Shown one piece after another: positions 1 to 64,000 of a stretch of 64,000 nucleotides of DNA. The DNA lies in assembly GCF_021023135.1 (NCBI RefSeq), contig NZ_PGFV01000002.1:744001-808000 (forward strand), given 5' to 3'. The notes beneath the pieces are model-generated. The model was not told the origin of the DNA. It worked only from the letters and a program-made list of their open reading frames with translations, and made no database searches. A program made the translations under genes and the position numbers. The DNA comes from Brevibacterium sp. CCUG 69071 (GTDB taxonomy: Bacteria > Actinomycetota > Actinomycetes > Actinomycetales > Brevibacteriaceae). Within the stretch, counting starts at the first letter, position 1; each line of letters starts with the position of its first letter.

Positions 1-1
1 A

Positions 2-811
2 GCGGTTGCCGAGCGCCGGATCATCGGCGCCGAACGGCGGGGGAAGTTCATGTGGCTGAGCCTAGGGGAGGGGCCTGCGCTTGAGTCGTCAACGTCGGTT
101 GCTCCGGACTCCCCGCCCGAGTTCAGCCTGCTCGTCCACCTCGGCATGAGCGGACAGCTGCGCATCCACTCGGCCGCCGACCCGGTCCACAAGCACACCC
201 GCGCGATCCTGCGGCTGGGTGCCGGTGGCGGAGCTGGATCAAGCACCGTTGACGGTGACGGGCAGCCGCGCGAACTGCGGTTCGTCGATCAGCGGATCTT
301 CGGTCACCTCGGCGTCCAACCTCTTGTGCACGGCTACGGCCGGCTCGTGCCCGCCTCGGCGATCCACATCGCTGCCGATCCGCTCGAGGATGCCTTCGAC
401 CTCGACCTGGTGGTGGGGGAGCTGGGGAAGAAGCGCACGGCGATCAAGGCCGCGCTGCTCGATCAGACCCTGGTCAGCGGAATCGGCAACATCTACGCCG
501 ATGAGGCTCTGTTCCGGGCCGGCATCCACCCGCTGGCCATTCCTGCCCGGACCCGCAGATCGCGTCTGGTGGCCGTGCTCGAATCCGCGGCACAAGTGAT
601 GAGCGATGCCCTGGCCGTGGGCGGAACGAGCTTCGATGCGCTCTATGTCAACGTCAACGGGGAATCCGGCTACTTCGACCGGGCGCTGCTCGTCTACGGT
701 CGCGGGGGACAGGAATGTGTGCGTTGCGGGACGGCGATTGCGAAGATGACGATCGGCGGCCGCGGCAGCCACTTCTGCCCGCAGTGTCAGAAGCCTCCCC
801 GGTATCGGTGA
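2..811 (+). CDS. mutM: Formamidopyrimidine-DNA glycosylase (5' truncated by window edge)
   Basis: This is the C-terminal part of Fpg/MutM, the base-excision-repair enzyme that removes oxidised purines such as 8-oxoguanine and nicks the abasic site. The reading frame is open from the window edge, so the N-terminal catalytic Pro lies outside. Visible are the GAERRGKF strand, RFVDQRIFG, the helix-two-turn-helix segment around LVSGIGNIYADEALF, and a C-terminal zinc finger with CVRC and CPQC pairs. Two low-complexity insertions (about residues 20-40 and 75-85 of the visible part) are not typical of the family. In actinobacteria mutM commonly lies between rnc and smc, which fits smc downstream. The family assignment is firm; the start cannot be seen. 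Confidence 0.96.
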   Translation, partial: AVAERRIIGAERRGKFMWLSLGEGPALESSTSVAPDSPPEFSLLVHLGMSGQLRIHSAADPVHKHTRAILRLGAGGGAGSSTVDGDGQPRELRFVDQRIFGHLGVQPLVHGYGRLVPASAIHIAADPLEDAFDLDLVVGELGKKRTAIKAALLDQTLVSGIGNIYADEALFRAGIHPLAIPARTRRSRLVAVLESAAQVMSDALAVGGTSFDALYVNVNGESGYFDRALLVYGRGGQECVRCGTAIAKMTIGGRGSHFCPQCQKPPRYR

Positions 812-880
812 AATTACGCTGTCGCTGACACCGACCTCCGTCGGCGACGGCGATGAGGTGTGGTCGGCACGGGCGCGAGT

Positions 881-1866
881 TCAACTGCGCCAAAGGTCGA
901 GCGACGCCCAGTCGAGGGGCGCACCCATAGACTCGACCCTCAGGGCCTGCGATGCTGGGAATTCTCGCAAGAGCGCAGCCAGTTGCTGCGACCAGTCGGT
1001 ACCCGGGTCAATGGACGGCAGGAGATACGCGATGACGGCGAGGGCCTTGTCGGTGCCGAAGCCTCCTTTCGCCGCTGGTTCTTCGCGCAGGTGGTCAAGG
1101 ACTGAGATCTGTCCTGCCTTCGGTCGGGCCGGTGCGTACTGGAGCTTCCTATTGAACAGTCGAGCGTGATGGGCCGCGACGTTGCGTACGTAGTTCAGGC
1201 TGGCCAGCCAACTGGTCATGATCCTCTTAGTTGGGACTCCGAACGCCAGGGCGATCTCCTCAGCGTCCTGCTGGTTCATGCCCCGATAGAGGACGGACAG
1301 ATGGCCCAGCTCAAGAATCTCGGTCAGAGCCCAAACCGGCATCCGGTCGTCGTAGTCTGGCGGAAGTGCTCGACGAATTGCTCATCAGAGTTCCTCTTTC
1401 TCTCCTTGACACGTCGGAGCCACTGCACGTGCCTGCTTGGTGCGGGATCCCGGGCGTCGATGTTCTCAGCGATGAAGCTCTCGGTGAAGCTCGCCGAGTC
1501 CTCGTAGGCGAAGGGTGACCTTCTGCCGAGTACATAGCCGATTCGCATTCGGACTGCGACCTCGATGCGCTCGACGCCGTCCATGACCAGCATGCGCAGC
1601 CGCCGGTCGAAGTCGATGATGTCATCGGCGTGCTGCAGCGTCGTGCCCTGTCTGTAACTGCTGAGCACGCGAATCCCTGCGCGGTTTTCGTCGTCGACGT
1701 ACGGCTCGGACTCACGGAATGGGTAGAGGTAGCCGGTGAGGCGGTAATAGCCAACCGCCTGCAGCATCGTCACGGCTCGGCCGCGATCTTCGATCTCAAC
1801 TCCGTGTCTCGCCAGACGATCGATCTGCTCGTCGACGGACAGCCACGGTTTCGCGTACTCCGCCAT
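881..1866 (-). pseudogene. Abi_2 family HEPN abortive-infection protein, frameshifted
   Basis: Two overlapping minus-strand frames together give one Abi_2 (AbiD/AbiF-type) protein of about 328 residues. The first frame (start 1866) carries the N-terminal half with LQAVGYYRLTGYLYPF and the FDRRLR...ERIEVAVR helices. It runs into a stop at 1324-1326. The second frame (from about 1354) carries MPVWALTEILELGHLS and the HEPN active-site motif in NYVRNVAAHHARLFNR (R-x4-H). Restoring one base near 1354-1356 would rejoin them as ...FRQTYDDRMPVWALTE, which is what the family shows at this point. The gene is therefore either a recent pseudogene or affected by a sequencing error; an internal ATG at 1342 could also start the C-terminal half. 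The family normally acts as an RNase-like toxin in phage defence. The RBS GGGGAGG precedes 1866. Confidence 0.86.
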
Positions 1867-1885
1867 GGTCCTCCCCGGAAAGAAA

Positions 1886-1922
1886 ATCAGCCCGCGCCTT
1901 ACGGCAACGGGCTGATCATGAT
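1886..1922 (-). ncRNA. Candidate Abi-associated structured leader RNA / attenuator hairpin
   Basis: On the minus strand, AUCAGCCCG (1916-1908) pairs perfectly with CGGGCUGAU (1894-1886). Inside it GCC and GGC close a GUAA tetraloop, with only a U-rich bulge between the helices, and UUUUCUUU follows. An extended -10 element lies just upstream, so a transcript of roughly 40 nt ending in this hairpin is plausible, with the abi ATG only 20 nt further on. Abi_2/AbiF genes have been reported next to structured RNAs that neutralise the toxin; that this is such an RNA is inference. The simpler reading is an intrinsic terminator for the upstream PH-like gene, whose stop lies 46 nt before it. Confidence 0.5.
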
Positions 1923-1928
1923 GCTACG

Positions 1929-1937
1929 AGTATATCA
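1929..1937 (-). promoter_or_regulatory. Extended -10 promoter before the Abi hairpin
   Basis: The minus strand reads TGATATACT, that is TG-N-TATACT, an extended -10 element. It would start transcription around 1922, immediately before the hairpin and the abi gene. No clear -35 hexamer is present. Confidence 0.5.
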
Positions 1938-1961
1938 CTGCCTGCAGACAGCAGAGCCGCC

Positions 1962-2447
1962 CTACCGCCGATACCCCGCTGCGCGGGCCAGGAAGGCCTT
2001 GTGTCCCTCGATGAGCGCATGCTGGGCCTCTCGATGGTCGGGCGTGGTGAGGAGGTTCGCCGGTGAGGTGGGTGAGAGCCACAGGGCGTCGATCTCCACG
2101 TGCTGCCCGTTCCGCAGCCGTGCGACCGCGGCCAGACGAGGGCGTGCCCCGCGCGGTGGGATGAGGATCCTGTCGACGTGCTGCCATTCGATCGAGCGCG
2201 GGCGTCCGATGGAGCCGCACCAGATAAAACGCTCCGGAGTGATCTCCAGTCGGGACCGTGACCCCAGGTGGTAGTTGACCCAGGCGCCGATGAACAGCAG
2301 GACGGGTCCGAAGAGGAAGATGAGCAGCATGGGATCGGCGAATATCGCCAGGATGACGAGGACGATGATCGCGAGCACGCCCATGCACGCGAGCATCCAG
2401 GCGACGAACGTCGAGATGTTTCCGTCACGCCTGATGATCGTGTTCAT
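1962..2447 (-). CDS. PH-like (bPH) membrane protein, hypothetical
   Basis: This is a 161-residue protein with two hydrophobic segments close together near the N-terminus (about residues 12-34 and 38-60). A soluble part follows containing RSRLEITPERFIWCG and RSIEWQHVDRILI, which resembles the small actinobacterial membrane proteins with a bacterial PH-like fold. No enzymatic motif is seen. It lies downstream of the BCCT gene in the same direction but is separated from it by a hairpin, so it may have its own promoter. The RBS GAAGG precedes the ATG at 2447. The family resemblance is moderate and the function is unknown. Confidence 0.75.
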   Translation of the reverse strand: MNTIIRRDGNISTFVAWMLACMGVLAIIVLVILAIFADPMLLIFLFGPVLLFIGAWVNYHLGSRSRLEITPERFIWCGSIGRPRSIEWQHVDRILIPPRGARPRLAAVARLRNGQHVEIDALWLSPTSPANLLTTPDHREAQHALIEGHKAFLARAAGYRR

Positions 2448-2510
2448 GCCTTCGACTGCTCCTCGCGGGTTCGACGTTCTTCGGTATTGAGCGTAGCGGA
2501 TACGACCGCG

Positions 2511-2539
2511 GCCCTGCCCCCACCGAAGGGGAGCAGGGC
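2511..2539 (-). terminator. GC-rich hairpin after the BCCT gene
   Basis: GCCCTGC plus CCCC (2511-2521) pairs with GGGG plus GCAGGGC (2528-2539), with one bulged A and a six-base loop. It sits 25 bp after the BCCT stop. There is no T-run, so it would be a hairpin-only terminator of the kind common in high-GC actinobacteria. Confidence 0.6.
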
Positions 2540-2563
2540 AGCGCGTGCCTGTGACCTGGCGAA

Positions 2564-4432
2564 TCAGGCCTTATCGGTCGACGTCAAGCCCTCGGACTCA
2601 GAGGCATCGGCCGGCGAAGCGGCACCGGCCGACGAAGCGTCGTCGCCCTTGCCCCCGGTCGGCGCCGCGGACACAGTTTCGTCCTCCTCCTCGACCGGAA
2701 GCTCGGAGGTCTCGAGGCTGAAGACCGAACCGTCGTACTCATCGACGGCGGTGGCCACCGACTGCTCGAGCACATGGCTGGCCAGCTGTCCCTGGATGAT
2801 CAGCGGATCCTTGGACAGGTCCTTCCACAGCGCCACACAGAGCAGAAGCATGACGATGACGAACGGCAGCGCGGAGACGATCGTGATGTTCTTCAGCCCA
2901 TCGAGCGCCTCGGCGGGATCCGATCCTCCTGCCAGGAGCATCACGGCGGCAACGGCACCGGTGGCCGTACCCCAGAAGATCACGAGCGCACGGCCGGGTT
3001 CGAGCATGCCGTTGGCGGAGAGCGTGCCCATGACGATCGAGGCCGAGTCCGCACCGGTGACGAAGAAGATCGCGATGAGGATGACTGTGACGATCATGAG
3101 GATGATCGCAATGAGGTTCGGCAGGGGCAGAGCCGCCAGCAGGTCGAAGAGGATCGTGTCCATGTTGATGTCCGGCTCACCGTCGACGACCGAGGCGAGG
3201 GCCTTGACGGTGCCTTCACCGCGCTCGGCGCGTTCCTGGATGCCGATGGCGCCGCCGCCGAAGACCGCGAACCAGATGGTCGAGACCACGGAGGGGACGA
3301 TGAGCACGCCAGTGACGAACTGGCGAACGGTGCGACCACGGGAGATGCGGGCGATGAAGAGACCGACGAACGGCGACCATGAGACCCACCAGGCCCAGTA
3401 GAAGACCGTCCACGAGGACAGCCATTCGTTGACGCCCTGACCATCGGCCGCGGTCCGCGAGGCCAGCTGCGGCAGATCCTGGATGAAGGCACCCACCGAG
3501 GAGGGAATGACGTTGAGGATGAACAGCGTCGGTCCGCCGATGAAGACGATGAGGGCGACGATGACGGCAAGGACCATGTTGATGTTCGAGAGCCACTGGA
3601 TGCCCTTCTCGACACCGGAGACCGCCGAAGCGACGAAGGCTGCGGTGAGGATCGCGATGATGATCACGAGCACCGGCGAGGTGACCTCGGACATGATGCC
3701 CGCCGATTCGATGCCGCCGCCGATCTGAATCGCTCCGAGACCCAGGGAGCAGGCCGAGCCGAAGAGAGTCGCGAGGATCGCGAGGATGTTGATGACCTTG
3801 CCGCCGATGCCGTTGACAGCGCGTTCGCCGAACAGCGAGGTGAACATCGACGAGAAGAGCTGCGAACGACCGAGGCGGAACGATCCGTAGGCCACGCCGA
3901 GCCCGACGATGGCGTACATGGCCCACGGGTAGAGGGTCCAGTGGAAGAGCGTCGTGCCCATCGAGGTGCCCATCGCCTCGGCGGTGGAGCCGTCGACGGT
4001 GTTCGGGGGAGGCGACATGTAGAAGAAGAGGGGTTCGCCGACCGCTGAGAACACGAGCCCGATGCCCATGCCGGTAGCGAACATCATGGCGATCCACGAG
4101 GAGGTCTTGAACTCCGGCTTCTCATCGTCGCGGCCCAGCGGGATCCGACCGAAGCGGCTGACGGCGATGACGATGACGAAGATCGTGAAGATGGTGGCGG
4201 CGATGACGAAGAGCCAGCCGAAGTTGTTCATGACGCCGGTCAGCAGAGTGCCGGCGACGGCACCGAGGCTGTCGGGGGAGACGAAGCCCCAGACGACGAA
4301 GGCGACGGCGAGGATGCCGGCGGAGAAGAACACGACCCTGTCGAGTCCCTCGCGTTTGAACGGCCGCAGGGCGGTGGTCGGATTCTTCAGGAGCTCGATG
4401 AGCTCCTGAGTCTTACTGTGTTCACTGCTCAT
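2564..4432 (-). CDS. BCCT family betaine/choline/carnitine transporter
   Basis: This 622-residue inner-membrane transporter of the BCCT family takes up quaternary ammonium osmolytes such as glycine betaine, usually with Na+. About twelve hydrophobic segments are visible. Diagnostic blocks are FATGMGIGLVFSAVGEPLFFY and the aromatic-rich stretch WTVFYWAWWVSWSPFVGLF followed by ARISRGRT, which builds the substrate-binding Trp cage. A charged N-terminal segment (MSSEHSKTQELIELLKN) and a long acidic C-terminal tail of about 70 residues flank the core. In BetP such tails sense osmotic stress; whether that holds here is inference. The substrate cannot be told from sequence alone. The gene appears monocistronic. 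Confidence 0.93.
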   Translation of the reverse strand: MSSEHSKTQELIELLKNPTTALRPFKREGLDRVVFFSAGILAVAFVVWGFVSPDSLGAVAGTLLTGVMNNFGWLFVIAATIFTIFVIVIAVSRFGRIPLGRDDEKPEFKTSSWIAMMFATGMGIGLVFSAVGEPLFFYMSPPPNTVDGSTAEAMGTSMGTTLFHWTLYPWAMYAIVGLGVAYGSFRLGRSQLFSSMFTSLFGERAVNGIGGKVINILAILATLFGSACSLGLGAIQIGGGIESAGIMSEVTSPVLVIIIAILTAAFVASAVSGVEKGIQWLSNINMVLAVIVALIVFIGGPTLFILNVIPSSVGAFIQDLPQLASRTAADGQGVNEWLSSWTVFYWAWWVSWSPFVGLFIARISRGRTVRQFVTGVLIVPSVVSTIWFAVFGGGAIGIQERAERGEGTVKALASVVDGEPDINMDTILFDLLAALPLPNLIAIILMIVTVILIAIFFVTGADSASIVMGTLSANGMLEPGRALVIFWGTATGAVAAVMLLAGGSDPAEALDGLKNITIVSALPFVIVMLLLCVALWKDLSKDPLIIQGQLASHVLEQSVATAVDEYDGSVFSLETSELPVEEEDETVSAAPTGGKGDDASSAGAASPADASESEGLTSTDKA

Positions 4433-4572
4433 GTGGACGATGGTCGAATCGGTCGGCTCCCTGATCTCCAGGGGTGATCCGGCTCGACTCTCCTTCCTTG
4501 CTGTTCGACGACATCTGACGTAGGCACAGACTTCAGAATTGAGAATCCTCGGTACGTGCCCATTGAACGGCG

Positions 4573-4601
4573 ATGGCTCCGTCGGACGACGACGGAGCCA
4601 T
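4573..4601 (-). terminator. Perfect 12-bp hairpin after tRNA-Asn
   Basis: ATGGCTCCGTCG (4573-4584) and CGACGGAGCCAT (4590-4601) are perfect inverted repeats around a five-base loop, beginning 8 bp beyond the 3' end of the tRNA. No U-tract follows. It probably ends tRNA transcription. Confidence 0.65.
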
Positions 4602-4609
4602 ATGGTGAG

Positions 4610-4682
4610 CTCCCCCGGCTGGGCTCGAACCAGCGACCCTTCGATTAACAGTCGAATGCTCTGCCAACTGAGCTACGGAGGA
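4610..4682 (-). tRNA. tRNA-Asn (anticodon GUU)
   Basis: The minus strand folds into a standard 73-nt cloverleaf. The acceptor stem is TCCTCCG paired with CGGGGGA (one G-U pair) with discriminator G. The D arm contains GTAGCTCAGTTGGCAGAGC, the anticodon loop is CTGTTAA with anticodon GTT, and the T loop is TTCGAGC. CCA is not encoded. Confidence 0.97.
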
Positions 4683-4711
4683 ACGGCGCAGGTGCCTGCG
4701 CACAAGGAGAC

Positions 4712-4717
4712 ATCTTA
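4712..4717 (-). promoter_or_regulatory. -10 box for tRNA-Asn
   Basis: TAAGAT on the minus strand would start transcription about 23 nt before the mature tRNA 5' end. The -35 region is not obvious. Confidence 0.4.
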
Positions 4718-4800
4718 GCAAAGAATCAGGAAATTGCAGGTTGAGTGCCAGAATCGGCCCCTCGGCAGGGCGGAAACGCCTGATCTGAGGCCGTGGCGGA

Positions 4801-4806
4801 TATGCT
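4801..4806 (+). promoter_or_regulatory. -10 box for smc, near-leaderless
   Basis: TATGCT lies 10 bp before the smc ATG at 4817, so the transcript would begin only 3-4 nt ahead of the start codon. This argues for that ATG rather than the in-frame GTG at 4793, which would precede the transcription start. Confidence 0.45.
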
Positions 4807-4816
4807 GAGTGACACC

Positions 4817-7800
4817 ATGCATCTCAAGAGCCTGACCCTGCGCGGATTCAAATCCTTTGCCTCGGCGACGACACTCAAGTTCGAGCCGGGCATCACCTGC
4901 GTCGTCGGTCCCAACGGCTCCGGGAAGTCCAATGTCGTCGACGCCCTGTCCTGGGTGATGGGCGAGCAGGGGGCGAAGAATCTGCGCGGCGGGAAGATGG
5001 ATGACGTCATCTTCGCCGGCACCTCGAAACGACAGGCCCTCGGCCGCGCCGAGGTGACCCTGACCATCGACAACTCCGACGGAGCCATCCCCGTCGACTA
5101 CACCGAGGTGACGATCTCGCGGACCCTGTTTCGCACCGGCGGCAGCGAATACGCCGTCAACGGGGCACCAGCCCGGCTGCTCGACATCCAGGAGCTGCTC
5201 AACGACTCCGGTCTCGGCAAGGAAATGCACGTCATCGTCGGGCAGGGCCGGCTCGACGCCATCCTCCACGCGGACCCCGTCGAACGCCGCAGCTTCATCG
5301 AAGAAGCCGCCGGCGTGCTCAAGCACCGCCGCCGCAAGGACAAGGCCGTGCGCAAGCTCACCGGCCTGCAGACGAACCTCGACCGCCTGGCCGACCTGCG
5401 CACCGAACTCAACCGCCAGCTCGGCCCGCTCGGTCGGCAGGCCGAGGCCGCCGCGAAGGCCGCGACCGTGCAGGCGACCCTGCGCGATGCCACGGCCAGA
5501 CTGCTCGCCGACGACGCGGTGCGTCTGCAGTCCTCCCTGTCCTCGGCCGCAGACGGGGAGAGCCACACGGATCGCATCGCCGATCTCGAACACCGCAGCC
5601 GAGGCAGCGAAGCACGCCTGTCCGAGATCGAGACGCGCCTCGGCGGCCTCGATGCCGAACTGGAGACCCAGCGCAGCGCGGAATCACGGACCCAGACGCA
5701 GATCGTGCGGGCCCGCGGACTGGCCCAGCGCGCCGAAGACAAGCGTTCCCACCTGCTCTCGGAGGTCACGAGCCTGGGGCGGCGGGAATCGAAGTCGCCC
5801 GATGAGCTGCGTGCCCAAGCTGGCCATTTCAAGGAGGAGCTCAGCGGCGCCGAGGCCGCCGTCGCGGAGTCGACGGCGACCCTGGAGGCCAGCCAGGCCC
5901 GCAAGGAGAAGCTGAGCGAGGAGCTGCGCCGGGCCGAACAGGAGGTCAAGGCCGCCCAGGTCGCCATCACCGAGGCCGTGAAGAACCGCTCGGCACTGCA
6001 GTCGAAGCAGCACCAGGCCGCCGAACGCATCGCTGACCTCGGCACCCGCATCGAAGCCAACCGGGCCGAGATCGAGACCATCGAGAAGCGCCTGGCCGAA
6101 TCGACCACTGAACTCGAGACCGCCGAATCCTCCGTCGAGGACGTCGAAGCCGGGGAGAGCGAACTCGACACCGCCTACGAGAGCGCCAGAGCCGCCCAGG
6201 AGAAGCTAGAGACCGAACTCGAGACCCTGCAGGCCGAGAAGGCGCGAACTTCCTCGGAGCTGGCATCCGCGCAGGCCAGGGCCGAGGCCTTGGACCTGGG
6301 CACTGCTCTCGAGGCCGACCTCGAAGCGATCGTCGAGGCGGACCTGCCGGGAGTCGGAACCGCGGTGACCGAGAGGCTGAGTGTCGCCAACGGCTACGAG
6401 ATGGCGGCGGCCGCTGCCCTGTCGAGCACGGTCTCCGGAGTCATCGTCGACTCCGGTGATGTCGCGCTCTCGGTGCTCGACCACCTCGGCGAGGACACGA
6501 ATGTGTCCCTGACCATCCCCGCCGAGACGAAGGAACCGACCACCCCGGCGGGGGCGGGCAAAGGCGGCGCTGCCACCCGGGAGCTGCCCGACATCGCCGG
6601 CCTCGAGTCGGGGGACCTGCGCTGGCTGGCCGACCTCGTCTCCAGCGACACCCCGGCACTCGAGGACCTCGTGACCGCCAGCCTCGACACGGTCGTGTGC
6701 ACGCAGGACGCGGCGACCGGACTCGCCGTCATCGCCGCACGCCCGGATCTCACGGCCGTGACCATCCACGGGGAGGTGCTCACAGCGACGCGGATCAGCC
6801 GGGCCCGCACCGCCTCGGGCACCCGTCTGGCCTCTCAGACCGCGCTTGAGGACACGCGAACCCAGATCGCCGAACTCGAAACCGCTGCGGCCGGATTCGA
6901 CGCCGAGATCGCCCGGGTCGAGCCGGCGCTGACCGAAGCGAAGACCGCCAGCGCGCAGGCCCTGGAATCGCTGCACTCCTCGGATGCCGCGATCATGGCC
7001 GCCGCCGAGGAGGTCTCCCGGATCACCGGCGAGATCAGCGTGGCGCAGACGCGGCTGCAGCGCGCCCGGGACAATGCCGCCGAACTCGACTCCCGACTCG
7101 AAGCCGCCCGACGCGAGTCAGCGGCCGCCGAGTCAGCACTGGCCGGGGCCGCCGACGTCGATGAAGTCGTCGACACCTCCACCCGCGACGAACTCAGCAG
7201 ACAGGTCTCCCAATCCTCCGAGGACCTCATCGAGGCCCGCATCAACCACAAGTCGGCCACCGATCGCGCCCGCTTCCTCAGCGACCGCGTCGACTCCCTG
7301 CTCCGTGCCGCCGCTGCCGAGGAGACCGCGCGGGAGCAGACGCAGCGGACGATCGCGAAGAAGAAGCGCGCGGCCGCCTCGGCGACACTGATCGCCGAAA
7401 CCGCCCAGGAAGCCGCGGAGCTCGCCGGGGCCACGGTCACCGAACTCGGTGAGGCCATCCAGGTCCTCGTCGACGAACGCGGCGGGCTGCGGGAGGAGAA
7501 GAACCGCCTCGGCGAGGAGGTGGGAACCGCGCGCACGGAACTGCAGCGACTCAAGGACGCCGCCGCCGAGGCGGAGCTGGCCAAGGAGCGCTTCCGGCTC
7601 AAGCTCGAGGAGATCGAGCATCGAGCCCAGGAGGAGACCGGGCTCGGACTCGAACGCCTCATCGACCAGTACGGTCCGCACATGCCGGTGCCCGCCTTCA
7701 CCGAGGACGAGGAGGAGCGGCCCTACGTCCGCGCCGAGGTGGAGAAGCGGCACAAGCAGGCCGCGGCCGCGCTGGGGCGCATCGGCACGGTCAACCCGCT

Positions 7801-8374
7801 CGCCCTCGAGGAGTACGAGGCGCTCAAGGAGCGGCACCAGTTCCTCGAGAAGCAGATCGCCGACATCGAGGACTCCCGAAGGGACCTGATGAAACTCGTC
7901 GAGGAGGTCGACCGGCACGTCGAACGCGTCTTCGCCGAGGCCTATGCGGACACCGCACGTGAGTTCGAGGACATCTTCTCCCGCCTCTTCCCCGGCGGCG
8001 AGGGCTCGCTGAGCCTGACCGACCCTGATGACATGCTCACCACCGGCGTCGACGTGCATGCCCGGCCCGCGGGCAAGAAGGTCAAACGACTGTCCCTGCT
8101 CTCCGGCGGAGAACGCTCCCTGGTGGCCGTGGCGATGCTCGTCGCGATCTTCAAGGCCCGGCCCAGCCCGTTCTACGTCATGGACGAGGTCGAGGCCGCC
8201 CTCGACGACCTCAACCTGTCCCGCCTGCTCACGGTCTTCCAGGAGCTGCAGGACTCCTCCCAGCTCATCGTCATCACCCACCAGAAGCGGACGATGGAGA
8301 TCGCCGACGCACTCTACGGGGTGACGATGCACGGTGACGGAGTGTCGAAGGTGATTTCTCAGCGCATCCCGTGA
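4817..8374 (+). CDS. smc: Chromosome segregation protein SMC
   Basis: This 1185-residue SMC ATPase organises and segregates the chromosome as a dimer with ScpA and ScpB. The N-terminal head has Walker A GPNGSGKS at residues 31-38. Long coiled coils run from about 160 to 500 and from about 680 to 1010, flanking a hinge that contains GVGTAVTERLSVANGYEMAAA. The C-terminal head has the ABC signature LSLLSGGERSL and Walker B FYVMDEVEAALDD. The hinge is followed by a Gly/Ala-rich loop near residue 585. The ATG at 4817 gives the canonical MHLKSLTLRGFKSF start. The gene lies between the tRNA and a small membrane-protein gene, with ftsY further downstream, a usual actinobacterial order. Confidence 0.97.
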   Translation: MHLKSLTLRGFKSFASATTLKFEPGITCVVGPNGSGKSNVVDALSWVMGEQGAKNLRGGKMDDVIFAGTSKRQALGRAEVTLTIDNSDGAIPVDYTEVTISRTLFRTGGSEYAVNGAPARLLDIQELLNDSGLGKEMHVIVGQGRLDAILHADPVERRSFIEEAAGVLKHRRRKDKAVRKLTGLQTNLDRLADLRTELNRQLGPLGRQAEAAAKAATVQATLRDATARLLADDAVRLQSSLSSAADGESHTDRIADLEHRSRGSEARLSEIETRLGGLDAELETQRSAESRTQTQIVRARGLAQRAEDKRSHLLSEVTSLGRRESKSPDELRAQAGHFKEELSGAEAAVAESTATLEASQARKEKLSEELRRAEQEVKAAQVAITEAVKNRSALQSKQHQAAERIADLGTRIEANRAEIETIEKRLAESTTELETAESSVEDVEAGESELDTAYESARAAQEKLETELETLQAEKARTSSELASAQARAEALDLGTALEADLEAIVEADLPGVGTAVTERLSVANGYEMAAAAALSSTVSGVIVDSGDVALSVLDHLGEDTNVSLTIPAETKEPTTPAGAGKGGAATRELPDIAGLESGDLRWLADLVSSDTPALEDLVTASLDTVVCTQDAATGLAVIAARPDLTAVTIHGEVLTATRISRARTASGTRLASQTALEDTRTQIAELETAAAGFDAEIARVEPALTEAKTASAQALESLHSSDAAIMAAAEEVSRITGEISVAQTRLQRARDNAAELDSRLEAARRESAAAESALAGAADVDEVVDTSTRDELSRQVSQSSEDLIEARINHKSATDRARFLSDRVDSLLRAAAAEETAREQTQRTIAKKKRAAASATLIAETAQEAAELAGATVTELGEAIQVLVDERGGLREEKNRLGEEVGTARTELQRLKDAAAEAELAKERFRLKLEEIEHRAQEETGLGLERLIDQYGPHMPVPAFTEDEEERPYVRAEVEKRHKQAAAALGRIGTVNPLALEEYEALKERHQFLEKQIADIEDSRRDLMKLVEEVDRHVERVFAEAYADTAREFEDIFSRLFPGGEGSLSLTDPDDMLTTGVDVHARPAGKKVKRLSLLSGGERSLVAVAMLVAIFKARPSPFYVMDEVEAALDDLNLSRLLTVFQELQDSSQLIVITHQKRTMEIADALYGVTMHGDGVSKVISQRIP

Positions 8375-8479
8375 GGTGGGGCCGCCTCGGCGAGATTTCC
8401 CGGCGACGCCCAGGGGAGTCCCAGGGAATTCTGAAACTGCCATGCGGACCCGGAACACACATGTCGTCGACGGTGACTA

Positions 8480-8485
8480 TAGACT
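8480..8485 (+). promoter_or_regulatory. -10 box TAGACT upstream of the small membrane protein
   Basis: The hexamer TAGACT lies in the gap after smc and is one of at least eight copies of this hexamer found just upstream of genes in the window. Confidence 0.4.
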
Positions 8486-8569
8486 TGGGGCGAAAGAAGT
8501 GTTGTCGACAAGTGTGAGGAGCGGGACGTCCATGACCGAGGCTGCTGAACCACGAGGTGGCTTGCGGGC

Positions 8570-8971
8570 GTGAATGCAGTACTCGTCGTCATCGTCGGAC
8601 TCGCCATCTCCTTCGCGCTCGCCCTCGTCGTCGTCCTCCTCGTCGCCCTGCCCGGGCTGCGGGCCGAAGGCCGTCTGAAGTACTCCTCCGATGTGCAGCG
8701 GTTCCGCCTGCCCGGGGAGTGGACCGGATACGACGACGAGGTCTACGAATTCTTCGGCCACGACGACGGCACCTCCCACCTGGCCACGCGGGAACAGGCG
8801 GCCGTCACCGTGATCCGCGATCATTCCTATGTGCTCCGACCCCAACCTCGGCGCCACGCCGCGCCTTCGCTGATGACCGTGCGACCGCGCACCCGTCACT
8901 GGAAGATCCCAGAGTCGGGCACGGGGTGGAGGACCACCGCGGGCCTGCTCTTCGGCAGCCGAGGTTCGTGA
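8570..8971 (+). CDS. Small single-pass membrane protein, hypothetical
   Basis: This 133-residue protein starts with GTG. Residues 1-28 form one strongly hydrophobic helix, and the rest is soluble, with RFRLPGEWTGYDDEVYEFFG and a basic C-terminal half. I do not recognise a family. Position between smc and ftsY, codon use like its neighbours and a putative -10 box upstream support a real gene. The C-terminal third (from about residue 90) is compositionally odd, with many Arg and Pro. Confidence 0.6.
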   Translation: MNAVLVVIVGLAISFALALVVVLLVALPGLRAEGRLKYSSDVQRFRLPGEWTGYDDEVYEFFGHDDGTSHLATREQAAVTVIRDHSYVLRPQPRRHAAPSLMTVRPRTRHWKIPESGTGWRTTAGLLFGSRGS

Positions 8972-9120
8972 GCTCAGACAACATTCGCCCCGACACGTGT
9001 GGGGCGCACCGGCGAGGGCCCGACCGCTGAGGCGGATTCGGCGGGCCCACCGCCACCCGGGGCCGACGCGCATTACGTTGCGCGAGCGACCCACAGGAAC
9101 TCAAAGGAGGACGCAGTCCA

Positions 9121-10263
9121 ATGGATCAGCCGATCATCTTGCTCATCGTCGCAGCCATCGTCTTCATTCTCGTCGTGGCGCTGGGCATCAGCCTCCGCGT
9201 CAACGCGAGGAAGAAGGGACTCGGGGACGACCGGGGGATCGACGCCGATGTCACCGGTGAGCTCAAGATCGATGAGATCTCCGAGGCGGTCGAGAAGGAG
9301 AAGGCCGAAGCCCGCGGCTCCGAGGTGCCCACCGCACCGGGCAACCGGCTCGTCCGCCTGCGCGAACGCCTTGCGAAGTCGAACTCCGGGCTGGGCAGGG
9401 GACTGCTCAACCTGCTCTCCCGCGACAACCTCGACGAATCGACGTGGGAGGAGATCGAGGACACCCTCATCCTCGCCGATGTCGGCGTCGACCCGACCAC
9501 CGAACTCGTCGACAAGCTGCGCGACCGCGTCAAGGTCCTCGGCACCCGCGATCCCGAGGACGTCCGCGGGCTGCTGCGGGAAGAGCTGATCAACCTCGTC
9601 GATCCCACCATGGACCGGGACCTGGCCACCTCCCACGTGTCCGGTGATCCGGCCGTCATCCTCGTCGTCGGTGTCAACGGATCCGGCAAGACCACGACCG
9701 TGGGCAAGATCGCCCGTGTGCTCGTCGCCGAGGACAAGACCGTCCGCCTCGGCGCCGCCGACACCTTCCGCGCCGCCGCCGCCGAGCAGCTGGCCACCTG
9801 GGGCTCCCGCGTCGGCGTCGAGACCGTGCGTCGCGAAGAGGGCGCCGATCCCGCCTCGGTGGCGTATTCGGCCGTCGAAGAGGGCAAGGACGCCGGCACC
9901 GATATCGTCCTCATCGACACCGCCGGTCGCCTGCAGAACAAGATCGGCCTGATGGACGAGCTCGGCAAGGTCAAGCGCGTGGCCACCCGACCGCTGGGCG
10001 AAGGCCACGAGATCGACGAGGTGCTCCTCGTCCTCGATGCCACGACCGGTCAGAACGGGATGCAGCAGGCCAAGGTCTTCGCCGAGGCGGTCAACATCAC
10101 CGGCATCGTCCTGACCAAGCTCGACGGCACCGCGAAGGGCGGAATCGTCATCGCCGTGCAGCGTGAGCTCGGCGTCCCGGTCAAGCTCATCGGCCTCGGC
10201 GAGGGCGCGGACGACCTCGCGCCCTTCACGGCCGAAGGCTTCGTCGACGCCCTGCTGGACTGA
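9121..10263 (+). CDS. ftsY: Signal recognition particle receptor FtsY
   Basis: This 380-residue SRP receptor GTPase docks Ffh-ribosome complexes at the membrane for co-translational insertion. An N-terminal hydrophobic helix (about residues 5-25) anchors it, as in other actinobacterial FtsY proteins. A short charged linker and the four-helix N domain follow. The NG GTPase has G1 GVNGSGKTT near residue 184, the insertion-box block AADTFRAAAAEQL, G3 DTAGR and G4 TKLDGTAKGG. The RBS AAAGGAGGA lies just upstream of the ATG. The partner gene ffh lies 1.7 kb downstream, beyond amt. Confidence 0.97.
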   Translation: MDQPIILLIVAAIVFILVVALGISLRVNARKKGLGDDRGIDADVTGELKIDEISEAVEKEKAEARGSEVPTAPGNRLVRLRERLAKSNSGLGRGLLNLLSRDNLDESTWEEIEDTLILADVGVDPTTELVDKLRDRVKVLGTRDPEDVRGLLREELINLVDPTMDRDLATSHVSGDPAVILVVGVNGSGKTTTVGKIARVLVAEDKTVRLGAADTFRAAAAEQLATWGSRVGVETVRREEGADPASVAYSAVEEGKDAGTDIVLIDTAGRLQNKIGLMDELGKVKRVATRPLGEGHEIDEVLLVLDATTGQNGMQQAKVFAEAVNITGIVLTKLDGTAKGGIVIAVQRELGVPVKLIGLGEGADDLAPFTAEGFVDALLD

Positions 10264-10345
10264 ACCTTCCGGGGGCTGGTGCGCAGCCTCGGCGGGGGAC
10301 TCCGCACCGCCTCGGCGCCGGACTTCGGGCTCGTGTGAGAGCCGC

Positions 10346-10383
10346 GACACATTCCTGAAACATGGGCGACTCACTGCTGTGAC
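10346..10383 (+). promoter_or_regulatory. GlnR-like nitrogen-control box upstream of amt
   Basis: Four pentamers occur at exact 11-bp spacing: GACAC (10346), GAAAC (10357), GACTC (10368) and GTGAC (10379), each separated by six bases. The actinobacterial GlnR box is an array of gTnAC and GaAAC half-sites separated by six bases. The GAAAC and GTGAC copies match well and the other two are weaker. The location 66 bp before an ammonium transporter supports nitrogen control; binding is inference. Confidence 0.5.
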
Positions 10384-10398
10384 ATCCGTCATGGACAC

Positions 10399-10435
10399 TG
10401 TCTCTGTGCGATTCGACATGGAATCGCCAGAGACA
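10399..10435 (+). promoter_or_regulatory. Hairpin in the amt leader
   Basis: TGTCTCTG-T-GCGATTC (10399-10414) pairs with GAATCGCCAGAGACA (10421-10435), giving 15 bp with one bulged T and a six-base loop. It ends 13 bp before the amt ATG and abuts the start region. It could be an RNA hairpin affecting translation or a second operator. Confidence 0.55.
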
Positions 10436-10448
10436 CGAAAGAGACGAC

Positions 10449-11669
10449 ATGGAACTCGATGCAGTGAATGTATGGATGATGGTCGCCGCGGGTCTGGTGC
10501 TGCTCATGACCCCCGGTGTCGCCTTCTTCTACGGTGGGATGACTCGAATCACTTCGAGCATCAACATGATGATGATGGTCTTCTCGGCGATGGCCGTCGG
10601 CGGACTCGTCTGGGTCCTCTACGGCTACGGACTGAGCTCGGGTGAGTCGATCGGCGGAATCGTCGGCAACCCGCTGGAGCAGCTGGGTCTGACCGGCGCG
10701 GTGGCGAACGAACCCGACTCCCTCATCTCCATCGGCTACGGTTCGACCTTCGCCATGATCGCCATCGCCCTCATCGCCGGCGCCGTGGCCGACCGTGCGA
10801 AGTTCTCCACCTGGCTGGTCTTTTCGGCCCTGTGGGTGACGCTGGTCTATTGCCCGCTGGCCTTCATGGTCTGGGGCGACGGCATCCTCACCGCCGACGG
10901 TGCGATCGGCAGCCTGTTCGGCCCGGCCATCGACTTCGCGGGCGGCACCGTGGTCCACATCAACGCAGGGGTCTCCGCGCTCGTCCTCGTCGTCGTGATG
11001 GGACGCCGGGCGCGCTTCTCGGCACCGCACAAGCCCCACAACATTCCCATCACGGTGCTCGGTGCCGCGCTGCTGTGGTTCGGCTGGTTCGGATTCAACG
11101 GCGGTGCCGCCTCCACGATCGAACAGGGTGGGCTGATCTGGATCAACACTCTCGTCGCCCCGGCCGCCGGCATGATCACGTGGATCATGATCGAGCGGAT
11201 CCGCTCCTCGCGACCGAGCAGCATCGGCAGCGTCTCGGGCCTCATCGCCGGCCTGGTCGCGATCACCCCGGCCTGCGCCAGCGTCGATCCCTATGCGGCG
11301 ATCCTCATCGGCATCGCCGCCGGGGCCGGAGCGCTCTTCGCCGTCGAGGCGAAGAACCGCCTGCGCTACGACGATGCCCTCGATGTCGTCGCCGTCCACC
11401 TCGTCGCCGGTGTCATCGGCACCGTGATGATCGGCTTCTTCGCCTTCCCGAACGAGGAGAGCCCGGCCGGTCTCTTCTACGGCGGCGGCTTCGAGCTGCT
11501 CATCGCGCAGATCCTCGCCTGCCTCGTGGCCCTCGTGTTCGCGGGACTCGTGACACTTGTCATCGCCCTGGCGCTGCGCAAGACGATGGGTCTGCGCATC
11601 GACCACCGGGACGAACTCGACGGGATCGACAACATCGAACACGCCGAGCAGGCCTATTCGTTCAACTGA
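10449..11669 (+). CDS. amt: Ammonium transporter (Amt/MEP/Rh)
   Basis: This 406-residue integral membrane channel for ammonium has about eleven transmembrane helices. The family hallmarks are present: GVAFFYGGM in the first helix, DFAGGTVVHINAG with the first pore His, the WFGWFGFNGG block, and DDALDVVAVHLVAG with the second pore His. It is shorter than Streptomyces AmtB homologues and lacks a long C-terminal tail. No glnK or glnD follows, unlike the common amt-glnK-glnD operon; instead the gene stands alone between ftsY and ffh and is followed by a hairpin. A GlnR-like array and a leader hairpin upstream suggest nitrogen-responsive expression. Confidence 0.96.
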   Translation: MELDAVNVWMMVAAGLVLLMTPGVAFFYGGMTRITSSINMMMMVFSAMAVGGLVWVLYGYGLSSGESIGGIVGNPLEQLGLTGAVANEPDSLISIGYGSTFAMIAIALIAGAVADRAKFSTWLVFSALWVTLVYCPLAFMVWGDGILTADGAIGSLFGPAIDFAGGTVVHINAGVSALVLVVVMGRRARFSAPHKPHNIPITVLGAALLWFGWFGFNGGAASTIEQGGLIWINTLVAPAAGMITWIMIERIRSSRPSSIGSVSGLIAGLVAITPACASVDPYAAILIGIAAGAGALFAVEAKNRLRYDDALDVVAVHLVAGVIGTVMIGFFAFPNEESPAGLFYGGGFELLIAQILACLVALVFAGLVTLVIALALRKTMGLRIDHRDELDGIDNIEHAEQAYSFN

Positions 11670-11803
11670 CGCCGCGGCCGCTCCCGGTTCGCTCGGTCCT
11701 CGCGGACCCGGCACCGGGGCGGCCCCGGCCCCGGAACTCCCACTAGGGGGCCGGTCGGTCTCGCCGGCCGCCTCGGTGTGGGGGAGTGCGTGAGCGTACT
11801 CAT

Positions 11804-11849
11804 CGATCGCCTCGGTGCGGGTGAAGCAGACACCCCGCCGAGGCGATCG
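11804..11849 (+). terminator. Long hairpin after amt
   Basis: CGATCGCCTCGG (11804-11815) pairs perfectly with CCGAGGCGATCG (11838-11849), and further GC pairing is possible inside. No T-run follows. It separates amt from ffh. Confidence 0.6.
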
Positions 11850-11904
11850 GTCATGTCCGGGGATTCCCAGCCGCTTCGGTTTCGGCCGAGCCCGGATGGG
11901 TTGC

Positions 11905-11910
11905 TAGTCT
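11905..11910 (+). promoter_or_regulatory. -10 box for ffh
   Basis: TAGTCT lies 37 bp before the ffh GTG and directly after the post-amt hairpin region, where a promoter is expected. Confidence 0.35.
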
Positions 11911-11947
11911 AGAGAGTCGACCAATTCATCGTGAAGAAGGCTTGTAC

Positions 11948-13555
11948 GTGTTCAACTCTCTCTCCGACAGGCTCACCGCGACCTTCAAGAACCTGCGCGG
12001 CAAGGGCCGGCTGTCCGAAGCCGATGTGGATGCCACCATCCGCGAGATCCGGCGCGCCCTCCTCGACGCCGACGTCGCGCTGCCTGTGGTCCGCGCCTTC
12101 ACCGGCCGCATCCGCGAACGCGCGCTGTCCGAAGAGGTCTCCGGTGCGCTCAACCCCGGCCAGCAGGTCGTCAAGATCGTCAATGACGAACTCGTCGGCA
12201 TCCTCGGCGGGCAGACCCGGCGTCTGACCTTCGCCAAGCGTCCCCCGACGGTGATCATGCTCGCCGGCCTGCAGGGTGCCGGTAAGACCACCCTGGCCGG
12301 CAAGCTCGCCCACTGGCTCAAGTCCGAGGGTCACCGGCCGATGCTCGTTGCCGCCGACCTCCAGCGACCGAACGCGGTCAACCAGCTCCAAATCGTCGGC
12401 GAACGTGCCGGCGCCTTCGTCTACGCACCGGAGCCGGGCAACGGCGTGGGCAACCCCGTGCAGGTCGCCACCGAATCGCTCGAGGTCGCGAAGTCGAAGC
12501 TCCACGATGTCGTCATCGTCGACACCGCCGGTCGCCTCGGCATCGACGAAGAGCTCATGCAGCAGGCCGCGGACATCCGAACAGCTGTCAACCCGGACGA
12601 GGTCCTGTTCGTCATCGACGCGATGATCGGTCAGGACGCGGTGAAGACCGCGGAGGCCTTCCTCGAAGGCGTCGACTTCACCGGTGTCGTGCTCTCCAAG
12701 CTCGATGGTGATTCTCGCGGCGGTGCCGCGCTCTCCGTCGCCGAGGTGACCGGCAAGCCGATCATGTTCGCCTCGACCGGTGAGTCGATGAAGGACTTCG
12801 AGCAGTTCCATCCCGACCGGATGGCCGACCGGATCCTCGACATGGGTGACATCCTCACCCTCATCGAGCAGGCCGAGAAGAACTTCGACGAGAAGGAGAC
12901 GGCGAAGCTCCAGAAGAAGGTCGAAGCCGGTGAGGATTTCGATCTCAATGACTTCCTGACGCAGATGTCGGGCCTGAAGAAGATGGGCTCGATGAAGAAG
13001 ATGCTGGGCATGATGCCCGGCATGAGTCAGTACCAGGACCAGCTGGAGAACTTCGACGAACGCGAGGTCGACCGGGTCGAGGCGATTGTGAGATCGATGA
13101 CGCCCGCCGAGCGGACGAACCCGAAGATCCTCAACGGCTCCCGGCGTGCGCGCATCGCCAAGGGTGCCGGCACCACGGTCACGGCCGTCAACCAGCTCAT
13201 GGAGCGCTTCACCCAGGCCCAGAAGATGATGCGCGGAATGACCCGCGGCGGCGGCATGCCCGGGATGGGCGGTGGCGGCGGGATGCCTGCCATGCCGGGA
13301 ATGGGCGGCATGCCCGGCGGTGGCGCCAACCGGAAGAAGAAGGCCGGGGCGAAGAAGGGTCGCAAGGGCGGCAAGTCCGGCAATCCGGCCAAGCGCGCAC
13401 AGGAGGCTCAGGCCCTTCAGGACAAGAAGGACGGCAAGACCAAGGACCCGGTCGGCTCGGCCTTCGGCGGGGTCGATCTGGGCAAGGACGAGGAATTCGA
13501 TCCGACGAACCTGCCGAAGGGCTTCGGCGGAATGTTCCCCGGCGGCAAGAAGTAG
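11948..13555 (+). CDS. ffh: Signal recognition particle protein Ffh (SRP54)
   Basis: This 535-residue SRP GTPase binds 4.5S RNA and the signal peptide of nascent membrane proteins and delivers them to FtsY. The N domain begins FNSLSDRLTATFKNLRGKG. The G domain has G1 GLQGAGKTT near residue 107, DTAGRLGIDEELM and SKLDGDSRGG. The C-terminal M domain has the Met-rich finger (MSGLKKMGSMKKMLGMMPGM) and the RNA-binding helices. A Gly/Met/Lys-rich extension of about 100 residues follows, as in many actinobacteria. GTG at 11948 is chosen because GAAGAAGG is correctly spaced for it; TTG at 11942 is too close to the RBS. Confidence 0.96.
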   Translation: MFNSLSDRLTATFKNLRGKGRLSEADVDATIREIRRALLDADVALPVVRAFTGRIRERALSEEVSGALNPGQQVVKIVNDELVGILGGQTRRLTFAKRPPTVIMLAGLQGAGKTTLAGKLAHWLKSEGHRPMLVAADLQRPNAVNQLQIVGERAGAFVYAPEPGNGVGNPVQVATESLEVAKSKLHDVVIVDTAGRLGIDEELMQQAADIRTAVNPDEVLFVIDAMIGQDAVKTAEAFLEGVDFTGVVLSKLDGDSRGGAALSVAEVTGKPIMFASTGESMKDFEQFHPDRMADRILDMGDILTLIEQAEKNFDEKETAKLQKKVEAGEDFDLNDFLTQMSGLKKMGSMKKMLGMMPGMSQYQDQLENFDEREVDRVEAIVRSMTPAERTNPKILNGSRRARIAKGAGTTVTAVNQLMERFTQAQKMMRGMTRGGGMPGMGGGGGMPAMPGMGGMPGGGANRKKKAGAKKGRKGGKSGNPAKRAQEAQALQDKKDGKTKDPVGSAFGGVDLGKDEEFDPTNLPKGFGGMFPGGKK

Positions 13556-13635
13556 GACCGGGCGGGCTCGGGCGTTCGGGCCGACGTCGTCCTGGCGTCG
13601 GTTCGGCGTTGATTCGGAGTTGATTCGCCTGGCAA

Positions 13636-13665
13636 TTGGCGAGATGCAGAGCCGTCTGGCACAAT
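13636..13665 (+). promoter_or_regulatory. Promoter for rpsP operon
   Basis: TTGGCG (13636-13641) and CACAAT (13660-13665) are separated by 18 bp. They would give a leader of about 135 nt before rpsP. The 252-bp gap after ffh also holds a small CCGACG/CGTCGG hairpin that may end ffh transcription. Confidence 0.5.
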
Positions 13666-13807
13666 TGACTCTTGTACTTTTGCAACCGGTCCGGGCCCTC
13701 TCATCCGCGCCGATTGTGATTGTCCGAGTCACAGCCTCCGGCAGGTCAACCCCACGATTCTGTTGGAACCACTGTGCAAAGAAATTACCAAAGGAGACAC
13801 CACTAAA

Positions 13808-14251
13808 GTGGCAGTCAAAATTCGTCTGACCCGCATGGGCAAGATCCGTGCACCCTTCTACCGCGTCGTCGTCGCTGATTCGCGCACCCGTCGCGATGGC
13901 AAGGCCATCGAGCAGATCGGCATCTACCACCCGACTCGCAACCCCTCGGTCATCGAGATCGATTCCGAGCGCGCTCAGTACTGGCTCTCCGTCGGTGCTC
14001 AGCCCAGCGATCAGGTGCGTGCCCTGCTCAAGCTCACCGGTGACTGGCAGAAGTTCACGGGTGTTGGTGAAGCGGTCAACACCGTGAAGCCGCAGCCGGA
14101 AAAGGAAGCCTACGTGGCTCCCAGCGCCGGTTCCGTGATCAAGGAAGCGATCACCAAGAAGGGCGGCGACAAGGCCGAGGCTCCTGCTGCTGAGGCTCCC
14201 GCCGAGGAGGCTGCTCCCGAGGCCGCCGCCGAAGAGAGTGCTGAAGCCTGA
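13808..14251 (+). CDS. rpsP: 30S ribosomal protein S16
   Basis: This 147-residue small-subunit protein begins [19 protein letters not shown] and contains [17 protein letters not shown], typical of S16. The core ends near residue 85. The rest is an Ala/Glu/Pro-rich tail ([20 protein letters not shown]), an extension often seen in actinobacterial S16. GTG at 13808 is preceded by AAAGGAG. The stop is followed after one base by the khpA start, so the two are translationally coupled. Confidence 0.97.
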
Positions 14252-14252
14252 C

Positions 14253-14483
14253 ATGTTGGCTGATTCGCTCGAACACCTGGTCCGCGGCATCGTCGATCAT
14301 CCCGACGATGTCGGCGTTCGCTCCCGCTCGTCACAGCGCGGGACGACTCTCGAGGTGCGGGTTCATCCCGACGACCTCGGTCGTGTCATCGGTCGTGCTG
14401 GCAGGACCGCCAAGGCCCTGCGCACCGTGATGAACTCACTGGCCGGACGCGAGTCGGTGCGAGTGGACCTCATCGAGGCGTAA
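14253..14483 (+). CDS. khpA: KH-domain RNA-binding protein KhpA
   Basis: This 76-residue single-KH protein of the KhpA/YlqC family binds RNA, often as a heterodimer with KhpB, and affects cell division and sRNA regulation in other bacteria. The KH core is HPDDLGRVIGRAGRTAKALR with the GRAG loop. The ATG at 14253 lies one base after the rpsP stop; an upstream in-frame GTG at 14238 would overlap rpsP. Location between rpsP and rimM is the standard actinobacterial and firmicute arrangement. Confidence 0.93.
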   Translation: MLADSLEHLVRGIVDHPDDVGVRSRSSQRGTTLEVRVHPDDLGRVIGRAGRTAKALRTVMNSLAGRESVRVDLIEA

Positions 14484-14495
14484 CACCTTTATTGC

Positions 14496-14533
14496 GAGAG
14501 GGGGCGCGGCGTACGAACGCCGCGCCCCCTCTC
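14496..14533 (+). terminator. Strong 17-bp hairpin terminator after khpA
   Basis: GAGAGGGGGCGCGGCGT (14496-14512) pairs perfectly with its complement (14517-14533) around a four-base ACGA loop. The tail is TCATATTC rather than a U-run. It separates rpsP-khpA from rimM, which has its own -10 box. Confidence 0.85.
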
Positions 14534-14600
14534 TCATATTCACCTCCAGGAGTGCTCGCTCCTCCGAGCTCTCGCGGACAGAGGCGGCGACGACTGCGAT

Positions 14601-14606
14601 TAGACT
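14601..14606 (+). promoter_or_regulatory. -10 box TAGACT for rimM
   Basis: TAGACT lies 34 bp before the rimM ATG and just after the khpA terminator. It would drive rimM-trmD. Confidence 0.5.
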
Positions 14607-14640
14607 GAGGGATGAACGAAATCGGGTGAAAAGGAGCAGA

Positions 14641-15141
14641 ATGGACACGGTTCTCGCCAGGCTGGGCAAGCCGCACGGAATCAAAGGTGAGTTCACCGTC
14701 GAGGTGCGCACCGATCGGCCCGATGAACGGCTCACCCCCGGCAGCACCTTCGCCACAGACCCGGACATCGGGACGCTGACACTGAAGTCGGCGCGGTGGC
14801 ATCGTGATCGACTGCTTCTGGCCTTCGCCGAGGTGCCCGATCGCAACCGTGCCGAGGAGATCCGCAATACGCTCATCCTCGCCGAGCAGGAGACCGAGGA
14901 AGACGACGAGGACGCGTGGTACCTCGACGACCTCATCGGGCTGAGCGTCTTCGCGGATGAAGAGAAGGTCGGCGAGATCGTCGACGTCACCAACGGCGTC
15001 GCCCAGGACCTCCTTCACCTCAAGCATGTCCAAGGTCACGAGGTGCTCATCCCCTTCGTCACGGCCATCGTGCCCGAGGTCGATATCGAGGGCGGACGGA
15101 TCACCATCACCCCTCCGGCCGGACTCCTCGACGCCGAATGA
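14641..15141 (+). CDS. rimM: Ribosome maturation factor RimM
   Basis: This 166-residue assembly factor binds S19 and helps mature the 30S head. The N-terminal RimM barrel has [15 protein letters not shown] and [19 protein letters not shown]-barrel begins near [12 protein letters not shown] and contains [18 protein letters not shown] residues near the end. The ATG at 14641 follows AAAAGGAG. The last four bases overlap trmD (ATGA). Confidence 0.95.
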
Positions 15142-15980
15142 GTGAGGACGGCAGCGTGAACGAAGCCGCGCCGAGTCGCTCGGACGAGCCGGTGCTCCCG
15201 ACCTCGCCGAGGACGGCCATCGACGTCGTCTCGATCTTCCCGGAGTACCTCTCGGGCCTCAGGCTCTCCCTCATCGGCAAGGCCGTCGACCAGGGACTGC
15301 TCGGACTCAACGTCCACGACCTGCGCGACTTCACCTTCGACCGCCACAACACCGTCGACGACTCGCCCTACGGCGGCGGCGCCGGAATGGTGATGAAGGC
15401 CGAACCCTGGGCTCTCGCGCTCGAGCACATCCTCGGCGACAGCGCGGAGGGCACCAAACCGATCCTCATCGTGCCCAGCCCCGCGGGACCGGTGTTCGAC
15501 CAGCGCATCGCCGAGGACCTCGCCCAGGCCGATCACCTGGTCTTCGCCTGCGGACGCTACGAAGGCATCGACCAGCGGGTCATCGACTGGGCAGGGGAGC
15601 ACTTCGACCTGCGCCCGATGAGCATCGGCGACTACGTCCTCAACGGGGGAGAGGTCGCCTCGATGGTGATGATCGAGGCTATCAGCCGCCTCATCCCCGG
15701 GGTCATCGGCAACCCCGAATCGCTGACCGAGGAGAGTCACGAGGACGGCCTCCTCGAATACCCGATCTATACCAAACCCGCCTCCTGGCGCGGTCGTGAT
15801 GTGCCGGAGATCCTCCTCGGCGGCAATCATGGGGCGATCGCCCGATGGCGACGTGACCGACGTCTCGAACGCACCGCCGAAGTCAGGCCCGATCTGCTGG
15901 CGAAGCTCTCGGACCTCGACAAGCACGACCTGACGGTCCTCGAGCGGTTTGAGTCCGAGGGCCCCGCCGTGCCAGAATAG
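15138..15980 (+). CDS. trmD: tRNA (guanine-37-N1) methyltransferase TrmD
   Basis: This 280-residue SPOUT methyltransferase makes m1G37 in tRNAs that read CNN codons, preventing +1 frameshifts. Visible motifs are [37 protein letters not shown] and the trefoil-knot segment [12 protein letters not shown] Ser-, Glu- and Pro-rich N-terminal extension of about 27 residues precedes the usual start. Initiation at the ATGA overlap with rimM is favoured; an internal GTG would give a form closer to the usual length. Confidence 0.96.
15949..15978 (+). promoter_or_regulatory. Promoter for the rplS leader
   Basis: TTGAGT (15949-15954) and CAGAAT (15973-15978) are separated by 18 bp inside the end of trmD. 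They would start a leader RNA of about 170 nt near 15985. Confidence 0.45.
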
Positions 15981-16155
15981 ATCGTCGCGTTTGTTGGCAT
16001 CCACCTGCTTCAGGGGGATGGGTGCCCACAGCGATTCGCCGATGTCTGTGTCGGCGGGTTCCGGGGAGCAATCCCGACAGACGATCCAGTCACCGGTTCG
16101 ACCGGTCCGATATGCGTGTCCTCGACCTGAAGCAGGGGCCACAGGAGAAACCACA
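15981..16155 (+). promoter_or_regulatory. Structured rplS (L19) leader region
   Basis: CCTGCTTCAGG (16004-16014) and CCTGAAGCAGG (16126-16136) are perfect 11-bp inverted repeats 111 nt apart, bracketing inner hairpins such as ACCGGT-TCG-ACCGGT near 16092. The RBS CAGGAGAAA follows directly. The long-range closing stem and its position suggest an autoregulatory leader for L19, as described for other ribosomal operons; I cannot match it to a named leader family. Confidence 0.5.
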
Positions 16156-16497
16156 ATGCAGAAGCTCGATGTTGTCGATGCAGCCTCGCTGAAGACCGAC
16201 GTCCCCGAATTCCGCGCCGGAGACACCCTCAACGTTCACGTCCGCGTGATCGAGGGCAGCCGCTCGCGTATCCAGGTGTTCAAGGGAATCGTCATCCGCC
16301 GCCAGGGCGACGGAGTCCGCGAGACCTTCACCGCCCGTAAGATCAGCTTCGGCGTCGGAGTCGAGCGCACCTTCCCGGTGCACTCGCCCATCGTCGAGAA
16401 GATCGAGGTCCTCTCTCGCGGCGATGTCCGCCGTGCGAAGCTCTACTACCTGCGCGAACTGCGCGGCAAGGCTGCTCGCATCCGCGAAAAGGCCTGA
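16156..16497 (+). CDS. rplS: 50S ribosomal protein L19
   Basis: This 113-residue large-subunit protein lies at the 30S-50S interface. It shows [38 protein letters not shown] and the C-terminal [18 protein letters not shown], all typical of L19. The ATG at 16156 follows CAGGAG; in-frame starts further upstream fall in the structured leader. A UUCG-loop terminator lies 50 bp after the stop, inside the 5' part of the next gene. Confidence 0.97.
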
Positions 16498-16500
16498 TAC

Positions 16501-17154
16501 TTGCCAGGCACTGTGGGCGATGATCACACTGTGCCGGACAGACATGAGAACGCGACCTTCGGGTCGCGTTTTCTGTACTCGGCCCGGTTCTGGAAGACGA
16601 TCGGCATCATCGCCGTGGTCATCGTCATCCTCGGAGGCTCCGTCCGCGGCTTCGTCATCCAGCGCTTCACCATTCCGAGCGCCTCGATGCAGCCGACCCT
16701 GAAGGTCGGCGATTCGATCACCGTGTGGCGTCCCGATGCGCTGGGGCAGAAGATCGACCGCGGAGACATCGTCGTCTTCGACGGTCGCGGATCCTTCGTC
16801 GACGACGCCCTGCCGACCCCGCTGCAGAAGATGGGATCGTGGGTCGGGCTCGGCCCGCGCGACGTCTACTACGTCAAACGGGTCATCGCGCTCGGCGGTG
16901 ACACCCTGCAGTGCTGCGATGCCGAGGGGCACCTGCTCCTCAACGGCGAACCCCTGAGCGAGGACTACGCCCCGGTGCCGGCCTCGAAGGTCGAATTCGC
17001 CATCGAGGTTCCCGCCGACACCATGTGGGTGATGGGCGACAACCGCAACGACTCCACCGACTCCCGCGCCCTCCTCGGGCGCCCCGGCGGCGGGTTCATC
17101 CCCCTCGACCGAGTGGTCGGCCCCGTGATCGGACACGGGTCCTCCGTCGACTGA
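16501..17154 (+). CDS. lepB: Type I signal peptidase (first of two)
   Basis: This 217-residue membrane-anchored serine peptidase removes signal peptides from exported proteins. One N-terminal transmembrane helix (about residues 33-50) is followed by the catalytic Ser in IPSASMQPTL (Ser62) and the general-base Lys in YYVKRVIALGGD (about 126). The late MGDNRNDSTDSRALLG box is present. The start is uncertain: TTG at 16501 has AAAGG eight bases upstream, and GTG at 16513 or 16531 are alternatives. Any of these places an intrinsic-terminator-like hairpin inside the first codons. Its neighbour lepB2 is a paralogue sharing CCDAEG and MGDNR. Confidence 0.93.
   Translation: MPGTVGDDHTVPDRHENATFGSRFLYSARFWKTIGIIAVVIVILGGSVRGFVIQRFTIPSASMQPTLKVGDSITVWRPDALGQKIDRGDIVVFDGRGSFVDDALPTPLQKMGSWVGLGPRDVYYVKRVIALGGDTLQCCDAEGHLLLNGEPLSEDYAPVPASKVEFAIEVPADTMWVMGDNRNDSTDSRALLGRPGGGFIPLDRVVGPVIGHGSSVD
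16549..16570 (+). terminator. UUCG-loop intrinsic terminator after rplS, inside lepB coding start
   Basis: AACGCGACC (16549-16557) pairs with GGTCGCGTT (16562-16570) around the stable loop TTCG, and the T-run continues to 16572. It has the form of a classic rho-independent terminator for rplS, yet overlaps codons 17-24 of lepB if that gene starts at 16501. Confidence 0.75.
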
Positions 17155-17285
17155 GCTCGGCGCCGGGTCGGCGCTCCCGCCTCGGCGGGAGCGATGATCG
17201 GCGCCTGAGCGCGGCCCGGAACGGGTGCTGGTACGCTCATTTCAGTCCCACTGCGGTACCCATGGTCCGATGCGAAAGCGAACGA

Positions 17286-17990
17286 ATGTCAGCCGAAACC
17301 GAAGCTTCCCCGCCACCCGCCTCGAAGAAGTTCTTCCGCGGTCTGCTCGAGACTCTCGCGATCATCGTCATCGCCATCCTCATCTCGACGGCGCTGAAGA
17401 CCTGGGTGGTCCGGTCGTTCTACATTCCCTCGGGCTCGATGGAGACCACCCTGCAGATCGACGACCGCGTGCTCGTCAACCAGCTCGCCCCGCGCTTCGG
17501 ACCGGCCAACCGCGGTGACATCATCGTCTTCGATGACCCCGACAACTGGCTCTCGGCCGCCGAAACCTCCGAATACCAGCCCAACCCCTTTCTCGAATTC
17601 ATCGGACTGGCACCCTCCGACGCCGGCAATCAGCTGATCAAACGCGTCATCGGCGTCGGCGGGGACAAGGTCGAATGCTGTGATGCCGAAGGCCGCCTGA
17701 TGGTCAACGGCAAACCGATCGACGAGACCTACCTCGATGAGGGAATGGCCCCCTCGGAGATGGAGTTCTCCGTCACCGTGCCTGAAGGCCACTACTGGGT
17801 GATGGGCGACAATCGGAGCAACTCGGCCGACTCCCGCTACCACGAAGACACCGACCCCTTCGTCTCAGAAGACGACCTCGTCGGCACCGTCTTCCTCATC
17901 AACTGGCCGTTCAAGCACTTCGGCTGGGTGTCCAACCCCGAGGACGTCTTCGCCGGCGTCCCCGAACCCGAGGGAATCACCGGCGACTGA
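17286..17990 (+). CDS. lepB: Type I signal peptidase (second of two)
   Basis: This 234-residue signal peptidase I is encoded directly after the first. A short Pro-rich cytosolic tail leads to a transmembrane helix (about residues 20-40). The nucleophile is in YIPSGSMETTL (Ser51) and the Lys in QLIKRVIGVGGD (about 119). WVMGDNRSNSADSRYH is the conserved late box. The catalytic domain has an insertion around FDDPDNWLSAAETSEYQPNP. ATG at 17286 is chosen; an in-frame ATG at 17262 is possible. The stop overlaps the rnhB ATG by one base. Confidence 0.95.
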   Translation: MSAETEASPPPASKKFFRGLLETLAIIVIAILISTALKTWVVRSFYIPSGSMETTLQIDDRVLVNQLAPRFGPANRGDIIVFDDPDNWLSAAETSEYQPNPFLEFIGLAPSDAGNQLIKRVIGVGGDKVECCDAEGRLMVNGKPIDETYLDEGMAPSEMEFSVTVPEGHYWVMGDNRSNSADSRYHEDTDPFVSEDDLVGTVFLINWPFKHFGWVSNPEDVFAGVPEPEGITGD

Positions 17991-18721
17991 TGAGTGCACG
18001 CGGACTCACCGACCTCGGTCTCGAACGCAGTCTCCTCGCCGAGGGCTTCACCGGCGTCATCGGCGTCGATGAGGTCGGCAGGGGTGCGCTGGCCGGACCC
18101 GTCAGCGTCGGCGTCGCCTACTTCGACCTAGGCAGTGTCACCGGCGCCGAGGTGCCTGCGGGGATCCATGATTCGAAGCAGCTGAGTGCACTCTCACGTC
18201 GGGCCGCGACGAATCGGGTGCGTTCCTGGGCGCAGGCGGCGACCGTGGGTTCGACGAGCCCGAGCGAGATCGACCAGCTGGGCATGACGATGGCGCTCAA
18301 CCTCGCCGGGCGTCGGGCGCTGCTGACGATGCTCGCGGAACTGGGCGTGGGCGAAGTCTGTCCCGAGGGGACACTCGTCCTCCTCGACGGAAAACACGAC
18401 TGGCTCTCGGCCCCACTTACGCTCGATTGCCTGGGGATATTCGGCCCCTGCGCCGAGCTCGAACTGCCGAAAGTGCGCACCGTGATCAAAGGCGACGGTT
18501 CTGTCCCCGTCATCGCCGCGGCGAGTATCGTGGCGAAGGTGGACCGAGATGAGGAGATGATCGCCCTCGCCGAGGCGCACCCCCACTATGGTTGGGAGTC
18601 GAATGTGGGATACGGGACCAAAGCGCACCGGGCCGGCATCGCCGAGTTCGGCCCCAGCATCCACCACCGGAGAAGTTTCCGCCTGCAGGCGGTCGAAGAA
18701 ACGAAGGAGGAGTCGTCATGA
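17990..18721 (+). CDS. rnhB: Ribonuclease HII
   Basis: This 243-residue RNase HII cleaves RNA in RNA-DNA hybrids and single ribonucleotides in DNA. The catalytic acidic residues are visible in GVDEVGRGALAGPV (Asp-Glu), in LLDGKHDW and near the VAKVDRDEEM helix, which is the usual DEDD set. It starts at the TGATG overlap with lepB and ends in an ATGA overlap with the DUF2469 gene, so the three are translationally coupled. Confidence 0.95.
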   Translation: MSARGLTDLGLERSLLAEGFTGVIGVDEVGRGALAGPVSVGVAYFDLGSVTGAEVPAGIHDSKQLSALSRRAATNRVRSWAQAATVGSTSPSEIDQLGMTMALNLAGRRALLTMLAELGVGEVCPEGTLVLLDGKHDWLSAPLTLDCLGIFGPCAELELPKVRTVIKGDGSVPVIAAASIVAKVDRDEEMIALAEAHPHYGWESNVGYGTKAHRAGIAEFGPSIHHRRSFRLQAVEETKEESS

Positions 18722-19035
18722 GCACCGATGATCTCGATGACTACGAAGCTCAGCTGGAACTCCAGCTCTACAAGGAGTACCGCGACGTGGTGGGCCTGTT
18801 CGCCTATGTCGTCGAGACGGAGCGACGCTTCTACCTGGCCAATCACGTCGACCTCAAGGCCCACAACGATGCCGGTGACGTGTACTTCGAGCTCACCCTG
18901 CGTGACGCCTGGGTGTGGGACAGCTACCGGTCCGCGCGGTTCATCAAGACCGTGCACGTGCTCAGCTTCAAGGACGTCAACATCGAGGAGATCGCCAAGA
19001 GCGACCTCGAGCCGCCCTCGTCGATCCGGGGCTGA
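18718..19035 (+). CDS. DUF2469 domain protein
   Basis: This 105-residue acidic protein belongs to the DUF2469 family, which is almost confined to actinobacteria and usually sits after rnhB, as here. Typical stretches are LELQLYKEYRDVVGLF, YVVETERRFYLAN and DVYFELTLRDAWVWDSYR. Its function is not established. It starts in an ATGA overlap with rnhB and is preceded by GAAGGAGGAG. Confidence 0.93.
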   Translation: MSTDDLDDYEAQLELQLYKEYRDVVGLFAYVVETERRFYLANHVDLKAHNDAGDVYFELTLRDAWVWDSYRSARFIKTVHVLSFKDVNIEEIAKSDLEPPSSIRG

Positions 19036-19133
19036 ACGGGTGCGAACCGGGGACAGGTCCGCGGTGCTCCGTCGATAGGGCGGGCACGTTCCCGGGGTTG
19101 CTTGCGGCCGCCGATCCACTCGCACACCGGACG

Positions 19134-19196
19134 CCTGTGGAGACCCATCCGACTTGCGCGTGATCGGCCTGTGGAGGCAGAAGCACTGTCCACAGG
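19134..19196 (+). promoter_or_regulatory. Three-site CCTGTGGA module upstream of yraN-comM-dprA-xerC
   Basis: CCTGTGGA at 19134 and 19168 and TCCACAGG at 19189 form a three-site array with start-to-start spacings of 34 and 21 bp. ACTTGCGCGT at 19152 lies between the first two. The outer bases extend the last pair to a 13-bp perfect dyad (19163-19175 and 19189-19201). The array ends 51 bp before the yraN ATG. The same 63-bp layout occurs in reverse upstream of the M23-M15 gene. The sites contain TCCACA, the core of actinobacterial DnaA boxes; CTGTCCACA (19186-19194) fits the YYNTCCACA pattern. Confidence 0.7.
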
Positions 19197-19247
19197 CCGA
19201 TTCCCCGCTCTTGTCCGGCTTTCAATGACCATGCTGGTCTTGGCGGT

Positions 19248-19646
19248 ATGGGACGAACAATGTCGGGCCGCGGCCGCACCGAACGCGGGATGCGCAAGCA
19301 AGCACTCGGGCGAATCGGTGAGGACCTCGCCGCCGACTATCTCGAGCGGGCGGGAATGGTCGTCGTCACGCGGAACTTCCGCTGCCCACAGGGAGAGATC
19401 GACATCATCGCCCGTGACGGAGAGACGATCGTCTTCGTCGAGGTCAAGACCCGCCGCACAGCGGCACTCGGCTCACCCCTGGAGGCCGTGACCCGAGATA
19501 AGGTCGCTCGTCTGCGCAGGCTCTCCGGGATCTGGCTGAGCCAGCAGCCGGCGTACTACCGATCTACTCGCATCGATGCGCTCGGGATCGTAATGGAACC
19601 CGCACCCATCTATGACCATTGCCCGAACATCCAGGTCGACTCATGA
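19248..19646 (+). CDS. yraN: YraN family (UPF0102) endonuclease-like protein
   Basis: This 132-residue protein has a restriction-endonuclease-like fold, resembling Holliday-junction resolvases. The motif set is visible: GEDLAADYLERAGMVVVTRNFR, the acidic GEIDIIARD, and FVEVKTRR with E-x-K. YraN proteins are thought to act in DNA processing or recombination; the biochemical role is unsettled. The start may be 19248, 19260 or 19290 (the last gives MRKQALGRIGE, the usual start); no strong RBS is seen. It overlaps comM by ATGA and heads the four-gene DNA-processing operon. Confidence 0.92.
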   Translation: MGRTMSGRGRTERGMRKQALGRIGEDLAADYLERAGMVVVTRNFRCPQGEIDIIARDGETIVFVEVKTRRTAALGSPLEAVTRDKVARLRRLSGIWLSQQPAYYRSTRIDALGIVMEPAPIYDHCPNIQVDS

Positions 19647-21193
19647 GCGAGGAGCCGATCCTCAATGTCATCGGACGTGCCTCGGCGGTGGCGCTGTGGG
19701 GTCTGACGGGAAAGATCGTATCCATCGAAGCCTGCATGAGCGCGGGTCTGCCCGGCATCGACATCGTCGGCCTGCCCGACGCCTCGGTCAGCGAGTCGCG
19801 CAAACGGCTGCGTGCGGCTCTGGCCTATCTGGGAATTCCCGTCGCCACCCAGCATCTGACGATCAACCTCACCCCCGGAACCGTGCCGAAGGTCGGCACC
19901 GGCTTCGATCTGGGCATTGCCGTGGCCGTGCTCAAAGCCCAACGGGTCATCACGAATGAGAGCACCGAGGGCGTCATCCATTGCGGTGAGCTCGGACTTG
20001 ACGGGCGGATCCGCCCGGTCAGCGGAGTCCTGCCGAGCCTGCATGCCGGTCTTCACTCGGGCTTCGACCACTTCGTCGTCCCCATCGGAAACGCCCCGGA
20101 GGCCGCCCTGCTCGCAGGTGCGCGGATCCAAGCCGTGGCCTCGCTGGCCGAACTGGTCAACCTCTACGGCGGCGACCTCGAGGTGCCGTCGCTGCCGCCG
20201 GTGGTCGAGGTCGACAGGCCCGTGGCCAATCCGCCCGAACTCCATGACCTCGCCGAGGTGCAGGGCCAAGCCGAAGCTCGCTTCGGCATCGAAGTCGCCG
20301 CCGCGGGCGGGCACAACCTCCTCATGCGCGGCACCCCGGGCGCCGGCAAGACTCTGTTGGCGCAGTGCCTGCCGGGGATCCTGCCGCCGCTCGATGATGC
20401 CGAGGCCGTCGAGGTGGCCGCGGTGCGATCCCTGCGGGGAGAGCTCGACGGCAGTCAGGGACTCGACCACCGGCCACCGTTCGAGGCACCCCACCATCGC
20501 AGCACCGCCTCGGCTCTGATCGGGGGTCGCAAGCCCGGGACCGTGGGGATCCTGTCCAAGGCCCATCGCGGGGTGCTGTTCATGGACGAGGCGCCCGAGT
20601 TCTCCCGGGACGTCCTCGAGGCCCTGCGCCAGCCCATGGAGGCGCGGCAGGTGCACATCCACCGGGCCTGGGGTTCGATGGTGCTGCCGTCCTCGTTTCA
20701 GCTGGTCATGGCCGCGAACCCCTGCCCGTGCGGGGCGGGAATGCCGGGGACTCAGGTCACCTGCCGCTGCACGCCGATGGATAAACGGCGCTACCGCAAC
20801 CGACTCTCCGGACCGCTGCTCGACCGGGTCGACCTGCAGCTCGAGCTCTTTCCGGTCTCCCCGGCGGACCTTCGCCTCGGCGGGGAGCAGGAGGACAGTG
20901 TCACCGTGGCCGCCAGGGTCGCGATCGCCCGCAGATGGCAGGCCGACCGCTACGTCGACTGTGCATGGACACTCAACTCCGGTGCACCCGGGGCATGGCT
21001 GCGCGAGCACTTCGCGATGCGACCGAGTGCTCTGGCCGATCTCGACCGGGCCCTGGACACCGGACGGATCACCATGCGCGGCTACGACCGGGTGCTGCGG
21101 GTCGCGACCACACTGTCCGACCTCGACGGGGGCGAGGGGCCGAGCCCGGACAAGATCAGGATGGCACTGGCATTGAGGACGCAGGAGACATGA
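19643..21193 (+). CDS. comM: YifB/ComM family AAA+ ATPase
   Basis: This 516-residue Mg-chelatase-like AAA+ protein is related to ComM, a hexameric helicase that promotes branch migration during natural transformation. The N-terminal domain has GLPGIDIVGLPDASVSESR. The ATPase core has Walker A GTPGAGKT, Walker B FMDEAPEF, sensor MAANPCPCG and the zinc-like CRC/CPCG cluster. The C-terminal Mg-chelatase domain ends near RGYDRVLRVATTLSDLDG. ATGA overlaps link it to yraN and to dprA. The context with dprA supports a role in processing incoming or recombining DNA. Confidence 0.95.
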   Translation: MSEEPILNVIGRASAVALWGLTGKIVSIEACMSAGLPGIDIVGLPDASVSESRKRLRAALAYLGIPVATQHLTINLTPGTVPKVGTGFDLGIAVAVLKAQRVITNESTEGVIHCGELGLDGRIRPVSGVLPSLHAGLHSGFDHFVVPIGNAPEAALLAGARIQAVASLAELVNLYGGDLEVPSLPPVVEVDRPVANPPELHDLAEVQGQAEARFGIEVAAAGGHNLLMRGTPGAGKTLLAQCLPGILPPLDDAEAVEVAAVRSLRGELDGSQGLDHRPPFEAPHHRSTASALIGGRKPGTVGILSKAHRGVLFMDEAPEFSRDVLEALRQPMEARQVHIHRAWGSMVLPSSFQLVMAANPCPCGAGMPGTQVTCRCTPMDKRRYRNRLSGPLLDRVDLQLELFPVSPADLRLGGEQEDSVTVAARVAIARRWQADRYVDCAWTLNSGAPGAWLREHFAMRPSALADLDRALDTGRITMRGYDRVLRVATTLSDLDGGEGPSPDKIRMALALRTQET

Positions 21194-22563
21194 ACGAACA
21201 CGCGCACGATGAGGTGTACCCGGGCGACGGGGCGCACCCGGACGACGGGGCACATCCGGACGGCGGGGCGCATCCGGACGACAAGGCGGGCCCGAATGAC
21301 GGTGCGCACCCGGACGACGGGGCCGGTGCAGGAAGCGACGAGATGCGTGCCGCGGTGGCGGCGCTGCTGCGGATCGGGGAACCCGGCGACGGTCTCCTGA
21401 AAGGACTCGTCGATGCGATCGGGCCGGTGGCGGTCCTTGAGATCGTCCTCGCCGTAGCGGCAGGGGCAACCTCGTCCGCCGAGGCGGTGGCCGGGTTGGG
21501 GGCAGTCGTCGACGAGGTGCCCGGCAGCGGGCAGCTGAGCGAGGCGATCGACCGCTGGGCCGTTCGCGGTGGCGATGGGACCGGACCACGTGATCTCGAG
21601 GCCATCGACCGCCTCGGTGGTCGGCTCGTCATTCCCGGTGATGAGGAATGGCCGGCAGCGCTGTCGGATCTCGGGCCGGCGACGCCCCTGGGACTGTGGG
21701 TGCGGGGGACGGCGCGACTGGATCAGGCTCTTACCCGGGCCATCGCCATCGTCGGCGCCCGCGCAGCGAGCAACTACGGCACCAAATGTGCTTCCGATCT
21801 GGCATGGGACCTCGCCGCGAGAGACATCACCGTGGTCTCCGGGGGCGCCTTCGGCATCGACGCGGCCGCCCACCGGGCCGCGATCGCCCGCGAAGCGCCG
21901 ACCATCGCCTTCATGGCCGGGGGAGTCGACCGGTTCTACCCGGCGGCGAACACCGAACTGTTCCAGCAGATCCTCGAGACCGGAGCCATCGTGTCCGAGA
22001 CCGCACCCGGCATGACTCCGATGCGTCACCGGTTCCTGCTGCGCAATCGCCTCATCGCCGCCTCTGCGCAGGCCACGGTCATCGTCGAAGCAGGATGGCG
22101 CAGCGGAGCGCTCAACACGGCCCGGCATGCGCTCGAGCTCTCACGCGAGGTCGCCGCCTTTCCCGGCTCCGTCTACTCCGCATCCTCGACCGGGACCCAC
22201 CGCCTCATCCGGAACCACGAAGCCGAACTCGTGACCAGCAGCGACGACGTCATCGCCCTCCTCGACGACGGAGCCCCGGCTCTGTTCGACACCTCGTCGT
22301 TCTTCGGCTCAGCGGCCGCGGGCGGGGTGGACGCGGAACACGCCGGAACGGGTGCTGTCAGCGGCCCGCTCGATGACCTCGGTGAGGGGGAGAAGATCTG
22401 CCTCAACGTCCTGTCGACGACGAAATCCCTGGACGTGGGCACCGTCGCGGCCAGAGCAGGGCTGACGGTGCCGGGGGTCCTCTCGGCGCTCGCCGCCCTC
22501 GAACTGCTCGGACTCGCGACCCGTCGCGACACCGGGTGGGTGAAGCTGCGACCTCGGACATGA
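21190..22563 (+). CDS. dprA: DNA processing protein DprA
   Basis: This 457-residue DprA loads RecA on incoming single-stranded DNA in transformation. The Rossmann-like core is clear: AIVGARAASNYGT, VVSGGAFGIDAAAHRAA, GGVDRFYPAAN, HRFLLRNRLIAA and VEAGWRSGALNTA. A C-terminal winged-helix domain (about residues 395-450) follows a linker. The N-terminus is unusual, consisting of six degenerate hexapeptide repeats of the type AHPDDG encoded by 18-bp units. The ATG at 21190 overlaps the comM stop by ATGA; a later start would remove the repeats, so whether they are translated depends on this start. Confidence 0.94.
   Translation: MNEHAHDEVYPGDGAHPDDGAHPDGGAHPDDKAGPNDGAHPDDGAGAGSDEMRAAVAALLRIGEPGDGLLKGLVDAIGPVAVLEIVLAVAAGATSSAEAVAGLGAVVDEVPGSGQLSEAIDRWAVRGGDGTGPRDLEAIDRLGGRLVIPGDEEWPAALSDLGPATPLGLWVRGTARLDQALTRAIAIVGARAASNYGTKCASDLAWDLAARDITVVSGGAFGIDAAAHRAAIAREAPTIAFMAGGVDRFYPAANTELFQQILETGAIVSETAPGMTPMRHRFLLRNRLIAASAQATVIVEAGWRSGALNTARHALELSREVAAFPGSVYSASSTGTHRLIRNHEAELVTSSDDVIALLDDGAPALFDTSSFFGSAAAGGVDAEHAGTGAVSGPLDDLGEGEKICLNVLSTTKSLDVGTVAARAGLTVPGVLSALAALELLGLATRRDTGWVKLRPRT
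21214..21321 (+). repeat. Six 18-bp tandem repeats in the dprA N-terminus
   Basis: Units begin at 21214, 21232, 21250, 21268, 21286 and 21304 and are all exactly 18 bp. The units at 21232 and 21304 are identical (GCGCACCCGGACGACGGG). They encode six-residue repeats such as AHPDDG and AGPNDG. The exact period keeps the frame if copies are gained or lost. Confidence 0.85.
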
Positions 22564-22591
22564 GGCGAGGGAGAGCGCGTAACCTGGGGGA

Positions 22592-23617
22592 ATGAGCACA
22601 TCGTCGACCGTCGCCGAAGTGGTGTCCGGCTATGCCGAACACCTCCGGGCGCGTGGCGTGTCCGAACACACCTCGCGGGCCTATGTCTCCGATGTCTCCG
22701 ACTTCTTCGACCACACCACCTCGGCGAAGACCGAAATCGATGTCAGCTCCATCGGGCTGAATGATCTGCGCTCCTGGCTCATCGCCCTCGACGATGCCGG
22801 AGCAGCGAAGTCGACGGTGGCCCGCAAGATCGCCGCCATCAAATCCTTCTTCTCCTACGGGGTCGACCAGCTCGGTCTGAAGAGCAATCCGGCCGCCCGT
22901 CTGCGTACACCCAAGAAGGACTCTCGCCTGCCGACCGTGCTCAAGCCCCAGCAGGCGGCCGACCTCATCACCGCCGGCTCTCGCGCACGGGCCGGAACCG
23001 GCGGCTCCGCGCGATCCTCCGATTCCGCGAATGACGGCGCTCGCGGTCAAGACAATTCCGACGCGGTCGACGGCGACTCGGGACCAGCCGGCGAACCCGA
23101 TCCTGTCGAGATCGCCAAAGGTCTCCGCGACGCAGCGATCCTCGAACTGCTCTATGCCACGGCGGTGCGTGTCTCGGAGCTGACCGGACTCGACCGTGCG
23201 GACATCGATCAGCGCGCGTCGATGATCACCGTGCTCGGCAAGGGCAACAAGGAACGGCGGGTGCCCTTCGGCATCCCGGCCCGGCAGGCGCTCAGCGCCT
23301 GGTTGAGTGTGCGCGAGACCTTCGCCTCGGCGAACAGCGGTGACGCCCTGTTCCTCGGCTTACGTGGTGGGCGAATCGGGGCCCGTCAGGTCAGAGAGCT
23401 CGTCCATCACTACGGGGCGAACGACCCCAGCGCCCCGGACATCGGCCCGCACGGACTCCGCCACTCGGCGGCCACGCACATGCTCGATCGGGGAGCCGAC
23501 CTCCGCCAGATCCAGGAGCTGCTCGGACACTCGACCATGTCCAGCACTCAGATCTATACGCACGTCTCCATGCAGCGACTCCAGGAGACCTACCGGCAGG
23601 CCCACCCCCGGGCCTGA
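22592..23617 (+). CDS. xerC: Tyrosine recombinase XerC
   Basis: This 341-residue tyrosine recombinase, with XerD, resolves chromosome dimers at dif. The N-terminal SAM-like domain starts VVSGYAEHLRARGVSEHTSR. The catalytic set is complete: Arg in ATAVRVSELTG, Lys in GKGNKERR, HGLRHSAATH, the His in LGHSTMSSTQIYTHV and its Tyr. An unusual Ser/Gly/Asp-rich insertion of about 40 residues (roughly 128-168) separates the two domains, making it longer than the usual 300. It follows dprA after 28 bp and closes the operon. Confidence 0.94.
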   Translation: MSTSSTVAEVVSGYAEHLRARGVSEHTSRAYVSDVSDFFDHTTSAKTEIDVSSIGLNDLRSWLIALDDAGAAKSTVARKIAAIKSFFSYGVDQLGLKSNPAARLRTPKKDSRLPTVLKPQQAADLITAGSRARAGTGGSARSSDSANDGARGQDNSDAVDGDSGPAGEPDPVEIAKGLRDAAILELLYATAVRVSELTGLDRADIDQRASMITVLGKGNKERRVPFGIPARQALSAWLSVRETFASANSGDALFLGLRGGRIGARQVRELVHHYGANDPSAPDIGPHGLRHSAATHMLDRGADLRQIQELLGHSTMSSTQIYTHVSMQRLQETYRQAHPRA

Positions 23618-23625
23618 TCTCGCTG

Positions 23626-23657
23626 CCGGGCCGAGTCATAGCTCAAGAAGGGCCCGG
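23626..23657. terminator. Hairpin between convergent xerC and M23-M15 genes
   Basis: CCGGGCC (23626-23632) pairs with GGCCCGG (23651-23657) around an 18-base loop. It lies just after the xerC stop in the convergent gap and may act on either strand. Confidence 0.4.
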
Positions 23658-23739
23658 ACTATTGCTCACGAACGGCTCTGATCATCGCCCTAGAGCAGTC
23701 CGTCGGGAGTTCGCCACCTCGACCCACGGAAGCCTCACT

Positions 23740-24870
23740 TCACTTCCGGAACTCCCAGTGCCAGGGCTCCGGCAGCGACCCGGTCTGCCGAGCCCACCCG
23801 GGATGGATCCACCCGAACTTCGGTGCGTTCGCCCGCATCCACTGGTGCTGGGCGCTGCCGAAGGAATTGATTCCGCCACCGAGGTCGACCGCCAGCGCCC
23901 ACCCGTGATTCGAGGTTCCCGGGGTTGCCGCCATCCGCCCCTTGCGCTTCTTGAGGATGACCTGGGTCGCGTAGTCGCGATAGGAATCCGTCACCGAGAT
24001 CGGCACTTTGAAGCGAGCTTCGAAGGCGTGGGAGAGGCGATCGAAGGCCTTCTGCGCGTCACAGCGCAGCATGTGCCCGGGCGCGGTCGTCAGCGGGCAC
24101 ATCGCCGAGGCGGGGATCCGGCCGTTGCTGTGTCCGCCCCAGGCTCCCGCTCCCGAAGTGGTGCTGTCACTGCCGCCGGCGGGCTCTTCGGCGGGTTTGC
24201 GTTTCAAAGGAAGCAGAATCGACTGCTCGTGGCCGAAGAACTGTGCCGGATCGATATAGTCCTTATTGCTCGCTGCCGTCCACACACCGATGTGCAGACA
24301 GGACTTCTCGCAGTGGGTACCCTCGGCGACGACTCCGATCTCCTCACCTGCGGCGAACTCATCGCCCTTCTTCCTCTCTGTGCTCGCCGGCTGGAACGAC
24401 ACCACATGGCCGGAGTCGGTTTCGATGCTCACGGTCGGTGTTCCCGCCACGGACCCGCGGAAGCGGATGCTGCTGGCAGTCGGTGCGCGCAGCGGCTCAC
24501 CGTCGACGGCGAGCACGTCGATTCCGCGGTGGCCTTTGAGCCAGGGTTTGTCCGGCGGGTCGAAGGCCTCGATGATCTCCATCGCCGGCACGGGGGAAAC
24601 CCACGTCGTCTCGGACGCGCCAGTTCCGCTGGACCCACCAGCGTTACTGGCTCCAACGGGCCCACTGACCTTGCCGGACCCACCATGCCCACTGGACCCA
24701 CGCGTATCTGCCTGTACCGCGCCGTCACCCGCTGGGGCGGCAAGGGCCAGCACGAACGAGAGGAAGAGCGCGGTGATGATGAACCGTGCGCGACGAGCCT
24801 GCGCCGAGTGCAGGCGGCGACCGGACAGGGGATGCAGTGACCGCGGCGGATCGAGAGAGAAGGGGTTCAT
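23740..24870 (-). CDS. Secreted murein hydrolase with M23 (LytM) and M15 (VanY-type) domains
   Basis: This 376-residue protein has an N-terminal export segment (basic region, then FIITALFLSFVLALAAPA) and two peptidase-like domains. The M23 domain (about residues 80-185) has the first zinc motif GHRGIDVLA, but the second is CLHIG, where canonical enzymes have HxH, so activity is doubtful; such variants are known at this locus in actinobacteria. The M15 domain (about 245-376) has SNHGWALAVD and EPWHWEF, an intact zinc-ligand set for a D,D-carboxypeptidase or L,D-endopeptidase. M23 genes commonly precede rpsB in actinobacteria; the M15 fusion is unusual. ATG at 24870 is favoured; a 3-codon ORF overlaps it. 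Confidence 0.9.
   Translation of the reverse strand: MNPFSLDPPRSLHPLSGRRLHSAQARRARFIITALFLSFVLALAAPAGDGAVQADTRGSSGHGGSGKVSGPVGASNAGGSSGTGASETTWVSPVPAMEIIEAFDPPDKPWLKGHRGIDVLAVDGEPLRAPTASSIRFRGSVAGTPTVSIETDSGHVVSFQPASTERKKGDEFAAGEEIGVVAEGTHCEKSCLHIGVWTAASNKDYIDPAQFFGHEQSILLPLKRKPAEEPAGGSDSTTSGAGAWGGHSNGRIPASAMCPLTTAPGHMLRCDAQKAFDRLSHAFEARFKVPISVTDSYRDYATQVILKKRKGRMAATPGTSNHGWALAVDLGGGINSFGSAQHQWMRANAPKFGWIHPGWARQTGSLPEPWHWEFRK
24629..24700 (-). repeat. Four degenerate 18-bp repeats in the hydrolase linker
   Basis: On the plus strand, 18-bp units begin at 24629, 24647, 24665 and 24683, three of them starting CTGG or CTGA and most ending in CCCA. They encode the Gly/Ser/Thr-rich linker between the export signal and the M23 domain. 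The match is loose but the period is the same as at three other loci. Confidence 0.5.
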
Positions 24871-24920
24871 AAGGCCATGGAAACCTCCCGACAGGTTGCG
24901 TGTCAGCACCGCCGACTTCA

Positions 24921-24983
24921 CCTGTGGAAGGCTGTTCATCGTCCACAGGCAGATGACGCGCAAGTGGATGCGCAATCCACAGC
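24921..24983 (-). promoter_or_regulatory. Three-site CCTGTGGA module upstream of the M23-M15 gene
   Basis: Read on the minus strand, GCTGTGGA (24983-24976), ACTTGCGCGT (24965-24956), CCTGTGGA (24949-24942) and TCCACAGG (24928-24921) reproduce the yraN-side module with identical spacing (34 and 21 bp, 13-base dyad loop, 63 bp in total). The module ends 50 bp before the start codon. My gapless comparison of the two gives 44 of 63 identical bases, with the four blocks nearly perfect. Confidence 0.7.
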
Positions 24984-25111
24984 TCGTCGCACTTGAGTCC
25001 GGGCTCCCGATGCACGGTCACAGAGGTGGACGTCGTCCCACCGAACGAACGCGACCGAGTCGGCCCAGGACAACCTCGGCGGGCGACGCTATCTATCCAC
25101 AGCTCACAGCA

Positions 25112-25164
25112 CGCAAGTCGGTGTCGGTGACACCCACGCAGCTTCCGCAAGTCGGTGTCAGTGA
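25112..25164 (-). repeat. Pair of 19-bp direct repeats
   Basis: CGCAAGTCGGTGTCGGTGA (25112-25130) and its copy at 25146-25164 differ at one base and are 34 bp apart, the same spacing as sites 1 and 2 of the adjacent CCTGTGGA module. On the minus strand each ends in ACTTGCG, the block also found in both modules. Confidence 0.7.
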
Positions 25165-25213
25165 GCCCCGCGAGCCTTCCGACCCCGATTGGAAATGGCT
25201 TGCCCAACCGGGC

Positions 25214-25219
25214 TAGACT
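25214..25219 (+). promoter_or_regulatory. -10 box TAGACT for rpsB
   Basis: TAGACT is preceded by TTGGAA 19 bp upstream. Transcription would give a leader of about 200 nt before rpsB-tsf. Confidence 0.5.
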
Positions 25220-25427
25220 GGCCTCAGCAGAAGCGTGTCTTCTGACTACGCGTATCCGAATTCTTCTCCATCCCATGGTGCAAGGGAACCCGTCTGGGCT
25301 CACTTGTGGGGCGGACGAACCGGATACCAGGAATCAACCGAAAATGTCACCGTCGCCGTCAGCAGAATCGACGACCGGCTGTGACGTAAAAGCGCCTTCG
25401 CGGTGCGAGAGAAAGGAGGGCGTCGGC

Positions 25428-26375
25428 ATGGCCGTCGTCACCATCCGCCAGCTGCTCGACAGCGGCGTTCACTTTGGACACCAGACCCGTCGTTGGAACC
25501 CGAAGATGAAGCGCTTCATCTTCACCGAGCGCAACGGCATCTACATCATCGACCTCCAGAAGTCGCTGGGCTACATCGACAACGCCTTCGAATTCGTCAA
25601 GGAAACCGTCTCGCACGGTGGTTCGATCCTGTTCGTCGGCACCAAGAAGCAGGCCCAGGAATCCATCGCCGAGCAGGCCAAGCGCGTGGGTCAGCCCTTC
25701 GTCAACCAGCGTTGGCTCGGCGGTATGCTCACGAACTTCCAGACCATCTCCCTGCGTCTGCGTCGCCTCAAGGAACTCGAAGAGATCGACTTCGACGACG
25801 TTGCCGGTTCCTCGCACACCAAGAAGGAACTGCTCATTCTCCGTCGTGAGAAGGACAAGCTCGAGAAGACCCTCGGCGGTATCCGCGACATGCAGCGGAC
25901 CCCGTCGGCCGTCTGGATCGTCGACACCAAGAAGGAACACCTCGCCGTCGACGAAGCCAAGAAGCTGGGCATCCCGGTCATCGGCATCCTCGACACCAAC
26001 TGCGACCCCGATGACGTCACCTACCCGATCCCGGGCAACGACGACGCCATCCGCTCGGTCTCGCTGCTCACCCGCGTGATCGCCGACGCCGTGGCCGAGG
26101 GCCTCATCGCCCGACACTCCTCGGACGACGCAGGTGGAGAGAAGAACGTCTCCGCCGTCGAGCCGATGCCCGAGTGGGAGCGCGAGCTCCTCGAAGGCAA
26201 CGCCTCCACCTCGGAGGAGACCGCCACCGAGGCTGCTCCCGCCGAAGCTGCTCCCGCTGAGGCCGCTCCGGCCGAAGCCGCTGCTCCCGCCGAGGCTGAG
26301 GCTGCCCCCGCCGCCGAAGCGAGCGAAGAGCCCGCCGAGGCTGCTGCGGAGTCCGCAGAGTCGACCGAGTCCTGA
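25428..26375 (+). CDS. rpsB: 30S ribosomal protein S2
   Basis: This 315-residue S2 begins [36 protein letters not shown] sequence, quoted here only as the family start. It contains [14 protein letters not shown] and [12 protein letters not shown], all characteristic. The core ends near residue 255; a tail of about 60 residues made of Ala, Pro and Glu repeats follows, longer than in most bacteria. The ATG at 25428 follows GAAAGGAGG. tsf follows after 33 bp and is co-transcribed. Confidence 0.96.
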
Positions 26376-26408
26376 TTTCCGCCCACTCCACCACCCTTAG
26401 GAGAACGA

Positions 26409-27236
26409 ATGGCAAACTACACTGCCGCTGACATCAAGGCACTGCGCGAGAAGACCGGCGCCGGAATGATGGACGTCAAGAAGGCCCTCGATGAGGCTGA
26501 CGGCGACCAGGCGAAGGCAATCGAGCTGCTCCGCGTGAAGGGCCTCAAGGGCGCCACCAAGCGTGAGGGCCGCTCCACCTCCGACGGACTCGTCGCCACC
26601 CACGTGGACGGCGGAGTCGGAACCATCATCGAGCTGAACTCGGAGACCGACTTCGTGGCGAAGTCCGACCCGTTCATCGCTCTGGCCGACCAGGTCCTCG
26701 AACTCGCCGTGGCGAACAAGGCCGACTCGGCCGAGGCGCTGCTCGGGGCCGAGACCGACGGCAAGCCAGTCTCGCAGTTCATCACCGAGAGCGGTGCGAC
26801 CCTCGGCGAGAAGGTCGCCCTGCGTCGCGTGGCTCGCCTCGAAGGTGGGAACGTCGAGTCCTACCTCCACCGCACGAACAAGGACCTGCCTCCGCAGGTC
26901 GGCGTTCTGCTGGCCTACGAGGGTGACGACTCCGCCGTCGCTCACGATGTCGCCGTGCACATCGCCGCGCTGAGCCCGAAGTACTTCTCCCGCGACGAGG
27001 TGCCTGCCGAACTCGTGGAGAACGAGCGCCGCATCGCCGAAGACACCGCGAAGAACGAGGGAAAGCCCGAACAGGCCATCCCGAAGATCATCGAAGGTCG
27101 CGTCAACGGCTTCTTCAAGGAAAACTGCCTGCTCGACCAGGGCTTCGCCAAGGAGCCCAAGCAGTCCGTGGCGAAGATCCTCGAAGCTGCCGGGGTCAAG
27201 GCCACCGGCTTCGTGCGCTTCCGCGTCGGAGCCTGA
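26409..27236 (+). CDS. tsf: Elongation factor Ts
   Basis: This 275-residue nucleotide-exchange factor recycles EF-Tu. The N-terminal UBA-like domain has IKALREKTGAGMMDVKKAL, followed by the Tsf signature ELNSETDFVAKSDPF with the TDFV motif that inserts into EF-Tu, and a coiled-coil dimerisation region. The C-terminal module has INGFFKENCLLDQ-like residues (VNGFFKENCLLDQGF). The RBS TAGGAG precedes the ATG. It is the second gene of the rpsB operon. Confidence 0.97.
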   Translation: MANYTAADIKALREKTGAGMMDVKKALDEADGDQAKAIELLRVKGLKGATKREGRSTSDGLVATHVDGGVGTIIELNSETDFVAKSDPFIALADQVLELAVANKADSAEALLGAETDGKPVSQFITESGATLGEKVALRRVARLEGGNVESYLHRTNKDLPPQVGVLLAYEGDDSAVAHDVAVHIAALSPKYFSRDEVPAELVENERRIAEDTAKNEGKPEQAIPKIIEGRVNGFFKENCLLDQGFAKEPKQSVAKILEAAGVKATGFVRFRVGA

Positions 27237-27360
27237 AGCACCACTGACCGCCCGGCGGGTCACCGCCCGCCGCGCAGTCCACGCCCCTGAACAGGTTCAC
27301 CTGTGAGTGGGCGGCCGGAGAGCGGAAGCTCACTCATGAGTGAAACCTCACCGGCATGAG

Positions 27361-27393
27361 ACGGGGTCGGACCAATCGGTCCGGCCCCGTTTT
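27361..27393 (+). terminator. Intrinsic terminator between tsf and pyrH
   Basis: ACGGGGTCGGACC (27361-27373) pairs with GGTCCGGCCCCGT (27378-27390) with one G-U pair and an AATC loop, followed by TTTT. It is the clearest rho-independent terminator in the window. Confidence 0.9.
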
Positions 27394-27396
27394 CGC

Positions 27397-27402
27397 TAGA
27401 CT
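27397..27402 (+). promoter_or_regulatory. -10 box TAGACT for pyrH
   Basis: TAGACT begins only 4 bp after the terminator T-run and 57 bp before the pyrH ATG. Confidence 0.5.
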
Positions 27403-27453
27403 TGCCCCGATGACCATCCGGGCTCCCATCTGCCCGCACGGAAGAAGGACTTA

Positions 27454-28206
27454 ATGACAAGTACTCCGGTTCACGAATCCAGCCTTGCCAGCAGACCCGT
27501 TCGCACCCATCGGCGCCGAGTGCTCCTCAAGCTCTCGGGCGAGGTCTTCGGCGGAGGCAAGATCGGTGTCGATCCCGATGTCGTCGCCGCGGTCGCCCGT
27601 GAGGTCGCCCCCACCGCAGAAGAGGTCGAAGTCAGCATCGTCGTCGGCGGCGGCAACTTCTTCCGCGGTGCCGAACTCTCCCAGCGCGGCATGGACCGCA
27701 CGCGTGCCGATTACATGGGCATGCTCGGAACCGTGATGAACTGCCTGGCTCTCCAGGACTTCCTCGAACAGACCGGGGTTGACACCCGGGTGCAGACCGC
27801 GATCCCCATGTCGCAGGTCGCCGAGTCCTATATTCCCCGTCGCGCCATGCGCCACATGGAGAAGAACCGGGTCGTCATCTTCGGCGCCGGAGCCGGACTG
27901 CCCTATTTCTCCACCGACACCGTCGCCGCCCAGCGCGCACTCGAGATCCACGCCGATGAGGTCCTCATCGCGAAGAACGGTGTCGACGGCGTATACACCG
28001 CGGACCCGAAGATCGACCCGAGTGCGGAGAAGATCAAGGAGATCACCTACCAGGAGGCGCTGCAGAAGGGCCTCAAGGTCGTCGACGCCACCGCGTTCTC
28101 CCTGTGCATGGACAACAAGCTCCCGATGCACGTCTTCGGGATGGAGGGCGAGGGCAACCTCCGGAAAGCCATCGTCGGCGAGAAGATCGGCACCGTCGTC
28201 CACTGA
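27454..28206 (+). CDS. pyrH: Uridylate kinase
   Basis: This 250-residue UMP kinase of the amino-acid-kinase fold makes UDP in pyrimidine synthesis. It has [39 protein letters not shown] and [14 protein letters not shown], all diagnostic. An N-terminal extension of about 20 residues precedes the core. The ATG at 27454 follows GAAGAAGGA. Three copies of TCCACTGAG run across its stop and into the 3' region (28199, 28212, 28228). Confidence 0.96.
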
Positions 28207-28310
28207 GATTGTCCACTGAGGCCATCATCCACTGAGACAGCCGGGCAGCATACGTGCAGGTCAGAACACTCCGATACCGGTTCGGTGAGGAAATTGTGAC
28301 CTATGGCCCA

Positions 28311-28316
28311 TAGAAT
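28311..28316 (+). promoter_or_regulatory. -10 box TAGAAT for frr
   Basis: TAGAAT lies 35 bp before the frr GTG. Confidence 0.4.
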
Positions 28317-28351
28317 GAATCCAAAGCTCCCAGATACGAAAAGAGTGAGTC

Positions 28352-28909
28352 GTGATTGAAGAGACACTGGCCGAAGCCAGAGAGAAGATGGACAAAGCCG
28401 TCGAGTTCACGCAGGACGACTTCGCGTCGATCCGCACCGGACGCGCCAACCCGGCCCTGTTCGCCGAGATCGAGATCGAGTACTACGGTGCCCCGACCCC
28501 GCTGCAGCAGCTGGCCTCTTTCCAGACTCCCGAGGCTCGAACGATCCTCGTTACCCCCTATGACAAGGGCACGCTGAACGACATCGAGAACGCACTGCGC
28601 AACTCGGACATCGGAGCGAACCCGGCCAACGACGGCAACGTCATCCGCGTCGTGCTCCCGGAGCTGACCGAGGAGCGCCGCAAGGAATACGTCAAGATCG
28701 TCAAGGGCAAGGCCGAAGACGGCAAGGTCTCGATCCGCAACATCCGCCGCCACGCCAAGGAGACCCTTGAGCGCATCAAGAAGGACGGCGAGGCCGGGGA
28801 GGACGAAGTCACCCGCGGCATCTCCGAGCTCGATGATCTGACGAAGAAGAAGGTCGAGAACGTCGATCAGCTGCTTTCCCAGAAGGAAGCTGAGCTTCTC
28901 GAGGTCTGA
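28352..28909 (+). CDS. frr: Ribosome recycling factor
   Basis: This 185-residue tRNA-mimicking factor splits post-termination ribosomes with EF-G. The helical bundle shows [29 protein letters not shown] and [14 protein letters not shown], the family signatures. It starts with GTG and has only a weak RBS. Its TGA overlaps the cdsA ATG by one base. Confidence 0.97.
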
Positions 28910-29928
28910 TGATCGCTGTGACCGGGTCCGACAGCCTCTCCTCCGATCCGGCTCCCCTCGGGGAGCCGGAGGAGCCGCGTGCGTCGGCGGCGGAGAACCC
29001 GTACCCCCGACGTCGGGACCTCCGCAATTCCGACAAGACCTATTCCCCGGATGATCCGGAGTTCGCGCCGATCCCGGAATCGGTGACAGAACCCGCCGAG
29101 GTGGCCGCCAAGGACTACGGCAAAGCCGGTCGCAATCTTCCCGCCGCCATCGGCATCGGTCTCCTCATCGGCGGGATCGTCCTCGCCTCGTTGATCTTCC
29201 TGCCCATCTCCTTCATCTTCATCATCCTCGTGGCCATCGTCGCGGCGATGTGGGAGCTGGCGAACGCGCTCTCACGGTCCGGCTCGCTGGTGTCCCGAGT
29301 GCCGACGATGATCTCTGCGGCCTGTATGGTCGTGGCGACCTACGTCGGCGGCCGCGAGGCCCTGTGGGTGACCTTTGCCGCCAGCGCCGGAGCCGTCATG
29401 CTCTTCACGATGGTCGAGAGGCGCAAGAACGCGGTCAAGGACGTGTCCCTGTCCCTGTTCGCGCTCACCTATGTCGGCCTCATGGCCTGCTTCGTCGTCT
29501 ACCTGATCACCCAGCCGAACGGCAACTTCTACGTCATCCTGTTCCTCGCCGCCGTCGTCGCCTCGGATGTCGGCGGCTACATCTTCGGCGTCCTCTGGGG
29601 CAAGCACCCCATCGCCCCGACGATCTCACCGAAGAAATCGTGGGAAGGCTACCTCGGGTCGGTGGTGTTCGCCGCCGCCGTGGCGACGATCCTGGCCGTC
29701 ACCCTCTTCGATGCGCCGATCTGGACCGGGCTCGTCTTCGGTGCGGTGATGCCGGCGTTCGCCACCCTCGGCGACTTCAGCGAATCGATGATCAAACGCG
29801 ACCTCGACCTCAAGGACATGGGCACCCTGCTGCCGGGCCACGGTGGTGTGATGGACCGACTCGACTCGATCCTGCCGACCGCGCCCGTGGCCCTTGTGAT
29901 GTTCTCGGTCCTGCCCGGCTACCTCTGA
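28909..29928 (+). CDS. cdsA: Phosphatidate cytidylyltransferase (CDP-diacylglycerol synthase)
   Basis: This 339-residue integral membrane enzyme makes CDP-diacylglycerol, the precursor of phospholipids. An N-terminal cytosolic tail of about 70 residues, Pro- and Glu-rich, precedes roughly eight transmembrane helices. The C-terminal signature is complete: SMIKRDLDLKDMGTLLPGHG followed by GVMDRLDS. TISPKKSWEG is also typical. It is coupled to frr by a TGATG overlap. Confidence 0.95.
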   Translation: MIAVTGSDSLSSDPAPLGEPEEPRASAAENPYPRRRDLRNSDKTYSPDDPEFAPIPESVTEPAEVAAKDYGKAGRNLPAAIGIGLLIGGIVLASLIFLPISFIFIILVAIVAAMWELANALSRSGSLVSRVPTMISAACMVVATYVGGREALWVTFAASAGAVMLFTMVERRKNAVKDVSLSLFALTYVGLMACFVVYLITQPNGNFYVILFLAAVVASDVGGYIFGVLWGKHPIAPTISPKKSWEGYLGSVVFAAAVATILAVTLFDAPIWTGLVFGAVMPAFATLGDFSESMIKRDLDLKDMGTLLPGHGGVMDRLDSILPTAPVALVMFSVLPGYL

Positions 29929-30012
29929 GGCCCGGCTGCCGCTGAGGCTCACCGCTCGCGGCGTGGCGGTCCGCACACCACAGCGACGGCCGCATCATGA
30001 GACAATAGGTGT

Positions 30013-31350
30013 GTGAGTTCTCAAGCAGGCAGAAGGCAGACCCGTCCCGTCGTGGAGCATCCCGACGGCACCACGTCGACGACACCGACGCGTGACGGCC
30101 GCCCCCTTCTCAATTTCAAGTCCCCGCGGGTCAGCCAGCCGCAGCAGCATCTGGCGGACATGAGCATGGACGAGCGCATCGACGCCGTCAAGGAGATGGG
30201 CCTGCCCGCCTTCCGCGCCAAGCAGATCTCCACCCACTACTTCACCCACTTCCAGACCGACGCCGAGTCGATGACGGACCTGCCCAAGGACCTGCGGGCC
30301 CAGGTGCAGGAGCGCTTTTTCCCACATCTGCTCACCGAGGTCCGCCGCCTGCGCACCGAGAACGGCGACACCATCAAGTTCCTGTGGCGCCTCTTCGACG
30401 GCGCGCTCGTCGAATCCGTGCTCATGCGCTACCGCAACCGCGTCACTCTGTGCGTATCGAGCCAGTGCGGCTGCGGCATGAACTGCCCGTTCTGCGCCAC
30501 CGGACAGCAGGGCCTGACCCGCAATATGTCGACCGCGGAGATCGTCGAGCAGGTGGTTCGCGCCAACCAGGTCATCGCCGCCGGTGAGCTCGCCGCGGCT
30601 CCGTCCTCGGACATGCCGGGTGCCGGAGAGACCGCTCTGGGCGCCGAAGCCGATGAGGAACAGGGCGAGGAGCCGAGCTGGGGCGAGGACGGAGCGTCAG
30701 CGTCCGCCGGCGCTTCGACCGGATCCGGGCCGGCCACCTCGGCGACGGGACCCGAACGGGTCTCGAACATCGTGTTCATGGGCATGGGCGAACCCCTGGC
30801 CAACTACAAGCGCGTGATGAACGCGGTGCGCCGGTTCGTCGAACCCGCACCCGGCGGCCTGGGCATGTCTGCCCGCCGGATCACCGTGTCCACGGTCGGC
30901 CTGGTGCCCGGCATCAACAAACTCGCCGCCGAGGACATCCCCGTGACCTTCGCGCTCAGCCTCCACGCCCCCGACGATGAGCTGCGCGACGAGATGATCC
31001 CGGTCAACACCCGGTGGAAAGCCGACGAGGCCATCGACGCCGCGTTCAACTACTACCAGGTCACCGGTCGTCGCGTGAGCATCGAATATGCGCTGATCAA
31101 GGACATGAACGACCACGCATGGCGTGCGGAGCTGCTGGCGAAGAAGCTCAACGCCCGCGGCCGCGGCTGGGTCCACGTCAACCCGATCCCGCTCAACCCG
31201 ACCCCAGGCTCGGTGTGGACGGCGTCCGAGCCTGAAGTCGCGAACGAATTCGTCCGCCGACTCATCGACCAAGGCATCCCGACGACGATCCGCGACACCC
31301 GCGGCTCCGACATCGACGGTGCCTGCGGACAGCTCGCCGCCGCCGACTGA
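30013..31350 (+). CDS. rlmN: Dual-specificity RNA methyltransferase RlmN
   Basis: This 445-residue radical-SAM enzyme makes m2A2503 in 23S rRNA and m2A37 in tRNA. The iron-sulfur motif is CGMNCPFC, preceded by [37 protein letters not shown] and the C-terminal catalytic Cys in DIDGACGQL are present. An acidic Ala/Gly/Ser-rich insertion of about 55 residues (roughly 195-250) interrupts the radical-SAM barrel and is not typical. GACAAT at 30001-30006 places the transcription start at the GTG, so the mRNA may be leaderless. Confidence 0.95.
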
Positions 31351-31433
31351 GCAGCCCCGGGCACGCAAATTCCCCGCCATCCATTTATCATGGTGGAAAC
31401 GACACATTCGCACGATTCGCTTCTGGAGGAGAC

Positions 31434-31994
31434 ATGGCGGACACGACTTTCCCTCGAATGTCCGGGTGGAAGAACGGGTACGACCCGAAACAGGTCGACA
31501 GCTTCTTCAAGCGTGCTCGTGAATCCTTCGAGCGCCCGACCCCCCAGCCCGGTGACCTCGACTCCCGTGCCGTGCGCACCGTCGGCTTCGACCTCGTCCG
31601 CAAGGGCTACCACGTCGCCGTCGTCGACGCCGCCCTCGACCGCCTCGAGGACGCCTTCGCCAAGCAGGCCCGCGACCGGCTCATCGCCCAATCCGGACAG
31701 GACGCCTGGGTCTCCGAGCTCACCCGCGTCGCCGCGTCCCTGCGAGGACGCCTGGTCCGCGAATCCGGCGAACGCTTCGACAATCCGGCACCCGGCGTCA
31801 TCGGCTACGACATCGTCCAGGTCGACGACATGTGCGACAAGGTCAACGCCTACTTCACGCAGGGCGTGGCGATGAGCGTCGACCAGGTCCGTCGCGTGCT
31901 GTTCAAGACCGCGAAGGGCAACAAGGCCTACGACGAGGACCAGGTCGATGCGTTCATCGACCGCGTCGTCGAGGTGATGGCCTCCGTTGACTGA
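31434..31994 (+). CDS. DivIVA-domain protein with repeated motifs
   Basis: This 186-residue protein has several copies of the short DivIVA-type motif: GYDPKQVDSFFKRA near the N-terminus, a variant GFDLVRKGYHVAVVDAAL, GYDIVQVDDMCDKV, and AYDEDQVDAFIDRV at the C-terminus. It lacks the long coiled coil of true DivIVA/Wag31, so it is probably a small polar or cell-wall-associated helper rather than the main polarity determinant. CTGGAGGAG precedes the ATG. The downstream gene overlaps its end by 8 bp. Confidence 0.85.
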   Translation: MADTTFPRMSGWKNGYDPKQVDSFFKRARESFERPTPQPGDLDSRAVRTVGFDLVRKGYHVAVVDAALDRLEDAFAKQARDRLIAQSGQDAWVSELTRVAASLRGRLVRESGERFDNPAPGVIGYDIVQVDDMCDKVNAYFTQGVAMSVDQVRRVLFKTAKGNKAYDEDQVDAFIDRVVEVMASVD

Positions 31995-32697
31995 GTTCCA
32001 CTTCTTCTCTGCACCGACGAGCACCTCGCCCGGCACGCTCAATCCGGTCTACGAACTCCTCGACTTCCCGATCGTCATGGGCGGCGCCGATGACATCGTG
32101 CTGACGGGTCCGGCCCCGGAGCGGCCGCTCGTCGACGGACGTGAGGTCAGCGACCCGCGCTTGGTCAAGGCGCTGTCGAAGCCGATCGAGCTCGACCGCG
32201 CCGAGGTGCTCGACCGGAGCGCGAAACTCGCCGGAGTGCTGCGGACGATGGGAATCGACCCGGAGTCCGGAATCCGACTGACCATCGCCGAGGATGTTCC
32301 GCCGACGGCGCGGGCGCTGAGCATCCTGGCTGCCGCGCGGATCGGCGTCATCGTCGATGCGCGCCAGGAAAACGGACGCCAAGCCGACGGAGTCGTGGGG
32401 GAGGAGCCCGCCGAGGCCGGTGATGGTCCCGTGGTTCGCATTCACGCGATCGAGACCCAGCCCGTCGAACCGGGGCGCGCCTCGGTCAAGGTCACCCGCT
32501 CACGTTTCGAAGGTGTCGGCGCCACCTTGGGTGAGCAGACGGCCAACCTCGACCAGGCGATGCGCGACTCCCGCGTCGAATCCGCCGAAGTTGTCCCGCT
32601 CACACCCGAGCGACCGCTGGTCCTCACTTCGGCCGGTGTGCTCGACGCCCGTGCGAGCCACGACTGGCTGCGCGCCGAGGTTCTCCCTGAAGCCTGA
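31987..32697 (+). CDS. Hypothetical protein resembling an AMP-binding N-terminal fragment
   Basis: This 236-residue protein starts with TTG inside the end of the DivIVA-like gene, so it is probably coupled. I do not recognise a defined family. The stretch from DRAEVLDRSAKLAGVLRTMG through ARALSILAAARIGVIVD resembles the first Rossmann-like part of acyl-CoA synthetases (acetyl- or propionyl-CoA ligases), but the P-loop, A8 and A10 motifs are absent. It is therefore not an active ligase; a degenerate or repurposed fragment is inferred. Composition matches its neighbours. Confidence 0.6.
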   Translation: MTEFHFFSAPTSTSPGTLNPVYELLDFPIVMGGADDIVLTGPAPERPLVDGREVSDPRLVKALSKPIELDRAEVLDRSAKLAGVLRTMGIDPESGIRLTIAEDVPPTARALSILAAARIGVIVDARQENGRQADGVVGEEPAEAGDGPVVRIHAIETQPVEPGRASVKVTRSRFEGVGATLGEQTANLDQAMRDSRVESAEVVPLTPERPLVLTSAGVLDARASHDWLRAEVLPEA

Positions 32698-32728
32698 GCC
32701 GTCGGAGGCTGATTCAGTCGCGGCGCTT

Positions 32729-33484
32729 GTGAGTGAGCTCAGGGCCGCAGGCTGCGTCTTCGCCGAGGAAGAGGCGGCCATTCTGCTCGTGGCCGCCACT
32801 TCCGCGCCGGCCACGCTGGATGGGATGCTCGCCCGCCGAGTCGCGGGTGAACCCCTCGAGCAGATCGTAGGCTGGGTCGAATTCGCAGGCCACAGGCTCA
32901 CCGTCGTCCCGGGAGTGTTCGTTCCCCGGCAGCGGACGACCCTGCTGGCCGAGCACACCACCCGCGTACTCCGCATGGCCGAAGACGCCGCGGTGCTCGT
33001 CGAAGCCTTCTGCGGGATCGGTCCGGTTGCGAGCACGGTCGCCCGTGTTCTTCCGGGAACGACCATCCACCTCGGCGATCGAGATCAGAGGGCACTCGAC
33101 TGTGCCCGTGCGAACGTCGGGACCGGAGCGGGTATCCACCTGCTCGATTGCCTGTCGGGCCTGCCGTCCGAATTGGCCGGCCGCGTCGCTGTCATCTGCG
33201 CGGTGCCTCCCTACGTGCCCGAATCGGCGCGGGAATTCCTCCCGCGGGAGGCCACGGACCATGAGTCACCGAACGCCTTGTTCGGCGGGGCAGACGGGCT
33301 CGACCTGGTCAGACGCCTCATCGCAGAATCGCTTGACTGGCTGCGCCCGGATGGGACCGTACTCATCGAAGTCGGTCACGGGCAGACTGAAACAGCCGCC
33401 GCTTATGCCCGGGAACTCGGGTACACGACGCACAGCCACCTCGGCGAGGACGAGCAGACGGCGGTGCTGGAACTCCGGCGCTGA
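32729..33484 (+). CDS. PrmC-like protein N5-glutamine methyltransferase family
   Basis: This protein of about 251 residues matches the actinobacterial PrmC-like family, with RAAGCVFAEEEAAILL, RVAGEPLEQIVGWVEFAGHRL, PGVFVPRQRT, and SAM-binding VEAFCGIGPVAST. The catalytic NPPY-type motif reads AVPPYVPES, lacking the Asn that contacts the glutamine substrate, so the reaction is uncertain. GGADGLDLVRRLI follows as in relatives. The start is uncertain because no clear RBS exists; GTG at 32729 gives the natural N-terminus. Confidence 0.82.
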   Translation: MSELRAAGCVFAEEEAAILLVAATSAPATLDGMLARRVAGEPLEQIVGWVEFAGHRLTVVPGVFVPRQRTTLLAEHTTRVLRMAEDAAVLVEAFCGIGPVASTVARVLPGTTIHLGDRDQRALDCARANVGTGAGIHLLDCLSGLPSELAGRVAVICAVPPYVPESAREFLPREATDHESPNALFGGADGLDLVRRLIAESLDWLRPDGTVLIEVGHGQTETAAAYARELGYTTHSHLGEDEQTAVLELRR

Positions 33485-33521
33485 CGGCAAGTACGTCGGC
33501 GCGGTGCGCGGCAGATACAGA

Positions 33522-33589
33522 CAACCGCTGGCCAGAAGACCGACTGCTATGGACTAGTCCGATGCATGGGGTCTTCTGGCCAGCGGTTG
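33522..33589. repeat. Dispersed 68-bp palindrome, family B copy 1
   Basis: Arms CAACCGCTGGCCAGAAGACC (33522-33541) and their exact complement (33570-33589) are symmetric about the inner palindrome GGACTAGTCC (33551-33560). The element lies between two convergent genes and can fold on either strand. A second copy of the same length is at 40301-40368. Confidence 0.85.
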
Positions 33590-33631
33590 CAAGCGCCAAC
33601 GGGCCGACTCCGCTGGCTGGCCGCTGGCGGC

Positions 33632-34831
33632 TCAGTTCGCGAAGGCGTTGATTCCGGTCAGGGAGCGGCCGAGGGTGAGCTGGTGGACCTCGTGGGTGCC
33701 CTCGTAGGTGAGCACGGTCTCGAGGTTGACCGCGTGACGCAGCGGCGGGTACTCACTCGTGATGCCTGAACCGCCGAACAGGGCGCGCAGGTCACGGCAG
33801 ACATTCATCGCGGTGTCGACGTTGACCATCTTGCCGAGGCTGATCTGCTCGGGACGCACACCCTTCTCCGAGTCCTTGAGCTTGCCCAGGTGAGCGGCGA
33901 GCAGGGTGATCTGCGAGTACTGGCCGAAGGCTTTCGCGAGCTTCTGCTGGCTGATCTGGAATGAGGACAGCGGACGGTCGAACTGGATTCGGGTGCCGGT
34001 GTACTCGAGGGCCGAGAGCAGAGCGTCGCGGGCGGCACCGGTGACGCCGAAGACGATGCCGTAGCGGGCCTCGGACAGGCAGGACAGCGGCCCCTTGAGT
34101 CCCTTGGCCTCGGGCAGCATCGCATCTTCGGGCAGGCGGACGTTGTCGAGGACGATCTCACCGGTGATCGAGGCCCGCAGGGAGATCTTGCGGTGGATCT
34201 CCGGGGTCTGCACGCCGGGCGTATCGCTGGGCACGACGAAGCCGCGCACGATCTGCTTGCCCTTGTCATCGGTCTCCTCGATCTTGGCCCAGACGACTAT
34301 GACGTCGGAGACCGGGGAGTTCGTGATCCACATCTTCGATCCGTTGAGGATCCAGTCGGTCCCGTCCTTCTTCGCCGTGGTCTTCATCCCGGAGGGGTCG
34401 GAGCCGACATCGGGTTCGGTCAGACCGAAGCAGCCGATGGCTTTGCCGGCGGCCATCTTCGGCAGCCATTCCTCTTTCTGGGCTTCGGAACCGAAGTGGT
34501 GGATGGCGAACATCGCCAGGGAGCCCTGGACGGAGACGAGGGAGCGCAGACCGGAGTCGATGGCTTCGAGCTCACGGCAGGCCAGTCCGTACTGGGTGGC
34601 GGTGGAGCCGCCGCAGCCGTAGCCCTCGAGGTGCATGCCGAGGAGGCCGAGTTCGCCGAGTCCTTCGGCGAGTTCGCGGGCGGGGATGGTCGATTCGAGG
34701 AAGTAGTCGCCGATCTTCTCACGGACGTTCTCGTCCAGCCACTTCTTCACGATCGATGCGAACTCGAGGTCGTCGGGTTCGAAGACCGAATCCAGTCCCA
34801 GGATGTCATCGGGGCTCAGCGCCTTACTCAT
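33632..34831 (-). CDS. Acyl-CoA dehydrogenase, glutaryl-CoA dehydrogenase-like
   Basis: This 399-residue flavoprotein dehydrogenase oxidises acyl-CoA and passes electrons to ETF. It shows CFGLTEPDVGSDPSGMKT, the FAD-binding WITNSPVSD, FDRPLSSFQISQQKLA, and the active-site Glu in LTYEGTHEVHQLTLG. The pattern ELEAIDSGLRSLVSVQGSL and the position of the Glu resemble glutaryl-CoA dehydrogenase, the lysine-degradation enzyme that also decarboxylates. Substrate assignment is likely but not certain. ATG at 34831 follows GAGAGAGG; a longer upstream frame is unlikely. It stands alone, without glutarate genes nearby. Confidence 0.9.
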   Translation of the reverse strand: MSKALSPDDILGLDSVFEPDDLEFASIVKKWLDENVREKIGDYFLESTIPARELAEGLGELGLLGMHLEGYGCGGSTATQYGLACRELEAIDSGLRSLVSVQGSLAMFAIHHFGSEAQKEEWLPKMAAGKAIGCFGLTEPDVGSDPSGMKTTAKKDGTDWILNGSKMWITNSPVSDVIVVWAKIEETDDKGKQIVRGFVVPSDTPGVQTPEIHRKISLRASITGEIVLDNVRLPEDAMLPEAKGLKGPLSCLSEARYGIVFGVTGAARDALLSALEYTGTRIQFDRPLSSFQISQQKLAKAFGQYSQITLLAAHLGKLKDSEKGVRPEQISLGKMVNVDTAMNVCRDLRALFGGSGITSEYPPLRHAVNLETVLTYEGTHEVHQLTLGRSLTGINAFAN

Positions 34832-34936
34832 AAAAACCTCTCTCGCCGTCGAATCGGATTTCACGCCCACCGTATCGCTGTTCAGCAGGAGGACTGTCGA
34901 GTCATTTCCCAGAGAACTTTGGCATCATCGGTAGGC

Positions 34937-36163
34937 GTGAGCAAACGTAGAATCATTGTAGTCGGCTCGACCGGATCGGTCGGCACGCAGGCCCTCGACG
35001 TCCTCTCCGAACACCGAGAGACCTACGAGATCGTCGGTCTCGCCGCCGGCACCCAGCTCGACCTGCTCCTGACCCAGGCCCTCGACTTCGCGGTGCCCGT
35101 CATCGGACTGACCACCGCGCCGGCCGGGGGAGAGGCCGAGATCCGGCAGCGGCTGAGTGAGCTGGCGGCCCAGCGGGGCATCGCCGATCCCGTCGAAGAG
35201 ATCCGACTCGGGGACAATGCCGCCGAGGCGGTCGCTGGGAACGACTGCGACATGGTCCTCAACGCGGTGACCGGGGCCGTCGGTCTCGGTGCGACCTTGG
35301 CCGCCCTCGAGCGAGGCTCCGACGTGGCCCTGGCGAACAAGGAATCCCTCATCATCGGCGGCTCCATCGTCCTCGACGCCGCCGCCCGCAGCGGCGCCCG
35401 ACTCGTGCCCGTCGACGGGGAGCATTCGGCCATCGCCCAGGCTCTGCGCTCCGGGACCCACGGCGAGGTCAGCAAGCTCATCATCACCGCCTCCGGCGGG
35501 CCCTTCCGCGGGATGACCCGTGACGCCCTGCGCCGAGTCACCCCGGCCCAGGCGCTCAAACATCCGACCTGGTCGATGGGCTCGATGATCACCATCAACT
35601 CCGCGACCCTGGTGAATAAGGGCCTCGAAGTCATCGAGGCGCACCTGCTCTTCGGCATCGACTTCGACCACATCGAGGTCGTCGTCCACCCGCAGTCCCA
35701 CGTCCAGTCGATGGTCGAGTTCAGCGATTCCTCGACACTGGCCCAGATCGCGCCCCCGGACATGCGACTGCCGATCTCCTATGCCCTGGGTACCCAGTCC
35801 GACGGTTCGACTCGCCGGCTGGCCTCGGGCGCGGTGGCCAACAACTGGGGTCAGCCCATGCACTGGTCCTTCGAACCGGTCAACCATATGGCCTTCCCGG
35901 CACTCGGCCTGGCCATCGAGGCGGGCCGCCGTGGCCGGAGCTTCCCTGCCGTGTTCAACGCCGCCAACGAGGTCCTCGTCGAGGCCTTCGTCAGTGGAGA
36001 GCTGTCTTTCACCGGAATCGACGACGGACTGGCCCAAGCTCTCGCCGCCCACACGCCTGCGGATGAGCACACCGTGGACACGGTGCTCGCCGCCGATGCG
36101 TGGGCGCGTGAGTTCGCCCGCGAATATGCGACCTCCCACGCACCGCAGGCGGCGGGGGTCTGA
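34937..36163 (+). CDS. dxr: 1-deoxy-D-xylulose 5-phosphate reductoisomerase
   Basis: This 408-residue enzyme makes MEP, the committed step of the non-mevalonate isoprenoid pathway. The NADPH motif GSTGSVGTQALDVL, ALANKESLIIGG, VPVDGEHSAIAQAL and the metal/substrate region ITASGGPFRGM and KHPTWSMG are all present. GTG at 34937 gives the normal N-terminus. The rip gene follows after one base. Confidence 0.96.
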   Translation: MSKRRIIVVGSTGSVGTQALDVLSEHRETYEIVGLAAGTQLDLLLTQALDFAVPVIGLTTAPAGGEAEIRQRLSELAAQRGIADPVEEIRLGDNAAEAVAGNDCDMVLNAVTGAVGLGATLAALERGSDVALANKESLIIGGSIVLDAAARSGARLVPVDGEHSAIAQALRSGTHGEVSKLIITASGGPFRGMTRDALRRVTPAQALKHPTWSMGSMITINSATLVNKGLEVIEAHLLFGIDFDHIEVVVHPQSHVQSMVEFSDSSTLAQIAPPDMRLPISYALGTQSDGSTRRLASGAVANNWGQPMHWSFEPVNHMAFPALGLAIEAGRRGRSFPAVFNAANEVLVEAFVSGELSFTGIDDGLAQALAAHTPADEHTVDTVLAADAWAREFAREYATSHAPQAAGV

Positions 36164-36164
36164 G

Positions 36165-37628
36165 ATGACGGTTCTGCTCTACATCATCGGGATCATCCTG
36201 TTCCTCATCGGCATCTCGATCTCGATCGCCCTTCACGAACTCGGCCACCTGACCCCGGCGAAGCGCTTCGGGGTCAAGGTCACCCACTACATGGTCGGCT
36301 TCGGTCCGACCCTCTTCTCCTTCCGCCGCGGCGAGACCGAATACGGCATCAAGGCACTCCCGCTCGGCGGATTCATCGCCATGCCGGGCATGTACCCGCC
36401 GATCGAGGCGACGAAGCAGTCCCTCGTTCCAGCAGGACGCGCAGGGACGGCCGCAGGCGAGGACTGCGCCCCCGCCGACCCCGCAGACATCACCGCGGAC
36501 GCGCCGAGGCGGGAACGCCGGCAGCGGAAGGGGCGGCTGTTCGAGAACACGATGGCCGATGCCCGCGAGTTCTCGAACCAGGAGATCGAGCCGGGGGAGG
36601 AGCATCGGACCTTCTATGCGCTGAGCATTCCCAAACGCCTCGTCGTCATGTTCTCCGGCCCTCTGGTCAATCTCGTGCTCGGGATCATCATTATGGCGAT
36701 CTCGCTGCTGGGCATCGGCGTGCTCACCCCGACGACGACCGTCGAGACCGTCGTCGAATGCGCCGTGCCCGCCTCGGAGGCCGCGCAGAGGCCCGCCGAT
36801 GCCAAGAACACCTGCCAGGACGACGATCCGCTCACTCCCGCTTGGGAGGCCGGGATCAAGCCGGGCGACGAGATCACTTCGGTCGCCGGGGTGGAGACGG
36901 AGGACTGGGACGAACTGTCCGGAGTGATCAAGGAGCACGCCGGGCAGCGGGTCGAGGTCGACTTCGTCCGCGACGGCCAGGCCCAGTCCGTGACCGTGCC
37001 GATCATCGCCTCCGAACGTCCCCGCGTCGACGATCAGGGACAGCTGATGACCAATCCCGACGGCTCCCCGCAGACCGTGACCGAGGGATTCTTCGGCGTC
37101 GGCCCCGTCCAAGAACATCAGTCGCTGCCGCTCGACCAGTTCCCCGGAGCCGTCTGGGATCAGGTCACCGGGGTCTTCCACGCGATCATCACCCTGCCGG
37201 TCAAACTCGTCGACATCGCCCAGGTGGCCACCGGGGAGAAGGAACGCGACTCCGAAGGCCTCGTCGGAATGGTCGGGGTGGGGCGGATCGCCGGCGAGAT
37301 CGTCTCGACCGACCATCTCGAGATCGTCGAGAAGGCGCAGCTCGGGCTTGGCATGCTCGGCTCGCTGAATATCTTCCTGTTCGCGTTCAACATGATCCCG
37401 CTGCTGCCCCTCGACGGCGGCCACATCGCCGTCGGCCTCTACGAGGGGGCCCGCCGCCAGATCAACAAGTGGCGAGGCCGCGGAAAGATCGGCCCCTTCG
37501 ACACAGCGAAGCTGCTGCCGCTGACCTACGTCGTCATCGGGCTGATGCTGTGCATGACCGCGCTGCTCGTCTACGTCGACCTCGTCAAACCGATCACCCT
37601 CGACGCGATCTTCAACTCCGGCGGGTAG
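36165..37628 (+). CDS. rip: Site-2 membrane metalloprotease (Rip1/RseP family)
   Basis: This 487-residue intramembrane zinc protease cleaves anti-sigma factors and other membrane proteins. The zinc site HELGH is in the first helix (residues 24-28) and the third ligand in NMIPLLPLDGGH near the C-terminus. One PDZ domain (about 225-275) contains AGIKPGDEITSVAG. An insertion of about 60 charged residues, rich in Arg and Glu, lies between the first and second helices (roughly 80-140). dxr-rip-ispG is the usual actinobacterial order, but no ispG follows here. Confidence 0.94.
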   Translation: MTVLLYIIGIILFLIGISISIALHELGHLTPAKRFGVKVTHYMVGFGPTLFSFRRGETEYGIKALPLGGFIAMPGMYPPIEATKQSLVPAGRAGTAAGEDCAPADPADITADAPRRERRQRKGRLFENTMADAREFSNQEIEPGEEHRTFYALSIPKRLVVMFSGPLVNLVLGIIIMAISLLGIGVLTPTTTVETVVECAVPASEAAQRPADAKNTCQDDDPLTPAWEAGIKPGDEITSVAGVETEDWDELSGVIKEHAGQRVEVDFVRDGQAQSVTVPIIASERPRVDDQGQLMTNPDGSPQTVTEGFFGVGPVQEHQSLPLDQFPGAVWDQVTGVFHAIITLPVKLVDIAQVATGEKERDSEGLVGMVGVGRIAGEIVSTDHLEIVEKAQLGLGMLGSLNIFLFAFNMIPLLPLDGGHIAVGLYEGARRQINKWRGRGKIGPFDTAKLLPLTYVVIGLMLCMTALLVYVDLVKPITLDAIFNSGG

Positions 37629-37668
37629 GCCCGGGCCGCCGGGTCAGTCAGGCGCTGAGTCCGTGGGG

Positions 37669-37701
37669 CTGAGCCACGGGCGGGGCCGGTCCGTGGCTCA
37701 G
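37669..37701. terminator. Hairpin between convergent rip and serine hydrolase genes
   Basis: CTGAGCCACGG (37669-37679) pairs with CCGTGGCTCAG (37691-37701) around an 11-base loop. It can serve both converging genes. Confidence 0.6.
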
Positions 37702-37721
37702 TCGCTCAGGTTCTCAGTCGT

Positions 37722-39164
37722 TCAGGCGCTGAGCCCGATCGTCATCACCGCGCCGAGGTGGTCGAGGCTGACAGTGATCGTCGCCGGTGCTCCGGGTCCC
37801 TCACCCCGTCGGTCGTTGCCGTGTCCGTCACTGCCGGGCACCGTGACCGTTCCCTTGAGGGCGGTGACCATGGTGACCTCGGCGGAAGTGAACTCCCGAT
37901 CGAGGCCCTTCTCCGCGGCCCAGGCGGTGAAGCGGGCACGCCGTTCGGTGCGGGGTTCGTCGAGGTCCACGTTCACGGTGAACAGCTCATCGGCGACCGC
38001 CTCGTCGAAGTTGACCACAAGGTTCGCCGCCCGCCGGACCGTCTCGGCCTGGGCCGGGCCGGCGGGGTATCGCGGGGCCGGCACCGAAGTGGTCGTCCGG
38101 CTCAGCTGCAGCTCAGGAGACCCGATGGCACTGGCCCAACCGGCGTCGATGGCATCGGCGACCACGCGCTGGGCCGGATAGTAGGTGGTGTTGCCGAGGA
38201 CGACGATGCTCAGTCCCAGTTCCGGGAACCAGCGCATGTGAGAGCCGAAGCCGGGGTAGCCGCCGGAGTGGCAGATGACCCGACCGAACCGGGAATCGAG
38301 CCGGTTCTCGAGGCCGTACCCGTAGTGCAGGGACTCCGTGTGATGCTCGCTTCTCTGGAGTTCGACGAGCCGGTGGGCCTGCTGATCGTCGGCGAGGATC
38401 CGTGACCACGACCCCGGCGCATAGTCGTCGATGTTCTCGAGAGCATCGAGATGGGCGTTCATCCATGCCCCGAGGTCGCGCACCGTCGAGATCACCCCGC
38501 CGATGGGGGAGAAGACTCCTGGGCCGGTGACCTCGGCCGGGTGCAGCGACCCCTGAGCGTCGATACGGAAGCCGGGGATGAGATCGGGGAAGTCGGCAGG
38601 GTCGAAGCCGGTGCGATTGAGGCCGAGGGGAGTGAGCACCTCGGTGGTGACGATCTCAATGAACGAGCGCCCGGTGACCGCCTCGGCGACGACGCCGAGC
38701 AGGGCATAGCCGAGGTTCGAGTACTCGTAGCCGGTGTCGGCCGGGGCGATGGGGATGGCGCCGCGATGCAGATGGGCGATGAGCTCGGCCGGAGTCATCG
38801 CCTCCACCCGGTCGGCCCACGGGTCGTCCTTCGCGAAACCGGTGCCCATGGTCAGGGCCTGACGGCAGGTGCGATCGGCCACCTCGGTGCCGGCAAGATC
38901 AGGGACGAGCCGCGCGAAGGGCATGTCGAGGTCGAAGCCGTTCGCGGCGAGGAAGCCGATGGCCGTCGCTGTGAACGACTTCGTCATCGAGGCGATGCGG
39001 TAGGGAACGTCAGCGTTCACGGCTCGCGCGGCTTCGCCTCGGCGGAAGACTCCCCAGGCCAGGGACCCGCCCTGATCGATGAGCGCCTGCGCCTGACGGT
39101 CGAGGACCGCGGTCATCGCGTCGATATCGGGCTGGACGAACGGCGTGGACGTCGTATCGCTCAC
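37722..39164 (-). CDS. Serine hydrolase, beta-lactamase/penicillin-binding (class C-like) family
   Basis: This 480-residue hydrolase has the class C/esterase-type motifs: IASMTKSF (Ser-x-x-Lys), YEYSNLGY (Tyr-x-Asn) and CHSGGYPGF as the third box. The core is about 360 residues, and a C-terminal domain of about 120 residues resembles the beta-rich tails of related D-aminopeptidases and esterases. No signal peptide is visible, so a cytosolic esterase or peptidase is more likely than a secreted antibiotic-degrading enzyme. It occupies the position where ispG commonly stands. Confidence 0.87.
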   Translation of the reverse strand: MSDTTSTPFVQPDIDAMTAVLDRQAQALIDQGGSLAWGVFRRGEAARAVNADVPYRIASMTKSFTATAIGFLAANGFDLDMPFARLVPDLAGTEVADRTCRQALTMGTGFAKDDPWADRVEAMTPAELIAHLHRGAIPIAPADTGYEYSNLGYALLGVVAEAVTGRSFIEIVTTEVLTPLGLNRTGFDPADFPDLIPGFRIDAQGSLHPAEVTGPGVFSPIGGVISTVRDLGAWMNAHLDALENIDDYAPGSWSRILADDQQAHRLVELQRSEHHTESLHYGYGLENRLDSRFGRVICHSGGYPGFGSHMRWFPELGLSIVVLGNTTYYPAQRVVADAIDAGWASAIGSPELQLSRTTTSVPAPRYPAGPAQAETVRRAANLVVNFDEAVADELFTVNVDLDEPRTERRARFTAWAAEKGLDREFTSAEVTMVTALKGTVTVPGSDGHGNDRRGEGPGAPATITVSLDHLGAVMTIGLSA

Positions 39165-39289
39165 TGAAGTCTCCTTCGGGCCGGTGACAGGACACCTTCA
39201 CATTACCCGGCATTGGGACTTGGGCCGGGCCGGGCCTTCGTGCAGAAATCGGGCCGGGGTCCCAGCACCGAGGAGGTGGTCGGAAGTCC

Positions 39290-39295
39290 TACAAT
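39290..39295 (+). promoter_or_regulatory. -10 box TACAAT for the acetyltransferase gene
   Basis: TACAAT lies 72 bp before the chosen GTG at 39368 in the divergent gap. Confidence 0.4.
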
Positions 39296-39367
39296 ATGAG
39301 TGGCCTGCGCAATACGGTCGACGGTCAGCGAAGATGGCTGGTCAGCAGGAGAAATGAGGGAACAAGG

Positions 39368-40246
39368 GTGCTGAGGCTGGGCCGGATGGGTCACCAACAC
39401 ACGACGTGGCTGAAGAGTCAGCTCGCACTCAACCCCTGTGAGAACGTGTACCTCATCTCGCTGCTCGAGGTCACCGGCACCGCGCAGCTGAACTCGCCGG
39501 CGGGAACCCTCTACGGAGTCTTCGACGGGGACCGACCCGTCGCCGCCTACTGGGTCGGCGGAAACATCATCCCGGTCACCGCGAGCCCGGGAACCAACCA
39601 GGTGCTCGCCGAAATGCTCAATGCCGATGGTCGCTATTCGTGCTCACTGATCGGGGACCGGACGATCATCCTCGACCTGCAGAGCCGACTGAACTGGGGT
39701 CGCGCCCGGGGTGTGCGGGAACGTCAGCCGCTGCTCGCAATCAGCTCCGACCCCGTGGTCGAACCTGACGAGGCGGTGGTGCGGGCGACTCTTGATGATC
39801 TGCACACGATCTATCCCGCCAGCATCGACATGTTCACCAAGGAGGTCGGGTTCTCCCCGATCGAGGATGGCGAGTCGAACTTCCTCGCCCGGGTGCGCGG
39901 CATTATCCGCGGCAAGAACTGCTACGCCAGGATCTCCGACACCCTGCCTCAGGGCGGTCCGGTGCCCCGCTGGCCGGCGACCGACCGGGATGAGCAGGTT
40001 CTGTTCAAGGCCGACATCGGCATCCGCGCTCGCCGCATCGTCCAGGTGCAGGGAGTCTGGGTCCACCCCGAGGTCAGGATGCAGGGGCTCGGGGCCGCTG
40101 GGATGGCCGCAGTGGTCAAGCGGACTCGCGACAAGGGGCACACGACCGTGAGCCTCTACGCCAACGACTACAACGAGGCGGCCCTGCGCATGTACTCCCG
40201 CGTCGGCTTCGAACAGGTCGGCACCTTCGCGACCGTGATGTACTGA
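39368..40246 (+). CDS. GNAT acetyltransferase with DUF4081-like N-terminus
   Basis: This protein of about 292 residues begins MLRLGRMGHQHTTWLKSQL, as in the actinobacterial family with an N-terminal DUF4081-type domain that usually sits between ispG and proS. The C-terminal GNAT core shows VQVQGVWVHPEVRMQGLGAAG, the acetyl-CoA-binding segment, and AALRMYSRVGFEQVG. The substrate is unknown. GTG at 39368 with an upstream purine-rich stretch is preferred; ATG at 39296 is an alternative. Confidence 0.87.
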   Translation: MLRLGRMGHQHTTWLKSQLALNPCENVYLISLLEVTGTAQLNSPAGTLYGVFDGDRPVAAYWVGGNIIPVTASPGTNQVLAEMLNADGRYSCSLIGDRTIILDLQSRLNWGRARGVRERQPLLAISSDPVVEPDEAVVRATLDDLHTIYPASIDMFTKEVGFSPIEDGESNFLARVRGIIRGKNCYARISDTLPQGGPVPRWPATDRDEQVLFKADIGIRARRIVQVQGVWVHPEVRMQGLGAAGMAAVVKRTRDKGHTTVSLYANDYNEAALRMYSRVGFEQVGTFATVMY

Positions 40247-40300
40247 GCCTGAACCGGCCCTTGTGCGGGCCTGTGCGGCGCAGTGCTGTCCTGTGCGGCG

Positions 40301-40368
40301 CAACCGCGCGCCAGAAGTCCCCTTGCAGCGGACTAGTCCGCTACGCAGGGACTTCTGGCAAGCGGTCG
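40301..40368. repeat. Dispersed 68-bp palindrome, family B copy 2
   Basis: It shares CAACCGC, GCCAGAAG, the central GGACTAGTCC and CTTCTGGC with copy 1, is symmetric about 40334/40335 and has the same length. Several changes keep pairing (AGTCCC with GGGACT, where copy 1 has AGACC with GGTCT). It also lies between convergent genes. Confidence 0.82.
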
Positions 40369-40385
40369 CGGGCTGGCAGGGACTT

Positions 40386-40416
40386 CTGAGGCGTTGATGC
40401 GCTGGTGGCGCCTCAG
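40386..40416 (-). terminator. Hairpin directly after the S4 gene
   Basis: CTGAGGCG (40386-40393) pairs with CGCCTCAG (40409-40416), one base beyond the stop of the S4-domain gene. Confidence 0.5.
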
Positions 40417-40417
40417 G

Positions 40418-40840
40418 TCAGGGGCGCTTGCGGTCGCGGTTCGTCGGCTTGGCCAGATCGCCGAGGAACTTCTCCATCTCGCGGCGGTCCTTCTTCGTCG
40501 GCCGCCCCAGCCCTTTGTCCCGACGAGGGACGAACCCGCGCAGAGCCGGATCCGGCGGGGGAGTGAGATCCTCATAGCACTGCACCGCGATCGAGGCCTG
40601 CCTGCGCGTTGGGATGAAGCCGGTGATCTTCCAGATGAACTCGGAGCCGGCCTTGCGGACTCGGACCTCCTGACCGATCGTGATCTTCTGGGCGGCCTTG
40701 ATCCGCTGCCCGTCGACCTGCACATGCCCGCCCCGGCAGGCCTGGGTGGCGAGATTGCGGGTCTTGAACATGCGGGTCGTCCACAGCCACACGTCGATGC
40801 GCATGTGCCGGTTCGGCGACCGGTCGATCTCCTCGGTCAC
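40418..40840 (-). CDS. S4-domain RNA-binding protein (Hsp15-like)
   Basis: This 140-residue protein has an S4 RNA-binding domain, MRIDVWLWTTRMFKTRNLATQ with VDGQRIKAAQKITIGQ, as in Hsp15/HslR, which binds stalled 50S-nascent chain complexes. A basic C-terminal tail (RDKGLGRPTKKDRRE and KPTNRDRKRP) matches the wider family. Its start overlaps the upstream nrtR-like gene by 4 bp (ATGA), so they form one operon. The exact role is not known. Confidence 0.9.
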   Translation of the reverse strand: MTEEIDRSPNRHMRIDVWLWTTRMFKTRNLATQACRGGHVQVDGQRIKAAQKITIGQEVRVRKAGSEFIWKITGFIPTRRQASIAVQCYEDLTPPPDPALRGFVPRRDKGLGRPTKKDRREMEKFLGDLAKPTNRDRKRP

Positions 40841-41661
40841 TGCGGACCTTCGGTTCCGGTGCGGGTGGTCTCTGCGCCGGCAGCGGCGGTGCCCCCGCCG
40901 CCGGTGAAGTCGGTACTGGTGAAGTCGGTGCTGCGCAGCGCGAGCTCGGAGCGGCGGCTGAAGGTCTGGGCCGGGCGTCCGCGTCCCTGGCTCACGGCCT
41001 GGCCGGTCGGTTCGAGCAGCGGCAGCATGGTGCGGCGGAAGGTATCGGCTTGTAGGTGTTCGCCGGCGACGATCTCATGGAGTTCGCGCAGCTGGCGCAG
41101 CGAGAACTCCGACTCGAGCAGGCCGAAAGGGTCCGGGGTGCGCTCATGTAGGGAACGCAGGCGGTGCACGGCGACGCGGACGATCTCCTGATGCTCCCAG
41201 CTGAGCTCCTGGACCGAGTGCACGGGCACGAGCTTCCGCCGGACCGCCTCGGCGTCGGTGGAATTGGCCGACGCTGACGCGCCGTCTGGCCCCGAGGCAC
41301 CGACGGTCGCCCCCGCGGAATCCTGGGTGCCCACATCGGCGAGGCCGACGTCGTTCGTCGAGAGCACATCGAGGTGGGCCACGGAGATCACCCACCCGCG
41401 ATCATCACGGTCCGGCTGGTCGAAGACGTGCAGCTGCACGGGGGCCCGGTCGATCAGCCGGGCCTTCTCGCGCAGGCACCGGGCGACCGCCTCGGCGAGG
41501 CGCTCCTGCGGGCGGAGGATCGACCCGGGCAGCTGCCATACACCGTCGCCTGGGTGGGTGAGGAGAACATGCAGGCCGCGTTCGGGAACGGGGCAGAGGA
41601 CCGCGGTGTCGACCGCGACCGAGGGCCGCGGGAACTGCGTGAGTTGGTTGGATTCAGGCAT
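40837..41661 (-). CDS. NrtR-like Nudix-related transcriptional regulator
   Basis: This protein of about 274 residues has an N-terminal Nudix fold followed by a winged helix, the architecture of NrtR regulators of NAD or pentose metabolism. The Nudix box is degenerate: SILRPQERLAEAVARCLREK lacks the catalytic glutamate pair, as in regulators that bind ADP-ribose but do not cut it. The winged helix contains FSLRQLRELHEIVAG and DTFRRTMLPLLEPTG, then GRPAQTFSRRSEL. An insertion rich in Gly, Ala, Ser and Asp (about residues 100-130) breaks the Nudix domain. No NAD genes lie nearby. Start 41661 is chosen; 41721 is possible. Confidence 0.82.
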   Translation of the reverse strand: MPESNQLTQFPRPSVAVDTAVLCPVPERGLHVLLTHPGDGVWQLPGSILRPQERLAEAVARCLREKARLIDRAPVQLHVFDQPDRDDRGWVISVAHLDVLSTNDVGLADVGTQDSAGATVGASGPDGASASANSTDAEAVRRKLVPVHSVQELSWEHQEIVRVAVHRLRSLHERTPDPFGLLESEFSLRQLRELHEIVAGEHLQADTFRRTMLPLLEPTGQAVSQGRGRPAQTFSRRSELALRSTDFTSTDFTGGGGTAAAGAETTRTGTEGPQ

Positions 41662-41751
41662 GCTCTTCGTGTTGGTCGTCGTGTTGGTGTGCGGAACTGG
41701 ACGGTGTATCGGGTGGTGCATCTGGCGCTGCTTCGGGGTGGTGCTGGCTCC

Positions 41752-41757
41752 AGTCTA
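41752..41757 (-). promoter_or_regulatory. -10 box TAGACT for the nrtR-like gene
   Basis: The minus strand reads TAGACT with TTCGTC 17 bp upstream. It would drive the regulator-S4 operon. Confidence 0.45.
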
Positions 41758-41901
41758 ATTCTCTTGCCCGAGGTGACGAATCCGCGGTGACGAGAGCACG
41801 CGTGCCGCAGCACCGACAGCACCCCTCCCGCGGGTTACCGCGGGCGCGCCCGCGTGAGATAGTGTTCGATCTGAGTCCTGACGAGTTGAGGAGAAACACC
41901 C

Positions 41902-43788
41902 ATGGCCCTGCGCATGTCGTCCCTGTTCGTGCGAACCCAGAAGGAGGACCCGGTCGGCGCCGAGGTGGCCAGCCACAAGCTGCTGCACCGCGCCGGTTAC
42001 ATCCGCAGGTCGGCACCGGGGATCTACACATGGCTGCCGCTGGGCTTGGCCGTGCTCGGCAAGATCGAGACCATCGTCCGTGACGAGATGGCCCGCGCCG
42101 GTTCGCAGGAGGTCCACTTCCCCGGACTGCTGCCCGCCGATCCGTACAAGACCTCCGGTCGCTGGGAGGCCTTCGGCCCCGACCTGTTCCACCTCAAGGA
42201 CCGCCGCGAGAACGACTACATCCTCGCCCCCACCCACGAAGAGGTCTTCACCCTCCTGGTCAAGGACCTCTACTCCTCGTACAAGGATCTGCCGCTCTCG
42301 ATCTACCAGATCCAGACGAAGTACCGCGATGAGGCCCGCCCGCGGGCCGGGCTGCTCCGCGGCCGCGAGTTCATCATGAAGGACGCGTATTCCTTCGATA
42401 TCGACGACGCGGGGCTCGATGCCTCCTACGAGGCGATGCGCGTGGCCTATCTGCGCGCCTTCGCCCGCCTCGGCCTGCCCTGCCTGCCTGTCAAGGCGAC
42501 CCCGGGCGCGATGGGCGGCTCCGGCACCGAGGAGTTCATCTACCCCTCCGAGGTCGGCGAGGACACCTTCGTGCGCTCGCCGGGCGGATACGCCGCCAAC
42601 GTCGAGGCCGTGACCTCGATCGTCCCCGAGGCGATCCCGTACGAGAACTCCCCAGCTGCCCATGTCGAAGACACCCCGGACACCCCGACGATCGAGACCC
42701 TCGTGGCCGCCGCGAACGCGAACCACCCGCGGGAGGACCGTGCCTGGACCGCGGCGGACACGCTGAAGAACGTGGTCTGCGCCGTCACCCACCCCGACGG
42801 TACCCGCGAGATCATCGTCATCGGACTGCCCGGCGACCGCGCAGTCGATCTCGACCGCGCCGCCGGAACCGGCATGCTCGGCGCCGGGGAAGTCGACCTC
42901 GAGGCCGCCACTGCCGAGGACCTCGCCGCCCAACCGGAGCTCGTCAAGGGCTACATCGGGCCCGGCAACGACCTCGAGCACCCGGTGCTCGGACTCGAGG
43001 CGCCCTCGAAGATCCGCTACCTCCTCGACCCGCGCGTCGTCGACGGCACCCGCTGGATCACCGGAGCCAACGAACCCGGCCGCCACGTCTTCGACCTCGT
43101 CGCCGGCCGCGATTTCACCGCCGACGGCACCATCGAAGCCGCCGAGGTGGTCCTCGGCGATCCCGCACCCGACGGTTCGGGACCGCTGGAGCTGGCCCGC
43201 GGCGTGGAGATCGGTCAGATCTTCAAGCTCGGCCGCAAGTACGCCGAGGCCCTCGACCTCAAGGTCCTCGACCAGAACGGCAAGGCCGCGACCGTGACCA
43301 TGGGCTCCTACGGCCTCGGCGTCACCCGCGTCATGGCCTGCATCGCCGAGGAATTCCACAGCGACGACGGGCTGCTCTGGCCCCAGCACCTGGCCCCGGC
43401 CGACGTCCACGTCATCGTCGCCGGCAAGGGCGAGGAGATCGCGGCGGCCGGTGAGAAGCTCACCGCCGACCTCGAGGCCGAGGGCGTGAGCGTCCTCCTC
43501 GACGACCGCAACAAGGTCTCGCCCGGCTTCAAGTTCGCCGATGCCGAGCTCATCGGCATCCCCACGGTCATCGTCGTCGGCCGCGGGGTCGCCGACGGTG
43601 TGCTCGAGGTCCGCAATCGCCTGGCCGATGAGAAGCAGGAGCTTCCCCTCGCCGAGGTGGTCCCGACCACCGTGGAACGGGTCCGTCAGGCCTACGCACA
43701 GGCCGGTGCCGCCGCGGATGCCGCGGTCGCCGCCGACGCTGCTGCCGGTACGGCTGCCGACGGCACGGTCGAGACTCTCGCCGACTGA
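41902..43788 (+). CDS. proS: Prolyl-tRNA synthetase
   Basis: This 628-residue class II synthetase charges tRNA-Pro. It has [11 protein letters not shown], motif 2 [20 protein letters not shown], an editing (INS/YbaK-like) domain between motifs 2 and 3 (about residues 235-420), motif 3 [12 protein letters not shown], and the anticodon-binding domain from about 490. This is the long bacterial type with trans-site editing of Ala-tRNA-Pro. A short Ala-rich tail ends the protein. GAGGAGAAA precedes the ATG. Confidence 0.97.
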
Positions 43789-43798
43789 GTCACCAGAG

Positions 43799-44608
43799 GT
43801 GTTCGAGACACTCGCCGGCGGCATCGATGTCACCCTCACCATGCTCCTGTGGCTGCTCGCCGCAGGGGTGCTGGCCGGGTGGATCGATGCCGTCGTCGGC
43901 GGTGGGGGACTGATCCAGCTGCCCGCACTGCTGCTCGTGCCGGGGATGAGCCCGGTGCAGGCGGTGGCGACGAACAAGGTGGGCTCGATCGCGGGCACGA
44001 CCGCCTCGGCGGTGACCTATCTGCGCAAGATCACTCCGGACAGGTCGGCGACGATCCCGGCCGCGGCCACCGCATTTATAGGCGCGATGCTCGGGGCGAA
44101 GCTCGCCACCTACATCCCCGGTGAGCTGTTCACCCCGATCATCCTCTTGGCGCTCATCGGGGTGGGCCTGTTCACGGTCCTCAACCCCAGCCTCGGCGCG
44201 GATGTCACCCTGCGCTTCGGGGAGACCTCGAAACGCCACCACGGACTGTCCTGGCTGATCGGCTTCACGATCGGCGTCTACGACGGGGTGCTCGGCCCGG
44301 GCACGGGATCGTTCCTCGTCATCGCCTTCGTCTCGATCATCGGCTTCTCGTTCCTGCAGGCCTCGGCTACGGCGAAGGTGATCAACTGGGCGACGAACTT
44401 CGGGGCGCTGGTCTACTTCATCCCCGACGGGCAGGTGGTGTGGCTGCTCGGCCTCGTCGTGGCCGCAGGCAATGTGCTCGGCGGGATCTTCGGTGCCCGG
44501 ACCGCGCTGAAGCGGGGATCGGGCTTCGTCCGCGTCGTCTTCGTCGTCGTGGTCTCCGCGCTCATCCTCAAACTCGGCTTTGACATGATCTCCGGCCTCA
44601 TCCACTAG
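43799..44608 (+). CDS. TauE/SafE (TSUP) family membrane permease
   Basis: This protein of about 269 residues has seven to eight transmembrane helices and the duplicated TSUP pattern: GWIDAVVGGGGLIQLPALL, ATNKVGSIAGTTASAV in the first half, GVYDGVLGPGTGSFL and ASATAKVINWATNFGAL in the second. The family exports sulfite, sulfoacetate or related organosulfur anions; the substrate here is unknown. GTG at 43799 is 11 bp after the proS stop, suggesting co-transcription; ATG at 43841 is an alternative start. Confidence 0.9.
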   Translation: MFETLAGGIDVTLTMLLWLLAAGVLAGWIDAVVGGGGLIQLPALLLVPGMSPVQAVATNKVGSIAGTTASAVTYLRKITPDRSATIPAAATAFIGAMLGAKLATYIPGELFTPIILLALIGVGLFTVLNPSLGADVTLRFGETSKRHHGLSWLIGFTIGVYDGVLGPGTGSFLVIAFVSIIGFSFLQASATAKVINWATNFGALVYFIPDGQVVWLLGLVVAAGNVLGGIFGARTALKRGSGFVRVVFVVVVSALILKLGFDMISGLIH

Positions 44609-44680
44609 CCCCACAACTACCTGGCGGGGGCCCAGCAACGTGGCGCCACGTTGCTGGGCCCCCGCCAGGTAGTTGTGGGG
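44609..44680. repeat. 72-bp perfect palindrome, family A copy 1
   Basis: Left arm 44609-44644 and right arm 44645-44680 are exact reverse complements with no loop. Motifs inside include ACTACCTGGCGG, GCCCAGCAAC and the centre GTGGCGCCAC. It begins one base after a stop codon and ends 7 bp before the stop of the converging gene. It is probably a bidirectional terminator, but is far longer than one needs to be, and a related copy lies at 61908-61979. Confidence 0.93.
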
Positions 44681-44687
44681 AGGGTGG

Positions 44688-45707
44688 TCAGCCGATGGGT
44701 TTGAGAGCGTGGGCGTTGACGCCGGCGACATCGGCGCCCGAGAGTGCGCGGGCCACCCACAGCGAACGCGCCGCATCGGCCAGGGAGGCCGTCGATCCGC
44801 CGCTGGCCGCCCGCAGGTACCAAAACATGTTCGTGATCTCCCTGGCCACCGCCGCACCCATCCCGTACTGCGGGTCGATGCCCGCGCACAGGGCCAGGTC
44901 CGTGGCGAAGCCGCGCAGCCAGGCCGCCTGCGCCTGCGGATGATCGGAGGGGATTTCGGCGAGGCGGTTCCACAGCACCGGAGCCAGCGTGTAGGCGGTC
45001 GGTCCGGCCAGCGGCTGCGGGTCGATGGCCTTCCAGGTCGAGATCCCGGCGGCGTCGGGGTTGCCGGCGAGGATGTTGTAGTAGTGGAGATCGGCGTGGA
45101 TGAGCCAGTTCTCGTCCGAGGTCGCCAGGGTCTGCATCCAGTTCCGGGCGAAGGACAGCAGCAGCGCATCACCCTGGCCGGTCTCCGACCAGCCGGTGAG
45201 CAGGCTCGCGTCCTGATCGAAGGTGGTCAACCACCCGGCGACGAGGTCCTGGACCCGCATGAACTCCGCATCCGCGGGAATCTCGAGCGAACGCTGCAAC
45301 GCACCCCACACGGGCGGCACATCGGCCAGGGGCAGAACGGAGAGGTTGTCCTTCGTCCGCAGCCGTTCCTGCAGGGTCACCCGGAAACTGTGGTCGTCAC
45401 GGATGACGCGGACGGCACCGTGGCCGTTCCACATCTTCAGCGCCCGCAGGGCCTGGGCATGGGCGGCGGTATGCGCCGAGGTGGGAGCCGCGAACCGCAG
45501 CACACCCTGATAGTTCTCCTGGGTGAGGACGGGAATGACGAGGCTCTCGCAGCCGGCCCAGGGCGACCCGGGTACCTCGTCGAAGCGCAGCTTCCATCGG
45601 TCGAGGAGTTCGTTGGCCATGAAGTCGAGCGCGGCGATCCAGGAGCTGGTGCGGAACTCGCCGATGATGTCGCGGGTCGAGCGGTAGAGGACTGGCGGCA
45701 CCTTCAC
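44688..45707 (-). CDS. Aminoglycoside/hydroxyurea-type phosphotransferase family kinase
   Basis: This 339-residue protein belongs to the APH(6)/hydroxyurea kinase family. The catalytic loop is WLIHADLHYYNILAG, with HxDxxxxN, and the metal-binding Asp is in WKAIDPQPLAGP. NYQGVLRFAAP marks the N-lobe. Members phosphorylate streptomycin or small metabolites; resistance is not implied without evidence, and chromosomal copies such as this may have other substrates. It overlaps the upstream DUF4439 gene by 4 bp. Confidence 0.88.
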   Translation of the reverse strand: MKVPPVLYRSTRDIIGEFRTSSWIAALDFMANELLDRWKLRFDEVPGSPWAGCESLVIPVLTQENYQGVLRFAAPTSAHTAAHAQALRALKMWNGHGAVRVIRDDHSFRVTLQERLRTKDNLSVLPLADVPPVWGALQRSLEIPADAEFMRVQDLVAGWLTTFDQDASLLTGWSETGQGDALLLSFARNWMQTLATSDENWLIHADLHYYNILAGNPDAAGISTWKAIDPQPLAGPTAYTLAPVLWNRLAEIPSDHPQAQAAWLRGFATDLALCAGIDPQYGMGAAVAREITNMFWYLRAASGGSTASLADAARSLWVARALSGADVAGVNAHALKPIG

Positions 45708-46675
45708 TGGTGGGCCTCCGCCTCGCCGGAGTCGCCGGAATAGTCATAGCGCAGAGGCTGGGGGTCGGCGAAGATCGTGCGAGCTCGGGCCGATTCCCAC
45801 AGCCGCAGGATCCCTGCCGTCTCGGTCTGCAGCCACGGCAGGATGGCCGCGGCGAGGGCGTCCTCGAGATTGAGAGCGAGTTCTCTGGCGCTGGCGGCAT
45901 CGGTGGGGCTGGGGTCGAGCTTCCACGCCGAGGCGTTGGGATCGGCGTTCTTCTCGCCGAGGTTCTCGAGCATCTCCCCGGACAGGGAGCCGAGGGAATC
46001 GAGCCGGTCGATCGCGTCCCTGCGTTCGGCCGATTTCGTCTCGAAGTGCACAGCCAGGCGCTCATATCCGTAGGCCGCTGCCCGGGCCTGATTGAGGATC
46101 GCGTTGTAGGCATCCTGGCTGTCCGTGTCTCCGTCATTCCCGGCGGCGTCGGCCCCGTCGGCGGATTCGGTGCTCTCGGTCTGCGCATCCCCGTCGTCGG
46201 CGTCCTTGCGGCCTTGGCGGATGAGCTCCTCGGCGGCGCCGATGAGCTCGGGCTTCTTCGTCCCGGCCGTCAGGCTCAGGCCCGTGGCGACATCGGAAAG
46301 CACGGGGATCAGAGCCGAGTCGAGCTGGGAGGATGCCTCGAACACGGACTGGGAGACCACCTCGGCGGCCTCGATGAAGCTGCGCGGATCCTCTGTCGGG
46401 GGCGGTTCGGTGGCCAGTTCGCTCGGCGGCGCCCATTCTGCTCCGATGGCGTCCCGGAACTTCTGCAGATCCTCACCGGCGGTCTCGGGATCGCCGTCGC
46501 CGGGAGTGGTGGCGGCGAGGATGCGGGCGATACGATTGCGCAGCTGCTCGGTGGCGTCGAGCGTGGGAACCTCAGGCTCGGAATCGAGCCGCAGACCGCA
46601 TCCTGAGAGCAGGCCCAGACTCACTCCGCTGGCGCCGAACAGGAGAAGGCTGCGGCGGCTGAGGGGAGAACGCAT
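45704..46675 (-). CDS. DUF4439 lipoprotein with twin-arginine signal
   Basis: This 323-residue protein begins with LSRRSLLLFG, a twin-arginine-like motif, then a hydrophobic stretch ending in the lipobox LLSGC, so it is predicted to be lipid-anchored outside the membrane. The C-terminal half (QDAYNAILNQARAAAYGYE onward) resembles the ferritin-like DUF4439 found downstream of such kinases in actinobacteria. A Glu/Asp/Ala-rich linker lies near residues 150-190. Its function is unknown. Confidence 0.85.
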   Translation of the reverse strand: MRSPLSRRSLLLFGASGVSLGLLSGCGLRLDSEPEVPTLDATEQLRNRIARILAATTPGDGDPETAGEDLQKFRDAIGAEWAPPSELATEPPPTEDPRSFIEAAEVVSQSVFEASSQLDSALIPVLSDVATGLSLTAGTKKPELIGAAEELIRQGRKDADDGDAQTESTESADGADAAGNDGDTDSQDAYNAILNQARAAAYGYERLAVHFETKSAERRDAIDRLDSLGSLSGEMLENLGEKNADPNASAWKLDPSPTDAASARELALNLEDALAAAILPWLQTETAGILRLWESARARTIFADPQPLRYDYSGDSGEAEAHQ

Positions 46676-46909
46676 AGGCCAATCGTAGCGGATTCGCCGA
46701 CCCCCGATCGGGCCGCACCCGAGACCGCGACGACCGCTGTGACCACGCCCCGGAACGGCCGGGTGCCTACCTTCGGACGGGGCCGTCCCTTAGGGTGGGG
46801 ACAAAGCAGATCGCTGCGGCACCCGCAGGCGCCGCCGACCGGGTCGGCCCGGCATCTCACCGCTGACCACCGCCGGGCTCGCACCCGCGGCACACGAGAA
46901 GGAGGACAC

Positions 46910-47374
46910 ATGGACGAGGACGTCGACCGGATCAAGGAGCTGCTGCGCGGCCCCCTCGAGGAGGCCGGCTACCACCTCGAATCCGTCAAGGCGGTCGCCG
47001 CCGGACCGCGCCGCACGCTCACGGTCATCGTCGACCTCGACGAGTCGAGCACCGAGGCGATGTCGATGGAGAGGATCGCCGAGTCCTCGAAGATCGTCGG
47101 TGCCGCCCTCGACGAGGTCGAGATCTTCCGCGACAAGCCCTACCAGCTCGAAGTCACCAGCCCGGGAGCGACCCGGAAGCTCGAGATCCCCCGCCATTTC
47201 AAACGCGTGATCGGCCGTCGACTGGAGATCACGACGAAGAAGGACACCTTCAAACTCGACCTCGCCGAGGTGGGGGAGAGGTCGATCACGGGCACCGATC
47301 CCGCTCTCAACGAGGAGCGCACGGTCTCCCTCGACGACATCTCCAAGGCGCAGGTGGAGCTGAAGTTCCGCTGA
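46910..47374 (+). CDS. rimP: Ribosome maturation factor RimP
   Basis: This 154-residue protein helps early 30S assembly. LLRGPLEEAGYHLESVKAV, VIVDLDESSTEAMSMERIAE and YQLEVTSPGATRKLEIPRHF (the family hallmark, with PG) are visible, followed by the SH3-like C-terminal domain. The ATG at 46910 follows AGAAGGAGG. It heads the rimP-nusA-ylxR-infB-rbfA cluster. Confidence 0.95.
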   Translation: MDEDVDRIKELLRGPLEEAGYHLESVKAVAAGPRRTLTVIVDLDESSTEAMSMERIAESSKIVGAALDEVEIFRDKPYQLEVTSPGATRKLEIPRHFKRVIGRRLEITTKKDTFKLDLAEVGERSITGTDPALNEERTVSLDDISKAQVELKFR

Positions 47375-47419
47375 TCCGACTGAGGATCGGCTGAGCGAGT
47401 GCAGGCGTAATCTGGGTTA

Positions 47420-47425
47420 GACTGT
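47420..47425 (+). promoter_or_regulatory. -10 box TAGACT for nusA
   Basis: TAGACT lies 63 bp before the nusA ATG in the 114-bp gap after rimP. Confidence 0.45.
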
Positions 47426-47488
47426 GACGCCTGCATAATCGAAGACAGACAATTCAATGCTCGAGGGAGCCGGAGAGGATAGGGGCCC

Positions 47489-48451
47489 ATGGATATCGAT
47501 CTCAATGTTCTGCGAGTCATCGAGCGTGAGCGGGAGATTCCGTTCGACACACTGATCGAGCTCATCGAACAGGCACTCTACCTGGCCTATCAGAAGACCG
47601 AAGGCGCCTGGCCCGATGCCCGCGCCGAGCTGGACCAGTCCAGCGGCGAGGTGCGCATCCTGGCCGTCGAGTTCGACAACGACGACAATCCGATCGGCGA
47701 ATTCGACGACACCCCCACCGGCTTCGGGCGCATCGCCGCCCAGACCGCCCGGCAGGTCATCCACCAGCGTCTGCGCGACGTCGAGGACGAGTCTGTGCTC
47801 GGCAGCTTCAAGGGCCGTGAGGGCGAGATCGTCTCCGGCACCATCCAGCAGGGTCGGGATCCGCAGATGGTCCAGGTCGACCTCGGCGATGTGGAGGCGG
47901 TGCTGCCCCCGCACGAGCAGGTTCCCGGCGAGGAGTACAAGCACGGCACCCGGCTGCGCGTCTACATCGCCGATGTGCACAAAGGTGCCAAGGGCACCTC
48001 GGTCACGGTCTCGCGCACCCACCCGAACCTCGTCCGCCGCCTCTTCGCCCATGAGGCTCCGGAGATCGCCGACGGCACCGTCGAGATCGTGTCTCTGGCC
48101 CGCGAGGCCGGTCATCGCACGAAGCTCGCAGTGCGCGCGACGAAGCCCGGCGTCAACGCGAAGGGCTCGTGCATCGGCGAACTCGGCTCGCGGGTGCGAG
48201 CGGTGATGAACGAACTCGGCCAGGAGAAGATCGACATCGTCGACTACTCCGATGACCCGGCGAAGTTCATCGCCCACGCGCTCTCCCCGGCCAAGGCCGG
48301 CAAGGTCGAGATCCTCGACGCAGCGGCGCAGGAGTCGCGCGTGATGGTGCCGAGGGACCAGCTGTCCCTGGCCATCGGCAAGGAGGGCCAGAACGCACGT
48401 CTGGCCGCGAAGCTCACCGGCTGGAAGATCGACATCATCGCCGGACAGTAG
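47489..48451 (+). CDS. nusA: Transcription termination/antitermination factor NusA
   Basis: This 320-residue factor modulates RNA polymerase pausing, termination and rRNA antitermination. It has the N-terminal polymerase-binding domain ([20 protein letters not shown]), an S1 domain around [16 protein letters not shown], and two KH domains with [14 protein letters not shown] and [19 protein letters not shown]. It lacks the C-terminal acidic repeats of E. coli NusA, as is normal in actinobacteria. Confidence 0.96.
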
Positions 48452-48519
48452 CGCATACCGCCGCCCCCGGCGTGATTCTCGACACCCGCCCCCTGGCAAG
48501 AGCCCATCGGCGAGTGATG

Positions 48520-48525
48520 TAGAAT
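48520..48525 (+). promoter_or_regulatory. -10 box TAGAAT for ylxR, near-leaderless
   Basis: TAGAAT ends 8 bp before the GTG of ylxR, so the mRNA would have almost no leader. Confidence 0.4.
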
Positions 48526-48533
48526 CATTCATT

Positions 48534-48809
48534 GTGAATGTCGGAAGTGCACCCCAACGGACGTGCATCGCCTGCAGACGCAAGGCCGACCGGGACGAAC
48601 TCACACGATTCGTGATCCGCCCTGGTCAGCACCCCGCCATCGTCCACGATGTGTCAGCGACACTGCCGGGACGGGGAGCGTGGGCGCATCCCGATGAGAC
48701 GTGCCTGACCAAGGCACTGACCACCGCTTCCTTCGCTCGAGCCTTTCGAACGAAGGTCACCGCCTCGGATCTGCCGAGGTTGGACGACGAACCCAACGAG
48801 AACGGGTGA
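48534..48809 (+). CDS. ylxR: YlxR (RnpM) family RNA-binding protein
   Basis: This 91-residue protein matches YlxR/DUF448, with [21 protein letters not shown] and [15 protein letters not shown]. The family binds RNase P RNA and modulates its activity in Bacillus. It lies between nusA and infB as usual. GTG is the start. Confidence 0.93.
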
Positions 48810-48867
48810 GCTAAGAATGGTTGACAACTTGTGAGTGTCGCACGATGACACCCAAACGGAATTCGAG

Positions 48868-48928
48868 AGAGCAGTGAAATGAGAACTGCTCTTCATTGAT
48901 GAGGTTCTTTCCTGACCGGGAAAGAACC
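48868..48928 (+). promoter_or_regulatory. Two hairpins in the infB leader
   Basis: AGAGCAGT (48868-48875) pairs with ACTGCTCT (48885-48892), and GGTTCTTTCC (48903-48912) with GGAAAGAACC (48919-48928). The second is immediately before the RBS ACAGGAGA. TTGACA at 48821 could be a -35 box for a promoter of infB, though the -10 is weak. Confidence 0.5.
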
Positions 48929-48942
48929 CGGACAGGAGAACT

Positions 48943-51882
48943 GTGGCAAAGCCCCGTGTCCATGAGCTCGCGAAAGAGCTCGGCACAACCAGTAAAATCG
49001 TCCTCGAGAAGCTCCAGGACATGGGCGAATTCGTTCGCTCGGCATCCTCGACACTCGAAGCACCCGTCGTCCGACGGGTGAAGGAAGCCTTCGCCGACTC
49101 CGCCCCTGCAGCGGGTGAGAAGTCCGGCGGCTCCGCATCGGCCAAGAAGCCCGCCGCCAAGTCGGCTGCCAAACCCGGTGCCCCCAAGCCCGGAGCGAAG
49201 CCCGCCGCTAAGCCGGGCGCCAAGCCCGGTGCAGCACAGTCCACGCCCGCCGAGGCGACCGGATCCGAGTCCTCGTCCGCGCCCAAGCCCGGTGCGAAGC
49301 CCGCACCGAAGCCGGCCGAACAGGCTCCCGCCGCCGAAGCAGCCGAACAGGCTCCCGCCGAGGCTGCAGAAGCCCCGGCCCAGGCCGAGGCTCCGACAAA
49401 GGCTCCCGCCGAGTCGAAGCCGAACCGTGCTGCCGCACCGAAGCCCGGTGCCGCCCCGAAGCCGGGTGCCGCGCCGAAACCCGGCAGCGCACCCAAGCCG
49501 GGTGGCCGTTCGGCCGCTCGCCCCGGCAACAACCCCTTCGCCCCCTCCCAGGGGATGCCGAAGCCCGGTCGCGGACCGAAGCCCGGCGGACGCCAGGGTG
49601 GTCAAGGCGGTCAGGGCGGCCAGGGCGCACGCCCCGGCAACAACCCGTTCGCGAACTCGCAGGGCATGCCCAAGCCGGGTCAGAAGCCCCGCGGCACCGG
49701 TGAGGAAGCCTCGGCAGGTCCGCGTCCGGCGCCGCGTCCGGGTGCTCCGCGCCCGAACCCGTCGATGATGAAGAACTCGGCCCTGAATAAGCCGGCCCCA
49801 GGACGCGGTCGCGGCGGCGGTCGCGGCAATGCCCCGGCCGGCGGCCCCGGCGGCGGAACACCCGGTGCTCCGGGCGCCCAGCCGGCAGGTCGTCGTGGCC
49901 CCGGCGGCGGTCCCGGCGGTCGTGGCTCCGGTCGCGGTCGCGGCAGCACCCAGGGTGCATTCGGCCGCGGCGGCGGTCCCCGTCAGAAGGGACGCAAGTC
50001 GAAGCGGGCCAAGCGCGCCGAGCTCGAGCAGATGCAGGCGCCGTCCGTCGGCGGTGTGACTGTTCCGCGCGGCAACGGCGACACCCCGCTGCGCCTGCGT
50101 CGCGGTTCCTCGCTGGCCGACTTCGCTGAGAAGATCAACACCGATCCGACGAACCTCGTCACGGTGCTCTTCCACCTCGGCGAGATGGCGACGATCACCC
50201 AGTCCCTCGACGAAGGTACCTTCGAGGTCCTCGGCGAGGAGCTCGGCTACAAGATCGAGATCGTCTCTCCCGAGGACGAAGACCGTGAGCTGCTCGAGAC
50301 CTTCGACATCGACCTCGACGCGGAAGCCGCGGACGAGGACGACGAGGATCTCGCTGCCCGCCCGCCGGTCGTCACCGTCATGGGTCACGTCGACCACGGT
50401 AAGACCAAGCTGCTCGACGCGATCCGCTCGGCCAACGTCGCCTCTCGTGAGGCCGGCGGCATCACCCAGCACATCGGCGCCTACCAGGCCGAAGTCGAAC
50501 ACGAGGGCCAGGATCGCAAGATCACCTTCCTCGACACCCCGGGTCACGAGGCGTTCACCGCCATGCGTGCCCGTGGTGCGAAGTCGACCGACCTCGCGAT
50601 CCTCGTGGTCGCCGCCGACGACGGTGTCATGCCCCAGACGGTTGAAGCTCTCAACCACGCTCAGGCGGCCGATGTGCCGATCGTCGTGGCTGTGAACAAG
50701 GTCGATAAGGAAGGCGCCAACCCGGCGAAGGTCATGCAGCAGCTGACCGAGTACAACCTCGTGGCCGAGGAATACGGCGGCGAGACCATGTTCGTCCCGA
50801 TCTCCGCGCTCAAGCGCGAAGGCATCGACGAACTGCTCGAGTCCGTGCTGCTGACCACCGATGCCGCTCTGGACCTGCGGGCCAACCCCGACAAGTCCGC
50901 TCGCGGCATTGCGATCGAGGCCAAGCTGGACAAGGGACGCGGTGCGGTTGCGACCGTGCTCGTCGAGTCCGGCACCCTGCGTCAGGGCGATGCCATCGTC
51001 TGCGGCACCGCCTACGGACGTGTGCGTGCGATGTTCGACGAGAACGGCAACATCGTCGACGAGGCGGGTCCGTCCCGTCCCGTCCAGGTGCTGGGTCTGT
51101 CCTCGGTTCCGCGCGCCGGTGATTCGTTCATCTCCACCGATGACGATCGCACGGCCCGTCAGATCGCTGAGAAGCGTGATGCCATCGAGCGCAACGCCGC
51201 TCAGGCTCGCGGTCGCAAGCGCATCAGCCTCGAGGACTTCACCAAGGCACTGGCCGAGGGCAAGGTCGACATGCTCAACCTCATCCTCAAGGGCGACGTG
51301 TCCGGTGCTGTCGAAGCACTCGAGGACTCGCTGCTCAAGATCGATGTGGGCGACGACGTCGACCTGCGCATCATCCACCGCGGCGTCGGTGCGATCACCG
51401 AGAACGACATCAACCTGGCGACGGTCGACAACGCGATCGTGCTCGGCTTCAACGTCCGTCCGGAAGCGAAGGCTCGCGACCTGGCCGACCGCGAAGGCGT
51501 CGATGTTCGGTACTACTCGGTCATCTACCAGGCGATCGACGATATCGAGAGCTCGCTCAAGGGCATGCTCAAGCCCGAATTCGAAGAGGTCCAGACAGGC
51601 ACCGCGGAGATCCGCGAGGTCTTCCGGTCCTCGAAGTTCGGCAACATCGCCGGTTCGATCGTCCGCAGCGGAACGATCACGAGGAACTCCGGCGCCCGCG
51701 TCACCCGCGACGGTGTCGTCATCGGCGACAACCTCAAGATCGAATCGCTGCGCCGGTTCAAGGATGATGCCACCGAGGTCCGCGACGGCTACGAGTGCGG
51801 TATCGGACTCGGCTCCTTCAACGATCTGCGCGAGGGCGACATCATCGAGACCTTCGAGATGCAGGAGAAGCCGCGCGACTGA
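48943..51882 (+). CDS. infB: Translation initiation factor IF-2
   Basis: This 979-residue GTPase brings initiator tRNA to the 30S subunit and joins subunits. The N-terminus has the IF2-N motif [19 protein letters not shown]. About 350 residues of Ala, Pro, Lys, Gly and Arg repeats ([13 protein letters not shown] units, then RGG-rich) follow. A second IF2-N-like helix region and the G domain with GHVDHGKT (about residue 482), DTPGHEA and NKVDKEG come next, and then domains II-IV. The long low-complexity linker is typical of actinobacteria. The start is GTG after CAGGAGAACT. Confidence 0.96.
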
Positions 51883-51933
51883 GAGTTGCAGGCTGATCCC
51901 AGATGATCGATCCCGCAGGGACCGATCATGACG

Positions 51934-51964
51934 AGAACCGGGCCCCCGAGTGGGGCCCGGTTCT
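51934..51964 (+). terminator. Hairpin after infB
   Basis: AGAACCGGGCCCC (51934-51946) pairs perfectly with GGGGCCCGGTTCT (51952-51964) around a five-base loop, and TTCTT ends the stem. It separates infB from rbfA. Confidence 0.8.
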
Positions 51965-52064
51965 TCGACTCCGGGAATATGAGAGAGAATGGCCGGAGCT
52001 CTCCGGCACCATCAGGCCCGGCACGACAACTGCGCGTGCCGCCACACATTACGAAGGACACACC

Positions 52065-52496
52065 ATGGCAGACCCCACCAGGGCACGCAAGATCGCCGAC
52101 CAGATCAAGGTCATCGTCGCCAGCACCATCGAACGACGCCTGAAGGACCCACGTCTCGGTTTCGTCACGGTCACCGATGTCCGCGTCACCGGCGACCTGC
52201 AGCACGCCTCGATCTTCTACACCGTCTACGGTGACGATCAGGACCTCGAAGCCACCGGCAAGGCACTCAACTCCGCCAAGGGATTCATCCGCTCCGAGGT
52301 CGGCAAGGGCCTGACGATCCGTTTGACCCCGAGCCTCGAATTCATCGCCGACGCCGTGCCGGAAGCCGCCGCCCACCTCGACGGACTCCTGGCCAAGGCC
52401 GCGGCCGACGACGCTCGCATCGCGAGCTTGGCCAAAGACGCGGCGCCCGCCGGCGACGAGGATCCCTACCGGAAGCCCGCTGCCGACGAAGAGTGA
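52065..52496 (+). CDS. rbfA: Ribosome-binding factor A
   Basis: This 143-residue cold-shock 30S maturation factor has a KH-like fold. It shows RARKIADQIKVIVASTIERR, DPRLGFVTVTDVRVTGDLQHA and the C-terminal RLTPSLEFIADAVPE, all family hallmarks. A short acidic tail follows. GAAGGA precedes the ATG. Confidence 0.95.
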   Translation: MADPTRARKIADQIKVIVASTIERRLKDPRLGFVTVTDVRVTGDLQHASIFYTVYGDDQDLEATGKALNSAKGFIRSEVGKGLTIRLTPSLEFIADAVPEAAAHLDGLLAKAAADDARIASLAKDAAPAGDEDPYRKPAADEE

Positions 52497-52584
52497 TCGC
52501 GGCGACACACGGCGGGGGAGTGACACACCACCCCGCTGCGGGGGAGTGCGCGCGATCTTCATCACGTGAGCAAAAAAAGTTCTC

Positions 52585-52621
52585 GTAACAGTTTTGTTAT
52601 CTTTGCCCGGTGTCGTAGACT
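52585..52621 (+). promoter_or_regulatory. Promoter with GTAACA dyad for the cell-wall peptidase gene
   Basis: TTTGTT (52593-52598) and TAGACT (52616-52621) are 17 bp apart. GTAACA (52585-52590) and TGTTAT (52595-52600) form a dyad overlapping the -35 box, and GTAACG recurs at 52629. GTAAC-type sites are known for the MtrA response regulator of cell-wall hydrolases in actinobacteria; the link here is inference. Confidence 0.5.
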
Positions 52622-52667
52622 TCTTCTGGTAACGAAATGATTACGACTCTGTTAAGGGATTTCTGCA

Positions 52668-53525
52668 TTGGGTAAGCACTCTTCGCCACAGCCTTCCTTC
52701 GCGAAGCAGCTCGTTCGGGATCTGACTCCCAGCAAGCGCTCGTCTGGTCGGCACTCCGCTGATGTGCCATCGACGGCGACCTCCGTTCTGGCCACCGTCA
52801 AGCAGCGTCCCGTCGTTGCCGCGATCGCCGTCCCGGCCGCCGCAACCGCCGCCGTCGTCGGTTCGACCGTGGTCATGGGACCCCCGGACACGGGCAACGT
52901 CACCACCGAGGCCGCGAACACCGCGCAGGAGCAGGCGAGTCCCTCGGCCGTGAGCCAGGATGAGATCGACGCCCAGCGCGAGAAGGCCGGCGAAGAGTAC
53001 CTCAAGGACGTCAAGGACGACCCGAAGTACAAGAACAAGTCATCGAGCAAGACCAAGCTCGAGGTCAAGACCCCGAAGCCGGAGCCGACCACCGAGTCCG
53101 CGACGAGCAAGAAGGCCGACGGCGGCAAGTCCGACGACGACTCCTCCTCCGAGGGCGGAGCCTCCGGTGACACCTCGGCGCCGCCGTGCAAGGTCTCGTC
53201 CTCGATCGAGTCCGGTCTTCTGCCCAACGCGGTCAACGGCTACCGTGCCGTGTGCGCGAAGTTCCCCGAGGTCAAGACCTTCGGCGGACGTCGTCCAGGC
53301 ACCGGTTCCGATCACAACACCGGCGAAGCCGTCGACATCATGATCACCGGTAGCACGGGTGACCGCATCTCCGACTACCTGATCAAGAATCACAAGAGCC
53401 TCAACGTCAAGTACGTGATCTGGAAGCAGCGCATCTGGATGCCGGGCAGCGGCTGGAAGGGCATGTCGGACCGCGGTTCGACCACCGCCAACCACTTCGA
53501 CCACGTGCACGCCTCCTTCAACTGA
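52668..53525 (+). CDS. Membrane-anchored D,D-carboxypeptidase-like (ARB-07466/VldE type) protein
   Basis: This 285-residue protein has a basic N-terminus, one hydrophobic segment (about residues 44-65) and a Lys/Ser/Glu-rich linker. Its C-terminal domain has CKVSSSIESGLLPNAV, VCAKFPEVKTFGGRRPG, SDHNTGEAVDIMI and HFDHVHASF. The SDH...D and HxxH-type zinc ligands resemble the M15 fold, suggesting activity on peptidoglycan peptides, possibly cell-wall growth or resuscitation-related. It starts with TTG after AAGGGA. An AT-rich promoter with GTAACA sites precedes it, unlike its housekeeping neighbours. Confidence 0.87.
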   Translation: MGKHSSPQPSFAKQLVRDLTPSKRSSGRHSADVPSTATSVLATVKQRPVVAAIAVPAAATAAVVGSTVVMGPPDTGNVTTEAANTAQEQASPSAVSQDEIDAQREKAGEEYLKDVKDDPKYKNKSSSKTKLEVKTPKPEPTTESATSKKADGGKSDDDSSSEGGASGDTSAPPCKVSSSIESGLLPNAVNGYRAVCAKFPEVKTFGGRRPGTGSDHNTGEAVDIMITGSTGDRISDYLIKNHKSLNVKYVIWKQRIWMPGSGWKGMSDRGSTTANHFDHVHASFN

Positions 53526-53538
53526 TCGTCACCATCCC

Positions 53539-54483
53539 GTGAGCGATCCTTCCCCACAGGGCGTCCTCGTCTGCGACAAGCCGCAGGGACTGAGCTCCCA
53601 CGGCGTCGTCTCACGCATCCGCCGCTGGTACGGCACCCGCAAGGTCGGTCATGCCGGCACGCTCGATCCGATGGCCGCCGGCGTGCTCGTCCTCGGCCTC
53701 GGCCGCGGGACCAAGCTGCTCGGCTACATCACGGGTGTGTCGAAAACCTATCTCGCGACGATCCGCCTCGGTGCGGCCACGCCCACCGATGACGCGGACT
53801 CCGAACCCGATCGCTTCGCCGATCCCGCCGTGCTCGCTGCGCTCACCTCCGCGAACATCGACGCGGCCATCGCCACCCTCCGCGGTCCCATCGACCAGGT
53901 GCCGAGTGCGGTCTCGGCGATCAAGGTCGACGGCAAGCGCTCCTACGCCCGGGTGCGTGCCGGGGAGGACGTCGAACTCAAGGCCCGCCGCGTCGAGATC
54001 TCCTCGTTCGAGATCCTCGACATCCGCTTCGCCGCGACCGAGGGCCACATCGATGTCGATGTCGAGGTCGACTGCTCCTCGGGCACCTACGTGCGGGCGC
54101 TGGCCCGCGATGTCGGCGAGCACCTCGGCGTCCATGGTCATCTCACCGCCCTGCGACGCACCCGGGTCGGTGCCTTCGACATCGAGGATGCCGCGACGAT
54201 TCCCGACGACCTCGATTCACCCACACCGCGACTGCTCACCCTCGCCGAGGTCGCCGCCACCCTGCTGCCGACCGTCGAAGTCGACGCCGAGGCCGCCAAG
54301 GCCCTGATGCAGGGCAAGATCGTCACCCTCGCCGAGGCTGTTGCTGCTGCCGCCGAACCGGGCGAGGCCCCGAGCGAAGAGGAGGTCGCCGTGATCTGCG
54401 GAGGCGAACTCATCTCGATCGCGAACCTGAGGGATCGTCGTTCGCTCAAATCGCTCACCGCCTTTGCCATCGACCGCGCCTAG
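53539..54483 (+). CDS. truB: tRNA pseudouridine-55 synthase TruB
   Basis: This 314-residue enzyme makes pseudouridine 55 in the T loop of tRNAs. It has LVCDKPQGLSSHGVV, the catalytic Asp in VGHAGTLDPMAAGVLV, GVSKTYLATIRLG and DCSSGTYVRALARDVG. The C-terminal PUA-like domain (from about residue 245) is diverged. GTG is the start, 13 bp after the preceding stop. In the usual order truB follows rbfA; here the cell-wall peptidase lies between. Confidence 0.95.
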   Translation: MSDPSPQGVLVCDKPQGLSSHGVVSRIRRWYGTRKVGHAGTLDPMAAGVLVLGLGRGTKLLGYITGVSKTYLATIRLGAATPTDDADSEPDRFADPAVLAALTSANIDAAIATLRGPIDQVPSAVSAIKVDGKRSYARVRAGEDVELKARRVEISSFEILDIRFAATEGHIDVDVEVDCSSGTYVRALARDVGEHLGVHGHLTALRRTRVGAFDIEDAATIPDDLDSPTPRLLTLAEVAATLLPTVEVDAEAAKALMQGKIVTLAEAVAAAAEPGEAPSEEEVAVICGGELISIANLRDRRSLKSLTAFAIDRA

Positions 54484-54497
54484 GGTACAAAGTTTCG

Positions 54498-54556
54498 CGT
54501 TGTTTTTCTCAAATACAACGAAAAGCATTGTTTCTGGGTAGGAATTCTGCTCTAAT
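54498..54556 (+). promoter_or_regulatory. Promoter/operator of the SatD-like gene, leaderless
   Basis: CGTTGT (54498-54503) and ACAACG (54515-54520) form a dyad upstream of TTGTTT (-35, 54528-54533) and TCTAAT (-10, 54551-54556), which are 17 bp apart. The expected start of transcription is the A of the ATG at 54563. The region is strikingly AT-rich for this genome. Confidence 0.6.
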
Positions 54557-54562
54557 TGACCC

Positions 54563-55216
54563 ATGTTCGTCATGACGATCGACCAACGCGGATCGCGCGC
54601 AGGCGACGATGCTGTGCCGGAGCTGCTGGCGGCGCTGGCTCGGATCGACACCGTGCGCGGCTTCCAGCGCACCATCGGCGATGAGGTCCAGGGAGTCCTC
54701 GATGACCCGGGACAGGTCGCCGAGGCGGTCCGACTGATCGCGGTCCTCACCGGCTGGCACATCGGCATCGGCATTGGAGCGGTCGAGGAACCGTTGCCCG
54801 ACTCGACCGCCGAGGCCAGGGGAGAGGCCTTCTATGCCGCCAGGCGCGCCGTCGAAGCAGCCAAGAGCGCACCCGCCCACCTCGTCGTCGCGTCCGGGGA
54901 TGAGGGGTCGGCTGGGGCCGAGGGGATGGGTGAGGAGTCCGGTGGACACCTGGGATTCGCCGAGGCGGCCCTCCGGCTGCTCGCGCGTACCCTCGATGAC
55001 CTGCGGGAGCAGTCCCGCGGCTATGTCGCATACCGACTCGACCACCCCGAGGCCACGCAAGTCGATATCGCCAAGCACTTCGCCGTCTCCCAGCAGGCCG
55101 TCTCCCGAGTCCTGTCCCAGGGCAGCGCCGAGATCGTCGCCGGCGCCCGTGCACTCTCGGCCCATCATCTCGGACTCGCGGCTCGTGTCAGTGGTGCGGG
55201 GCACAATAATGGCTGA
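54563..55216 (+). CDS. SatD-like protein with C-terminal helix-turn-helix
   Basis: This 217-residue protein has the SatD-like N-terminal pattern: TIDQRGSRAGDD, FQRTIGDEVQGVLDD, WHIGIGIGAVEEPLP and GEAFYAARRAVEAA. It ends in a helix-turn-helix, ATQVDIAKHFAVSQQAVSRVLSQG. SatD was described in streptococci in an acid-tolerance operon; the biochemical role is unknown. The HTH and the dyad in its own promoter suggest autoregulation (inference). A membrane-protein gene follows, a pairing also seen for SatD/SatE. Confidence 0.75.
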   Translation: MFVMTIDQRGSRAGDDAVPELLAALARIDTVRGFQRTIGDEVQGVLDDPGQVAEAVRLIAVLTGWHIGIGIGAVEEPLPDSTAEARGEAFYAARRAVEAAKSAPAHLVVASGDEGSAGAEGMGEESGGHLGFAEAALRLLARTLDDLREQSRGYVAYRLDHPEATQVDIAKHFAVSQQAVSRVLSQGSAEIVAGARALSAHHLGLAARVSGAGHNNG

Positions 55217-55327
55217 GGGGCACAACGATGGATGGGCCCAATCGCGAGTGGGGTCCTCGCCATGGGTGCGGGCCCAATCTCGAGTGAGGGACTCAACCAT
55301 GAGTGAGAGCCTCAACCATGGGTGAGG
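55201..55327 (+). repeat. Seven degenerate 18-bp tandem repeats
   Basis: Units of 17-18 bp begin at 55201, 55219, 55236, 55254, 55272, 55290 and 55310. Examples are GCCCAATCTCGAGTGAGG (55272) and CCTCAACCATGGGTGAGG (55310). They run from the last codons of the SatD-like gene to 37 bp before the next start. Neighbouring units differ at several bases, and odd and even types alternate (GCCCAAT versus TCCTCGCC/CTCAACC). Confidence 0.75.
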
Positions 55328-55363
55328 GAGACGCACGGGGAGAGAGCGGACGGAGGATGAGGA

Positions 55364-55735
55364 ATGTGGTCTGAGGTGCTCGTTGCGGTTCTCGCCGCCC
55401 TCGTCGCCGCACTGATCGGCTGGCCGCTGGTTCCGCTGTTCCTGCGGATGACCCATGGCGGACCCGGCACCAAGCCGAGTGTGACCGGCAGCGAGGACAT
55501 CGAGGTGCTCCGCGGGGGCATGTGGATCGGCATCGTCGAACGCGCCCTCATCGCCGGAGCCATCGTCCTCGGCCGCCCCGAGCTCATGGCCGTCGTCGTC
55601 GCGATCAAAGGCCTCGGCCGGTTCGCCGAGATCAAGTCCTCGTCCGCGGCCGGTGAACGTTTCATCATCGGTACCTTCGTCTCGATCGCCATCGCCGCCC
55701 TGGCCGGGGTCATCGGCTGGGCGATCGTCGTATGA
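55364..55735 (+). CDS. Small membrane protein paired with the SatD-like gene
   Basis: This 123-residue protein has about three transmembrane segments (residues 3-25, 50-75 and 100-122) and the motif WIGIVERALIAGAIVLGRPE followed by AIKGLGRFAEI and ERFIIGTFVS. This pattern occurs in small membrane proteins next to SatD-like genes; its function is unknown. GGAGGATGAGG precedes the ATG. Confidence 0.78.
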   Translation: MWSEVLVAVLAALVAALIGWPLVPLFLRMTHGGPGTKPSVTGSEDIEVLRGGMWIGIVERALIAGAIVLGRPELMAVVVAIKGLGRFAEIKSSSAAGERFIIGTFVSIAIAALAGVIGWAIVV

Positions 55736-55769
55736 ATCGTCCGGTTAGCACCCACGTTCTCCTCTGCGT

Positions 55770-55775
55770 TAATCT
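55770..55775 (+). promoter_or_regulatory. -10 box for ribF
   Basis: TAATCT lies 30 bp before the ribF GTG, upstream of the GGAAGGAG-type RBS. Confidence 0.4.
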
Positions 55776-55805
55776 GATTCGGTGCACGGAAGGAGCGAGC
55801 CTGGG

Positions 55806-56744
55806 GTGAAGGTTTATCACGGACTGAGTGAGGTCGGGACCGACGATGTCGGCACCGTCGTCACACTCGGCAACTTCGACGGCGTCCACCGTGGTCACCA
55901 GATGGTTCTGCAGGCCGTCGCGGCGATCGCCCGTGAAGAGGACCTGCGCTCGGTGGCGATGACCTTCGACCCGCATCCGCGCACCGTCCACCGCCCGAGC
56001 GATCCGACGCTGATGATCACGAGCACGAGCCAGAAGGCCGAGCTCATCGCGGCCACCGGCATCGACGCGCTGCTCGTCCAGCCCTACGACCTCGACTTCG
56101 CCGCACAGTCGGCAGAGGACTTCGTGCGCAGCTACTTCGTCGAAGCCCTGCATTCGCGGATCGTCGTCGTCGGCGAGGACGTCCGCTTCGGCAAGGACAA
56201 CGAAGGCACCATCGACACACTGCGCAGCCTCGGCGAGCAATACGGCTTCCGGACCGAGACGATCGAGGAGGTCGGACGCGGGGGTCGCTACTCCTCGTCA
56301 CGGATCCGTGAGCAGATCGTCTCCGGCGGCGTCGCCGAGGCGGCCGATCAGCTGGGCCGCTACCACCGCGTCGAAGGCACTGTCGTCCACGGCGATGCGC
56401 GCGGACGTGACCTCGGATTTCCCACGGCCAACCTGTCCGAGGACGCCGAGGGGCTCGTGCCCTCCGACGGCGTCTACGCGGGCTGGGCCAGCTTCTCCGG
56501 AGAGGACCAGCCCTACCCGGCCGCGATCTCGGTGGGCACGAACCCGACCTTCCAGGGGTGCAGCCGCCGTGTCGAGGCCTATGTGCTCGACAAGGAGTTC
56601 GGGGAGTTCGACGTCTACGATCGCCATATGAGCATCGAGTTCGTCACCCGCATCCGCGGCCAAGTGGCCTTCACCGGGATGGACGACCTCATCGTGCAGA
56701 TGCACGAGGACATCGCCGATGTGCGCGAGGTCCTGCACACCTGA
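55806..56744 (+). CDS. ribF: Bifunctional riboflavin kinase/FMN adenylyltransferase
   Basis: This 312-residue enzyme makes FMN and FAD. The N-terminal FAD synthetase half has VVTLGNFDGVHRGHQ, TFDPHPRTVH and GRYSSSRIREQIVSG. The C-terminal flavokinase half has GRDLGFPTANL, GVYAGWASF and EAYVLDKEFGEFDVYD. GTG at 55806 follows GGAAGGAGCGAG and gives the usual N-terminus. It ends just ahead of rpsO. Confidence 0.95.
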   Translation: MKVYHGLSEVGTDDVGTVVTLGNFDGVHRGHQMVLQAVAAIAREEDLRSVAMTFDPHPRTVHRPSDPTLMITSTSQKAELIAATGIDALLVQPYDLDFAAQSAEDFVRSYFVEALHSRIVVVGEDVRFGKDNEGTIDTLRSLGEQYGFRTETIEEVGRGGRYSSSRIREQIVSGGVAEAADQLGRYHRVEGTVVHGDARGRDLGFPTANLSEDAEGLVPSDGVYAGWASFSGEDQPYPAAISVGTNPTFQGCSRRVEAYVLDKEFGEFDVYDRHMSIEFVTRIRGQVAFTGMDDLIVQMHEDIADVREVLHT

Positions 56745-56836
56745 TAAACTGAACACTGCCGTTTTCACCGGCCGCGGTTCCATAGTGCCCAGACTGACAG
56801 GTCTGCGCGCCGCGCAACGATCACAAGGAGAAGTCC

Positions 56837-57106
56837 ATGGCTCTCAGCACTGCCGAAAAGCAGGAAGTCATCAAGGAATATGCAACTCACGAGGGCGACA
56901 CCGGTTCTCCCGAGGTCCAGGTTGCGCTGCTTACCCGCCGGATCACCGAGCTCACCGAGCACTTCAAGGATCACAAGCACGACCACCACTCGCGTCGTGG
57001 CCTGCTGCTGCTCGTCGGCCAGCGTCGCCGGATGCTCAAGTACCTGCAGCGCGTCGACATCGAGCGCTACCGTGCGCTGATCAAGCGCCTCGGCCTGCGC
57101 CGCTGA
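56837..57106 (+). CDS. rpsO: 30S ribosomal protein S15
   Basis: This 89-residue helical protein organises the central domain of 16S r[40 protein letters not shown] and [11 protein letters not shown] are diagnostic. CAAGGAGAA precedes the ATG. A terminator and a pnp promoter follow, so rpsO and pnp can be expressed separately. Confidence 0.97.
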
Positions 57107-57195
57107 TTCTTCCTTCGGCCCGGGTCCGCCCGACCGAACGGAGACTCGCAGAACTGATCGGCTGACCCGATCTGGGCTGCACCGCAGTCGAAACG

Positions 57196-57223
57196 AAGCG
57201 TCCCACCTGCGGGTGGGGCGCTT
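57196..57223 (+). terminator. Intrinsic terminator after rpsO
   Basis: AAGCG-T-CCCACC (57196-57207) pairs with GGTGGG-G-CGCTT (57212-57223) around TGCG, with a T-G pair in the stem, and TTCG follows. Confidence 0.75.
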
Positions 57224-57237
57224 TCGTGCATCTGCGG

Positions 57238-57243
57238 TAGACT
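57238..57243 (+). promoter_or_regulatory. -10 box TAGACT for pnp
   Basis: TAGACT occurs 15 bp after the rpsO terminator and about 230 bp before the pnp start. Confidence 0.45.
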
Positions 57244-57471
57244 TCGAGGTGGACAATCAGGACATGGACGTTTCGGTCTTCGGTAGTGGCCTCCGGAGGA
57301 TTGCGCGAGTTCGATCGCCGGTTCCGTGGGCCCCGATCGATGACCGGCTTGGATCCATGGATTGTCCATGCCGATATCCCGCCGGATCGCACAGGACGAC
57401 AGCCCTCGCACGACGGGGGCGTGCCTCATGTCTCGAGGACGTCCGCGCGCCGGCACAGACTAGGAGAATAC

Positions 57472-59694
57472 GTGGGACTCAACCCTGAATCCACCGCAGC
57501 GCACATTGACAATGGCAGCTACGGTTCACACACCATCCGCTTCGAAACGGGCCGACTGGCCCAGCAGGCCGCCGGTTCGGCCGTCGCCTACCTCGACGAC
57601 GAGACCATGCTCTTCTCTGCCACCTCGGCAGGTAAGAGCCCTCGCGAAGGCTTCGACTTCTTCCCCCTGACCGTGGACGTCGAGGAGCGCATGTACGCTG
57701 CCGGACGCATCCCCGGATCGTTCTTCCGCCGCGAAGCCCGCCCCTCGACCGACGCGGTGCTGACCTGCCGCCTCATCGACCGTCCGCTGCGCCCCTCGTT
57801 CGTCAAGGGACTGCGCAACGAGGTCCAGGTCGTCGTCACCGTGATGTCGGTCCACCCCGACCACATCTACGACGCACTGGCCATCAACGCCGCATCGATG
57901 TCGACCCAGCTCTCCGGTCTGCCGTTCTCCGGCCCGATCGGCGGCGTGCGCATCGCCCTCATCGACGGCCAGTGGGTCGCCTTCCCGAACCACTCGCAGC
58001 TCGACGACGCCGTGTTCAACATGGTCGTCGCCGGTCGAGTCGTCGGTGACGACGTCGCCATCATGATGGTCGAGGCCGAAGCCACCGACAACGCCATCGA
58101 CCGGATCAAGACCGGTGCCCCCGCTCCGACCGAAGAGATCGTCGCCGAGGGACTCGAGGCCGCCAAGCCGTTCATCAGCGAACTCTGCCGCGCGCAGCAG
58201 GAGCTGGCCGACCGGGCCGCGAAGCCCACCGTCGAATTCCCCGTCTTCAAGGACTACGAGGACGATGTCTACGAGGCCGTGAAGGAACTCGCCGAGGCCA
58301 AGCAGACCGCGAACTTCCAGATCGCTGACAAGCAGGAGCGCGAGGCCGCCGGCAGCGAACTCCTCAACGAACTCTTCGACAAGCTCGGCGAACGCTTCGT
58401 CGGCCGTGAGAAGGAGATCGCCGGTGCGCTCAACGCTCTGACCAAGCAGGTCGTGCGCAAGCGCATCCTCACCGAGCAGATCCGCATCGACGGCCGCGGC
58501 CTGAAGGACATCCGTCCGTTGACCGCGGAGACCAATGTCATCCCGCGTGTCCACGGTTCGGCGATCTTCGAGCGCGGAGAGACCCAGATCCTGGGCATCA
58601 CCACGCTCAACATGCTCAAGCTCGAGCAGCAGATCGACTCGCTCTCACCGGTGACGTCCAAGCGCTACATGCACCACTACAACTTCCCGCCCTACTCGGT
58701 CGGCGAGACCGGTCGTGTGGGCAGCCCTAAGCGCCGCGAGATCGGCCACGGTGCGCTGGCAGAACGTGCCCTCGTGCCCGTCCTGCCCAAGCGCGAGGAC
58801 TTCCCCTACGCGATCCGTGAGGTCTCCGAGGCCCTCGGGTCCAACGGTTCGACTTCGATGGGTTCGGTCTGCGCCTCGACGCTGGCCATGCTCTCCGCCG
58901 GTGTGCCGCTGCAGGCTCCCGTGGCCGGCATTGCCATGGGACTCGTCTCCGACGTCATCTCCACCGACCAGGGCGAGCAGACCGCATACGCGGCTCTGAC
59001 CGACATCCTCGGCGCCGAAGACGCCTTCGGCGACATGGACTTCAAGGTCGCCGGTACGCGTGACTTCATCACCGCGATCCAGCTCGACACCAAGCTCGAC
59101 GGCCTTCCCGCCTCGGTGCTCGGTGCCGCACTGAAGCAGGCCCGTGAGGCCCGCATGGTCATCCTCGACGTCATCGCCGAGGCCATCGACGCTCCCGCCG
59201 AGATGGCCCCGACGGCACCGCGGATCATCTCCGTGAATATCCCCGTCGACAAGATCGGTGAGGTCATCGGGCCCAAGGGCAAGATGATCAACCAGATCCA
59301 GGAGGACACCGGAGCCGACATCAGCATCGAGGACGACGGCACCGTGCTCATCGGCGCCACCGACGGACCGGCCGCCGAGGCCGCCCGCTCGATGATCAAT
59401 GCGATCGCGAACCCGCAGGTCCCCGAGGTCGGCGAACGCTACCTCGGCACCGTGGTCAAGACAATGAGCTTCGGCGCATTCGTGTCCCTGACCCCGGGCA
59501 AGGACGGACTGCTGCACATCTCCGAGCTGCGCAAGCTCAACGATGGCAAGCGCGTCGAGGACGTCGAAGACGTCGTCGGTGTGGGCCAGAAGGTCCAGGT
59601 CGAGATCACCAAGATCGACGACCGCGGCAAGCTCTCGCTGGCTCCCGTGACCGACGATGATGACGCCGAGACCGAAGAGGACTCAGACAACTGA
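57472..59694 (+). CDS. pnp: Polyribonucleotide nucleotidyltransferase (PNPase)
   Basis: This 740-residue 3'-5' phosphorolytic exonuclease degrades RNA and, in actinobacteria, may also add tails. Two RNase PH domains are seen ([20 protein letters not shown] first, [11 protein letters not shown] and [14 protein letters not shown] second). They are followed by a KH domain with [20 protein letters not shown] and an S1 domain, [20 protein letters not shown] at 57472 follows AGGAGAATAC. An acidic tail ends the protein and overlaps the probable start of the M16 gene. Confidence 0.97.
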
Positions 59695-61070
59695 TTCTCA
59701 GCGATTCTCACACCGGGGAGGGCAGCCGAATCGATCGGTCTGTCCTCCCCGGTGGTTTGACGGTGACCACCGAACACATGCCCGGGCTGGCCTCGGAGAC
59801 GATTGGCATCTGGGTGGCGGCGGGCTCGCGCGACGAGTCCGCCGAGACCGCAGGGTCGACGCACTTCCTCGAGCACATGCTGTTCAAGGGCACGAGGACC
59901 AAGGACGCGAAGTCGATCGCCGCGGCCTTCGATCGCACGGGCGGTGACTCGAATGCCATCACGGCCAAGGAGCTCACCTGCTACTACTCACGCTGCCTCG
60001 TCACCGACCTGACCGGGATCACGGCGCTGCTGCTCGACATGGTCTCGAACTCCAGCCTCGACGTCGATGAGTTCGAACGCGAACGCGGAGTGATCATCGA
60101 AGAGCTCGCGATGTCGTCGGATGACCCCGGCGACGTGCTCTTCGACGACTTCGACAAGCTCGTCTTCGGCGAGCATCCTCTGGCTCGGCCGGTGGGAGCG
60201 ACGAAGGACCAGATCCGGGTTCTCGGCCATCACACGCTGCTCGAGCACTACGAGAACACCTATGTCCCGCCGCGGCTGGTCATCGCCGCCGCCGGCGGTG
60301 CCAGCCATGCCGAGGTGCTGAGCATGGTCGACGATGCCCTCGCCGAGGCGGGGCTCGGGTCCCGCTCCGAGATCTGGTCGCCCAGCCGGCTGGGTTCGGT
60401 CGAGGGTGCCGGCGCGCTGCTGCGGCCGTCCGATGAGAAGGTCCACGGTTCCCACGCCGGGGCGCACCTGGCCGGGGCGAAGCGGGAAGCACCGAACTTC
60501 ACTGCCGGCAGATCCCACACGATTAAGGACACCGAACAGCTGGGCGTGCTGCTCGGCTGCGAAGGCCTTGAGGAGGGACATCCCGACCGGTTCGTCTACT
60601 CGGTGCTGCTGACGATGCTCGGCGGTGGGATGTCCTCGAGGCTGTTCCAGAGCGTGCGCGAGGAGCGGGGGCTGGCCTATGCGGTCAACTGCGTGGCCAG
60701 TCAGTTCACGGACTTCGGCACCTTCGGCATCTATGCCGGCTGCACGGCCGAGAACGCGCAGGCCGTCGTCGATCTCGCACTGACCGAATGGGAGCGGCTG
60801 GCACAGACCGCACCGAGCCGGGCAGAACTCGACGAGATCGTCTCTCAGCTCTCGGGATCGATGGTCCTCGGCCTCGAATCCTCGGCGGCGCGGATGAATC
60901 GGCTCGCCAGGTCCGAGATCTTCGGGCTCCCGCTCGAGGATCCCTTCGACCTCATCGAACGCGTCCGCTCGGTCACCGCCGAACAGGTGAGCACTATGGC
61001 CGGCGAACTGTTCTCCCGTCCCCGGGCGCTGTCCCTGGTCGGCCCGGACGCTCGCGTCGACCTGCCCTGA
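59691..61070 (+). CDS. M16 family zinc metallopeptidase
   Basis: This protease of the mitochondrial-processing-peptidase/PqqL family has the inverted zinc motif HFLEH and a downstream Glu in the [12 protein letters not shown] region. The C-terminal M16 half has [20 protein letters not shown], typical of the family. Homology reaches upstream to [17 protein letters not shown], which precedes the TTG at 59757. No ATG, GTG or TTG exists in frame before it, but CTG at 59691 overlaps the pnp stop as CTGA and has AGAGGA nine bases upstream. I place the start there; TTG 59757 would remove the first strand. pnp-M16 is the standard actinobacterial pair. Confidence 0.85.
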
Positions 61071-61276
61071 GGTCGGACAGCCGGGCTCTGCGCGGAGGCC
61101 CCGAGGCGGGATCATGTCCATCCGGGCGCGAGGCCCGTGCCGACCTTTTCCGTTGTCACTTTGCGTAACCTGGAATAGGCCCGGCACATGCCTTGTTGTC
61201 CGAGATGAGGCCCTGATATAGGGTCGAAACGAAGCCGCCGACCTGGCGGACATCAATTCTCATCAGGAGGAATCTC

Positions 61277-61903
61277 ATGGCTGAGCAGTACACCCTTCCG
61301 GAACTGCCCTACGACTACTCCGCTCTTGAGCCGCATATCTCGGCTCGCATCATGGAGCTGCACCACGACAAGCACCACGCCACCTACGTCAAGGGCGCCA
61401 ACACCGCCGTCGAGCAGCTGGCCGAGGCCCGCGAGTCCGGCAACCTGGCGAACGTCCCGAAGCTGACCCGCGATCTCGCGTTCAACCTCGGCGGACACGT
61501 CAACCACTCGATCTTCTGGAACAACCTGTCCCCGGACGGCGGCGACAAGCCGGTCGGTGAACTCGCAGCGGCCATCGATGACCAGTTCGGTTCCTTCGAC
61601 AAGTTCCGTGAGCACTTCACCACCGCAGCCACCACGATCCAGGGCTCCGGCTGGGCCGTGCTCGTCTACGATCAGCTCGGTGGAAACCTCTTCATCGAAC
61701 AGCTCAAGGACCAGCAGTCCGACGTCCAGCTCGGCGGCACCCCCGTCCTGCAGCTCGACATGTGGGAGCACGCCTTCTACCTCGACTACCAGAACGTCAA
61801 GCCTGACTACGTCAAGGCCTGGTGGAACATCGTCAACTGGGCAGACGCCGGCGCACGCTTCGACCGTGCCGTCGCTCAGACCAAGGGCCTCCTCCTCGGC
61901 TGA
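61277..61903 (+). CDS. sodA: Superoxide dismutase, Mn/Fe type
   Basis: This 208-residue enzyme removes superoxide. Metal ligands are visible: His in [12 protein letters not shown], His in [11 protein letters not shown], and Asp and His in [32 protein letters not shown] and [12 protein letters not shown] complete the family pattern. Mn is more likely than Fe by resemblance to other actinobacterial enzymes, but cambialism cannot be excluded. TCAGGAGGA precedes the ATG. It interrupts the usual M16-dapB order together with the next gene. Confidence 0.95.
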
Positions 61904-61907
61904 CCCT

Positions 61908-61979
61908 TCCCCCAGAACTACCTGACGGCGGCCCAGCAACTTCGCGCGAAGTTGCTGGGCCGCCGTCAGGTAGTTGGGG
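61908..61979. repeat. 60-bp perfect palindrome core, family A copy 2
   Basis: AACTACCTGACGGCGGCCCA through TTCGC (61916-61945) is matched exactly by its complement (61946-61975), and CCCC/GGGG extend it with a two-base offset. It shares ACTACCTG, GGCCCAGCAAC and length with copy 1 at 44609. Differences such as GACGGCGG versus GGCGGGGG are matched in the opposite arm. It begins 5 bp after the sodA stop. Confidence 0.92.
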
Positions 61980-62011
61980 AGGTGTTGAAGAAAGAACGAC
62001 CGGAGCAGACG

Positions 62012-62668
62012 ATGAGTTTTGAGTTGAGGCACTGGCAACGCGACGACGCCGCCGTGCTTGCCGAGATCTACTCCACCGCCGACCCGGCGCTGCTGAGCAA
62101 CATCCCCGACGACCGCAGTCTCAACGGTGCGCGCAGCTGGATCGAATCCATCACCGGCGCCGAGGCGGAGGGCCGGATCCGTGCCTTCGCGATCGTCGAG
62201 CACGGGGCCGGGATCGACGGCGACAATACGGTTGTCGATTGCGGTGCCGAGGCCGAGAACTCCGAACCCAGCGCCGAGGCAGCGACCTCCGAGCGCATCC
62301 TCGGCACCGTCATGGCCTCCGGCATCGACCGTCGTCACTCATCGGCGTGGATCTCCTACTGGACCGTCGCCGAGGCGCGGGGGAGGGGACTGGCGTCGGC
62401 AGCGCTGCGCAGCCTCGTCGATCATCTTCACGACGAGCTCGACGTGTACCGCCTCAAACTCGGCTACCGGACGAACAATCCTGCCTCCGCCGCGGTCGCT
62501 CGCAGCGCGGGCTTCCTCGTCGAAGGCCGCGAACGCGAGAAGCTGCTCTACGACGGCGTGCGCTTCGACACGGAGACGGCCGCGAGGTTGGCAGGGGACC
62601 CTCGCGGTACCGGCCGCCGGCTGTCTCTCACGTCACCGGATGACGATGATGCCGCGGGTTGTCGATAG
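62012..62668 (+). CDS. GNAT family N-acetyltransferase (RimJ/RimL-like)
   Basis: This 218-residue protein starts MSFELRHWQRDDAAVLAEIY and carries the acetyl-CoA motif YWTVAEARGRGLASAALRSL and the late KLGYRTNNPASAAVARSAGF. The pattern resembles RimJ/RimL acetyltransferases, but the substrate is unknown. A Ser/Glu/Ala-rich insertion lies near residues 70-95. The ATG at 62012 is preceded by CCGGAGCAGACG. It is the second gene in the space between M16 and dapB. Confidence 0.87.
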   Translation: MSFELRHWQRDDAAVLAEIYSTADPALLSNIPDDRSLNGARSWIESITGAEAEGRIRAFAIVEHGAGIDGDNTVVDCGAEAENSEPSAEAATSERILGTVMASGIDRRHSSAWISYWTVAEARGRGLASAALRSLVDHLHDELDVYRLKLGYRTNNPASAAVARSAGFLVEGREREKLLYDGVRFDTETAARLAGDPRGTGRRLSLTSPDDDDAAGCR

Positions 62669-62671
62669 ACT
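62666..62671 (+). promoter_or_regulatory. -10 box TAGACT for dapB
   Basis: TAGACT overlaps the stop of the acetyltransferase gene and lies 71 bp before the dapB ATG. Confidence 0.45.
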
Positions 62672-62742
62672 GGCCTGCGAAGATCGTGGAGACGCGTCGA
62701 AGGCCGAGACCACGAGGATCGTTGAGCAAGGAGTCAGAGCAC

Positions 62743-63489
62743 ATGAGCATTCGGGTCGCCGTCATCGGAGCCAAGGGACGCATGGGATCCCACGCCGTCG
62801 ATGCCATCAATGAGGCGGACGGCCTCGAACTCGCGGCCGCCCTCGGCAGCAGCGATTCGCTCGAGACCCTGCTGGATCAGAACATCGACGTCGCCGTCGA
62901 GCTCACCGTGCCGAAGTCCACCGAGGACAATGTGAGCTTCCTCGTCGAGCACGACATCGACACCGTCGTCGGCACCACCGGGTGGGACGCCGACCGACTG
63001 GCCCGCCTCGAAGCCACACTCAAGAACCACCCGAAGACTGCGGTCCTCATCGCCCCGAACTTCTCGATCGGCGCGGTCCTGGCGATGCGCTTCGCCGAGC
63101 TCGCAGCCCCTTACTTCGATTCCGCCGAGGTCGTCGAGACACACCACACCCGCAAGCTCGACGCTCCCTCGGGCACTGCGAACCACACCGCCCAGCGCAT
63201 CGCCGCCGCCCGCAGCGCCGCCGGACTCCCGGCCGTCCCCGACTCCACGGAATCCGATCCGCTCGGTGCCCGAGGTGCGGTGATCGACGGCATCCATGTC
63301 CACGCCATCCGCCAGCAGGGCATGAACGCCCACGAGGAGATCCACTTCGGCTCCGACGGCGAAGCCCTGACCATCCGCACGGACTCGCACTCCACCTCGG
63401 CGTTCATGCCGGGAATCGTCACCGCGGTGAAGAACATCGCCGACTACACGGGGCTGCTCCACGGCCTCGAGAACATGCTCGATCTCTGA
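62743..63489 (+). CDS. dapB: 4-hydroxy-tetrahydrodipicolinate reductase
   Basis: This 248-residue NAD(P)H-dependent enzyme acts in lysine and diaminopimelate synthesis. The nucleotide motif VAVIGAKGRMGSHAV, GTTGWDADRL, NFSIGAVLAMRFAELA and the catalytic region ETHHTRKLDAPSGTA are diagnostic. The ATG at 62743 gives the natural start. The TGA overlaps the next ATG by one base. Confidence 0.96.
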   Translation: MSIRVAVIGAKGRMGSHAVDAINEADGLELAAALGSSDSLETLLDQNIDVAVELTVPKSTEDNVSFLVEHDIDTVVGTTGWDADRLARLEATLKNHPKTAVLIAPNFSIGAVLAMRFAELAAPYFDSAEVVETHHTRKLDAPSGTANHTAQRIAAARSAAGLPAVPDSTESDPLGARGAVIDGIHVHAIRQQGMNAHEEIHFGSDGEALTIRTDSHSTSAFMPGIVTAVKNIADYTGLLHGLENMLDL

Positions 63490-63947
63490 TGTCGAAGGCC
63501 AAGGTCGGGGCGATCATCGTCTCCGTCGTTCTCGTCTTCTATTTCGTCCTGATGGGACAGCGGGCCTGGATCCTCGTCCGCGAACCCGACCTCATTCCGC
63601 GCATCATGGGCATCGCCCTGTTCGTGCTGCCGATCATCGGCGCGTGGACGCTCATCGTCGAACTCATCTTCGGCGCCAGGACGGAGAAGCTCGCCCGCAT
63701 CCTCGGTGACGAGGGCGGACTGCCCGTCGACGATCTGCCCAGGACTCCGGGTGGGAAGATCATCCGCGAAGCCGCCGACGAGGAATTCGTGAAGTACCAG
63801 GCCGAAGCCGAGGCCGCGCCCGACGACTGGCGATCCTGGTTCCGTCTCTCCTGCGCCTACGATGCCAGCGGCGACCGCAAACGCGCCCGCGCCACGATGC
63901 GCAAGGCGATCAGTCTGTTCCGTACGGGGGAGAAGCAGGCCTCGTAG
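63489..63947 (+). CDS. Small membrane protein with a soluble C-terminal helical region
   Basis: This 152-residue protein has two transmembrane segments (about residues 5-24 and 38-62). A soluble part follows with AEAAPDDWRSWFRLSCAYDASGDRKRARATMRKAI, cited here as the region 105-142, which looks like a tetratricopeptide-type helical pair. Similar small membrane proteins follow dapB in related actinobacteria. Its function is unknown. It is coupled to dapB by TGATG. Confidence 0.8.
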   Translation: MSKAKVGAIIVSVVLVFYFVLMGQRAWILVREPDLIPRIMGIALFVLPIIGAWTLIVELIFGARTEKLARILGDEGGLPVDDLPRTPGGKIIREAADEEFVKYQAEAEAAPDDWRSWFRLSCAYDASGDRKRARATMRKAISLFRTGEKQAS

Positions 63948-64000
63948 GCCCGGCAGGGTTCCCAGGCCCGGCAGGGTTCCCAGGCCCAGCAGAGTTCGCA
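63946..64000 (+). repeat. 18-bp tandem repeats starting at a stop codon, cut by window edge
   Basis: AGGCCCGGCAGGGTTCCC occurs at 63946-63963 and, identically, at 63964-63981, with a diverged third unit at 63982-63999. The array starts in the stop codon of the last gene and continues to the window edge. Confidence 0.9.

Follow-up and report, generated by a model that had tools for sequence, protein, structure and literature searches.

Competence operators are known from several bacteria: the ComK boxes of Bacillus, the cin-box/ComX of Streptococcus, and CRP-S of Haemophilus. In each case, copies of one cis-element precede late-competence genes scattered over the genome (comEA/EC, dprA, ssb, and those of the pilus), and the module described below is arranged in the same way. 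It differs from these elements in its sequence and spacing, and possibly in serving leaderless promoters. In Actinomycetota, the upstream signals or the regulatory cascade of competence remain to be identified, according to the consulted part of PMC12849477. The competence of Micrococcus luteus shares comEA/EC, DprA, and Tad pili with the Brevibacterium gene set considered here, whereas the consulted sections of the respective papers name no operator for it (PMC8467076, PMC4322843, PMC12849477). These sections also report that M. luteus yielded no ComK homologue (PMC4322843) and that a candidate HTH_17 regulator is encoded beside a CpaB gene (PMC8467076). For Rhodoluna lacicola, the consulted part of PMC8591293 describes a rise of comEC, dprA, and the tad/flp genes in darkness, with comEA as an exception in one passage, and for A. 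photophilum the same genes without coordinated expression. In Vibrio cholerae, the TfoX/QstR regulon links DNA uptake with protein secretion (consulted part of PMC6237807), as is proposed below for the Brevibacterium set, but the system there is type VI secretion, while the set of this actinobacterium comprises a murein hydrolase gene and genes of type VII type, and its regulator is putative.

The window, i.e., the whole 64,000-nt stretch of DNA from Brevibacterium sp. CCUG 69071 that was analysed, had been given a preliminary description, according to which two mirror-oriented modules share the same layout. Both are present: Module A (19134..19196, plus strand; profile E 5.4e-11) is a putative operator before yraN-comM-dprA-xerC, and Module B (24921..24983, minus strand; profile E 2.7e-14) precedes an M23/M15 hydrolase gene; each was a training copy of the profile. 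Module A consists of CCTGTGGA at 19134-19141 (site 1), ACTTGCGCGT at 19152-19161, CCTGTGGA at 19168-19175 (site 2), and TCCACAGG at 19189-19196 (site 3), and the corresponding elements of Module B lie on the minus strand at 24976-24983, 24956-24965, 24942-24949, and 24921-24928, respectively. As heptamers, CTGTGGA occurs at 19135 and 19169 and TCCACAG at 19189 on the plus strand of Module A, and TCCACAG at 24976 and 24942 and CTGTGGA at 24922 in Module B. Within the window, ACTTGCGCGT is found only at 19152 (plus) and 24956 (minus). The gapless alignment of the two modules reproduced the 44 identities in 63 positions reported before, as well as the 33 identities in the 34 positions of the four blocks. 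The distance of 50–51 bp to the start codon was also confirmed: 51 bp lie between 19196 and the ATG at 19248, and 50 bp between 24921 and the ATG at 24870.

Additional elements occur around the modules. An ACTCGCA element (19118..19124, plus) lies 18 bp before the TGTGGA of Module A site 1, and an ACTCAAG element (24992..24998, minus) lies upstream of Module B at −51; the ACT columns at −51..−49 are weakly conserved (62–76%) among the 88 modules analysed below. On the far side of Module B, there is an isolated and weak partial unit, ACTTGCG-N10-TGTGGA (25096..25118, minus; 13.8 bits, E 0.19), which has no site 3 and may be degenerate or auxiliary.

The operon behind Module A begins with yraN (UPF0102; 19248..19646, plus; PF02021, E 3.3e-27), whose ATG is at +78, so that its mRNA may be leaderless. 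It is followed on the same strand by the gene for a comM-type Mg-chelatase-like AAA protein (19643..21193; PF01078, PF13541, PF13335), dprA (21190..22563; PF02481, E 3.9e-66), and the gene for an xerC-like tyrosine recombinase (22592..23617; PF00589, E 7.6e-41, and PF02899), for which the name xerC was taken from the preliminary description. The gene behind Module B encodes an M23 + VanY/M15-type hydrolase (23740..24870, minus; PF01551, E 4e-7; PF02557, E 2.9e-11); its ATG is at +77, and an N-terminal hydrophobic stretch recognized by eye suggests that the protein is probably exported.

The two modules appear to belong to about 15 similar switches in this bacterium. A loose pattern, TGTGGA-N15..42-TGTGGA-N5..32-TCCACA, matched seven places in the 4.13-Mb genome, and all of them had the identical spacing TGTGGA-N28-TGTGGA-N13-TCCACA; the reversed pattern, used as a control, matched no place in this genome, and the loose pattern had no match in a first-order Markov simulation with the window composition (6 Mb, both strands). 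A profile was built from a trimmed 10-row alignment, which replaced a gapped alignment of 11 modules (the DUF4192 copy was left out, and the cpaB and ssb2 rows contain one-base gaps). With this profile, whose E-values are rough, 13 places were found in the genome at E ≤ 1e-5, three of them outside the 10 training copies. Allowing up to one mismatch gave 17 places as against eight for the reversed control, so that one-mismatch matches alone prove little, and they were retained only with the ACTYGCG block.

The genes behind the copies comprise those for DNA uptake (comEA [SLBB, HHH_3]-comEC [Competence]-holA), DNA processing (yraN-comM-dprA and a second ssb [SSB]), the Tad/Flp pilus (a DUF4244 Flp pilin with TadE, and a CpaB-like SAF protein), and type VII secretion-type functions (a WXG100 protein and an FtsK/SpoIIIE EccC-like ATPase), besides the M23+VanY hydrolase, DUF4192, and DUF559-like genes. 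Here, the EccC and CpaB matches (NCBIfam) and the DUF559-type matches (Pfam) are below the curated cut-offs, and the labels wxgL, esterase-like, surface (thioester) protein, AbiEi-like, and TadZ were assigned by eye; an NCBIfam search of the DUF559-like, wxgL, esterase-like, and surface proteins gave no match. Thus, the same element precedes comEA/comEC, dprA, ssb, and pilus genes in one genome. The strong copies sit at non-random places, which disposes of the concern that the array might be common at random genome sites. The association with DNA-uptake genes might also be expected if the module were a DNA-level signal, such as a DNA-uptake sequence or a recombination site, and no transcription operator. 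Uptake sequences, however, occur in hundreds of genomic copies, genes included, while the 4.13-Mb genome yielded only 13 places of the module at E ≤ 1e-5, and it keeps a fixed distance before the ATG in 9 of 14 promoters; we regard this explanation as scarcely credible.

The position of the module relative to the promoter was examined using these 14 promoters of the same genome, four of which belong to DUF559-like genes resembling each other, and 88 modules chosen for an exact TGTGGA-N13-TCCACA with ACT at −18 or −17. These columns are therefore conserved by construction, and many of the 88 modules are orthologues and not independent. Site 1, which was not a selection criterion, occurs exactly at −34 in 44 of the 88 modules, as compared with one of the 88 at the 15 other offsets between −40 and −25. 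A −35-like element lies at +40 from the TGTGGA of site 2 in Module A (CTTGTC, 19210..19215, plus) and at +40 in Module B (GCTGAC, 24902..24907, minus). In the 14 promoters, the −35-like score peaks at this offset with a mean of 4.64 out of 6 (2.17 ± 0.59 over all offsets; next best, 3.14), a value to be read with the fact that the pattern was derived from the 88 modules, which include most of these promoters. The −10 signal is weak: TAnnnT occurs at +65 in 13 of the 88 modules, the peak score in the 14 promoters is 1.86 out of 4 as against 1.64 for the runners-up, and the only candidate behind Module A is a poor −10-like stretch at about 19234-19241 (plus). The ATG lies at +76..78 in 9 of the 14 promoters. 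The module thus holds a fixed position relative to the putative promoter, as defined by the −35-like element, and the geometry resembles that of leaderless promoters served by an activator bound upstream; the position fits activation and does not prove it.

The same regulon might instead be governed by a repressor bound to the module, for example, an HTH_17/excisionase-type protein, whose release would induce competence. According to the consulted sections of PMC8467076, mutations that raise the comEA/EC promoter activity of M. luteus are concentrated at or close to the HTH_17 gene Mlut_14660. R64W, one of these mutations, brought the phenotype back when it was reintroduced by itself, but comEA/EC expression was unchanged by 13-M89, another mutation of cluster 13 that was reinserted. 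TCCACA also occurs within 200 bp upstream of the HTH_17 gene at 19 of the best 29 class loci, but the HTH_17 gene of the present genome has no box within 300 bp. In addition, the module lies upstream of the −35-like element without covering it, and of the 26 class genomes that carry a box before comEA (best 29 set), 12 gave no HTH_17 homologue at E ≤ 1e-5, which weakens this protein, the one binder candidate tested, as a universal binder. We consider repression improbable.

Conservation in relatives supports the operator reading. The genus-wide profile search gave matches in 35 of 41 Brevibacterium genomes, 27 of them with 7–16 places and eight with 1–3, while six had no match at 1e-3; four of the latter, searched again, gave weak matches only (best E 0.0012 to 0.033). 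In five relatives, all 21 modules viewed, out of 51 matches, precede orthologues or homologues (three DUF559-like genes being homologues rather than orthologues). The layout is conserved before homologous genes in relatives, contrary to one of the two outcomes that the preliminary description had named as refuting it. Among the matches listed for 47 Brevibacterium stretches, 46 of 48 core sites lie within 450 bp of a regulon-gene homologue, and for the remaining two, the gene within this distance is purB, which faces wxgL. Outside the genus, the full module is nearly absent: eight off-genus genomes, with one match each, were among the 36 matches in 396 genomes of the order, and two of nine off-genus loci viewed precede a regulon homologue. 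Among the off-genus matches listed in the named scan, 30 of 33 sites have no adjacent regulon gene, and the other three precede yraN/comM. Of 21 of these loci viewed by eye, one is located before dnaN, one near dnaB, and one before an EccC/FtsK-like gene (Cellulomonas).

A simpler TCCACAG box was found before yraN and comEA in most of the best-scoring 29 class genomes for each gene: on the coding strand of these loci, TCCACA occurs at 7.07 per kb upstream of yraN and 1.43 per kb upstream of comEA, with a background of 0.06–0.13 per kb per strand. TCCACA is also the core of the DnaA box, whose consensus is TT[AG]TCCACA or, in Streptomyces, [TC][TC][GAC]TCCACA. The boxes might accordingly bind DnaA, which would either control the genes, coupling competence to the replication state, or be titrated, as the preliminary description had also proposed. 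TT[AG]TCCACA was found in 4 of 41 boxes before yraN, 8 of 41 before comEA, and 11 of 19 before the HTH_17 gene (best 29 loci), as compared with 20 of 89 TCCACA sites in the comparison set (10 of 20 chromosome ends, those holding dnaA); the looser consensus was found in 30 of 41, 23 of 41, and 14 of 19, respectively, as against 47 of 89 dnaA-end sites, and the flank preferences of the two groups overlap. Thus, DnaA may possibly act at the class-wide boxes.

In Brevibacterium, in contrast, TT[AG]TCCACA occurs in 2 of 220 module sites versus 9 of 45 TCCACA sites in the dnaA regions of five relatives, and the modules were rejected as canonical DnaA boxes. The TT at −3/−2 is not kept: base −2 of site 2 is C in 84%, whereas that of site 3 is T in 52%, so that site 3 alone argues less strongly against DnaA. 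The module has its own conserved flanks: the two bases after site 3 are G in 94% and 84%, respectively, whereas GG follows 2 of 45 dnaA-region sites. The ACTYGCG block is not known as a feature of DnaA binding, nor is the fixed 34/19-bp spacing of the array. The flanks CTGTCCACA, TCGTCCACA, and CTATCCACA, which had been held to match the DnaA pattern, are present, but none fits TT[AG]TCCACA. The DnaA-cluster reading is thus disfavoured for the genus, and overall we judge DnaA control or titration to be unlikely.

With their layout, conservation, gene set, and fixed distance to the −35-like element and many start codons, the modules are, in our judgement, likely to serve a competence (natural-transformation) regulon of Brevibacterium as operators bound by a putative activator. 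The shared promoter/operator of a competence-like programme suggested earlier is thereby supported and extended, as comEA-comEC, the second ssb, Tad pilus, and type VII secretion-type genes also carry the module. In the proposed mechanism, the composite unit ACTCGYGCG-N7/8-CCTGTGGACG, present twice in head-to-tail order at a distance of 34 bp and with an inverted TCCACAGG behind it that completes a 25-bp palindrome, would be recognized by a DNA-binding protein with sequence specificity. This protein would most likely be a transcription activator that works as a cooperative oligomer. Its binding region would span about −51 to −111 (or −128) relative to the transcription start and lie directly before a weak sigma-A-type promoter (−35 at +40, −10 near +65), and from there the protein would recruit RNA polymerase. 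The DNA-uptake pore (comEA-comEC), DNA processing (dprA, comM, ssb2), the Tad pilus, the type VII secretion-type ATPase, the WXG100 protein, and the murein hydrolase would then be switched on jointly. The binding protein, activation rather than repression, leaderless transcripts, a function in transformation, and an inducing condition are all putative parts of this scheme.

More tentatively, and with somewhat less than even confidence, we suggest an ancient actinobacterial competence switch. Throughout the class, a candidate activator would recognize a box of the TCCACAG type before comEA-comEC and yraN-comM-dprA, and in Brevibacterium its site would have expanded to a composite array with control over type VII secretion, Tad pili, and a fratricin-like murein hydrolase as well. 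If so, DNA uptake would be accompanied by attack on neighbouring cells or by wall remodelling, and the switch would be a Gram-positive counterpart of the Vibrio TfoX/QstR-T6SS link. A precise operator defines a candidate regulon without knowledge of the signal and may serve as bait for isolating the regulator; DUF4192, the DUF559-like proteins, the second SSB, and the M23/M15 hydrolase are predicted as new competence genes. The operator also places type VII secretion tentatively in the programme of DNA uptake, with possible relevance to the ESX-dependent DNA transfer of mycobacteria. The finding thus suggests that natural transformation is under a common, so far hidden control in a bacterial group where none is known.

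The two 63-bp modules of the window, at 19134–19196 on the plus strand before yraN-comM-dprA-xerC and at 24921–24983 on the minus strand before the M23/M15 (VanY) hydrolase gene, had been described as mirror copies of one arrangement. This is borne out: 44 of the 63 bases are common, and site 1, ACTTGCGCGT, site 2, and site 3 stand in one register (TGTGGA-N28-TGTGGA-N13-TCCACA). Past the second module, at 25112–25152, two CGCAAGTCGGTGTC repeats (ACTTGCG on the minus strand) are also found. When the gaps were left free (15–42 and 5–32), the genome of the strain (4.13 Mb in 20 contigs; the window is 744001–808000 of contig C13) provided seven places, every one with identical gaps, while neither the reversed pattern in the same genome nor a 6-Mb Markov simulation gave any match. 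The palindromic half, TGTGGA-N13-TCCACA, was found at 17 places with at most one mismatch (11 of them exact), as compared with 8 for its reversed control. Additional places were accepted only if an ACTYG block lay at the right distance, which admitted the copies of a second ssb gene, the DUF4192 gene, a cpaB-like gene, and three DUF559-like genes. The rest of those viewed lay inside coding sequences or lacked the block. A sequence profile built from 10 module copies detected 13 places at E ≤ 1e-5, three of them not among the training copies; one of these precedes a fourth DUF559-like gene, first recognized in this way. Weaker matches are found upstream of tadZ-tadA and of a surface-protein gene and next to a further DUF559-like gene, and some are intragenic (by eye, recR, for example) and look like chance.

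According to domain matches, the genes behind the modules comprise comEA (SLBB, HHH_3)-comEC (Competence domain)-holA, located after degV; yraN (UPF0102)-comM (Mg_chelatase)-dprA-xerC; the second SSB gene; the genes of a Flp pilin (DUF4244) and TadE, with a T2SSE-type TadA farther upstream; and that of a CpaB-like SAF protein. Also found are a WXG100 gene, an FtsK/SpoIIIE ATPase gene (best NCBIfam match EccCa, 191 bits, under the 509-bit cut-off), a small gene labeled wxgL by eye and its esterase-like neighbor, neither with a family match, and the genes of the M23+VanY hydrolase, DUF4192, and DUF559/MTES_1575-like proteins (two Pfam matches, just or well under the cut-offs). Of these, the com, dprA, ssb, and pilus genes belong to the textbook set for transformation, which does not include the secretion, hydrolase, or DUF genes. 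At five loci of this genome (L019, L035, L039, L056, and L060), four DUF559/MTES_1575-like genes have a module or near copy upstream and a fifth adjoins one. They are restriction-endonuclease-like and, by eye, AbiEi-like, and the four scanned gave Pfam matches under the cut-off or none. Two DUF559-like genes that follow modules look interrupted (L039, about 3304–4260; locus L123, from about 2901 onwards). Between the DUF4192 gene and a gene that by eye is spermidine-synthase-like (L038, C11:1045491), the module takes a palindromic form with ACTCG on both sides.

Profile matches at E ≤ 1e-3 exist in 35 of the 41 genomes of the genus, 27 having 7–16 places and 8 having 1–3. In five relatives, 21 of the 51 counted matches were fetched, and every one lies upstream of an orthologue or, in the case of three DUF559-like genes, of a homologue; the window's mirror pair is kept in the same order, and one of the three DUF559-like coding sequences looks split. 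Among 18 weak copies in less similar species of the genus, 13 adjoin, on either side, a gene clearly homologous to one of the regulon, three are beside an EccC-like match of only 29–31% identity, and two are beside purB, which faces wxgL in our strain. Of 80 named stretches listed (from at least 116) with the core, 47 are from Brevibacterium and carry homologues of genes of our strain; 46 of their 48 core sites adjoin a regulon gene and two adjoin purB.

The anatomy was examined in 88 modules, many of them orthologous, with offsets counted from TGTGGA of site 2. An exact site 1 stands at −34 in 44 of these modules and at −33 in one, and at none of the 14 other offsets between −40 and −25. An ACT element is seen once more at −51, again 17 bp upstream of site 1, which makes the array a 34-bp direct repeat of ACTCGYGCG-N7/8-CCTGTGGA with an inverted TCCACAGG closing it; in the cpaB copy the 34 bp are shortened to 33. 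In the downstream region, which was not a selection criterion, a −35-like CT[TG]G[AC]C appears at +40, T occupies +70 in 69 of the 88, and TAnnnT is at +65 in 13. Scored over the 14 promoters of our strain, the −35 pattern reaches 4.64 of 6 at +40, as compared with 2.17 ± 0.59 over all offsets and 3.14 at the next-best one; the −10 pattern peaks weakly, with 1.86 of 4 at +65 (runners-up, 1.64). In 9 of the 14, ATG lies at +76 to +78, five to seven bases past the −10 position, an arrangement seen in leaderless mRNAs, and this fixed position accounts for the constant 50–51 bp noted in the preliminary description between module and start codon. If the transcripts are leaderless, the array spans roughly −51 to −128 relative to the transcript start, which is the region where activators act; the putative module-binding protein would then most likely be an activator.

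The other reading proposed for the modules, a cluster of DnaA boxes, is not favored in Brevibacterium: TT[AG]TCCACA fits 2 of 220 module sites, but in the dnaA regions of five relatives it fits 9 of 45 sites with TCCACA. The full module is hardly found outside the genus. Among 396 genomes of the order, 36 matched it at 1e-4, 28 being Brevibacterium and eight belonging to five other genera with one place each. Of nine off-genus loci examined, two (one genus) precede a WXG100 gene and one is a tandem TGTGGA array; no explanation was found for the other six. Simpler relatives of the box are, however, spread across the class, as seen in the best-scoring 29 off-genus loci each for yraN (from 141 matching genomes of 148) and comEA (from 134 of the 148). 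Coding-strand TCCACA occurs within 200 bp upstream of yraN in 24 of the 29 (7.07 per kb; TGTGGA, 0.17; background, 0.10–0.13 per kb per strand) and within 1 kb upstream of comEA in 26 of the 29 (1.43 per kb; TGTGGA, 0.17; background, 0.06–0.11). In the yraN set, 26 successive TCC[AC]CA pairs have a distance below 60 bp, and 14 of them are spaced 26–29 bp. By eye, a GGAGGTGG stretch directly precedes the yraN match in many off-genus genomes (L273–L301). The flanks of these class-wide boxes overlap those of the dnaA-region sites, and thus a DnaA origin or DnaA control is possible for them.

As to the regulator, a study in M. luteus reports that mutations which increase the activity of the comEA/EC promoter are clustered about an HTH_17 gene next to a CpaB gene, and that the phenotype was restored by reinserting one of them by itself but not by reinserting another (PMC8467076); a further source on competence in that species is PMC4322843. 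Our strain encodes a 73-aa HTH_17 protein (L041), presumably the counterpart of the M. luteus one. Across the class, 19 of 29 HTH_17 loci carry TCCACA within 200 bp upstream of the gene, at 3.28 per kb as compared with 1.03 for TGTGGA. The upstream regions of these excisionase-type genes (L348–L376) often show TTATCCACA or GTCCACAG, many about 82–98 bp before the match. No box lies within 300 bp of our strain's gene, and an HTH_17 homologue at E ≤ 1e-5 is missing from 12 of the 26 genomes having the comEA box. The HTH_17 protein may be part of the competence circuit.

One source states that the competence regulatory cascade remains to be identified (PMC12849477). Passages of another report that comEC, dprA, and tad/flp genes of Rhodoluna lacicola are up in darkness, with comEA named in one passage as the exception, and that A. 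photophilum has no coordinate expression of those comEC, dprA, and tad/flp genes (PMC8591293). Among the open-access papers brought up by literature searches, titles and abstract openings describe neither an operator for an actinobacterial competence regulon nor a link between such a regulon and type VII secretion. On sequence grounds, the module is a real, genus-wide, operator-like element of a candidate competence regulon, and the type VII secretion-type genes and the murein hydrolase gene are likely members of this regulon.
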